35,368 bases of DNA from assembly GCA_005798285.1 (NCBI GenBank), contig SYKE01000052.1, positions 1 through 35,368 of the forward strand, read 5' to 3'. This DNA comes from Actinomycetota bacterium (GTDB taxonomy: Bacteria; Armatimonadota; SYMT01). Under the pieces are notes generated by a model. The model saw nothing but the letters and a program-made list of their open reading frames with translations, was not told where the DNA came from and searched no databases. Positions 1 through 35,368 of the stretch are shown here, piece by piece (positions within the stretch are counted from its first letter, which is position 1; each line of letters begins with the position of its first letter). A program made the translations under genes and the position numbers.

Positions 1-507
1 ATGAGGCGCTGGATCTCAACCGTGCGTCCACTGGCGGGCTTGCCCACGTCGCGCGGAGTCCGCTGCCGATTGGCCCGCGGGATCATCGCGTACTCCGCAG
101 TGACCCAACCGGCGCCCTGCCCTTTCAAAAACGGAGGCACCCGCACGGCGGCGATCACGGGATCCTATGTCGCCCTCGCGCAGGCCGTGGCTCATCTCAA
201 GAAGCAGAACATGGTGAAGCGCATCCCGCTTCTCGATCAACTCGCGGCCGTCAGCGTCGGGATCGTGGGAGGACAGGTGTGCCTCGACCTCTGCTACGAC
301 GAAGACTCGACAGCCGCAGTGGACATGAACATTGTCCTCACCGGGGACGGCCGCCTCGTAGAGGTGCAGGGCACCGCCGAAGGCGATCCCTTCTCCCGGA
401 AGCAGATGGACCTCCTTATGGACTGCGCCTCCGCGGGCGCCCGCAAGCTGTTCGAACTGCAGCAGGAAGCGCTGGCCGGGCTCATCCCGTTCCCGATCAA
501 GCGCTGA
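1..507 (+). CDS. rph: Ribonuclease PH, C-terminal part only (5' part missing or replaced)
   Basis: RNase PH is a phosphorolytic 3'-5' exoribonuclease that trims tRNA 3' ends. From about nt 133 the product matches the C-terminal half of the family: the [10 protein letters not shown] motif, then [10 protein letters not shown], the acidic [11 protein letters not shown] stretch and [14 protein letters not shown]. The complete enzyme is about 240-260 residues and has roughly 120 residues before GGTRTA. Here the 44 codons before that motif (nt 1-132) resemble no part of RNase PH in any of the three forward frames, and the canonical CDVLQAD lead-in is absent. The gene is therefore 5'-truncated, recombined, or joined to unrelated sequence at the window edge. 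The nominal ATG at nt 1 is unlikely to be the native start. It is followed after 55 nt by rdgB, and an rph-rdgB pair is a common conserved arrangement. Confidence 0.85.
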
Positions 508-562
508 GCACGTCTTCGACGCAGGGGAGCGGCAGCGTCCGCTCCCGGAGGACCGGAACGAC

Positions 563-1159
563 GTGGAACGTGTAACTCATCTGACGATTGCAACGCAAAA
601 TGCCGGCAAGATGGACGAACTGCGGGCGCTCCTGTCCGATCTCCCGCTGGTGCTCCGGCCGGCAGACGGCATGCCCGAGGTCGAGGAGACCGGCAGCACC
701 TTCTCGGAAAACGCCGAGTTGAAGGCACGAGCCGCAGCCGAGTGGTCGGGCGGTTGGGCGCTGGCCGACGACTCCGGCCTCGAGGTTGACGCGCTCAACG
801 GCGGCCCCGGCGTTCATTCCAACCGCTTCGCCGGGGGAAACACGACCGAGGCGGACCGCAATGCGGCGCTTCTTCAACTTCTCAAGGAGACCCCCGCCGA
901 GCGGCGCACCGCCCGTTACCGGGCAGCGATCGCGATCGCCGCGCCCGACGGCCGCGTCTGGATCTCCGAGGGCGCCTTCGAAGGACGGATTGTAGACGAA
1001 GCCCGTGGAACGAACGGCTTCGGCTATGATCCCCATTTTTTCGTGCCAGAGCACGGATGCACCGTAGGGGAAATGGACCCCGCGCTGAAGAATCGGATCA
1101 GCCATCGTGCCCGAGCGTTGATCAGAGCGCGGGAAATTCTCGAACGTATCTGCCGTTGA
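563..1159 (+). CDS. rdgB: XTP/dITP diphosphatase (non-canonical purine NTP pyrophosphatase, HAM1/RdgB family)
   Basis: This enzyme hydrolyses dITP, XTP and ITP to the monophosphates and pyrophosphate, cleansing the nucleotide pool in the cytosol. The 198-residue length is normal. The N-terminal IATQNAGKMDEL motif, ENAELKARAAAEW, the catalytic/metal segment ALADDSGLEVDAL, PGVHSNRFAG, and the C-terminal GFGYDPHFFVPE and ISHRARAL motifs are all present. The start is GTG at 563, preceded by GGAGG at 547-551 with an 11-nt spacer; no ATG fits better. It lies 55 nt after rph and probably shares its transcript. It converges on the ankyrin gene with 21 nt between stops and no obvious terminator. Confidence 0.95.
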   Translation: MERVTHLTIATQNAGKMDELRALLSDLPLVLRPADGMPEVEETGSTFSENAELKARAAAEWSGGWALADDSGLEVDALNGGPGVHSNRFAGGNTTEADRNAALLQLLKETPAERRTARYRAAIAIAAPDGRVWISEGAFEGRIVDEARGTNGFGYDPHFFVPEHGCTVGEMDPALKNRISHRARALIRAREILERICR

Positions 1160-1180
1160 ACCGTTCCGTTCGGCTCCACG

Positions 1181-2674
1181 TTACCAGGATCCGCGTCGAG
1201 CTCGCCTGTAACGGGCTTCACGCAGCAAGCCTTCGATCTCTGGGTGGGTGGGGAGGTTGGAGGGGCGCAGCGTCCCAGCTCGGGCCCGACGCACCACTTC
1301 CAGCGCTGTATCGCCATCTCGGTTCCAGATTCCGGTGTCCGCTCCCCGCTCCAGGAGCAGCCGCACCATCTCCAGCCGCCCATGCAACGCGGCCTGGTGG
1401 AGCGCCGCTCCCCAGCCGAACACCCGGTTCAGCGACTCAGGCTCGTGATCAAGCATCTTGATCAGCAGGTCCATGCGCCCGGCGTGCGCCGCCCGGGCCG
1501 GATCCATCCGGTCGCCGCGGTCAATGAGGAGTGAGATAGTCTCTTCCTGTGAGTTCTCTGCTGCCCATCCGAACGCATCCGCACCGAACATGCCATCTTC
1601 AAGATGAAGCGGACAGCCGGTATCCAGGAGGGCCCGGATCGCTTCCAGGTTTCCATTCCAGGCGGCGAAATGGAGTGCGCTGGCAACCGGGTATTCCGAC
1701 ACGGCGTCGGCACGGGCGCCGCAGTTGAGCAAACGCCTCACGCACGACGTGTGGTTCCCGTTCGCCGCAAGCACCAGGGCGGGTGCGCCTCGGAGCCAGT
1801 CCGCCGCGCCACGAGCATTCGGATCGGCCCCGGCGCCCAGGGCCGCCTCTAGCATGGCGTCGCGACCCATGGCCGCGGCAACACACAGCGCCGCGTCGAC
1901 TTGCGAACGAGGGGCATGGCGCAACGCAAGATCGAACTCATCCGGGTCATCGAGCGCGACGGCGCTGGGGAGATCCGTAAGGGCGCCGAGCCGCTTCAAC
2001 TGCTCGACGGCTTCGGCCCTTCCGGACATCGCCGCCAGCAGCAGCGGTGTTTCACCGCTCTCCGAGACGCGATTCACATCGGCGCCCGCCGCGATGAGTT
2101 GCGGAAGCAGTTCAAGGCGATCGCGCTGGATGGCGAAGTGAATCGGCGTGCGGCCTCCCTCAAACCGACTCATCCGGGAATGCGCCGCATCGGGTGTCGA
2201 ACTGAGCGCCTGGTCCAGCAACTGCGGATCGCCGAGACCGATCGCCGCGAAGAGGTCGCAGCGTGCGCCTTCTCGAAGGAGCAGGCGCGCGGCTTCGGGC
2301 TGGTACCCGTGCAAACCGACCGCCCATCCGAGCGGGCCGCGCTCGTGGAGATCATCCGTGGCGTTCGGATCGGCGCCGGCTTGGAGCAAGAGACGGCAGA
2401 CAGCCAGATGACCGCCTTCTGCCGCCCAATGCAGCGGGGTAGCGTTGTCGCCCTCATCCCGAGCATGAACATCGGCGCCGCACCGCAGCAGTGTTCTCGC
2501 CACGGCGAAGTGCCCGCGCTCGGCCGCGAGGTGGAGCGGAGTAGTGGCGCCGTGGGGACCCTTGAGTCCGGCTGAAGCCAGCTCTGGAGAGGAACGCAGC
2601 AAGGCCGCGACCTGATGGACGTTGCCGCCCCGAACACACATCCCGAAGCGCTCCACCCGATACTGTGGATCCAT
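1181..2674 (-). CDS. Ankyrin-repeat protein
   Basis: A 497-residue protein made almost wholly of ankyrin repeats, a protein-protein interaction fold. Repeat signatures recur throughout, such as TPLHLAAERGHFAVARTLL, TPLHWAAEGGHLAVCRLLL, TPLLLAAMSGRAEAVEQL, ALHFAAWNGNLEAIRALL and ALHQAALHGRLEMVRLLL. I count roughly ten or more units, some degenerate, and no other domain. There is no signal peptide, so it is probably cytosolic. I chose the ATG at 2674 because GAGGAGG sits about 6 nt upstream; the reading frame also has a GTG at 2713 with no such site. It lies 59 nt downstream of the sulfatase gene on the same strand and may be co-transcribed with it. The binding partner cannot be guessed from sequence. 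Confidence 0.93.
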   Translation of the reverse strand: MDPQYRVERFGMCVRGGNVHQVAALLRSSPELASAGLKGPHGATTPLHLAAERGHFAVARTLLRCGADVHARDEGDNATPLHWAAEGGHLAVCRLLLQAGADPNATDDLHERGPLGWAVGLHGYQPEAARLLLREGARCDLFAAIGLGDPQLLDQALSSTPDAAHSRMSRFEGGRTPIHFAIQRDRLELLPQLIAAGADVNRVSESGETPLLLAAMSGRAEAVEQLKRLGALTDLPSAVALDDPDEFDLALRHAPRSQVDAALCVAAAMGRDAMLEAALGAGADPNARGAADWLRGAPALVLAANGNHTSCVRRLLNCGARADAVSEYPVASALHFAAWNGNLEAIRALLDTGCPLHLEDGMFGADAFGWAAENSQEETISLLIDRGDRMDPARAAHAGRMDLLIKMLDHEPESLNRVFGWGAALHQAALHGRLEMVRLLLERGADTGIWNRDGDTALEVVRRARAGTLRPSNLPTHPEIEGLLREARYRRARRGSW

Positions 2675-2733
2675 CGTCGCCTCCTCGCTCTGACCACCCC
2701 TCGTACTCGCCACGGCCGCGTCAGAGCCGTGGC

Positions 2734-4119
2734 CTACCTGGCCTGCGCCTTCAACACCTTGAAGCGGGCGCGAAGTTCGATTAGCCGATCCCGCCAGCCG
2801 GGATCGGCAATCAGGTTCGTTTCCTCACCCGGATCGCGGGCGAGGTCGAAGAGTTCTTCGTGCTGGAAGTCGGGCCAGTAGAGATACTTCACATCTCTCC
2901 GCACAAGCGCCTCGGACGAAGGGATGAACGCCACATCGCGAATGGTTGCGTGTTCGTAGAAGAACTCCGTGCGCCAGTCCGCCACGGGGCCATCGAGGTA
3001 GAGCGGTGCGAAGTTCCGACCTTGCATCCCCACGGGGGCGGTGAGCCCCGCCATCGCGAGAATCGTGGGAGCCAGATCTACATTCAGCACGAACTCGTCG
3101 CGCGTCATGCCGCGTCGGTCTTTCGGCAGGCGGGGATCCCACACCAACAGGGGCACGCGGATGGACTCTTCATAGGGGTACCACTTGTCCGCCAGACCGT
3201 GTTCCCCGTGAAAGTAGCCGTTGTCGGTGGTGAAGATCACCAATGTGTTATCGAGAATGCCCTGCTTCTGAAGCTCGTCGATCACACGTCCACACACGGT
3301 ATCCACTTCGGTGGCCAACCGATAGTAGTTCTTCATGTACTCCTGATAGCGGTCCGGTGTGTCGAAGCGCCACTTCCAGCGGTTGCGACCCTCATTCATG
3401 TCATTGGCGACAAAAGGGGGCAATTTGCGGAAGTGCTCATCGGAGCTGGTCTTCGGCGTAGGAATCCGAACGTCCCGGTAGAGCCGTTCGCTTTCGGGCT
3501 GCGGAAGGTACTGCTTCGGGTTTTGATCTTCGGCATGAGTGGCGAAAAAGGCGAGGTTGAGCAAGAACGGCTTACCTGAAGGGCGGGTCCGGAGAAACTC
3601 CATCGCGTCCTCTTCGTTCTTCCGCGTGACGTGGACGATCGTGCCATCGGCTCGCTTCACGTAATGCTTGCCGGCGTACGCCCTTGCAAAGTCGTACTTC
3701 TCAGCCGGGAAAGGGCCGTTGTGCCACTTCCCCACGTGGCCGACAAAATAGCCGGCTTCTCTCAGCATTCCCGGATACGTCTCCGCCCACGGCGTCTTGA
3801 AGCGCTCAAAGGCGCGGTTGCCATGGCGAGACATCCACTGACCGGTGAGCAGCGTGGCACGACTCACCCCGCAGATGGACGTGGTGACGCAGGCTCGGGT
3901 GAAGCGAACACCGCTGCGCGCCAACCGATCGAGGGTCGGGGTCTGCACCACCGGATTGCCGGCGCACGCCAGCGTGTCGTACCGCCAGTCGTCGGCATAC
4001 AACAGCACGATGTTCGGACGAGCCTGGGTACGAGCCGGAGACGCACCCAGGACCAGCCACCACGCCGTCAGGGCGATGCACACGGCACGCCCGGCCGAGC
4101 GAACTCGGTCTCCCCACAT
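2734..4119 (-). CDS. Secreted sulfatase (formylglycine type, arylsulfatase A family)
   Basis: It should hydrolyse sulfate esters, probably on glycans, outside the cytoplasm. From the ATG at 4119 there is a signal peptide (basic [10 protein letters not shown] then the hydrophobic core [15 protein letters not shown]). The metal motif [15 protein letters not shown] follows near the mature N-terminus. The active-site segment is [13 protein letters not shown], where the Cys would become formylglycine and the Arg and TG are canonical. The C-terminal metal motif [17 protein letters not shown] is textbook. The residue normally Pro in C-x-P-S-R is Val here. The upstream ATG at 4167 is in frame but has only a weak ribosome site, while 4119 has GGGGAG about 9 nt before it. 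It leads a transcript toward the ankyrin gene and diverges from the cyclase-peroxidase gene. Confidence 0.94.
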
Positions 4120-4295
4120 CTCCACAACTCCCCGGGCGACACCAGGCGGAAATGTGTCGCTCTCCATGCTTCTTGAAGATCATGGTAATGGGATCCTTGT
4201 TTCGAGACCCGGGATCGCCGTTCCCAGCTCGGGTCACCGTCGATTCGACCGTTGCGGTGGTGGCGCCCTCTCGGCGTTGATGCGCGGTGAAGTTC

Positions 4296-5993
4296 ATGTC
4301 ACAAAGCTCGAACACAGCTAAGATTGTCTTCGAAGGCGACCTTTCGGTAACCGCTCTCCCGGGAGAGACGGTGCTCCATGCCGCATTGGAGGCGGGAATC
4401 CCCCACGTTCACGCATGCGGCGGCAATGCTCGCTGCTCGACGTGTCGGGTGCTGATCCTATCAGGAGAGGCGAATCTCGGGCCCCGCGACGAATCCGAGT
4501 CGCGGCTGGCGAACAGGCGCGAACTGCCGGAAAACGTGCGACTGGCGTGCCGAGCCCGAGTGCTGGGCCCGGTAACGCTGCGGCGGCTCGTGAAGGACGA
4601 CTCCGACGCCGAACTCGCGCTTGGGCACGCTCCCGGGGGGCTGGGACGAGAAGCCAACGTGGCCGTGATGTTCACCGACCTTCGCGACTTCACTCCGTTC
4701 GTGGCGACATCTCTACCCTATGACGTGGTGCACCTGCTCAACCGCTACTTTCGAGCGACCGGTGATGCGGTGCTTCGGAACCACGGCCGCATCGACCTCT
4801 ACATCGGCGATGGAATGATGGCGCTCTTCGACGGCGGCGGCAAGGGGGATCAGGCGGCATGCCGCGATGCGGTGCGGGCCGGATTAGAGATGCTCGCCGC
4901 TCTGGATGAGCTGAATGTGTATTTGATGCGGCACTTCGGGAGCGCCTGGCGAATGGGCATCGGCGTCCACTTCGGAGCCGCAGTGCTGGGAGAGATCGGC
5001 CACCCCCGTCACACCCAGCGCACCGCCCTCGGCGATACGGTCAACATTGCCAGCCGCATCGAGAGCGCTTGCAAGGAAGCCCGCGCCTCGTTCCTAATTT
5101 CTGATTCGGTTTACAGCCGCGTGGCAGAAGAGTTTGAGCTGCGAGGACCGCTGGAACTGAGCCTCAAGGGCCAGGGCGGCCTCTTCGAGCTGCATGAGGT
5201 CCTGGCGGCAAAGTGCCGGGGAGACGCGTCGCTCGAGGAGCGCCTCCAGCGAGCTCTGCAGGAAGCGATTCCCCGCCACCTGGCGCCGGCGTTTCTTCGA
5301 CTCGCATTTCACGACGCGGCAGCGTTCGATCCCGCCACCGGCGCCGGGGGAGCAGACGGCTCCATCCGGCTCCCTGAGGAGCTCTCTCGCCCGGAAAACA
5401 CCGGCCTCGAAGAAGCGGTTCGGCGACTGACTCGAGTCCGGGAACTGGCGCCGGAAGTCTCCTTCGCCGACCTGATTGCCCTCGGGGGCGCGGCAGCGGT
5501 GGCGGCGTGCGGTGGGCCAATGATTCATCCGCCCCTGGGGCGAATCGATGCAGCGTCTCCCTCATCTGAGGGCCGACTACCCCCTGACGACAGCGGAGCG
5601 GACGGTCTCAAACGCCGCTTCCGGCAGATGGGGCTTCACACCCGGGACCTGGTGGCGCTTTCGGGCGCCCACACCCTGGGACGGGCCGCCGGCAAACCGT
5701 TCACCGAAGATCTCTTCAGCTTTTCGAACAACTACTATCGGGCGCTGATGGCGGGCCCGCCGCTTTCCGACCCCCTGCTTCCGACCGACCGCGTACTGGT
5801 GGAGGATCCGGACTGCCGTGCCTGGGTGGAGTTGTACGCACGCGACGAAGCGGCGTTTCACCACGACTTCGCGGAAGCCTATCTTCGACTGACCAGCGTC
5901 GGCCAGAACGGAATGCCTCGACAGGCTACGGGCCCGACTTCAGAGCCTGACAGCGATCCAGGAAGCCGTAGCCGCAGAAGTCCGGATCCTTGA
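4296..5993 (+). CDS. Three-domain fusion: [2Fe-2S] ferredoxin - class III nucleotide cyclase - class I (ascorbate peroxidase-like) haem peroxidase
   Basis: Numbering is from ATG 4296; an in-frame GTG lies at 4287. Residues about 8-100 form a ferredoxin with cluster ligands Cys41, 47, 50 and 85 (C-x5-C-x2-C spacing, adrenodoxin-like). Residues about 120-285 are a class III cyclase: metal Asp128 (MFTDLRDFT) and Asp172 (YIGDGMMALF), transition-state Asn250 and Arg254 (GDTVNIASR), and Thr243 as in class IIIb. The usual substrate Lys is Leu168. Residues about 315-545 are a plant-type class I peroxidase: distal Arg335, Phe338 and His339 (RLAFHD), GGADGSIRLPEELS, proximal His459 (VALSGAHTLGRA) and its partner Asp498 (LPTDRVLVEDP). 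Trp is replaced by Phe at both the distal (338) and proximal (469) positions. There is no signal peptide, so it is probably cytosolic. Ferredoxin-cyclase pairs are common; the peroxidase makes this unusual. The 3' end overlaps the convergent gene by 68 nt. Confidence 0.93.
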   Translation: MSQSSNTAKIVFEGDLSVTALPGETVLHAALEAGIPHVHACGGNARCSTCRVLILSGEANLGPRDESESRLANRRELPENVRLACRARVLGPVTLRRLVKDDSDAELALGHAPGGLGREANVAVMFTDLRDFTPFVATSLPYDVVHLLNRYFRATGDAVLRNHGRIDLYIGDGMMALFDGGGKGDQAACRDAVRAGLEMLAALDELNVYLMRHFGSAWRMGIGVHFGAAVLGEIGHPRHTQRTALGDTVNIASRIESACKEARASFLISDSVYSRVAEEFELRGPLELSLKGQGGLFELHEVLAAKCRGDASLEERLQRALQEAIPRHLAPAFLRLAFHDAAAFDPATGAGGADGSIRLPEELSRPENTGLEEAVRRLTRVRELAPEVSFADLIALGGAAAVAACGGPMIHPPLGRIDAASPSSEGRLPPDDSGADGLKRRFRQMGLHTRDLVALSGAHTLGRAAGKPFTEDLFSFSNNYYRALMAGPPLSDPLLPTDRVLVEDPDCRAWVELYARDEAAFHHDFAEAYLRLTSVGQNGMPRQATGPTSEPDSDPGSRSRRSPDP

Positions 5994-8493
5994 GCGGCAA
6001 GAAACGGGCCCAGGCGTCCGCCTCGTAGAGGATGACCTCGCCGATTTCACCGCGCTGGGCGAGCAAGTGACAGATCCGCTCCTCTCGGCCCGCCCGGTGC
6101 GACATCTTGACCGGCGTGGTGGGTGTGCCATCCCCCTCATAGCTCAGCGACTCGTGGCCCTCGTAGAAGTAACTCCTCGGTCCCCGGTACGACGAACCGC
6201 GATTATCGGCCAGGTCGGCGATCTGCAGACGGACAAAGGCGCGAAACGGCTCCATATCCGGGAGGAGCCGGATCCCCTCAAACACCGGCTCGACCCGAGT
6301 CCCGCTGAGATCCAGCATCGCCATCCCCTCGCCGATGGAAGGGATCATGTTGTTGGAGTTCCAGATAGAGCGGTAGTAGGTGCGGCCGTAGGGAGCTCCG
6401 TCCGGCTTCCGAAGGCGCTGGAGGAAGTCTTCCGTGGGCACCTGCACTCTCTCACTCTCCGGAATCACCGCACGGATGCGAGTGGTAGGGAACGCCTGTT
6501 CCAGCTCTTTCGCCAGTTTTCGCAGTCCCGCAGCCACAGCGCGATTTCGCAGCCAGCGCCAGCGATAGGTCGTGCTGGGCTGCTGACACACCCCGGTCCA
6601 CTCTCCCGGCTGCCAGGTAGCGATCTTCTCGCGGTCCTCTCGGGAGCCCCGCGCCAGACGACGGAACTCCGGATCGTCGGCAAGCTCCACCTGACCATAG
6701 GCCCGATCCAACCCCAGATGCTGGTAGAAGAAGTCCCGCTCTGACCGGTATCGAGCCACAGAGCGAACTCCCTTCGAGCCGTCGGCCTCCGATGCGGCGA
6801 GCTGAGTGTGGGAGCGAGTGTTCAGAAAGATCTCGTCAAAAGCCTCGAGCTTCAGAAGCGTCCGTAACTCACGCACGATGAGTGAGCGGGCCGCCGGTCG
6901 ATTGAGGTCGAGCAATTCGGTACACCAGAGATCGCCCCGGTCCACGACGATCGTCTCGGATCCCAATCGGCGAACCGGCGGACCGGCGGCGGCGCGCTGC
7001 CCCGCCGCCTCGGTGGCATAGAAAGGTGTGGAGAAGCCGCCAACGTCCGCCGTGATCCCGGCGACTCGCGTCGCGACTTCGTCCGCCGCGTCGCCGGACG
7101 CCGACCAGTAAGTGTTGATCCTTCCCAATCGCTCTCCGCCTCCGGAAAGCAGTTCCAAGGGCGAGTCGGCGGGCAAGTCCAGTCCATCCGCGGCGTCGCC
7201 TGACGGGTTGGTCAGCCAGAGGTAGCGCGTCTCGGCCAGCAGACGAAATCCGGAAATAAGGAGCGTGGAGTCGGCTCCCCGCTCGACCTTCAACCGATCC
7301 CAGTGGAGCTGCTGCGAGCCGGCCGATCGCGCGATCTCGCCGAACCGACCCATCCGGTACGACCCATCGGCCCTGCGAATCAGGATGAAACCATCGTGCT
7401 GCATCGGCGCGAAAGGTGAGGCGATCACTCGCAGGTTGTCGCCCCGCTCCGCAAAGCGCTTCAAGAAGCGCTCGAGGTTGCCGGCCCCCCTGAGCCGCAC
7501 GGCCGCCGCTTCCGCTCGCTCACCGGCTCCGGCCCGCTGAAGCAGCAGCCGGTAGTTCGCGAACGCAACCTGCTCCGGCCGACGGTTGACCAGGGGATTG
7601 GCCATGGGGAAGAACGACCCGAGGGAGCGGCCGGACTCCTCGAACCGAGGGATATCGTAGTACTTGCTGACGGCGGGCTCGAACGGCCGAAAGCTGACCG
7701 CCAGCTTGATGCCGTGTTTCACCGCGCTCCGGGCGACCATCGGCCCGAATTCCGAAAACCGCCGCATGGCCATCAGATGACTCACCCAGGCCCAACTGTT
7801 GACGCGCCCCGGCCGGCGGATTACGGCAGACAACTCCGGGCTATTCAGCATCGCGGTTGCCTGCGCCTCATACTCCACCCAGTCCGCAGGGTCGTAGTTG
7901 GCGCGATCGGCAATGTAGGGATACGGACTCAACCAGAGAATGAGGCGAGACACCCCGTGGGCCTGCATCCGCCGAAAGTACTGATCGAAGGCATCCTGCG
8001 TGGTGGCTCGGAAGTGGCCCGTGCCTGAGTCGTGAAAGAACCCGATGAGCTCATCTCCGAAGTCGGAGTAATACGAGATCGGCCGAAGCGGGGGCGCCGG
8101 ACGAAACTCCAGGTTCTGGATCGGCGACCCGACGGCTCTCACTTCCAGCCGGAACGGCGCTCGAGGGGCGCCGCTTGAGAGATCGAGTTCCAGTTCCCCA
8201 TCCCGGGTCCACCGAAGTCGGACGCCCTCGAACGCAAGCGAACGGCCCTGTGCGAGTTCGGCTCCATCCCGAAGCGCTCGAAACTCGGGGGTGAGGTCCG
8301 GCGCCGCGCCCCGCACTGAGATTGGCCAGACGTTTTTGTGCCCCGGTCGGTAACAGAACGGCGCCACCTCATTGTGTGGAGAAAGCACACTGGCCGGCTC
8401 GCGCTGCTGCGCCGCCCGCGAACCGCTCGCGCCAGCCAACGCCAGGCACAGGGAGGCTCCACATAAGGCCATCGCCGCTACAGCACTTCGCAC
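5926..8493 (-). CDS. Large secreted protein of unknown family, possibly carbohydrate-active
   Basis: An 855-residue protein with an N-terminal signal peptide (about residues 1-28, MRSAVAAMALCGASLCLALA, cleavage near SRAA). I do not recognise the family. The segment from about residue 140 (ISYYSDFGDELIGFFHDSG, then GVSRLILWLSPYPYI and HGIKLAVSFRPFEPA) reads like alternating beta strands and helices of a TIM-barrel glycoside hydrolase. A central block around residues 390-460 looks like a beta domain. The second half has DEIFLNTRSHTQLA and a C-terminal block with VEPVFEGIRLLPD. It is rich in Trp, Tyr and Arg. The start is GTG 8493, with GGATGG about 10 nt upstream; an ATG seven codons in is possible. 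Its 3' end overlaps the cyclase-peroxidase gene. A polysaccharide-acting role is a guess from fold impression and neighbourhood only. Confidence 0.85.
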   Translation of the reverse strand: MRSAVAAMALCGASLCLALAGASGSRAAQQREPASVLSPHNEVAPFCYRPGHKNVWPISVRGAAPDLTPEFRALRDGAELAQGRSLAFEGVRLRWTRDGELELDLSSGAPRAPFRLEVRAVGSPIQNLEFRPAPPLRPISYYSDFGDELIGFFHDSGTGHFRATTQDAFDQYFRRMQAHGVSRLILWLSPYPYIADRANYDPADWVEYEAQATAMLNSPELSAVIRRPGRVNSWAWVSHLMAMRRFSEFGPMVARSAVKHGIKLAVSFRPFEPAVSKYYDIPRFEESGRSLGSFFPMANPLVNRRPEQVAFANYRLLLQRAGAGERAEAAAVRLRGAGNLERFLKRFAERGDNLRVIASPFAPMQHDGFILIRRADGSYRMGRFGEIARSAGSQQLHWDRLKVERGADSTLLISGFRLLAETRYLWLTNPSGDAADGLDLPADSPLELLSGGGERLGRINTYWSASGDAADEVATRVAGITADVGGFSTPFYATEAAGQRAAAGPPVRRLGSETIVVDRGDLWCTELLDLNRPAARSLIVRELRTLLKLEAFDEIFLNTRSHTQLAASEADGSKGVRSVARYRSERDFFYQHLGLDRAYGQVELADDPEFRRLARGSREDREKIATWQPGEWTGVCQQPSTTYRWRWLRNRAVAAGLRKLAKELEQAFPTTRIRAVIPESERVQVPTEDFLQRLRKPDGAPYGRTYYRSIWNSNNMIPSIGEGMAMLDLSGTRVEPVFEGIRLLPDMEPFRAFVRLQIADLADNRGSSYRGPRSYFYEGHESLSYEGDGTPTTPVKMSHRAGREERICHLLAQRGEIGEVILYEADAWARFLPLKDPDFCGYGFLDRCQALKSGP

Positions 8494-8719
8494 TACAGCT
8501 ACCCATCCTTCGCCGAAACCGGCCCACCGTACCGCCGCACCTAACGATCATGGGGGGCCGCGCACAAATCCTTCGCCCTGAGCCGACTGCAGCCGGCACA
8601 GGCCTCGGCACCAACTCGCGAAACAGCGCCGCCCACGGAGTCCCTGCGCGAATCTCGGGCGTGCCTGGTCTTCGTTCGAAGTCCGATTCTCAGGTGGACA
8701 TCTCGCGCAGGAACAGGGA

Positions 8720-8743
8720 TACAATATATCGAACATCTGTTCA
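8720..8743 (+). promoter_or_regulatory. Putative promoter -10 box with LexA-type (SOS) operator
   Basis: A TACAAT -10 hexamer lies at 8720-8725. Five nt later, at the expected transcription start, is CGAACATCTGTTCA (8730-8743). This contains a perfect GAAC-N4-GTTC inverted repeat and matches the LexA/DinR box known from Firmicutes, Actinobacteria and several other phyla (CGAAC-N4-GTTC). No convincing -35 box is visible; TGGACA lies 19 nt upstream. The next gene starts at 8784. The position over the start point would suit repression by LexA. No lexA gene is in the window to support this. Confidence 0.6.
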
Positions 8744-8783
8744 CAACGCACTGGAACTACGGACACTGGACTGGGAGACGAGG

Positions 8784-9110
8784 ATGAAGCGGACAGAGGG
8801 TGCAGGAGTTTTGCCGGGCCTGGAAGACGCCGGCGTTCGGCGAGCGCGACGGGAGACCGAAGCCGATTTGCAGCGTCGGTACGACCAGCTTCGCGATCGC
8901 GCTTTGCGCATGTCGCGATGGCTCGACAGCCCCGAGGCGCAGGCGTTCGATCCGGTAGAGTGGGATGCGCGTCACCGGCGCTACTCCGGAGTGCTTGAAG
9001 CGATGCGCCGGCTCGGCGACCGGCTGCGCCCCACCTCGCTTCGGTCCCGCGGGGAACAGTTGTCGGGCGACGATCTTCGAGACGAGCTGCTGGAGTTGAT
9101 GGTGGCCTGA
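8784..9110 (+). CDS. Small charged alpha-helical protein, putatively SOS-regulated
   Basis: A 108-residue protein of unknown function starting at ATG 8784, with GGGAG about 7 nt upstream. The open frame extends further 5', but that stretch contains the promoter and operator, so the short form is preferred. It is very rich in Arg, Glu, Asp and Leu and is predicted almost wholly helical: a helix around residues 22-48 (ETEADLQRRYDQLRDRALRM), a short linker (SPEAQAFDPVEWD), a second helix around 60-82 (RRYSGVLEAMRRLGDRL) and a C-terminal helix (DDLRDELLELM). There is no Cys, no signal peptide and no membrane segment. It stands alone between a divergent gene and the cupin operon 99 nt downstream. 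Its link to the LexA-like operator is the only hint of a role, namely the DNA-damage response. Confidence 0.65.
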   Translation: MKRTEGAGVLPGLEDAGVRRARRETEADLQRRYDQLRDRALRMSRWLDSPEAQAFDPVEWDARHRRYSGVLEAMRRLGDRLRPTSLRSRGEQLSGDDLRDELLELMVA

Positions 9111-9174
9111 CGCCCGCGTCGGGGGGACCCATCCCCCTCCCGATTGTGCGATACTCCCCCGGAAACGTGCTTTT

Positions 9175-9194
9175 GGCCGGTATCAAAACCGGCC
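9175..9194 (+). other. Short inverted repeat upstream of the cupin gene
   Basis: GGCCGGT (9175-9181) and ACCGGCC (9188-9194) form a perfect 7-bp stem with a six-base loop, ending 6 nt before the ribosome binding site of the cupin gene. No T-run follows on either strand, so it is not a canonical terminator. It could be an operator or an mRNA leader hairpin; nothing else supports either use. Confidence 0.35.
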
Positions 9195-9209
9195 CCACCG
9201 GGGGAGCGC

Positions 9210-9650
9210 ATGGCGGGTGTAGTAGAGGATCTGAAGAGTCGGGTAGAGGGCGGGGACGGGATTTCCGTCATCCGAGGCGACCTCCGCTGGCGTAAGTGGA
9301 ACGGCATCGAGTACAACACCGGGCTCTCCGCCAAGAATGTGGGCTCGAAGGAACTCTCCATGAACGTCGCCACCATCCCTCCGTCGGGGGTGGCGTTTGC
9401 TCACATCCACGTCGACTTCGAGGTGATGCTCTACATCCTTCACGGCCGAGTCCGGCATGAGTACGGCCCGGGCTGCAAGACCGTGGTGGAAAACTCGGCC
9501 GGCGACTTCATCTTCATCGAGCCGGGTATCCCCCACGAGGTTTTCAACCTGAGCGACACCGAGCCGGTGGTGGCTGTCGTCGCCCGCTCCAGCGCCGAGG
9601 AGTGGGACAACATCATCACCTACGATCGGAACGCCGCGGCAAACGCCTGA
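9210..9650 (+). CDS. Single-domain cupin protein
   Basis: A 146-residue cupin, a small beta-barrel that binds a metal and often acts as an isomerase, dioxygenase or sugar-binding protein. Cupin motif 1 is FAHIHVDFEVMLYILHGRV (H-x-H-x3-E and the later Gly) and motif 2 is GDFIFIEPGIPHEVFN (Pro-Gly-x-x-His-x3-Asn), so the full metal-binding set of two His, Glu and His is present. The ATG at 9210 has GGGGAG just upstream; the open frame extends to 9144 without a better start. It is the first gene of a five-gene run (9210-13326) of small-molecule oxidoreductase and isomerase genes, which suggests action on a sugar-derived or organic-acid substrate. The exact reaction cannot be assigned. Confidence 0.88.
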   Translation: MAGVVEDLKSRVEGGDGISVIRGDLRWRKWNGIEYNTGLSAKNVGSKELSMNVATIPPSGVAFAHIHVDFEVMLYILHGRVRHEYGPGCKTVVENSAGDFIFIEPGIPHEVFNLSDTEPVVAVVARSSAEEWDNIITYDRNAAANA

Positions 9651-9700
9651 TCGCTGGTTCGCCGGACTTCAGGCCGGATGCTGTCGAGAGTAGGGAACCG

Positions 9701-10762
9701 TTGAGCAGCAACTATCGAGTGGCCGTGATCGGCTGCGGCCGGCCGCGCACGGAAGATGGCGCCACTGGCTTCGGTATGTCGCACGCGCACGTGCACGGCT
9801 ACCTGGCAACGGGCCGCTGCGAACTTGCCGCGGTGGCCGACATCAGCCGGGAGAACGCCGAGGACTTCGTGGGCCGCTACGGCGGCACAGCCGACGTCTA
9901 TCTGGACTACCACGAGATGCTCGCGGTGGTGAAGCCGGACATCGTGAGCGTCTGCACGTGGCCGCACCTCCACGAGCCGATGGCTCTCGCAGCCATCGGA
10001 GCCGGCGTTCGGGCGGTGCACTGCGAGAAGCCGATGGCCCCAACCTGGGGCGCCGCCCGGCGGATGCACCAGGCCGCCGTCGCCGCGGGAGTCCAGCTCA
10101 CCTTCAACCACCAGCGCCGCTTTCTGGAGCCGTTCCAGACGGCTCGCCGCCTCATCCGTCAGGGCGCTATCGGGACCGTTCAGCGCATAGAGGGCTCGTG
10201 CGGCGACATGATCGATTGGGGCACCCACTGGCTGGACATGTTCTTCTTCTACAACGGGGAGACACCGGCGGAGTGGGTGCTCGGCCAGATCGATCACCGG
10301 CAGGAGAAGCGGATCTTCGGTGTGCCGGTGGAGAGCCAGGGCCTGTGCCAGATCAAGTTCGCCAACGGGGTCCTCGGCCTGCTCTTCACCGGCCACGACG
10401 CGGACATTGGCTGCGCCAACCGGATCATCGGCTCGGAGGGGACACTGGAACTCCACAACTCTCGCCCGCACCTGCGGCTCCAGAACATCCACACGCAGGG
10501 CTGGGTAAGCTACACCACTCAGGAGGGGCTGCACGGCGGCATTGCGATTGACCGCGGTATCGCGGAGCTGGTCCGCAGCCTCGACCAGGGTGTCGAACCC
10601 GAGCTTAGCAGTCACAAGGCGGTCCGGTGTACTGAGGTCATTTTCGCCACCTATGAGTCGAGCCGCCGAAGAGGTCGGGTCGACATCCCCCTCGAAGCCG
10701 AGGACTCGGCGTTCCTTACTCTGCTGGGGAAGGGCGCCTGGGCCGGCAGCGACAACTCGTAG
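9701..10762 (+). CDS. Gfo/Idh/MocA family NAD(P)-dependent oxidoreductase
   Basis: These enzymes oxidise or reduce sugars, inositols and their derivatives. The Rossmann motif is VAVIGCGRP near the start, followed by an insertion with AHVHGYLATG. Then come the nucleotide-binding acidic turn VADIS, the conserved VCTWPHLHEPMALAA, the catalytic-type EKP motif (CEKPMAPTWG) and the C-terminal domain with DWGTHWLDMFFFYNG. The frame is open back to 9602, but homology starts at about 9710. I chose TTG 9701 (353 residues, normal for the family), which lies 50 nt after the cupin gene; the start remains uncertain because the ribosome site is weak. It belongs to the 9210-13326 run and is followed 49 nt later by the isomerase-like gene. 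Confidence 0.92.
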   Translation: MSSNYRVAVIGCGRPRTEDGATGFGMSHAHVHGYLATGRCELAAVADISRENAEDFVGRYGGTADVYLDYHEMLAVVKPDIVSVCTWPHLHEPMALAAIGAGVRAVHCEKPMAPTWGAARRMHQAAVAAGVQLTFNHQRRFLEPFQTARRLIRQGAIGTVQRIEGSCGDMIDWGTHWLDMFFFYNGETPAEWVLGQIDHRQEKRIFGVPVESQGLCQIKFANGVLGLLFTGHDADIGCANRIIGSEGTLELHNSRPHLRLQNIHTQGWVSYTTQEGLHGGIAIDRGIAELVRSLDQGVEPELSSHKAVRCTEVIFATYESSRRRGRVDIPLEAEDSAFLTLLGKGAWAGSDNS

Positions 10763-10811
10763 CTGAGGCAGAGACTCTGATCTCGGCTCAAGCGCACAGG
10801 AGCACAACTTC

Positions 10812-11675
10812 GTGAAGATTGGTTTTCGCATCCCCGGAAAGGCCCGGGAGCTCGGGTTCGATCAACTCTGCGGCTGGGCCGTACGCACGGGCTTCGGCTC
10901 GGTGGACCTGCCGTCGGCCACGGCGGAAAACACCGCCATTGCCCGCGCAGCCGGACTGGAGATCGGAACCGTGGATCTGCCCGCGACCAGAGACCTGATC
11001 AGCGCCGATCCCGCGAAGCAGGCCGCCGGCGCCGAAGCCTGCAAGAAGTCGATCGCCGCGGCTGCGGACAACGGCTGCACGCGAATGTTTTGCGTCTTCG
11101 TGCCCGAGGATCATTCCCGCAAGCGTCGCGACACGTTTGAGACGTGGAGGAGTACGTTTCCCGCCGTCGCCGCCTACGCCGAGGAACGGGGCGTGCGCAT
11201 TGCTATGGAAGGGTGGCCCGGGCCTGGACCCTACTACCCTGCCCTGGGCTGTACGCCTGAAATGTGGCGCGCGATGTTCGAGGCTGTCCCGAGCCCGGCG
11301 TTCGGCCTGAACTTCGACCCGTCACACCTCGTACGGATCGGGGTCAACCCGCTGCGCGCCTTGGATGAGTTCGGCTCCCGAGTGGTTCACGTGCATGGCA
11401 AGGACACCGCGTTCGACGACGAGAGGCTCTACGAGCACGGAAACCTGGGGCCCACCTTCCGGAAGCCCGTCGGTTACAGCGAGAGTTGGTGGCGCTACAC
11501 CATCCCCGGCGAGGGATTGGTGGACTGGTGCCGCCTGATCGGTCGCCTGGAGGACCATGGCTTCAATGATGTGGTGTCGGTGGAGTTGGAAGACTATCGC
11601 TACAACGAAACCTGGTCGCTTCAGGCGGATGGGCTGGCGCGAAGCCATGCTCACCTGTCGCGCTGGGTGCGCTGA
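10812..11675 (+). CDS. Sugar phosphate isomerase/epimerase (xylose isomerase-like TIM barrel)
   Basis: A 287-residue AP-endonuclease-2/xylose-isomerase-like barrel. Probable divalent-metal ligands sit at strand ends: Glu in RIAMEGWPG, Asp/His in LNFDPSHLVRIG, His in VVHVHGKD and Glu in VSVELEDYRY. The order and spacing are typical of the family, which isomerises or epimerises free or phosphorylated sugars and inositol derivatives. The start is GTG 10812 with AGGAG at 10798-10802. Pairing with the Gfo/Idh/MocA gene immediately upstream is a very common arrangement in sugar and inositol catabolism. There is no signal peptide. The substrate is unknown. Confidence 0.92.
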   Translation: MKIGFRIPGKARELGFDQLCGWAVRTGFGSVDLPSATAENTAIARAAGLEIGTVDLPATRDLISADPAKQAAGAEACKKSIAAAADNGCTRMFCVFVPEDHSRKRRDTFETWRSTFPAVAAYAEERGVRIAMEGWPGPGPYYPALGCTPEMWRAMFEAVPSPAFGLNFDPSHLVRIGVNPLRALDEFGSRVVHVHGKDTAFDDERLYEHGNLGPTFRKPVGYSESWWRYTIPGEGLVDWCRLIGRLEDHGFNDVVSVELEDYRYNETWSLQADGLARSHAHLSRWVR

Positions 11676-11695
11676 ACGACCGGTGGGCTGAACCG

Positions 11696-12430
11696 ATGAC
11701 TCTCTCCCCGACGGAGTTGGAGTTCTTTGAGGAGAACGGCTACCTGGTTCGAGAGGATGTAATCTCCCCGGACTGGGTGGCCGAGATCCGCTCGGACCTG
11801 GAGAATCTCCACGAGCGGATGGTGGTCGCGGTCCCCGGCGATGTCCATGTCTCCTGGGAGCACGAGATCGATCCCGGCGTGAAGCGGAAGATCAAGCAGT
11901 TGATGCACGCGGAACTCGTGAGCCCGGCCCTGGATCGCCTGGTGCGGTCAGAGGAAGTGCTGGATGTGGTCGCGGAGTTGTTGGGTCCCGACATCTCGCT
12001 GTACCACTGCAAGCTCTTGATGAAAGCAGCGCGGGAAGGGACCGTGACGCCCTGGCACCAGGACTACTCGTATTGGGTGACCGAAGACAACCGTCCCGCC
12101 ATGCTGAACTGCATGCTGCAGATCGACGACTCCACACCGGAAAACGGCTGCCTGCAGATGGTTCCAGGCACCCATCGGGGCACGTTGTTAGAGCACGACC
12201 GAAAGGCGCAGCCGTTCGGCCTGTTCCTTCCAGGCTACTTCCAGCCACGGGAGGATTCGGTTCCCGTACCGATGCGGGCGGGGAGCGCCATCTTCTTCGG
12301 ACCGCTCATCGTTCACGGATCCGACGCCAACCGCTCAGAGTTCGATCGTCGAGCGGTCACCATCGCGTACAGCCGAACGGGTAATCGCACCAAGAGCACG
12401 CGGGGCGTGCTCCGAGGTTCCACTGAATGA
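11696..12430 (+). CDS. Phytanoyl-CoA dioxygenase (PhyH) family Fe(II)/2-oxoglutarate oxygenase
   Basis: A 244-residue member of the PhyH family, which hydroxylates small molecules using Fe(II), O2 and 2-oxoglutarate. The facial-triad HxD is at about residue 120 (TPWHQDYSYW). The distal His is in IVHGSDANRS and the 2-oxoglutarate-binding Arg follows (FDRRAVTIAYSR). The N-terminal FFEENGYLVREDVISPDWV is characteristic. ATG 11696 lies 20 nt after the isomerase gene, and the TGA overlaps the next gene's ATG (ATGA at 12427-12430), indicating translational coupling. Family members act on osmolytes, alkylphosphonates and lipids; nothing here fixes the substrate. Confidence 0.92.
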   Translation: MTLSPTELEFFEENGYLVREDVISPDWVAEIRSDLENLHERMVVAVPGDVHVSWEHEIDPGVKRKIKQLMHAELVSPALDRLVRSEEVLDVVAELLGPDISLYHCKLLMKAAREGTVTPWHQDYSYWVTEDNRPAMLNCMLQIDDSTPENGCLQMVPGTHRGTLLEHDRKAQPFGLFLPGYFQPREDSVPVPMRAGSAIFFGPLIVHGSDANRSEFDRRAVTIAYSRTGNRTKSTRGVLRGSTE

Positions 12431-13326
12431 CTCTCTCCATCCGTGCAGCCGGGCTGATCGGGGTGGGCGCTGCGTGCTTGAGCCTGCTGGCCGCGAACCC
12501 CTCGCAGGCGTGGTGGCCGAAGGGCCATGCTGTTATCGCAAGGGGCGCTCTCAAGGCTCTCCCGGCCGAAGTCCCGGCGTTCTTTCGCGGCGCGGGTGAA
12601 CTCGTCGGTCACCTCTCCTACGATCCCGATGTGCAGAAGAATCGCGCCACACCCACCCTTCGCGCCGCAGAGGACCCGGAACATTACCTCGACTTCGAGT
12701 TGCTACAGGGGAAGCCGCTTCCCAAAACTCGGTACGACTACTACCGTCTCTGCAGCCAGCTCAAGGTAGACCCGACAAACGCCGGAACGGTCCCCTACTC
12801 CATCACGGAGTGGACGGAAAAGCTGACCGTGGCCTTTGCGGAGCATCGCAAGTGGCCGACGAACATGAGCATCCAAACAAAGTGCCAGTTCTACGCCGGC
12901 ATTCTGGCCCATTATGCCGGCGACGTTTGCATGCCGCTGCACACCACGATTCACTTCGACGGCCGGGCCGGCGCCGACGGCAAGTCGCCCCGCTCAGGCA
13001 TTCACGCACGGCTGGACTCGCTGATCGAGCGGCTGGATTTGAAGCCGGAGCAACTGGCGATGCAGCAAAAGCCGGCGGCGATCCCGGACCTGTTCGCCGG
13101 CGTGATGGCGCAAATCGAGAACAGCCGGAGCCGGATCGATCGATCCTATGAGTTGGAACCCAGGTTGCCGCCGCAAAACGAACGTGAAGCCTGGACCCCC
13201 AATCCGGAAGCCCGGGAATTCGGGATCGAACGCGGAAGAGAATCGGTCCGCTTCCTGGCCTCGCTCTACCTCACCGCGTGGAAGAACTCGGAGAAGCTGC
13301 CTCTGCCTTCCTGGCTTCAGCGGTAG
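12427..13326 (+). CDS. Secreted S1/P1 nuclease - zinc phospholipase C superfamily protein
   Basis: A 299-residue exported enzyme of the trinuclear-zinc S1/P1 nuclease / phospholipase C fold. A signal peptide (residues 1-28) ends SQA, leaving Trp29 as the mature N-terminus. In this superfamily the N-terminal Trp itself binds zinc, and His34 falls at mature position 6 as in P1 nuclease. Further ligand candidates follow in order: Asp in LSYDPD, His/Asp in DPEHYLDFE, H-x3-D in ILAHYAGDVCMPLH and H-x3-D in GIHARLDSLIE. The set looks complete, so the protein is probably active on nucleic acids or phosphodiesters in the periplasm or outside the cell. Its start overlaps the PhyH stop (ATGA). Its cellular location differs from the metabolic genes it follows, so co-transcription need not mean a shared pathway. 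Confidence 0.88.
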   Translation: MTLSIRAAGLIGVGAACLSLLAANPSQAWWPKGHAVIARGALKALPAEVPAFFRGAGELVGHLSYDPDVQKNRATPTLRAAEDPEHYLDFELLQGKPLPKTRYDYYRLCSQLKVDPTNAGTVPYSITEWTEKLTVAFAEHRKWPTNMSIQTKCQFYAGILAHYAGDVCMPLHTTIHFDGRAGADGKSPRSGIHARLDSLIERLDLKPEQLAMQQKPAAIPDLFAGVMAQIENSRSRIDRSYELEPRLPPQNEREAWTPNPEAREFGIERGRESVRFLASLYLTAWKNSEKLPLPSWLQR

Positions 13327-13346
13327 CTTGTCCTCTCAACCCGGTA

Positions 13347-13376
13347 GAGATCCTCGCCCGGTCAGGCGAGGATCTC
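13347..13376. terminator. Perfect 12-bp hairpin between convergent genes (probable bidirectional terminator or 3'-end stabiliser)
   Basis: GAGATCCTCGCC (13347-13358) and GGCGAGGATCTC (13365-13376) are exact complements around a six-base loop. The element starts 21 nt after the stop of the nuclease gene and includes the last codons and stop of the DUF1501 gene. No T-run follows on either strand, so intrinsic termination would be non-canonical. Confidence 0.55.
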
Positions 13377-14828
13377 ACTGATGGGATGCCCGTGGTCGAT
13401 CTCCAGCCGCTGTCGACCCGGCACGTCCAGCAGCTTCGGCTCCAGGCCAAGCTGGTGCAGAATGGTAGCGTGGATGTCGGTGACGTAGTGCCGATCCACA
13501 GTCGCATGGAAGCCGATCTCGTCGGTAGCGCCGTGGGCCACGCCGCCTTTGACGCCCCCTCCGGCAAGCCAGACCGAGAATCCGTACGGGTGGTGGTCGC
13601 GCCCATCTCCCAACTGCGCTCCTGGAGTTCGGCCGAACTCGCTGGCCCACACCACGAGGGTGTCGTCGAGCATCCCACGCTGCTTGAGGTCCTTCAGCAG
13701 GCCGCCGATGGGCTTATCCACCTGGCCGCAGAGCTTGGTGTGTCCGGCTTTCAGACCCGAATGGGCATCCCACGCGCCTGCGCCGCCGTTGTTGCCATGG
13801 TAGATCTGGATGAACCGCACCCCGCGCTCGGCCATTCGTCGGGCCGCCAGGCACAGTTCTCCGAACGGTCGGGTCGCATCCTGATCCAGCCCGTAGAGAG
13901 AGCGGATGTGGGCGGATTCGTTCTCGAGCCGCATGACGTCCGGCACAGCGGTCTGCATCCGGTAGGCAAGCTCATAGGACTTGATGCGAGCGGTAAGCGC
14001 CGGGTCGTCCGGATAGCGGATCTGCGCCTGCCGGTTCAGCTTCGCGACCAGGTCGAACTCCGCAGCCTGTTCCTCGACGAAGCGATCCTTGCCGGGCGTC
14101 GCAAAGGGCAGCGGCGCGCGGGGGTCGACCTGCATCCGCACTCCCGCGTGCTCCGGGCCTAGATAGTTGGATCCATGCCCCATCACACCGCCGCAGCAGT
14201 CCGCCAGTGGCGTGCCAAGCACGACGAACTGAGGCAGGTTTTCATTCAGCGTACCGAGGCCGTAGTGCACCCATGAACCCAGCGTCGGATAGCCGCCCTC
14301 CAGCGAGTGTCGCCCCGTCATGAATTGAAGCTGGGCTCCGTGGTTGTTGTCCGTAGTCCACATCGACCGCACGATCGCCAGATCGTCGGCGGAGGATGCG
14401 ACGTTCGGCCACCAATCGCTGATCTCGAGCCCGCTCTCCCCCCACTTCCTGAAGGGCACCTGGAGGGGATAGAGCTTGGGGTGGACCGTGTGCAGCCCCG
14501 CAATCACCTCCCGAAGGTTTTCCTTGAGGTAAGGGGACTTCAGCGTATCCGCATAGGGGGTCTCTTCGATCGTCTTGCCGGCGTACCTGTTCAGTTCCGG
14601 CTTGGGATCGAAGCTCTCCATGTGGCTCGTGCCGCCGATCATGAAGAGGAAAATGACGCGCTTCGCCTTTGCCGGCGCATGCGGGCGGCCGTCCGGTCGA
14701 GGGTTGCCCTCGGCGGCGTAGCCATCCCTGAACAGCATCGAGGAAAGGGCGACCCCGGTGAAGCCCATGCCGGTGTCGGCGAGAAACGTTCGGCGGGTAA
14801 TCCCCGCGCATTCGCGTCGGTCGGTCAT
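13362..14828 (-). CDS. DUF1501 family protein, Tat-exported, sulfatase-like fold
   Basis: A 488-residue DUF1501 protein. The N-terminus has a twin-arginine signal ([20 protein letters not shown]), implying folded export. The family resembles the alkaline phosphatase/sulfatase superfamily: [22 protein letters not shown] at the start of the mature part, [19 protein letters not shown] in the position of the sulfatase active-site loop, and [14 protein letters not shown] near the C-terminus. ATG 14828 is 58 nt after the PSCyt1/PSD1 gene. This pairing is highly conserved in Planctomycetes, Verrucomicrobia and Acidobacteria, where it is thought to act in extracellular polymer handling, but the activity is not known. 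Its 3' end carries half of the 12-bp hairpin. Confidence 0.95.
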
Positions 14829-14886
14829 GGCAGTCGGTCCTCGGGTCGGAACGGTAGGGCAGCAGTCGCCGGCATGACGTGAAAGA

Positions 14887-17673
14887 TCATCGCACGGTCA
14901 CAAAGTCGTTGTGGTTGAACAGCACGTGGATCAGGCTCTCCCGCGCCCGCTGAGCCGGATCGATAGAGGCCTTCACCGGCGCCGGGGCGCCGGACTCGAT
15001 CGGCGTCAACCGGGCGGTGTCCGTCAGGCGGCTGCTCTGCTCCTGGAGGAACCGCGCACAGTCCCGCCGCTCCGCCGCAGACGCAGCGCGGTTGAGGATG
15101 GACACGAACGCCGTGTCGATGAACCGCTCCGCCGCATGATCGGATCGGCCGACATCCTCCCACAGCTTCGCCGCGAGCGTCCGCGACATGGCGATGGAGA
15201 GTGGGCTGTTCGCCAGCGCCAGCGCCTGCTGCGGCACAATGCTCTCTGCCCGTTCGTAGCACTCGGCGACGTTCGCCTGATCGAATATCTGGAGGAACTC
15301 GACGTTCTTCTCCATCGACTGCCGGAAGTAAATCGACCGGCGCGGCCGGGTGAGGGCGTCGTCCTGATCATACTCCGGACCGCCCTGCGTCAGATCGAGC
15401 TTCCCGGCGATGGAAAGGAGGCTATCCCGCACCGACTCGGCTTCCAGACGGCGGGAATTCATCCGCCAGAGAAGCCGGTTCTCGGGATCTTTCGCCAGCG
15501 CGGCCGGATCGGAAGTCGTGTCCATTCGATAGGCGCTGCTCGTGACGATGAGGCGGTGGAGCGACTTCATCTTCCATCGCGAGCCATCCATCAACTCCGC
15601 CGCGAGCCAATCGAGCAGGGCCGGGTTTGTGGGAGCTCGTCCAGCTCGGCCGAAGTCAAAGGTGGAGGGGACGAGCGCCGAACCGAAGTGGCGCAGCCAC
15701 ATGTGGTTGGCCGCCACACGTGCGGCGAGCGGATTCGTGCGATCCGTGATCCATCGTGCCAGCGCCAGACGGCGGCCCGTTGACTCCCCGGGGTAGATCT
15801 TCAGTCCGCGTCCCGTGTAGTTCGCGTCCAACGGCTTCGCCAGGGCGAGCCGCGCTGCTTCGAGCGCCTTTCGTGCATTGTCCCGGCGAGTTGTGGCCGC
15901 GGCGCGCTGCTTTGCGGCGGCAGGCTCCGATGCGCGCTGCAGGGCGAACTCCGCCGCCGCCCATTCCGCTTCCGCCGCAGCGACCGCCGACTTGCGCTGA
16001 AGCCCCACGGCGCGCTCCGCTGCGGCTTTCCATTCGGGCGTGTTCTTCTTCCCGTCCGCCTCCAGGCGTTCCACCTCCAGCAACGCAACCAACGCCCCCT
16101 CCGACGCCTCGGCAGCAGCCGTCCGGCTCTCGGCCGAAGCAACCCCACGGGCGTCACCGGTCTCCCGGGCCGTCGTCTCGTCGGTGCGGGCGGCGAGAAC
16201 CGCCGCGCGTGCATCGCGTTGAAGCTGATCGAGGACGAACGGTCGCCGGTCCGGCGCCTGCTCCGACATCGGCAGCCTCACGGGCGCCGGCTTGAACGCC
16301 GGGCCGCCGAGGAGCGAGGGGGTTGACGGGAGCGCCTTCTGAGTCTTGTCCGGCTTTCGATCATCACCCATCAGGAACATAAAGGTCTCGGCCCCCGGCT
16401 CCGCATCGAAGGCTCTTGAGAGCCCGTCGCGCTCCAGGCTCATCTCCCCCGGCACCCGATCCTGCCGGATGTCGAACGGCTCGAACACGGCGCGGAAGTT
16501 GTAGTACTCCTTCATGGAGATGGCGTCGAACTTGTGATCGTGACAGCGTGCGCAGTTGAGCGTGACTCCAAGGAACGCCTTACCCGTGTGTTCGATCAGC
16601 TTGGTAAGCGTTTCGTGGCGGGAGAACTTGTACCAGTTCCGCACCAGGAACCCGGTTGCCGGGAGCACTTCCGGATCGCCGGGCGCCAGTTCATCACCGG
16701 CGAGCATCTCGTGGACCATGCGGTCGTACGGTTTGTCCTCATTCACGGAGCGCACGATCCAATCCCGCCAGCGCCAGATGTGCGGTTGACTGTTCCTGAC
16801 CTCGGCCTTGTAGCCGTCCCAATCGGAGTAGCGCCACACGTCCATCCAGTGCCGACCCCACCGTTCGCCGTACTGAGGGCGGGCCAGCAGATGGTCGACC
16901 ACCTTCTCATAGGCGTTCGGCGAACGATCGGCGAGGAAGGCGGAGAGCTCCGTGGGGGTCGGCGGCAGGCCGATCAGGTCCAGGTACACACGCCTGAGGA
17001 GGGTCTCTTTCGGCGCTTCCGGGCGGGGCTTCAATCCGGCCCGCTCCCGCTCTGCGGCGACAAAGACGTCAATGGGATTTCGCACCCAAGCCACATCGCG
17101 CACTTTCGGGAGTGTGGGCCGGCTCACGACCTCAAACGGCCGCCAGCGGTACGACGGCAGCCGCTGCGCCAGGCGACGCTTCAACTCGGGAACCCGCTTC
17201 AACTCCACGGCGGTCGGACGGTCCGCCTTTCGCCCCGGATGGTGATCGGCGAGGAGTTCCACCTCGTTCGGCACGCCGTCGCCGTCGCTGTCCTCTCCCG
17301 CCGCCATAGACAGTCGATCCGCGATGTCGCGTTTGGGGCCGCCGGGTCTTTCGCTGACAAGCGCCATCAGCCGAGCCCCGTAGGCGTTATGCGGCTTCCC
17401 GATCGAGGCATTGAACACCGGCTCGGCGCTTTTGTCCGGCGCATGGCACGTGTCGCAACCGCGAAGCCTCAGCGACAGCAGCGGACCGTAGCGGTCCTGC
17501 ATCGCCTTCAGGTTGGCGGGGTTCGCATCGGCCGGCCCGACGGCGACGCCGAGCGCCAGCAGACCCACGGTTAGGAGTTGAGACGAGTTGATGGAGGGCA
17601 TGGCAGGAGTGGAGACCTTTGAATCAGTGGGACGCCGACGAAGCCCCACCGGTTGCACCTCAGGTTTCCCCAT
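14887..17673 (-). CDS. PSCyt1 - DUF1549 - DUF1553 (PSD1) multidomain cytochrome-like protein
   Basis: A 928-residue exported protein. The hydrophobic signal segment is at about residues 28-50 ([21 protein letters not shown]). A c-type haem motif follows ([10 protein letters not shown]), then a calcium-loop-like [14 protein letters not shown]. The DUF1549 domain (about 195-400) includes [34 protein letters not shown] and a second haem-type motif ([15 protein letters not shown]). Residues about 480-610 are an Ala/Glu/Arg-rich helical, probably coiled-coil insert. The DUF1553 domain (about 625-900) has the conserved [19 protein letters not shown] and [22 protein letters not shown] 17673 has GGAG 9 nt upstream; ATG 17601 would give a shorter signal peptide but lacks a ribosome site. 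It is partnered with the DUF1501 gene downstream. The reaction is unknown; a redox role at the cell surface is usually inferred. Confidence 0.93.
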
Positions 17674-17792
17674 TTCCTACCACTCCGCGCTGCCGATCCC
17701 GTGGACGCTGCCCGGCTGCGTCCGACACCACTCCGGAACCGCTGGGCCGGGATGGCGTCACGATGGCCCCCACCCACCCGGGGAATGGCGGT

Positions 17793-18758
17793 TCAAGTGG
17801 GTCCCAACAGGTTTGCGGCGAGGATTCGCTCCGCGAGTTCCATGGTCTTGTAGGCATCGGAGAAGTTCGACTCGGGCGGGACTCCGCTCTGCACGGCGTC
17901 GATGAACTCGCGGTTCTTTGCTTCGAAGCCGCCAAGCCGGTGCAGTTCCTCGCTCCCCGCAGCCTCTGCTGCGGTTAGGAGTTCACCGGCGAGGTCGCCG
18001 TCCGCGAAGAGACGGCCGCCCACATCCAGATCCGCCTCTGCACAGATGACCGGGGCGTGGATCTGCGCCCGAAACACGCGGCGGCCGCTCGTCCAGTTGC
18101 ACATCACGACACCCGTCGAGCCATTGTCGAACTCGATCAGCGCCTGGATGAAGTTCAAGTCCGGCGTATCGAGCGCCCGAGACACGGACTGCACCCTCCG
18201 CACCTCGCCGCCGCAGAGCCAGCGAACGGTGTCGAGGGCATGAACGCAGTCATCCAGCATGTGGTCGCGCGCGTTGAGAAACGGTCCGGGCTGGTTCTTG
18301 TAAAACTCGCAACTTGCCTGCGTTATAGCACCCCGACTCAGGCAGCGCTCGCGCAAGCTTCGCAGCAGGGGGCTGCTCCGCCGTTGGAAGCTCACCTGGG
18401 TAACGACGTTTCCCTGCTCCGCCAGGTGTCTCAGGATACGAGCCTGATGGAGCGTAATGCCCATCGGCTTCTCGATGCAGAGAGGGACCCGCCGGCGCAG
18501 CACATCGACCCATACATCGAACAACAGGTGCGGCTGACCAATCGCGTACACCGCGTCCGGGCGCAGCTCGTCCAGCATCAGCCGATAGTCGGCAAAGCGA
18601 CCGGGGATCCCCCATCGATCCGCCGTGCCATCACAGCGAGCTCGATCCAGATCGCATACCCCCACCAGTTCTACATTGGAAAAGCCTGCGAGCGACGGGT
18701 AGTGCACCCGATTCGCCATCACGCCGGCGCCGATCATCGCCACCCGGACTTCGCTCAC
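17793..18758 (-). CDS. Gfo/Idh/MocA family oxidoreductase
   Basis: A 321-residue NAD(P)-dependent sugar oxidoreductase. It has the Rossmann motif VAMIGAGVMANRVHYP, the acidic nucleotide-binding turn VGVCDLDRARC, the conserved AIGQPHLLFDVWVDVL, the catalytic-type motif CIEKPMGITLHQA, and DDCVHALDTVRWLCGG in the C-terminal domain. The start is GTG 18758 with GGGAGG 8 nt upstream. It is more compact than the 9701-10762 paralogue and differs from it through most of the protein, so it is not a recent duplicate. It lies 119 nt upstream of the PSCyt1/PSD1 gene on the same strand and may share its transcript. Confidence 0.92.
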   Translation of the reverse strand: MSEVRVAMIGAGVMANRVHYPSLAGFSNVELVGVCDLDRARCDGTADRWGIPGRFADYRLMLDELRPDAVYAIGQPHLLFDVWVDVLRRRVPLCIEKPMGITLHQARILRHLAEQGNVVTQVSFQRRSSPLLRSLRERCLSRGAITQASCEFYKNQPGPFLNARDHMLDDCVHALDTVRWLCGGEVRRVQSVSRALDTPDLNFIQALIEFDNGSTGVVMCNWTSGRRVFRAQIHAPVICAEADLDVGGRLFADGDLAGELLTAAEAAGSEELHRLGGFEAKNREFIDAVQSGVPPESNFSDAYKTMELAERILAANLLGPT

Positions 18759-18912
18759 ACCAAAACCTCCCTCGGCAGCCCCGCATGGCGGGCACGGCCG
18801 GATCGAACCACCCCCGCAGTCTCACGACCTTGTACTCCATCCGACCCGGTCGTTCCTATCGTCAATCTCGGCCAAATGCCGTGGCGTTGGTCCCTGCGGC
18901 GTGCCGATTCGC

Positions 18913-18942
18913 TTGACGCTTCGTGAGGGTCTGAGAGATAGT
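18913..18942 (+). promoter_or_regulatory. Putative promoter of the Rpn-family gene
   Basis: TTGACG (18913-18918) and GATAGT (18937-18942) are separated by 18 nt and resemble -35 and -10 boxes. The -10 lies in a small inverted repeat (AGATAG 18936-18941, CTATCT 18946-18951). Transcription would start near 18950, which rules out the GTG at 18901 as the gene's start codon. Confidence 0.4.
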
Positions 18943-18984
18943 TTGCTATCTTGTTTGCATCTTTGCTCTCTGGGAGGACCCGCC

Positions 18985-20019
18985 ATAGCCCCGGGATTCT
19001 CACACCGCACCCCGTGGGACGTGGTGTGGAAGGAAGCTCTCACCCGTCTGTTTCGCTTTGCCCTGGAGCTCCTGTTTCCCGCCGCTGCCGCTGACGTCGA
19101 TTGGAGCCACCCGGTCGAAGTTCTCGACAAGGAACTGCGCACCATGCTCAGAACTCGAAATCGGGCACAACGTGGGAAGGGCAGGAGCGGCCGCGGTAGG
19201 ACTCGCTTCGTAGATCACCTCGTCCAAGTCAAGCTGCTGACGGGGGAACTGGAGCCGATCCTGATGCACCTCGAGGTCCAGAGCTCCCGCGAAACCGGTT
19301 TCGACAAAAGAGTCTACCTCTACCACTCCTGGCTCACCGGCATGCACGGCGAGTTGGTGGCCACGCTCGTCATCTTGAGCGACCCGGATCCAATCTGGCG
19401 TCCCACCCACTACCGGGGCACCTACACAGGGGGTGGCGCCGTCACCCTCGAGTTCCCCGTCGCCAAGATCCTTGAGTTCGAGTCTCGGTTGGACGAACTC
19501 CTTGAGAGCGACAATCCCTTCGCCCTCTTCAAAGTCGCCTGCATCAAGGCGCTGCGATCCTCCAGCGAATCCCAGGAGCGGTTCGATTGGAAGACCCAAC
19601 TCACCGAATTGCTGATCGATAAGCCGTGGGACGAAGCGACCAAAGTGACTTTGTTCCAGATGCTGGATGCCGTTATGATTCTGCCGGAGGCCCGGCAGCG
19701 CGTTTTCGCCGCCCGAGCGGCAAAGTTGCAGGAGGCAAACGAGATGAAGTTCATCACCCCTACGGACCAGATTGCTCTGAAGGATGCAAGGCTGGAAGGC
19801 AAGATCGAAGGCAGGATCGAAGGCGAGACTAAAGGTTGGGTTCGGGGCCAGGTGGAGTCCCTCAGGGAGAACCTCCCCCTGATCGCCGGTGGTCGGCTGG
19901 GGCCATGTTTGCCCGAGTGGGTTGAGAGAGTCCATCGCCTGGAGTCGCTCGAGGAACTCACCGAGCTCCGAAACCGGATCCTTCTGGCGGAGAGTTGGGC
20001 TGAGATTCCCTCGCTTTAG
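18985..20019 (+). CDS. Rpn-family PD-(D/E)XK nuclease / putative transposase protein
   Basis: About 344 residues, related to the Rpn (recombination-promoting nuclease, formerly transposase_31-like) group and allied DUF proteins. The nuclease core is near the N-terminus: TPWDVVWKEALTRLF, the acidic VDHLVQVKLL, and ILMHLEVQSS, which fits the E-x-Q/K strand of the PD-(D/E)XK fold. A C-terminal repetitive charged tail (EGKIEGRIEGETKG) is typical of these proteins. The start is uncertain. A strong ribosome site (GGGAGGA, 18972-18978) is spaced ideally to an ATA codon at 18985, one base from ATG. Upstream in-frame GTG/TTG codons lie at or before the likely promoter, and the next downstream candidate is GTG 19021 or so, inside the domain. 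These genes are often mobile and duplicated, and a partial copy of its 3' end follows. Confidence 0.8.
   Translation: MAPGFSHRTPWDVVWKEALTRLFRFALELLFPAAAADVDWSHPVEVLDKELRTMLRTRNRAQRGKGRSGRGRTRFVDHLVQVKLLTGELEPILMHLEVQSSRETGFDKRVYLYHSWLTGMHGELVATLVILSDPDPIWRPTHYRGTYTGGGAVTLEFPVAKILEFESRLDELLESDNPFALFKVACIKALRSSSESQERFDWKTQLTELLIDKPWDEATKVTLFQMLDAVMILPEARQRVFAARAAKLQEANEMKFITPTDQIALKDARLEGKIEGRIEGETKGWVRGQVESLRENLPLIAGGRLGPCLPEWVERVHRLESLEELTELRNRILLAESWAEIPSL
19750..19851 (+). repeat. Direct repeat copy 1 (3' part of Rpn-family gene)
   Basis: This 102-nt stretch encodes the start of the charged C-terminal tail of the Rpn-family protein. It aligns without gaps to 20050-20151 at an offset of exactly 300 nt, with about 11 mismatches by eye (close to 89% identity). 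Confidence 0.85.
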
Positions 20020-20039
20020 ATCCCGCGCCCAGAGGTCAA

Positions 20040-20155
20040 TGACGTGCCGTTCATCACCCCTACGGACCAGATTGCCCTGAAGGATGCAAGGCTGGAAGGC
20101 AAGATCAAAGGCAAGATCGAAGGCCGGATCGAAGGTTGGGTCAGGCGCCAGTCAG
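20040..20155 (+). pseudogene. Decayed duplicate of the Rpn-family gene 3' end
   Basis: Just after the intact gene's stop, the sequence restarts with GTG CCG followed by codons nearly identical to the parent (FITPTDQIALKDARLEGKI...). The copy keeps the reading frame and even extends the 12-nt AAGATCGAAGGC-type repeats, giving KIKGKIEGRIEG. After about 20151 similarity to the parent stops and the frame runs into unrelated Arg-rich sequence (stop at 20322). The ORF 20044-20322 is therefore best read as a remnant, with only its first 36 or so codons homologous. It arose by tandem duplication or by recombination with another family member. The rest of the 20020-20254 interval shows no other feature. 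Confidence 0.75.
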
Positions 20156-20254
20156 AGAGCCGTACACGTCGATGTGAGGGCGGAACTCGCCGTCGCCGCC
20201 GGTTGACGCGACCAACCACAACCGAGATCTTTGCCTGTGCGCCAAGACGATTGG

Positions 20255-20770
20255 TCAATCCTGGTCCCAATGGAAGAACGCCACAGGCCCGGCGGGCGTA
20301 TCGGGCACCACCAACGCGTTAAGAAGCACGAGCGACGTTGGAGCCGCATTGGAGTCGTACGGCCTGGGGTCAAAGCAGGTCTCGATTGAACCTTCCCCGG
20401 TCCTAAGATCCGGATCTGATCGAAGACTTCGTGGGGCGTGTACCGCAAACGACAAGAAGTACCCTTTTCTGGGCTCGGACCCGTTGTGGCTTTTCAGCCT
20501 GGCGACGAGTTCTCGATGTCCTTCCGGGGTGAGGTTAACCTTACAGAACAGGTAAGGTCGAATACCGCGGCGGTGAACAGCCTCGACGAGTTGTGTCCCT
20601 GTGGGCATCTTGAAGCTGATGATCTGTTCCACCTCGTGGAGGCTTGAGATACGCGATGGAGGCGGAGCGATCGCCCGTCCGAGTGAAAACCAGGACCAGA
20701 GGCCCGCACTCACGATCGTGAGGAGGGTGATCCCACAGAGAACCTCAGTTGCGACACTGCGCGTTTTCAT
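20255..20770 (-). CDS. Membrane-anchored protein of unknown function
   Basis: 171 residues from ATG 20770; an in-frame GTG at 20794 would add eight. A short basic N-terminus is followed by one hydrophobic segment (about residues 8-30, VLCGITLLTIVSAGLWSWFS). This could be a membrane anchor or uncleaved signal, leaving about 140 residues outside. The rest has mixed composition, with SLHEVEQIISFKMPTGTQLVEA, YLFCKVNLTPEGHRELVARL, and a C-terminus GPVAFFHWDQD. I do not recognise a family. It lies downstream of xylulokinase on the same strand (54 nt), which need not imply a functional link. Codon usage looks less GC-biased than its neighbours', which may point to acquired DNA next to the Rpn gene. 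Confidence 0.7.
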   Translation of the reverse strand: MKTRSVATEVLCGITLLTIVSAGLWSWFSLGRAIAPPPSRISSLHEVEQIISFKMPTGTQLVEAVHRRGIRPYLFCKVNLTPEGHRELVARLKSHNGSEPRKGYFLSFAVHAPRSLRSDPDLRTGEGSIETCFDPRPYDSNAAPTSLVLLNALVVPDTPAGPVAFFHWDQD

Positions 20771-20824
20771 ACCGGCTCGGGACTCCGGGTCCACGATCGC
20801 CTTCGCCCCCGTCGACCGCTTGGG

Positions 20825-22351
20825 TCAACCGGCGAGGGCAGCCGTGCGGGTGAAGGCGACCTTCAAAGAGTCGTACAGACTCGTGTAGATCGGATAGTGA
20901 CGATCATACACGGTCTGAACTTCGGGGCTGGGCGGCGTGGCGCTGCGAACCTGGATTGTGGCCCGGCATGCTTCGGAGACGTGAGACCAGACGCCCGTCC
21001 CCACCCCCGCGAGGAGCGCCACCCCGAACGCTGGGCCTTCGTCCACATTGATCACCACATGCTCGCGACCGGAGACATCCGCCTGGATCTGCCGCCAGAG
21101 GGGACTCCGTGCGCCGCCTCCGCTGGCGCGCACCTCCCGCACCGGCACCTGCATCGCATCCAGGATCTCGAAGGAGTCGCGCAGACCGTACGCCACCCCC
21201 TCGAGCACGGCGCGCGCCATGTGTCGCCGGTCGTGGCGCAGCGTCAGGCCGAAGAAGACACCTCGTGCGTTCGGATCGGGATGCGGAGTTCGCTCACCGG
21301 TGAGGTACGGGAGGAACACGAGCCCCTCGCAGCCGGCCGGCGCGGCTTCCGCCTCGGCGGCGATCAACTCATACGGGTCGCAGCCTCGCGAGGCGGCCTC
21401 GGCGATGAGATCCCGGCAGAGCGTGTCTCGAAACCAGCGGAGCGAGCCGCCGGCCGAGAGCATGACACCCATCTGATGCCACTTGCCTTCCACCGCGTGG
21501 CAGAAGGTGTGGAGGCGCAGCTCAGGGTCCACCGCCGGTCCGTCGGAGTAGGCGAAGACAACCCCGGAAGTCCCAACCGTGGACGATAGGATGCCACTCT
21601 CCACAATGCCGTTGCCCACGGCGCCCGCCGCCTGATCACCGCCGCCGCCCACAATCGGCGTGCCTGCCCTGAGGCCGGTGACCGCCGCCGCTGAGCTGCT
21701 CACGCGGGTGCTGGCCACATGCGACTCAAAGCTCGCCGGCATCCACTCACTCGGCACGCCGATCGCGTCGAGCAACTCCGTCGCCCACCGCCGCTCCCGC
21801 ACGTGGAACATGGCGGTTCCCGACGCATCGGACACTTCGGTCGCAAACTCGCCGGAGAGGCGAAACCGGATGAAGTCCTTCGGCAGTAGCACCTGCACCA
21901 CCCGCTCGTAGTTCTCTGGCTCGTGGTCGCGAAGCCAGATCACTTTCGGCGCCGTGAAGCCGGTCAGCACGGGGTTCGAGGTCAACTCCACCACCCGCTC
22001 GCGACCCACCGTGGCGGTAATCCACTCGCACTGCGCCGCCGTGCGTTGATCGCACCAGAGGAGCGCGGGGCGGATGACCTCACCGGCACGGTCGAGGAAG
22101 ACCGAACCGTGCATCTGACCTGAGAGGCCGATCCCCCGGACCTGCGAGCCGTCCAGACCGGAGTCCGCCAGCACGCGCCGGATGGTCTGCACGGTGGCGC
22201 GCCACCATTCCTCGGGGTCCTGTTCGGCCCAACCGGGGCGGGGTGTGGAAAGAGGATACTCCACGGTGGCGCCGGCCAACACCGTGCCCGTCTCATCCAT
22301 GAGCAGAGTCTTTGTCCCCGACGTGCCGATATCGATCCCCAAAAGCGCCAT
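20825..22351 (-). CDS. xylB: Xylulokinase (FGGY carbohydrate kinase family)
   Basis: It phosphorylates D-xylulose to D-xylulose 5-phosphate with ATP, feeding the pentose phosphate pathway in the cytosol. The 508 residues from ATG 22351 contain the N-terminal phosphate motif LGIDIGTSGTKTLLMDETG, the RGIGLSGQMHGSVFLD segment that in xylulokinases carries the QMHG substrate motif, LLWCDQRTAAQCEW, GGGGDQAAGAVGNG, and the C-terminal FGGY signature region ASGGGARSPLWRQIQADV. ATG 22351 follows a GGGAGG-containing site; the frame is open to 22516 but homology begins here. The sugar isomerase-like gene that might supply its substrate is elsewhere in the window (10812), so it is not an adjacent xylA-xylB pair. 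Other pentuloses or L-sugars are possible substrates. Confidence 0.93.
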   Translation of the reverse strand: MALLGIDIGTSGTKTLLMDETGTVLAGATVEYPLSTPRPGWAEQDPEEWWRATVQTIRRVLADSGLDGSQVRGIGLSGQMHGSVFLDRAGEVIRPALLWCDQRTAAQCEWITATVGRERVVELTSNPVLTGFTAPKVIWLRDHEPENYERVVQVLLPKDFIRFRLSGEFATEVSDASGTAMFHVRERRWATELLDAIGVPSEWMPASFESHVASTRVSSSAAAVTGLRAGTPIVGGGGDQAAGAVGNGIVESGILSSTVGTSGVVFAYSDGPAVDPELRLHTFCHAVEGKWHQMGVMLSAGGSLRWFRDTLCRDLIAEAASRGCDPYELIAAEAEAAPAGCEGLVFLPYLTGERTPHPDPNARGVFFGLTLRHDRRHMARAVLEGVAYGLRDSFEILDAMQVPVREVRASGGGARSPLWRQIQADVSGREHVVINVDEGPAFGVALLAGVGTGVWSHVSEACRATIQVRSATPPSPEVQTVYDRHYPIYTSLYDSLKVAFTRTAALAG

Positions 22352-22520
22352 GCCACTCTCCCTCCCAAGCCACCTTGGACGCCGCCACGGGTCGCTCCTT
22401 TCCCACGCGCCGGCAAGATCCGATCGGTGCGCATCCCCCCGGAGTGTCCGGGTTCCGACCTCAGACTCCGGCGAGCGAAACCATGAGACAGTGGCTATCA
22501 TTTCCCGAGGCCACACGCCC

Positions 22521-23801
22521 GTGGCGAGGAACCGTCAAACCGTGCTCTCCAATCGGAACCCGTTGCCCGCTGTCGTCGCCCGGCTGGGCGTGGTGCTTTT
22601 CACGGCGATCCTGCTCGTGCTGTTGTGGGGGGTGAACGCACGCTATCTGGGTCTCTGGTGGGTTCACCTGGTCCCGGTCGGACGTCTTGCGGCGTATGGA
22701 CGAACGCTGGAAGACCCGGACCAACTCGAGACTGCTGCGCGACGACTGTTCTTCGCGGGCCGCGCGGAGGAAGCGTACGCGCTGCTCAAACCGCGGGAGA
22801 GTCGCTGGGCCAACCGGTCGGAGTTCCAGTATCTGATCGGTCGGGTTGCGGATGCCGCCGGGCACCCTCTCGAGGGCGCGGTGCACCTTCGCTCTGCAGC
22901 CGATCAGCGCACGGATCACGAGACACTCTACCGACTCGCCGCTGTTCTCATCCGGATCGGCGAAACGGGCGAAGCGCGGGAACGCCTGGAGCGCGTCACT
23001 CGGATTGTCTGGCGACGGCAGGATGCCTGGCTCGATCTCATGCAGCTTCACGTCGAGGAAGATCGGCCCGGGGAAGCGATCCAGACGATGATCTGGATCA
23101 CCGACGCGGAATCGATTCCTCGCGGTCTGGCGCTCAAGGCGCGGGCACTCGCGGCGACCGGCCAGGCAAGGGAGGCTCTGGAGCTGGCTCGCACTTGCTG
23201 GGAGAACCCGGCAACGCCGGAAGATCAACGGCCGCACCTTGCCGCGATCCTGGCTTCCGGCTCGGATCCGAAAGTGCTGAATCCGGCGGTACAACGTCTC
23301 CTCACGGAAGGCGACCGGGCGCCCCACGAGCTCTGGCTCCGGGAGGCCGGGCGAGGTTTGCTGAAGCTCAGGCGGCCGAAGGACGCCCTCTCAGCGCTCT
23401 GCCGTCATCTGCGTGCGGCACCCCTGGACCAGGTTGGGTACCAGCTCCTCGCCGAGGCCGCTTTAACCGCAGAACTTGCGTCCGACGCCCGCCGCCTCCG
23501 GGGCCAGGCGAAGCAGCTTCTCGCTCGTTCCCACGCTCTCGACGCGGCAACCGAGAGCTTCCGAAAGAGTCGTGTTAAGGGGGAAGCGCATTACGTTCTT
23601 GCACGGAAGTGCCGAGACCTGGGGCTCCTCGACTGGGCCGAACGCGAGGCCGCAGCCGCATTGACCCTTCGGCCGGACCATCTCGGGGCTCAGCGGCTGA
23701 AGAACGAGTTGACCCATGGCTCGGAAACTGCCACCGGACGGACCCCGGCGCTCCCAACCGGTTGCTGCGGATCGGGAGCGCCCGGCGTGCCTCAGGGGTA
23801 G
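22521..23801 (+). CDS. Membrane-anchored tetratricopeptide-repeat protein
   Basis: About 426 residues from GTG 22521 (GTG 22491 is an alternative; neither has a strong ribosome site). One transmembrane helix lies near the N-terminus (VVARLGVVLFTAILLVLLWG). The remainder is a string of TPR-like helical pairs, seen in LETAARRLFFAGRAEEAYALL, EFQYLIGRVADAAGHPLEGAVHL, LYRLAAVLIRIGETGEARERL, ALKARALAATGQAREALELA and the last unit AHYVLARKCRDLGLLDWAEREA. Such proteins scaffold complexes at the membrane. It is divergent from xylB, with 170 nt between, and its stop overlaps by 10 nt the stop of the convergent selenoprotein gene. Confidence 0.85.
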   Translation: MARNRQTVLSNRNPLPAVVARLGVVLFTAILLVLLWGVNARYLGLWWVHLVPVGRLAAYGRTLEDPDQLETAARRLFFAGRAEEAYALLKPRESRWANRSEFQYLIGRVADAAGHPLEGAVHLRSAADQRTDHETLYRLAAVLIRIGETGEARERLERVTRIVWRRQDAWLDLMQLHVEEDRPGEAIQTMIWITDAESIPRGLALKARALAATGQAREALELARTCWENPATPEDQRPHLAAILASGSDPKVLNPAVQRLLTEGDRAPHELWLREAGRGLLKLRRPKDALSALCRHLRAAPLDQVGYQLLAEAALTAELASDARRLRGQAKQLLARSHALDAATESFRKSRVKGEAHYVLARKCRDLGLLDWAEREAAAALTLRPDHLGAQRLKNELTHGSETATGRTPALPTGCCGSGAPGVPQG

Positions 23802-25033
23802 AGCTTCGCGAGGAGATCGGCGACCTGGGAAACAACGAAGCCGCGCGGTCCCATCTCTCCCACGTGGAGCAACTTCCCGTCCACTCCCACCACGTAGAGC
23901 CGGTCGGGCCAGCCGCTGTACATGCGCTCCACGACATCGTCGAGGGTGTCGACCACCGCGGGGAACTTGATGCCGAGGGTCTTCACACAGGATCCCGCCA
24001 CCAACTGGCGATCCTTCAGCGACTTGGGATCCTCAAACAGGATCTGATCTCGAATGTTGGCCTGAACCTGCCATCCATCGGTGGGATGGGCCTCTCGGAT
24101 GTAGACCAACCGGAACTCCACCCGATCTTTGTACTTCGCGTAAAGCGCATTGAGCGCGCCCACCTGGGCGCGGAACGGCGGTCAGGTGACCGAGCCGAAG
24201 ACGAGCACCACCGGTTTCTTGTCGCGGAAACTCGCGAGCTGGAAGGTGTTCTTTCCGTCGAGGTCAGCCAGCACGAAGTCGGGCGCCACCTCTCCTGCTT
24301 TGAGGCGACCCGCCTGCGGGCGCCGGGCCCCGGCCGGAACCTCGATCGGGAGCTGGAATGGAGCGCCCTGCAGGGTGACGAAGAGCCGACGCTGATCTTC
24401 GGTGTAGACCTCGGCGATTCGACGGTCCTGCTCCATTCGAGCTTCCGGGCTTCGCGGCGCCATTCCGGGCCGATCCGGCTGGGCCACCGCCTTCAGGCGA
24501 GAGAGCTGATCGCCGGAGAGCATCAGCCGCGAGGCGATGTCCGGCCGGGTGGCGGCGGCCCGCAGCCCATCACGACGCAGCAGGATCTCGGTGAGCCGAG
24601 CCGACTCGCCATCCTTCAATAGAGCGCCGAGCAGCTTCTCTCCCTCGTCGCGAAAGGCGAGGAGCCGCGGCATCCGCTTCTCCGGCGGTCCGTTTCGAAG
24701 GCTGCTTACTAGCTCTCCCAGCAGGGCGGAGCGCTTCATCCTCAGTTCGAGGATCGATTTTCGAACCTCGGGGCTGAGTTTGAGCTCCTCCTGCACTTCC
24801 GGCACGGCGGCAAGCGAGAGCTTGCCTTCCGCCTCGCGCCCGAGAGCGGCCGGAACACCGGCAGGATTCTGAGCCAGAACACCCGCCGCCACCGAGAACG
24901 CGAGCACCGTGGAGGCCAGGATCGGCGCCACCCTGCCCGCAGTTGATATCGAATTGAACACCCTACCCCGTCCCCTCACCGGCGCCGCAGAACGCCGGAT
25001 CGCACGTCGGAGCTCACTCGTACCGAACGGCAT
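23792..25033 (-). CDS. Deiodinase-like selenoprotein (in-frame UGA = selenocysteine) with N-terminal helical LTxxQ-type domain
   Basis: Read through the UGA at 24184-24182, one 413-residue protein results (from ATG 25033; GTG 24961 is an alternative start). Residues about 30-55 are a signal peptide (VAPILASTVLAFSVAAGVLA). Residues about 65-215 are helical, resembling the Spy/LTxxQ-like domains of Planctomycetes (VQEELKLSPEVRKSILELRM; SRLMLSGDQLSRLKAV). Residues about 235-413 are a thioredoxin-fold domain of the type I iodothyronine deiodinase family: APDFVLADLDGKN, then VVLVFGSVT-U284-PPFRAQ, VYIREAHPTDGW with the conserved His, and FPAVVDTLDDVVERMYSGWPDRLYVVG. Human deiodinase has FGSCT-U-PSF and EEAHASDGW at these places. 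A SECIS-like hairpin follows the UGA. A bacterial protein is more likely a periplasmic thiol/selenol oxidoreductase than a hormone deiodinase. It starts within the end of the permease gene (20-nt overlap). Confidence 0.9.
24155..24172 (-). promoter_or_regulatory. Bacterial SECIS-like hairpin directing selenocysteine insertion
   Basis: In the mRNA (minus strand), nine nt after the UGA, CGCGCCC (24172-24166), loop AGGU (24165-24162) and GGGCGCG (24161-24155) form a perfect 7-bp stem; the loop-closing A-U could add an eighth pair. The loop begins 16 nt after the UGA and contains GGU. This meets the published bacterial SECIS consensus: a loop 16-37 nt from the UGA with a G among its first two bases. 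SelB would bind here. The element is coding as well (codons for Arg-Ala-Gln-Val-Gly-Ala). Confidence 0.75.
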
Positions 25034-26261
25034 CGATCGGATCTTTCCTCGCGGCAGACATTGCCGGAGAGACCCCGGAGAGAACCCCCACCAGAACGCA
25101 GACCGTGAACCCCAATCCCACCGACCACCCCGTGATGATCGGTTGAAGGGGGAGCCAGATCACGACTACCTTACAGAATACGAAAGCCAGCCCGATTCCG
25201 GCGGCGCCGCCGAGCAAAGAAAGCGCGATCGCCTCGAACAAAAACTGGATAAAGATGTCTGAACGCCGGGCGCCAACCGTTTTCCGGATTCCGATCTCGT
25301 GGGTTCGCTCCGTCACTGTCACCAACATTACATTCATGATGCCGATCCCTCCAACCACTAGCGAGATGCTCGTGATCCCGATCAGCAGGGCGCTGAGCAG
25401 CGTGAACACCTTGTAAAACATCGCCAGCAGCTCTTTTGCACGCACCACGCTGAAATCGTCGAGCCCTCGATGGCGTGCCAGCAGCGTCTGCTTGACCCGT
25501 TCGGTCGCGAGTTCCGGGTCGGCGCCGGGGCGGTACTCCAGAAAAATCCGGTGGATTTGCTGAGAGCCCGTCACGTTTCTCAGAAACGGCAGCGGCATGT
25601 AGACGATCGCATCCAGTTCCTCGCCCCCGAGCATGCCGCTGCCGATGCTCCGTTCGGACAGGGTCCCCATCACGCGGAGCGGAATGCCGTTCACGGTGAG
25701 AGTCTTGCCGAGGGGATCCTCTCCCTCGAAGAGATCTTTCCGAATCCCGTTCCCGATGACGCACACGGGCTGTTCCAGTTCCGCGGCGCCGAAGAAGCGC
25801 CCCGTCTGGATCTCCAGGCGGCGAATCTGTTCAAACTCGGGGTGAATCCCGATGGGGATGCAGATGCCCGCCGGCGTCTGGTCGCGAAAGACGCCGCCCA
25901 CCACAAAGACCAGCGGCGACAATCGTCGGATCTCCGGCAGCCCCGAGAGCGCCTTCACATCGCCGTCCGAGAGGTTGCTCAGACCGACGCCTGCGAGCGG
26001 GTTGAAGTTCTTCTGGCCCTGGAGCTTTCCAGGCATCACCACGGCCACATTCGGACCGAGCTGATCGATCTGGGCGGTGATTTCCTGCTGTGCTCCGGCG
26101 CCGAACGCCACGAGAACGATCACGGCCGCCACTCCGATGACCACTCCCAGCACGGTGAGGCCGGTGCGGAGGCGATTCGAGCGCATGCTGGTCCACGCGG
26201 CTTCCAGTCCCGCCGCCGCCGCGACTCCCCAGCCCCGCCGCACGTTCGCTCCGCGATCCAT
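25014..26261 (-). CDS. MacB-type ABC transporter permease
   Basis: 415 residues, with the MacB/FtsX architecture: an N-terminal membrane helix (TGLTVLGVVIGVAAVIVLVAFG) with the conserved RSNRLRTGLT lead-in, a large periplasmic domain (about residues 65-280, MacB_PCD type, including GSGMLGGEELDAIVYMPL), and three C-terminal helices (LLSALLIGITSISLVVGGIGIMN; LSLLGGAAGIGLAFVF; GLGFTVCVLVGVLSGVSPA). The TERTHEIGIRKTVGARRSDI motif between them is diagnostic. Such permeases, with an ATPase and a periplasmic adaptor, export peptides, lipoproteins or drugs by mechanotransmission. No ATPase or adaptor gene is in the window. The open frame runs upstream to 27920 antisense to ispG, but ATG 26261 is the sensible start. 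The selenoprotein start overlaps its end by 20 nt, which suggests coupling. Confidence 0.93.
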   Translation of the reverse strand: MDRGANVRRGWGVAAAAGLEAAWTSMRSNRLRTGLTVLGVVIGVAAVIVLVAFGAGAQQEITAQIDQLGPNVAVVMPGKLQGQKNFNPLAGVGLSNLSDGDVKALSGLPEIRRLSPLVFVVGGVFRDQTPAGICIPIGIHPEFEQIRRLEIQTGRFFGAAELEQPVCVIGNGIRKDLFEGEDPLGKTLTVNGIPLRVMGTLSERSIGSGMLGGEELDAIVYMPLPFLRNVTGSQQIHRIFLEYRPGADPELATERVKQTLLARHRGLDDFSVVRAKELLAMFYKVFTLLSALLIGITSISLVVGGIGIMNVMLVTVTERTHEIGIRKTVGARRSDIFIQFLFEAIALSLLGGAAGIGLAFVFCKVVVIWLPLQPIITGWSVGLGFTVCVLVGVLSGVSPAMSAARKDPIDAVRYE

Positions 26262-26438
26262 ACCCTGCGCCTCGTTCAACACCCTGCGTTCACAACAGCC
26301 AACCCCAAAGGGGACGACCCGGCCCCATGTCCCTAGCATTGTCCGCCGTGCGGACCAACGACATGGCGGGATAGCACACAATTTGACGGTTGCCGGCTCG
26401 CTCTTCACCCCACACCCCGGGGTGGGGCGCCGCCGCGC

Positions 26439-26444
26439 TATAAT
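26439..26444 (+). promoter_or_regulatory. Promoter -10 box for ispG
   Basis: A perfect TATAAT lies at 26439-26444 in otherwise very GC-rich sequence, 54 nt before the ispG start. No good -35 hexamer is present 16-18 nt upstream, where instead a CCCCGGGG-centred inverted repeat lies (about 26412-26427). A separate perfect hairpin (GTCCGC 26341-26346 / GCGGAC 26350-26355) sits further upstream in the divergent interval 26262-26498, which holds no gene. Confidence 0.55.
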
Positions 26445-26498
26445 TCCGGCGATGTGTTGGTCCCGCGTCTTCCCGCGAATCAAGTTGGAGTCTGAACA

Positions 26499-27755
26499 GT
26501 GAGCAGCCACGATACCGCCGATAGCGGTTCTCCCGCGAACGGAGTGATCTCTCCCGCGGCGCTGGGCGGATCGCCCATTCCGGAGATGGAGTACCCCCGT
26601 CGCTGGACCCGCCCCGTGAAGGTCGGCTCCTTCACCATCGGCGGGATGGCCCCGGTGCTGGTGCAGTCGATGATCACCGAAGACACGCGGAACATTGACG
26701 CATGTGTTCGGCAGGTCACCCAACTTTATGAAGCCGGCTGCGAACTGGTCCGGGTGACAGCTCCCACGCTTCGGGACGCCGACTGCATCGGCCGGATCAA
26801 AGAGGAGCTGGATCGGCGGGAAGTCCCCGTTCCACTCGTGGCGGACGTCCACCACGAGGGCCAGCAGATCGCGCTGCAGGTGGCGAAGTACGTCGACAAG
26901 GTGCGCATCAATCCGGGCCTCTACGTCTTCCGTAAGAAGTCCGCCGGGTATGAGTACACCGACGACGAGATTCGCGAGCAGCAGGAACTCATCGAGGAAC
27001 AGCTCGTTCCGCTCATTACTGTGCTGAAGGAACGAGACATCGCCCTTCGCATCGGAGTCAACCACGGCTCGCTCTCCGACCGGCTCACGGTGATGTACGG
27101 CGACACGCCTGAGGGGATGTGCCAATCCGCGCTTGAGTTCCTCGAGATCTGCGAACGGCATGGCTACCGAAATCTCGTCATCAGCCTCAAGGCATCCCGC
27201 GCCGCAGTGATGATCCAGGCCAATCGCCTCATGGTGAAGCGGATGGAGGAGCGCGGAATGAGCTACCCGCTCCACCTTGGTGTCACCGAGGCCGGCGACG
27301 GGCAGTACGCTCGGATCAAGTCCACCATCGGCATCGGCACGCTTCTCGCGGAAGGGATCGGCGACACCATTCGCGTCTCCCTCGCGGAAGATCCCATCCA
27401 CGAGATCCCGGTGTGCTACGAGATCCTTCAGGGTATTGGTCTTCGGCGGACCAAGACCGAGTTTATCGCCTGCCCCGGCTGTGGCCGAACCAAGTTCGAT
27501 CTGCCCACAGTCCTGAATGAAGTCCGCAATGCGACAGGCCACCTGAAGGGGTTGAACATCGCTGTCATGGGCTGCATTGTGAACGGGCCAGGCGAGATGG
27601 CGGACGCCGATTACGGCTATGTCGGCAAGGGTGTCGGCCTCATCTCGCTTTACCGCGGGCACGAGGTCGTTAAGAACATGGTGCCGGCCGACCGCGGCGT
27701 TTCGGAGTTGATCGCGCTGCTTCAGGCAGACGGAAGGTGGGAGGACCCGGCCTGA
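26499..27755 (+). CDS. ispG: 4-Hydroxy-3-methylbut-2-enyl diphosphate synthase (IspG/GcpE)
   Basis: It reduces MEcPP to HMBPP in the non-mevalonate isoprenoid pathway, using a [4Fe-4S] cluster. The 418-residue product has [19 protein letters not shown] near the N-terminus, then the TIM-barrel region with [28 protein letters not shown] and [14 protein letters not shown]. The C-terminal cluster domain has [10 protein letters not shown] and [19 protein letters not shown], giving the three Cys ligands and the conserved Glu. It starts at GTG 26499 with GGAG about 10 nt upstream. The first 25 or so residues are a variable extension before [13 protein letters not shown]. It is probably transcribed with the small membrane protein downstream, and it diverges from the permease gene. 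Confidence 0.97.
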
Positions 27756-27790
27756 CCGGCCCCGGTCCTCCGGAAGGGATTCCCAACCAG

Positions 27791-28072
27791 ATGAGCAGCC
27801 CCCAAGATGCGCCCCGCGCCGTCCCCGAAACACCCGTACCAACAACGGCATCCGAGCCCACGGATCGTCCCATCCCCCTCTGGCCGGAAGGGGTGGTGGC
27901 GCTCGCCGCCGGCGCCGCACTGATCTGCATCGGGCTCAGGCACCGAGTGTGGATTCAGAAGAAACTCGCGGACGCCCAGCGCGCCGTCGAGACGTTTCAG
28001 GAAGGGGGCGCGATCGAGGACATTCGTGTGCTCGCCAAGCGCGCCACCGACTTCCTTCAGCGCGACGCCTGA
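27791..28072 (+). CDS. Small single-pass membrane protein
   Basis: 93 residues from ATG 27791, 35 nt after ispG. A Pro/Thr-rich N-terminus (PRAVPETPVPTTASEPTDRP) leads to one hydrophobic helix (about residues 31-50, EGVVALAAGAALICIGLR). A charged, probably coiled-coil C-terminal tail follows (QKKLADAQRAVETFQEGG). There is no recognised family. GGAAGGGA lies about 11 nt upstream. The frame is also open from 27737 within ispG, but that start would overlap the ispG end. A terminator-like hairpin follows the gene. Confidence 0.7.
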   Translation: MSSPQDAPRAVPETPVPTTASEPTDRPIPLWPEGVVALAAGAALICIGLRHRVWIQKKLADAQRAVETFQEGGAIEDIRVLAKRATDFLQRDA

Positions 28073-28117
28073 TCGAGACGGGAACCCACCGCACCAAGCA
28101 GGCCGTCTCGGTGAGCG

Positions 28118-28139
28118 AGCCCGTCACGGTCGGGCTTTG
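28118..28139 (+). terminator. Terminator-like hairpin after the ispG transcript
   Basis: AGCCCG (28118-28123) and CGGGCT (28131-28136) form a 6-bp stem with a seven-base loop, followed by only a short T-run (TTT at 28136-28138). It lies 46 nt past the small membrane-protein gene and overlaps the end of the convergent flavin-reductase gene. Confidence 0.4.
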
Positions 28140-28747
28140 CGTACCCGGTTGCGTTCATCGACAACCGTGTACCACTCGCCGTCGAGTCGGCCGAGATACT
28201 GGAGCCGGGAGCTGTCCGGGCGGCCGTCCACCAGCGTGTCCGCAGCAGCGTGAATGTAGACCACCTCGCCGATCACGTAGTTGGCGCTGCCCGGTCCGTC
28301 GCCGTGGGGGAGCAGGTGGAACAACCGGCACTCGAGGGAAATCGGCGACTCCAGCACCCGGGCCGGGGCCACATAGACGCTGGGCGCAGGAGTCAGCCCC
28401 GACAGTTCCCACTCGCTTTCTCCGTAGGGCAATTCCGTGCTCGTGCGGTTCATCGGATCCAGCATGTCGGGCGTCACGAGATTCACGACAAACTCGCCCG
28501 TCTCCACCAGGTTGCGCAGCGTATCTTTCGGCTCGCCGTGTCGGTTCAGGCCGGGTGAGATCGCAATGGACAGTGGAGAGCCCCCGCCCGCCATGAAGTA
28601 ACTGAAGGGCGCCAGGTTGGCGCAGCCGCTCAGAGACACGGTACTGGTCAGCGCGATCGGCCGGGGCGCCACGCATGCATTCAGCAGCGCGTGCGCCTGA
28701 CGAATCTCCAGTTCCTGGGGATCGAATCCAACAAACTCCCGGCTCAT
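28124..28747 (-). CDS. Flavin reductase-like domain protein (FMN-binding)
   Basis: 207 residues with the flavin-reductase-like split-barrel fold (DIM6/NTAB group), which binds FMN and often acts as a reductase partner of monooxygenases. Characteristic segments are LLNACVAPRPIALTST near the N-terminus, CANLAPFSYFMAGGGSPLSI (substrate/FMN loop), KDTLRNLVETGEFVVNLVT, and the C-terminal VIGEVVYIHA and LQYLGRLDGEWYTV. ATG 28747 has GAGGAAG upstream; a GTG at 28768 would overlap the methyltransferase gene. It follows that gene by 10 nt on the same strand, so they are probably co-transcribed, although no functional link is obvious. Confidence 0.9.
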   Translation of the reverse strand: MSREFVGFDPQELEIRQAHALLNACVAPRPIALTSTVSLSGCANLAPFSYFMAGGGSPLSIAISPGLNRHGEPKDTLRNLVETGEFVVNLVTPDMLDPMNRTSTELPYGESEWELSGLTPAPSVYVAPARVLESPISLECRLFHLLPHGDGPGSANYVIGEVVYIHAAADTLVDGRPDSSRLQYLGRLDGEWYTVVDERNRVRKARP

Positions 28748-28757
28748 ACCCACTTCC

Positions 28758-30044
28758 TCACCCTTCACCGGTGCATCCGGACGGCTGCGAGTTCATCCCG
28801 ATCTCCCGGATTGGTTCCGACTCGATCGCCTTTAACTCAACCGATCGCACCGGAACGCTCCACCAACTTCCCTCGACATCCAGCACTCGAGCTCTCGGCG
28901 CGCTGCCGCATCGGAGCCGGCACTCCAACCCAAGGGTTCGGTGTCCCGGTCTGCGGTACGACCGAAACACATGGTTGTATGCCCCGCCGCCGTCGGGAGG
29001 TCCGGGATCCAGAGACCAGTATTCCACGTCGTCAAGCGTTGACCCGGGGGATCGGGGCGCCAGCCGGAAGACGTCGGCGTGCCGCCACACCACGAACTCC
29101 GAGTTCTCGCGCGCCTCCCCGGGCACGAACAGCTCGATCGCTGCACCCGTCTCCAAACACCGTCGCAGCGCCACGCCCACTGCGGAGGGTGATTCGTCAG
29201 CCAGCATCCACTCACGGCCCATGCGAGCGGCGACGACGCCGAAACCGCCGGACCCCGCGTAGAAGTCCGCCACCCGGTCTCCGGGATTGGAATGGACGCC
29301 GATGATCCGCTCCAGAAGCGCCTCCGGCTTCTGGGTGGGGTACTTCCAGTTCTCGCGCGCGGTCGGCGAAAGGATCTTCTGTACCGCGGCATCCGTCCAC
29401 CAACTCTCCAGCGACGCGCCTTCGCTCCGCAATTCGTAACTCGGGCCCTTGACCTGAGTCAGCCCTCGCTCTTGCGTCTTGGCGGAATAGGGCCGGTACG
29501 CGGGGTTGAACGTCCACGTATCCGAGCGGCTGTACCAGAGCAGGTTGTCGTGTTTCTTCCGGTAGGTTCGCCTCGGAGCTCCGCCGCCGCCGAAGCCCCA
29601 GATGATCTCCGCGCGAAAGCCCGGCGCTCCGGGCCGATCCCGTTCGCCGTCGCCGAACAGGCGGTCGAGCAGCACCTGAACGTACGGGGATATCTTCCAA
29701 TTCACGTGTACGACGAGGCTGCCTGTGGGTTTCAACAGGTCCCGCATCAACGCGAGTCGAATCTCCAGTTCCCGCAGGTAGTGCTCCCGGCTCTCCCAAC
29801 GATCCTCGTAGGCGAGAACCGAGCGGGTCGGGCTTCCGACTCCCGACCCGTTGCCGACTGGAAACTCCGCCGTGAATTGCTGATTGGAGTGGAAGGGCGG
29901 GTCGATGTAGATCAGATCGAAGCTCGCGGCTTCCTGCTCCACCAGAGCCCACAGAGCTGCCTCATTCTCACCGTGATAGATGCGCCCCCTGAAACCCGCC
30001 CCCTGTGAGACATCCGGCGGCAGCCGCTCGGTACGCCGACTCAT
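28758..30044 (-). CDS. Site-specific DNA methyltransferase (beta-class, probably adenine-N6)
   Basis: 428 residues. Motif IV is DLIYIDPPFHSNQQF (about residues 43-57) and motif I comes later (VADFYAGSGGFGVVAARMG, about 262-280). That order, IV before I with the recognition region between, marks the beta class (as in type III Mod subunits and many orphan enzymes). The DPPF tetrapeptide favours N6-adenine methylation. GSLVVHVNWKISPYVQVLLD and NWKYPTQKPEALLERII are standard family motifs. A C-terminal extension of about 120 residues (from FVVWRHADVF) is unusual and I cannot assign it. ATG 30044 has no strong ribosome site. No restriction gene is present nearby, so it looks like an orphan enzyme. 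It is divergent from the sulfatase-fold gene. Confidence 0.92.
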   Translation of the reverse strand: MSRRTERLPPDVSQGAGFRGRIYHGENEAALWALVEQEAASFDLIYIDPPFHSNQQFTAEFPVGNGSGVGSPTRSVLAYEDRWESREHYLRELEIRLALMRDLLKPTGSLVVHVNWKISPYVQVLLDRLFGDGERDRPGAPGFRAEIIWGFGGGGAPRRTYRKKHDNLLWYSRSDTWTFNPAYRPYSAKTQERGLTQVKGPSYELRSEGASLESWWTDAAVQKILSPTARENWKYPTQKPEALLERIIGVHSNPGDRVADFYAGSGGFGVVAARMGREWMLADESPSAVGVALRRCLETGAAIELFVPGEARENSEFVVWRHADVFRLAPRSPGSTLDDVEYWSLDPGPPDGGGAYNHVFRSYRRPGHRTLGLECRLRCGSAPRARVLDVEGSWWSVPVRSVELKAIESEPIREIGMNSQPSGCTGEG

Positions 30045-30113
30045 CGACAGCCGCCGATGGCTCGGGAGAGGTCTGCGTTCGAGGACGCCCCGTTCCGAGC
30101 CGGTTCAGAGGGA

Positions 30114-30119
30114 TACAAT
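30114..30119 (+). promoter_or_regulatory. Promoter -10 box for the 30170-34755 gene run
   Basis: TACAAT at 30114-30119, within GGGATACAAT, the same ten bases found at the -10 of the SOS-box promoter (8716-8725). The -35 region is not recognisable. Transcription would start about 30126, so the first sulfatase-like start codon has to be downstream, supporting ATG 30170. Confidence 0.4.
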
Positions 30120-30169
30120 GCGGTTTGGCGGCGCCGCCCGAGCCGATGCGGTCGCCAGAACGTGGGCTG

Positions 30170-31483
30170 ATGAACGTTGTCTTGATCTCGATGGATACCA
30201 CCCGGGCCGATCATCTCGGGTGTTACGGCTGGCATCGAAACACCAGTCCGCACATCGACGGTATCGCCGAGCAGGGCGTCGTCTTCGAGACCTGCTTCAG
30301 CACCGGGATCCCCACCCATCCCGCTCACACCACCATGCTCACCGGCTGCGATGTGATGGAGCACGGGGTAGTGGCCCAGGGCGCCAATACCGACCTCGCT
30401 CCATCCATCCCAACCCTCGCGGAGCGTCTGAAGGCGCACGGGTACTGGACGGGCGCGGCCGACAACCTGAAGCGCTGGTTCACCCGCGGCTTTGATTGCT
30501 ACGAAGGCTACCAGTGGGCGCGCGATCCCCAGGGTGGCTGGCGCAAGGGGGAGGCCGTGGCGGAGACGGCGCTGCGGGTGCTGGGGCAGGCGGCCGCGCA
30601 GGAGCGCCCGTTCTTCGTCTTTCTTCACTTCTGGGATCCGCACACGCCGTACCTTCCGCCCGCGCCGTTCGACCGCATGTTTTACACTGGGAACGAGCGC
30701 GATCTCGCCCACCGGAGCATGGAGCCGGTGCTGAACTTTCCACCGTTTCAGTATTACTTTCGACAGTGGATGGGGTCCGTCACCGACATCGAGTTTCCCA
30801 AGGCGCAGTACGACGCATCCATCGCCTACATGGATCTCTGCCTCCAGCACGTCTTTCAGCGCCTGGAGGACCTGGGGGTGGCCGAGGAGACGCTGGTCAT
30901 CCTGACGGCGGATCACGGCGAGGAGATGGACGAGCACGAGATGTGGTTCGATCACCACGGGCTGTACGACACCAACCTGCACGTCCCGCTGATCATGCGG
31001 CTGCCGGGTGTGCTGCCCGCTGGGAAGCGAGTGACCGGGCAGGTTCGGCTGATGGACATCGTCCCCACCGTGCTCGAGCTGCTCGGCCTGGCACAGAGCG
31101 TCGACCCGGGCTGCTTTCAGGGACGCTCACTGCTGCCCGCGCTCACCGGCGGGCTGTCGAAGGGCGCCGCCGAAACCCTGTTCCTCACCGAGTGCACCTG
31201 GATGCGCAAGCGCGGCGTGCGAACAGAAGACTGGAAGCTGATCGTCGCGCGAGACCACCCGGACATCCACGGTCGCCCCCCGGTAGAGCTGTATCATCTG
31301 CCGACCGACCCAACCGAGCAGCACAACCTGATTGACACACGGCCCGAGGTGGCAAGGCGGCTCACCGAAGAGTTGGAGTCGTGGCGAACACGACGTTTGC
31401 GGGAGACCGGGCGACCGGACCCGCTGGAAGAGCAAGAGATTACGTTGAAGCAGATCGGCGCGCCACCGGCGGAGGGGGCCTGA
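30170..31483 (+). CDS. Sulfatase-fold hydrolase with Thr in place of the formylglycine Cys
   Basis: 437 residues of the alkaline phosphatase/sulfatase superfamily. The metal motif is VVLISMDTTRADHLGCYG. At the active-site loop the sequence is PTHPAHTTMLTG, so the position of the Cys/Ser that becomes formylglycine is Thr and the Arg of C-x-P-x-R is His. Later motifs are FVFLHFWDPHTPYLPP and ILTADHGEEMDEHEMWFDHHG. This subgroup (T-x-P-x-H) cannot use formylglycine and more likely acts as a phosphodiesterase, phosphotransferase or Thr-dependent hydrolase. There is no signal peptide from ATG 30170, so it may be cytosolic. ATG 30146 is an alternative start. The deacetylase/glycosidase gene follows 4 nt after the stop, suggesting translational coupling. 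Confidence 0.9.
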   Translation: MNVVLISMDTTRADHLGCYGWHRNTSPHIDGIAEQGVVFETCFSTGIPTHPAHTTMLTGCDVMEHGVVAQGANTDLAPSIPTLAERLKAHGYWTGAADNLKRWFTRGFDCYEGYQWARDPQGGWRKGEAVAETALRVLGQAAAQERPFFVFLHFWDPHTPYLPPAPFDRMFYTGNERDLAHRSMEPVLNFPPFQYYFRQWMGSVTDIEFPKAQYDASIAYMDLCLQHVFQRLEDLGVAEETLVILTADHGEEMDEHEMWFDHHGLYDTNLHVPLIMRLPGVLPAGKRVTGQVRLMDIVPTVLELLGLAQSVDPGCFQGRSLLPALTGGLSKGAAETLFLTECTWMRKRGVRTEDWKLIVARDHPDIHGRPPVELYHLPTDPTEQHNLIDTRPEVARRLTEELESWRTRRLRETGRPDPLEEQEITLKQIGAPPAEGA

Positions 31484-31487
31484 GGCG

Positions 31488-33329
31488 TTGATTCCCTTCC
31501 CCCATCGCCGCGGCGCAGTTCGCCCGGAGATCGTTACCTACGTCACTGTCGGCATCGCCGCGATTCTCGCCGCCGTCTTCCTGTACCAGATTCTGGCGAA
31601 ACCTCCTGCTCCGACGACGTCCAACGGCAGCGCTCCGGCGCCGACCACCGGCGGCAGCGGGGGCAACGAGACCGCTTCGGCGCCGAAACCGCCCGCCGGT
31701 CTCTTCGGCGGCGAGGTCGAGGTACCGGTCCTGATGTACCACGACATCGTGGAGCGGATCGGCGTTTACTTCGATGTGACCAAGCGCGACTTCAAGCGAC
31801 AGTTGGAACAACTCGACGCCGCCGGCGTGCAGCCGATCTCCCTCGACGCCCTGTATGAGCACCTGAAAACGGGGAGGTCGCTCCCCGAAAAGCCGGTGGT
31901 GCTCACCTTTGATGACACCTACCTCGGGCAATTCCAGAACGCCTACCCGCTCCTCAAGGCCAGGCGATGGCCGGCGGTCTTCTTCGTTCACACCGACGTC
32001 ATCGGTCGAAAAACCGGCCGCGACCACATGACCTGGGCGCAACTCGCGCGGCTCGACAAGGAGGGTCTTGTCCGGATCGAGGGGCACACCGCCAGTCATC
32101 CGGACGACCTGAGGAAGTGCTCGGACTCCCAACTCCAGCGCGAGATTGTCGAAAGCAAGAAGATCCTGGAGGAGAAGCTTGGCCGCCGCATCCGTTTCTT
32201 CGCCTATCCGGTGGGTCGGGGCGACAGCCGCGTTGCGAAGGTGGTGCGAGATGCGGGCTACGAGCTGGCGTTCACGATGGGACCCGGTTGGGCCGCGTCG
32301 CCGGAAGACGCCTACTTCGTGCCCCGCCTCAGCCCTGCCCGGGTTCGAGAGATCTGCAGCCGCTACAACGCCCGTGAGGAGCAGAGCCTGGATCTCGACG
32401 AGGAGCCGCTCAAGATCAATGCCCGGGTCCTCGATCTCCGCCCCCAGCCGCTGGAGTGCGGCTTCATCGAAGACGGGCAGGTTCGCCTGCGCTACATCCG
32501 CGGCGGAAGCCTCTCCACGTTAAGGCTGCTCGGTCGACGAGACGTGCCGCAGATGGTGGACATGGCGGCGGCCACGGCGGGCCTCAACGGCACCTTCTTC
32601 TCCGATGCCCGGATCAACTCCGCCGGGAGCGGCATCGTGGGCCCCGTGCTCTCCCAGTTCGGCCCCGGCTTCGCGCCCGGTTTGCCGGGAGACCGAGAGC
32701 GCATCGCCGGCCGTCCCTTCGTCGTGATCTCGCCCACGAAGATGGCCTTCCTGCCGTTTCGGCCGCATCTGGCGCTCGACGACGAGGGAGTGCGACGCCT
32801 GGTGCCGGACGCCACCGATGCGTTCATCGCAGGCGCCTGGCTTATCCATCAGGGGACGCCGCTCACGCACCACCAGATTGAGGGGTTCCGCCTGAGCAAC
32901 GCCTTCGACTTTCGGCCCCGGGCCTTCATGGGCATCGACTCCGAAGGCCGACCCTTCCTCGGCGCCTCGAGCACCGGCAATCAGTCGGATCGAGTGGCTG
33001 AGTCCCTGGTTCAACTCGGCCTGAGGGAGTGCATCCTGCTCGACTCCGGCTTCAGCACTTCACTGGTGCTCGGCGGCACCGTGCTCGTGAGCGGCATCCG
33101 ACGCAAGGACATGCCGGCTCGACCCGTGCCGCACGTGCTGGTGCTGCACCCGGTGGACAGCAAGACCGGCGAGGCGCAGCTTGCCAGGTCGCTGTACGAC
33201 AAGAACTTCATCGGACCCGTGGAACCGCGCAGTCTCGAACGACTGCAGGCCATGCTGCAGCAGGAACTCCCCTCCTCCGTCGCGGCCGATCGCCCCTCTC
33301 GACCCCGTCGAAAGCGTCGCCGTCGGTGA
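31488..33329 (+). CDS. Polysaccharide deacetylase (NodB) fused to a phosphodiester glycosidase (NAGPA-like) domain
   Basis: 613 residues from TTG 31488, which follows a GAGG-containing site. A transmembrane anchor (about 14-37, VTYVTVGIAAILAAVFLYQIL) and a Pro/Thr/Gly linker come first. Residues about 75-285 are a NodB domain, which removes N- or O-acetyl groups from glycans: VLTFDDTY (catalytic base and metal Asp), GHTASHPDD (the two metal His) and FFAYPVGRGDS. After a short beta region, residues about 365-560 match the phosphodiester glycosidase (NAGPA/DUF2233) fold: GLNGTFFSD, AFMGIDSEGRPFLGASS and RECILLDSGFSTSLVL. The tail is basic. The product should sit outside the membrane and both deacetylate and deglycosylate (or remove sugar-phosphate links from) a cell-surface or dietary glycan. 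Confidence 0.88.
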   Translation: MIPFPHRRGAVRPEIVTYVTVGIAAILAAVFLYQILAKPPAPTTSNGSAPAPTTGGSGGNETASAPKPPAGLFGGEVEVPVLMYHDIVERIGVYFDVTKRDFKRQLEQLDAAGVQPISLDALYEHLKTGRSLPEKPVVLTFDDTYLGQFQNAYPLLKARRWPAVFFVHTDVIGRKTGRDHMTWAQLARLDKEGLVRIEGHTASHPDDLRKCSDSQLQREIVESKKILEEKLGRRIRFFAYPVGRGDSRVAKVVRDAGYELAFTMGPGWAASPEDAYFVPRLSPARVREICSRYNAREEQSLDLDEEPLKINARVLDLRPQPLECGFIEDGQVRLRYIRGGSLSTLRLLGRRDVPQMVDMAAATAGLNGTFFSDARINSAGSGIVGPVLSQFGPGFAPGLPGDRERIAGRPFVVISPTKMAFLPFRPHLALDDEGVRRLVPDATDAFIAGAWLIHQGTPLTHHQIEGFRLSNAFDFRPRAFMGIDSEGRPFLGASSTGNQSDRVAESLVQLGLRECILLDSGFSTSLVLGGTVLVSGIRRKDMPARPVPHVLVLHPVDSKTGEAQLARSLYDKNFIGPVEPRSLERLQAMLQQELPSSVAADRPSRPRRKRRRR

Positions 33330-33417
33330 TTACGGTCACTCATCTCGAATTCCCGAAGGGATCCGGAGCGGCTCAATCGAACGCGGCCACCAAACCGTGT
33401 GGGCTTCGGGAGAAGAC

Positions 33418-34755
33418 ATGTTGAGTCGACGGCAGGTGCTGCAGAGCGCCGCGGGGGTGTGCGTGGTGGGAACCGCTGATTCGATCGAGGCGAGTCAGGC
33501 CGGACGGCGGCCGAAGGTGGCGATGTTGATGACGGAGTGCCGTCAACGCAGTCACGGTCACGTCATTCTGGAGAACTTCATCGAGCGGCCCCTCTTTCGA
33601 GGCGAGTGGTTGGATCCCGGCTGTGACATCGTGGCGATCTGGGAGGACCAGCACCCCGAGAAAGATCTCGCGCCAGGCGTCGCCAGGACCTACGGCATCC
33701 CCACCTTTAACTCCATCAAGGAGGCGCTGTGCCTCGGCGGCAACCGACTCGCGGTCGATGCCGTCCTCTCCATCGGCGAGCACGGCAACTACCCCGTGAA
33801 TTCGCGAGGTCAGCGCGAGTATCCCCGAAAGCGGTTTTTCGATGAGATCGTCGCCGTGTTCCGCGAGAGCGGCCGCGTGGTGCCGGTCTTCAACGACAAG
33901 CACCTCTCCTACCGCTGGGATTGGGCGCGGGAGATGTATGACACCTCGCGCGAGTTGGGGATCCCGTTCATGGCGGGAAGCTCCGTCCCCCTCGCCCAGC
34001 GCCGCCCCCCGATCGACATCCCCGCCGGCGCCCGAATCACGGAAGCCGTGGCGGTCCATGGCGGTCCGTTCGAATCCTACGACTTCCACGGCTTCGAGCT
34101 GCTCCAGTCCATGGTCGAGGGCCGCGCCGGCGGCGAGACCGGCGTCGAAGAGATGCGCCACGTCTCCACGCCCGATGCGCTGTGGAAGGCCGCCGAGGCG
34201 GGAGAATGGTCGCCCGATCTGGCCGAGGCCGCGCTGAAAGCCGAGATGGGCGATCAGTTCCCGGGGTTGAAAGAGATGGTCCGCCGGGAAGAGCAGGCCA
34301 ACACGGGCCGCCGACGATCCGGCGCGTGGGGCACGCTTATCCGGTACGTCGACGGCACGAAGGGCAGCGTGGTCCGCATCGGCCGGAGCGACATGCGCTG
34401 GAACTTCGCCTGCCGCATCGCGGGCCGGCCCGACCCGGTCGCCACCTCGTGCTATGTCGGACCGTGGGACAATCGCTGCCTCTTCAAGGCGCTCTCCCAC
34501 GCCATCCAGGCCATGTTCCGCACGGGCAAGCCGTCGTATCCGGTCGAGCGCACCCTCATCACCACCGGCATGACCGACATCATGACCGCATCCCGCGAGG
34601 CGGGCGACCGACCGATCGGCACGCCGCACCTCCGCATTGCGTACCAACCCATCGACTTCAGCGCCTTCCGAGAGAACGGCAAAAGCTGGGAAGTCCTGCC
34701 CCCCACCACGCCCCAACCCGACGGCATCCACAAACCACCGATCCGCCTGAAGTAG
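33418..34755 (+). CDS. Tat-exported protein of unknown function (Gfo/Idh-like N-terminal fold)
   Basis: 445 residues. The N-terminus has a twin-arginine signal (MLSRRQVLQSAAGVCVVG), so it is exported folded. The mature part opens with a Rossmann-like KVAMLMTECRQRSHGHVI and has VDAVLSIGEHGNYPVNSRGQ and RVVPVFNDKHLSYRW. Homologous proteins are, from memory, frequent in Planctomycetes and Acidobacteria, usually annotated hypothetical or Gfo/Idh-like; the activity is unknown to me. ATG 33418 has GGGAG 6 nt upstream; the frame is open back to 33181 but that part overlaps the deacetylase gene. It lies 88 nt after the deacetylase gene and ends before a large hairpin. Three consecutive genes here (sulfatase fold, deacetylase/glycosidase, this) suggest a glycan-related transcript. 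Confidence 0.88.
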   Translation: MLSRRQVLQSAAGVCVVGTADSIEASQAGRRPKVAMLMTECRQRSHGHVILENFIERPLFRGEWLDPGCDIVAIWEDQHPEKDLAPGVARTYGIPTFNSIKEALCLGGNRLAVDAVLSIGEHGNYPVNSRGQREYPRKRFFDEIVAVFRESGRVVPVFNDKHLSYRWDWAREMYDTSRELGIPFMAGSSVPLAQRRPPIDIPAGARITEAVAVHGGPFESYDFHGFELLQSMVEGRAGGETGVEEMRHVSTPDALWKAAEAGEWSPDLAEAALKAEMGDQFPGLKEMVRREEQANTGRRRSGAWGTLIRYVDGTKGSVVRIGRSDMRWNFACRIAGRPDPVATSCYVGPWDNRCLFKALSHAIQAMFRTGKPSYPVERTLITTGMTDIMTASREAGDRPIGTPHLRIAYQPIDFSAFRENGKSWEVLPPTTPQPDGIHKPPIRLK

Positions 34756-34771
34756 ATCGGCTCGGCACGGT

Positions 34772-34802
34772 CACAGCCGGTGGGATGACACTCCCGGCTG
34801 TG
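34772..34802. terminator. Large hairpin 16 nt after the last gene
   Basis: CACAGCCGG (34772-34780) and CCGGCTGTG (34794-34802) form a perfect 9-bp stem with a 13-nt loop, 16 nt after the stop at 34755. No T-run follows, so it is a non-canonical terminator or another repeat-type palindrome. A second small hairpin (CGGGCC 34810-34815 / GGCCCG 34819-34824) comes right after. Confidence 0.4.
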
Positions 34803-34810
34803 CTGAGGCC

Positions 34811-34998
34811 GGGCCGTTGGCCCGCAGGTTCGGCACAACGGCCCGGATCTCGTGGCGCGAGTCCTGGGGCGCGGCTCCAGGCTGGGTCATGGGCTCACCG
34901 GCCCACCCCTCGATCATCGTCATCCTCGGGCTTGACCCGAGGATCCAGCGGTGTATTTACCGCAAGCAGTTTTCGTGCGGAGCTCCCAACCGAGTCAG
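34811..34998 (+). repeat. Long direct repeat, copy 1 (188 bp)
   Basis: This block recurs at 35181-35368 at an offset of exactly 370 nt. Mismatches are confined to the first third (about 10 by eye); from about 34873 on the two copies are identical. It lies in gene-free DNA and contains an ATCCTCGGG/CCCGAGGAT palindrome. Confidence 0.95.
34922..34944. repeat. Palindrome within the direct repeat (REP-like)
   Basis: ATCCTCGGG (34922-34930), loop CTTGA, CCCGAGGAT (34936-34944): a perfect 9-bp stem. The same element is at 35292-35314. Sequences of this type (CCTCGGGCTTGACCCGAGG) are, from memory, widespread intergenic palindromes in Alphaproteobacteria and some other groups. In one frame it reads VILGLDPRIQ, a well-known false ORF. 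Confidence 0.8.
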
Positions 34999-35153
34999 CC
35001 GGGGCGACGCGCTCTGTCGTCGCGAATGGATCACCGTTCTGTGAAGTGAGCTTGCGCCCAGTGCGACTCCTGCGGGGATGACGGTTGTGGTCCTGGAGCG
35101 GTGATGGGGTTCGGGTCACGAAGGCGAGACTGTGGCATGGTGTTGGCGCACAC

Positions 35154-35178
35154 GGAGCCGGCAAGATGCCGGCGCTCC
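35154..35178. repeat. Second palindrome between the direct repeats
   Basis: GGAGCCGGC and GCCGGCGCTCC flank AAGAT, forming a stem with one bulged base. It resembles widely dispersed GCCGGCAAGATGCCGGC intergenic repeats found, from memory, in several bacterial groups. It differs from the ATCCTCGGG palindrome, so two unrelated repeat families meet in this region. Confidence 0.6.
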
Positions 35179-35180
35179 CA

Positions 35181-35368
35181 GGGCCGTAGGCCTGCGGGTT
35201 CGGCACAACGGGCAGGATCTCGTGGCACGAGTTCGGGGGCGCCGCTCCAGGCTGGGTCATGGGCTCACCGGCCCACCCCTCGATCATCGTCATCCTCGGG
35301 CTTGACCCGAGGATCCAGCGGTGTATTTACCGCAAGCAGTTTTCGTGCGGAGCTCCCAACCGAGTCAG
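35181..35368 (+). repeat. Long direct repeat, copy 2 (188 bp, runs to the window end)
   Basis: Offset 370 nt from copy 1, ending at the last base of the window. The interval 34756-35368 holds no gene I can support. It consists of this pair of repeats, the two palindromes and a spacer (34999-35180) with no recognisable coding content. Confidence 0.95.

Follow-up and report, generated by a model that had tools for sequence, protein, structure and literature searches.

A deiodinase-like selenoprotein of the Armatimonadota with an LTXXQ-like front domain

Bacterial deiodinase-like selenoproteins have been in the literature since 2005 (PMC1088965), and the family was described from marine reads of the Sargasso Sea and GOS surveys (PMC1088965, PMC2398784). 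The remark in the initial annotation of the present DNA, that such proteins had been noted in metagenomic surveys, thus refers to a published family (PMC1088965). In the available parts of these papers, its features are a T4_deiodinase domain, a catalytic selenocysteine (Sec), a SECIS element behind the UGA and the existence of Cys forms, all shared with the locus and relatives described here; the same parts mention no front domain like the one reported below, the sequences being compared by description only. Two reviews give the family motif as UxxC (PMC9312934, PMC13188914), whereas the protein studied here and 80 related loci have Phe at position +3. Since the table of the 2008 GOS survey, in the part available, gives no motif for the family (PMC2398784), UxxC was not taken as defining. 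Fusion of a bacterial deiodinase-like protein with an EF-hand domain has also been reported (PMC9402790); this too is a deiodinase-like selenoprotein with an extra domain, the partner being LTXXQ-like instead in our case. Locus L089 resembles this EF-hand fusion.

The animal deiodinases Dio1-3 (PDB 4tr3, 9h48) have in common with our protein the fold, the Sec-Pro-Pro-Phe sequence, the Ser/Thr/Tyr/Glu/His network and the AHxxDGW loop. However, they are membrane-anchored, whereas our protein is probably exported, as judged by eye; it also lacks Arg275 and His219, has a Cys at +65 and none proximal, and carries a bacterial SECIS within its gene. ResA/TlpA and AhpC-type proteins share the thioredoxin fold, but the protein has no UxxC/CxxC pair and possesses the deiodinase loop.

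The window, i.e. the whole stretch of 35,368 nucleotides analysed, contains the following features.

23792..25033, minus strand: selenoprotein gene as initially drawn, encoding 413 aa with Sec284 and ending in UGA (profile match and frame)
23792..24961, minus strand: likelier gene extent, with a putative GTG start at 24961 preceded by purine-rich GAGGGGACGGGGTAG (from the sequence)
24872..24961, minus strand: residues 25-54, a probable signal peptide with cleavage after VLA (read by eye)
24368..24832, minus strand: LTXXQ-like domain of helical character, approximately residues 68-222 (similarity to free-standing proteins from Armatimonadota)
23801..24310, minus strand: deiodinase-like thioredoxin-fold domain, residues 242-411 (profile and structure matches)
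24182..24184, minus strand: UGA codon of the catalytic selenocysteine 284, FGSVT-U-PPFR (kept in relatives)
24155..24172, minus strand: bacterial-type SECIS hairpin, 7-bp stem CGCGCCC/GGGCGCG, loop AGGU
24071..24091, minus strand: AHPTDGW, corresponding to the deiodinase-family loop motif AHxxDGW (alignment; motif from the available part of PMC7506546)
23987..23989, minus strand: Cys349, the sole cysteine of the protein and candidate resolving residue (alignment)

Under the standard code the selenoprotein frame is split into two minus-strand ORFs, 25033-24182 (283 aa) and 24163-23792 (123 aa), which share one frame and between which lie the UGA at 24184-24182 and six codons (PPFRAQ). These coordinates, proposed in the initial annotation, were confirmed from the sequence, and read-through translation gave the 413-residue product with Sec at 284 that it had described. 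The ATG at 25033 overlaps the 3' end of an upstream permease gene. The gene's own terminator is a second UGA, and the permease gene likewise ends in UGA. Two UGAs in the window passed a filter with thresholds of our own, which asked for at least 60 open codons before and after the UGA and for a codon-like GC pattern by position in both flanks: the one at 24184-24182 (minus strand), before and after which GC by codon position is coding-like, and one at 1157 (plus strand), where another ORF ends. A standard gene caller would take the selenoprotein gene for two broken pieces, and read-through gives its probable product.

The genome is a draft assembly of 326 contigs, 69% complete. The possible objection that it lacks the means to insert Sec does not hold, as all four components sought were present: tRNA-Sec (64.8 bits in an Rfam search, above the cut-off) and profile matches to selA (567 bits), selB (366 bits) and selD (356 bits). 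The selD gene itself has an in-frame UGA, in GG-U-ASK, which we take to be the catalytic position of SelD. The Rfam search gave six further sub-cut-off matches in this genome and produced signals in 14/14 control genomes, above the cut-off in five of them, so only the match over the cut-off was used. Rfam and ARAGORN searches of the window alone gave no match. A genome-wide reassignment of UGA (code 4 or 25) instead of local recoding would account for the in-frame UGA and for nothing more; with the same gene and the preceding permease both ending in UGA, and tRNA-Sec and SelB present, it is hardly credible.

In the sister genome the gene, the UGA and the two-domain architecture are all kept. 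T4_deiodinase matches in 291 Armatimonadota genomes numbered 27; the catalytic codon is UGA in 21 of them and Cys in six, one of the latter being this genome's own paralogue, which has a UGA elsewhere. A wider scan, run with a query devoid of the Sec codon, found UGA at the catalytic codon in 80/80 of the best relatives kept, which span nine phyla as named in the records. Examination of residue 284 in homologues, suggested at the outset, thus revealed Sec codons in the large majority and Cys in 6/27 of the phylum matches. The family was discovered in marine reads, and genomes with UPPF-type Sec homologues are also numerous among the Acidobacteriota, Planctomycetota and Armatimonadota. Three loci (L097, L116, L146) were missed by the motif search and read by hand, and are absent from the SECIS sets and trees. 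Scans of the genome contigs with the window protein alone as query, and of viral contigs, recovered no relative. The UGA form also travels with the machinery: selA was found in 19/19 Armatimonadota genomes with the UGA form vs 0/5 with the Cys form only, against a background of 141/291. For the other loci, selB was above the cut-off in 44/50 genomes, a figure with no background rate for those phyla, obtained on 50 of the 80 loci chosen by hand with the six Armatimonadota loci excluded; among the six genomes below the cut-off, two had nothing at E 1e-30 and four had weaker matches only.

These data bear on two further explanations of the UGA. It could be a real stop in a decayed or split gene whose pieces are separate or dead, as the two ORFs of the standard code and the 326-contig draft might suggest; conservation in the sister genome and in 80/80 loci, the full Sec machinery, the SECIS and the coding-like GC on both sides make this very improbable. 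The fragmented draft could likewise contain a sequencing or assembly error by which UGA replaced a codon for Cys or Trp; this is even harder to believe since the same codon is kept in the sister genome and in separate assemblies of nine phyla. Stop or pseudogene, sequencing error and code change were all rejected on the conserved UGA, the Sec machinery and the UGA-terminated genes. The UGA at 24184-24182 is almost certainly selenocysteine, and that the window gene encodes a Sec protein is close to certain.

A bacterial SECIS with a G in the apical loop behind the UGA is, in the available part of PMC1088965, a feature of bacterial deiodinase-like selenoproteins. The window gene has a hairpin directly behind the UGA with a G in its apical loop, the loop sitting 16 nt past the UGA. 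On its own this hairpin is not significant in a plain shuffle of the 71-nt stretch (z -0.40) and moderate against synonymous shuffles (z -1.67 and -1.63 in two analyses). Across 79 sequences (the window and sister genes plus 77 loci, members that are related to each other), the folding excess, measured against synonymous shuffles, is greatest at the UGA (mean z -1.02, se 0.11) and ranges from -0.26 to +0.14 at starts at least 30 bases away. SECIS-like hairpins were present in 58/79, compared with a mean of 21.4 (sd 3.5, highest 30) over 30 shuffle rounds, and stems averaged 5.86 pairs vs 4.19 with permuted arms. The hairpin is absent from the lowest-energy fold in 21/79, and one of five Cys-type genes also folds well at the site (z -1.48). 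The strength of the SECIS evidence rests on the whole set rather than on the window hairpin.

The joined protein matches Pfam T4_deiodinase with 100.4 bits (E 1.3e-28; curated cut-off 27). Taken alone, the C-terminal piece reaches 60.6 bits and the N-terminal one is not matched at E 1, which indicates that the match spans the UGA. Among solved structures, the closest matches in both sequence and structure are mouse Dio3 and Dio2, with ResA next by structure. A single-sequence structure model was poor (mean pLDDT 37.7). The deiodinase match with the UGA exactly at the catalytic position, which had been read from the sequence at first sight, is thus well founded. Active-site residues were taken from the available parts of PMC7506546 and PMC11592359 and followed in an alignment of 51 sequences (the window protein and 50 of the 80 loci; L143, partly masked, was omitted, yet is in the trees). 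Dio3 Ser167, Tyr197, Glu200, His202 and Arg260 are kept in 51/51 and Thr169 in 50/51, and the window protein has Ser-x-Thr-Sec, the equivalents of Tyr197, Glu200 and His202, and AHxxDGW. The Sec motif is UPPF in the window protein and in 79/80 loci, and UPQF in the remaining one, the +3 residue being Phe. That the protein has a deiodinase-like fold and active site is beyond reasonable doubt. In contrast, Dio3 Arg275 (Lys in Dio2) is replaced by Met394 in the window protein (Pro in 29/51 aligned), His219 by Pro336 (Pro in 33/51, His in 5/51) and Tyr257 by Trp, as in 45/51. Membership among true iodothyronine deiodinases was not accepted, as two hormone-binding positions (Arg275, His219) differ. 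As judged from its sequence, the window protein is best described as a deiodinase-like redox selenoenzyme, and because hormone-binding residues are not kept, 'deiodinase' names the fold and active site rather than the reaction.

Cys349 lies at +65 from Sec, within helix 339-353, and there is no proximal Cys. Among 94 rows, 89 have a distal Cys only, four a proximal Cys only, one neither and none both. In this count one record appears twice (AL058, L148), a Cys within one column was scored as distal, and L146, whose contig begins at the Sec codon, was excluded, as was L061, nearly identical to L060 and also excluded from the trees. The four proximal-Cys rows form one clade (support 94/88), so the exchange of distal for proximal Cys may be a single evolutionary switch. 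A Sec-Cys349 cycle may well operate in the window protein.

Read by eye, the N-terminus suggests that the protein is very likely exported. The front domain matches the stand-alone protein L017 at E 1.7e-16 in a whole-genome search, and its best match in a set of 116 sequences has E 5.5e-18. Three stand-alone relatives tested of the 11 found (L017, L019, L021) match Pfam LTXXQ (PF07813) with 31.9-36.4 bits (cut-off 24.3), and the domain helices are predicted at low to middling confidence. LTXXQ proteins, presumably Spy/CpxP-like, are thus homologous to the front domain through stand-alone Armatimonadota proteins, the window version being fused to a selenoenzyme. The initial description of an LTxxQ-like helical domain therefore stands through these intermediates, whereas the window protein itself gave no direct match to the PF07813 HMM. 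LTXXQ and DsbD_TM profiles had no match in the 69% complete genome, and no DsbD-type membrane reductase was found in it. The architecture had not been recognised as characterised, and we likewise found no published description of an LTXXQ-like plus deiodinase protein; among the relatives it occurs only here and in the sister genome. This architecture, UPPF without UxxC, and the either-or partner Cys look new.

ORFs within 4 kb of 77 loci were clustered, and no operon was common to them. The three most widely represented clusters resemble antisense and split pieces of the selenoprotein gene itself; a protein that looks TonB/carboxypeptidase-like by eye ranks fourth, at 8/77 loci. As the commonest neighbour family reaches only these eight loci, the neighbourhood gives no pointer to the substrate. 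In the sister genome the gene has a divergent upstream neighbour, in place of the MacB/FtsX permease that precedes the window gene.

Sec coding, the machinery, the SECIS, the fold, the conserved network and one partner Cys are supported computationally. The best explanation as a whole, to which we give a probability of roughly 60%, is an exported Sec-dependent deiodinase-like redox enzyme with a Cys349 cycle. SelB and Sec-tRNA would decode the UGA at 24184-24182 as Sec owing to the hairpin right behind it, the gene-terminal UGA acting as a stop, and the mature protein would consist of the LTXXQ-like helical front and the deiodinase-like thioredoxin-fold domain. The selenolate of Sec, kept in place by the Ser-Thr-Tyr-Glu-His network, would attack a soft electrophile outside the cytoplasm, conceivably a peroxide or the halogen of some small organic compound. 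Cys349 would then capture the oxidised selenium as a selenenyl sulfide and an outside thiol would reset the enzyme, while the front domain might attach to the cell surface or bind a client protein or the substrate. General peroxide/thiol redox chemistry appears rather likely, and dehalogenation rather unlikely. A true reductive dehalogenase, i.e. an enzyme on the outer face that removes iodine or bromine from small aromatic halides by the Sec chemistry of the animal deiodinases, would agree with the retained deiodinase network and AHxxDGW loop, with UPPF in place of a UxxC pair and with Dio3 and Dio2 being closer solved relatives than ResA. It is nevertheless doubtful, given the changes of Arg275 to Met, His219 to Pro and Tyr257 to Trp, the lack of a recurring neighbour hinting at halides at the 77 loci, and the expectation of another function by the first describers (available part of PMC1088965). 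The bacterial set makes it testable which reaction a deiodinase active site performs without thyroid hormone, and which Cys resolves the oxidised Sec.

A wider scenario, speculative and improbable as a whole, would make the UPPF proteins a widespread bacterial Sec family carrying out extracytoplasmic dehalogenation or related selenium-halogen/peroxide chemistry, in which the one partner Cys that it requires moved from +65 to -2 (its place in mammalian Dio1) in one lineage, from which family as a whole the animal deiodinases descend, and in which the LTXXQ-like domain of the window protein binds a substrate or client. In the large tree, from which six loci repeating the same contigs were left out, and which includes the genome's paralogue, the animal deiodinases join this paralogue on long branches flagged by the tree program. 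In a smaller 51-row tree, with paralogue and outgroup left out, they stand alone on a long branch.

The interval 25033-23792 on the minus strand forms a single reading frame, open apart from one UGA. The initial annotation had described two ORFs here, and both were found exactly where it placed them, with the UGA and the residues PPFRAQ between them. Read-through gives a product of 413 residues with Sec at position 284; the stop codon of the gene is itself UGA. A scan of the window for UGA codons with at least 60 open codons and coding-like GC by codon position on each side left two, listed here with neighbouring and other features.

25033-23792, minus strand: deiodinase-like selenoprotein gene
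24184-24182, minus strand: its in-frame UGA (Sec284), first of the two left by the scan
1157, plus strand: second UGA left by the scan
24961, minus strand: GTG, the likelier start judging by sequence, giving a typical signal peptide by eye
25017-26276, minus strand: MacB/FtsX-type permease gene, its end overlapping the ATG first taken as start of the selenoprotein; absent beside the sister gene
4287-5993, plus strand: 568-residue ORF with 2Fe-2S ferredoxin, adenylate/guanylate cyclase and haem peroxidase domains (44.9, 63.7 and 145.1 bits, respectively, Pfam)

The claimed relationship to deiodinases was confirmed by a match of the joined protein to Pfam T4_deiodinase (100.4 bits, residues 242-411) that spans the UGA. 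The top solved relatives by sequence were mouse Dio3 (4tr3, E 3.1e-21) and Dio2 (9h48, 2.1e-14). In a model predicted from the window protein and 50 related loci, pLDDT was 89-98 per ten-residue block from residue 241 onward, and Foldseek placed Dio3 and Dio2 top and ResA next. Only helices were predicted for the front part, with low to middling confidence. Homologues of this part occur as stand-alone proteins within the phylum (E 1.7e-16 when whole genomes were searched; E 5.5e-18 by phmmer in a 116-sequence set); 11 were found, and the three tested all match Pfam LTXXQ above cut-off. The LTXXQ model gave no match on the window front part itself, so the proposed LTxxQ-like domain stands through these intermediates and not as a direct match. 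Its fusion to the selenoenzyme was seen in two genomes, that of the window and that of a family neighbour (61% identity over residues 197-411, clade support 100/100), and phmmer (E 0.01) did not find it in 77 UGA loci or the other Armatimonadota T4_deiodinase matches.

The selenocysteine reading is borne out by the genome of the window, a draft 69% complete, which holds tRNA-Sec (64.8 bits, above cut-off), selA, selB and selD. selD and selA are adjacent on contig 20 and selB lies on contig 239; tRNA-Sec, selD and selA stand side by side at contig 20, 9315-11882 (minus strand; locus L151). An in-frame UGA in selD reads GG-U-ASK, which we take to be the SelD motif, and SelD is thus a selenoprotein too. 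Among 291 genomes of the phylum Armatimonadota, T4_deiodinase gave 27 matches in 24 genomes, and the Sec or Cys expected at the catalytic codon was found throughout: UGA in 21/27 (19 genomes), Cys in 6/27. selA, counted at E 1e-60 or better, was present in 19/19 UGA-form genomes and 0/5 Cys-only genomes (background 141/291; p 5e-7 and 2e-5, in statistics that ignore kinship).

One of the six Cys-type matches is a paralogue in the window's own genome (L041, L068; contig 240, 19029-19556, minus strand). Its catalytic residue is Cys (FGSCTCPRF), a heavy-metal-associated domain precedes the deiodinase-like part, and a UGA stands at a non-catalytic codon (QRY-UGA-DKA), which may reflect decay, error or something else. 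Five Armatimonadota genomes with no selA match carry a Cys-type deiodinase-like domain (FG-S/C-x-x-C-P-V) fused to a C-terminal half that by eye resembles an esterase (L062-L066). Three consecutive Sec-type deiodinase-like genes lie in genome G160 (contig 134, 3160-4939; L046, L067, L069), the first with UGPF in place of UPPF. A TlpA-like protein of another Armatimonadota genome (L029; G018, contig 617) has FFSTT-UGA-PACN and is a probable UxxC selenoprotein.

Compared with shuffles that preserve the protein, the 45-base stretch starting at the UGA is more stably folded than expected (mean z -1.02, se 0.11, 79 sequences). Starts at least 30 bases off the UGA on either side gave z of -0.26 to +0.14, and the overlapping starts -15 and +15 gave -0.81 and -0.52. 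A SECIS-like hairpin was present in 58/79 sequences, against a mean of 21.4 (sd 3.5, highest 30) in 30 rounds of synonymous shuffling. It was defined by at least 4 pairs, a loop of 3-14 nt at a distance of 16-37 nt behind the UGA, and G at one of the first two loop positions, numeric limits that reportedly come from the bSECISearch literature. A position behind the UGA and a small loop with G are described for bacterial SECIS in a passage of PMC1088965. G-C and C-G are swapped between lineages at three stem pairs, and permuting one arm lowered the mean stem pairs from 5.86 to 4.19; this coupling may come partly from coding (QVG vs EVP). The window hairpin, CGCGCCC-AGGU-GGGCGCG, alone gave z -1.67 against synonymous shuffles and -0.40 when a longer stretch was put through plain shuffling. 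Cys-type genes at the same place (n=5) gave -1.48, 0.48, 0.74, -0.23 and -0.45.

A scan of named genomes, with an alignment starting after the Sec codon as query, returned at least 590 candidate stretches and at least 483 relatives, of which the best 80 of 483 were kept. These 80 were mostly Acidobacteriota, with Planctomycetota, Armatimonadota, Verrucomicrobia, Lentisphaerae, Poribacteria, Chloroflexi, Deltaproteobacteria and one titled Actinomycetes. The catalytic codon was UGA in 80/80 (77 and 3 more), a share that belongs to the nearest relatives and is uninformative on how frequent Cys forms are across the family. selB scored above cut-off in 44/50 genomes of these loci, a figure that stands without a background rate for these phyla; 4 had a weaker match only and 2 no match at E 1e-30.

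Residues were numbered as in mouse Dio3, through a sequence alignment that agrees with published numbers. Ser167, Tyr197, Glu200, Ala201, His202, Arg260, Gly276 and Pro277 were conserved in 51/51, Thr169 in 50/51 and Trp207 in 46/51; passages of PMC7506546 and PMC11592359 assign most of them to a network round Sec and the AHxxDGW loop. Dehalogenation is the main rival explanation of function. Arg275, held in the same passages to bind the hormone carboxylate (PMC7506546, PMC11592359), is replaced by Met in the window protein and Pro in 29/51; the His219 position is Pro in 33/51 and His in 5/51. The protein is best interpreted as a probably exported Sec redox enzyme with a predicted Sec-Cys349 cycle, and the first describers also considered a redox role possible (PMC1088965). 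A search of the window's genome, 69% complete, turned up no DsbD-type reductase. The commonest neighbour family occurred in 8/77 loci only, so the surroundings are uninformative on function.

Cys349 is the sole Cys of the window protein, at Sec +65 within a helix of the model. According to PMC9141512, a proximal Cys stands at Sec -2 in human Dio1 and Dio3, and each of the three human deiodinases has a distal Cys 69-76 residues past Sec; Cys239 of Dio3 is not aligned with Cys349 in the sequence alignment. Across 94 rows, 89 had a distal Cys without a proximal one and 4 (FGSCTUPPFR) a proximal without a distal one; one row lacked both, and no row had both. We read this pattern, from the alignment, as a probable need for one partner Cys, but the four proximal-Cys rows form one clade, so that it may represent one switch.

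The finding of the initial annotation is real and its reading right; the deiodinase-like selenoprotein family is already known, and the LTXXQ-like plus deiodinase architecture looks like a new variant. Four unique Sargasso sequences were published in 2005 (PMC1088965), and a table row of a 2008 survey appears to give 22 and 21 in its Sec and Cys columns (PMC2398784). Sections of two reviews (PMC9312934, PMC13188914) give the family motif as UxxC, whereas Phe stands at +3 here. Full-text searches of open-licence papers, which are weak evidence of absence, found nothing on LTXXQ together with selenoprotein, Armatimonadota with selenocysteine, or selenoprotein with Acidobacteria and deiodinase; Armatimonadetes with selenoprotein led only to a paper on Planctomycetes. 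In PMC12013277, 3 known selenoprotein genes are ascribed to one Acidobacteriota genome, and the word 'deiodinase' is absent from the main text. An EF-hand fusion of a deiodinase-like protein was described from marine data in 2021 (PMC9402790), and L089, a Sec deiodinase-like protein with, by eye, an EF-hand-like front domain, is alike. Also by eye, Acidobacteriota Sec deiodinase-like proteins such as L080 and L109 have an N-terminal membrane-helix-like stretch and a shared FPxxxLW-type linker, an arrangement reminiscent of the membrane-anchored animal deiodinases.
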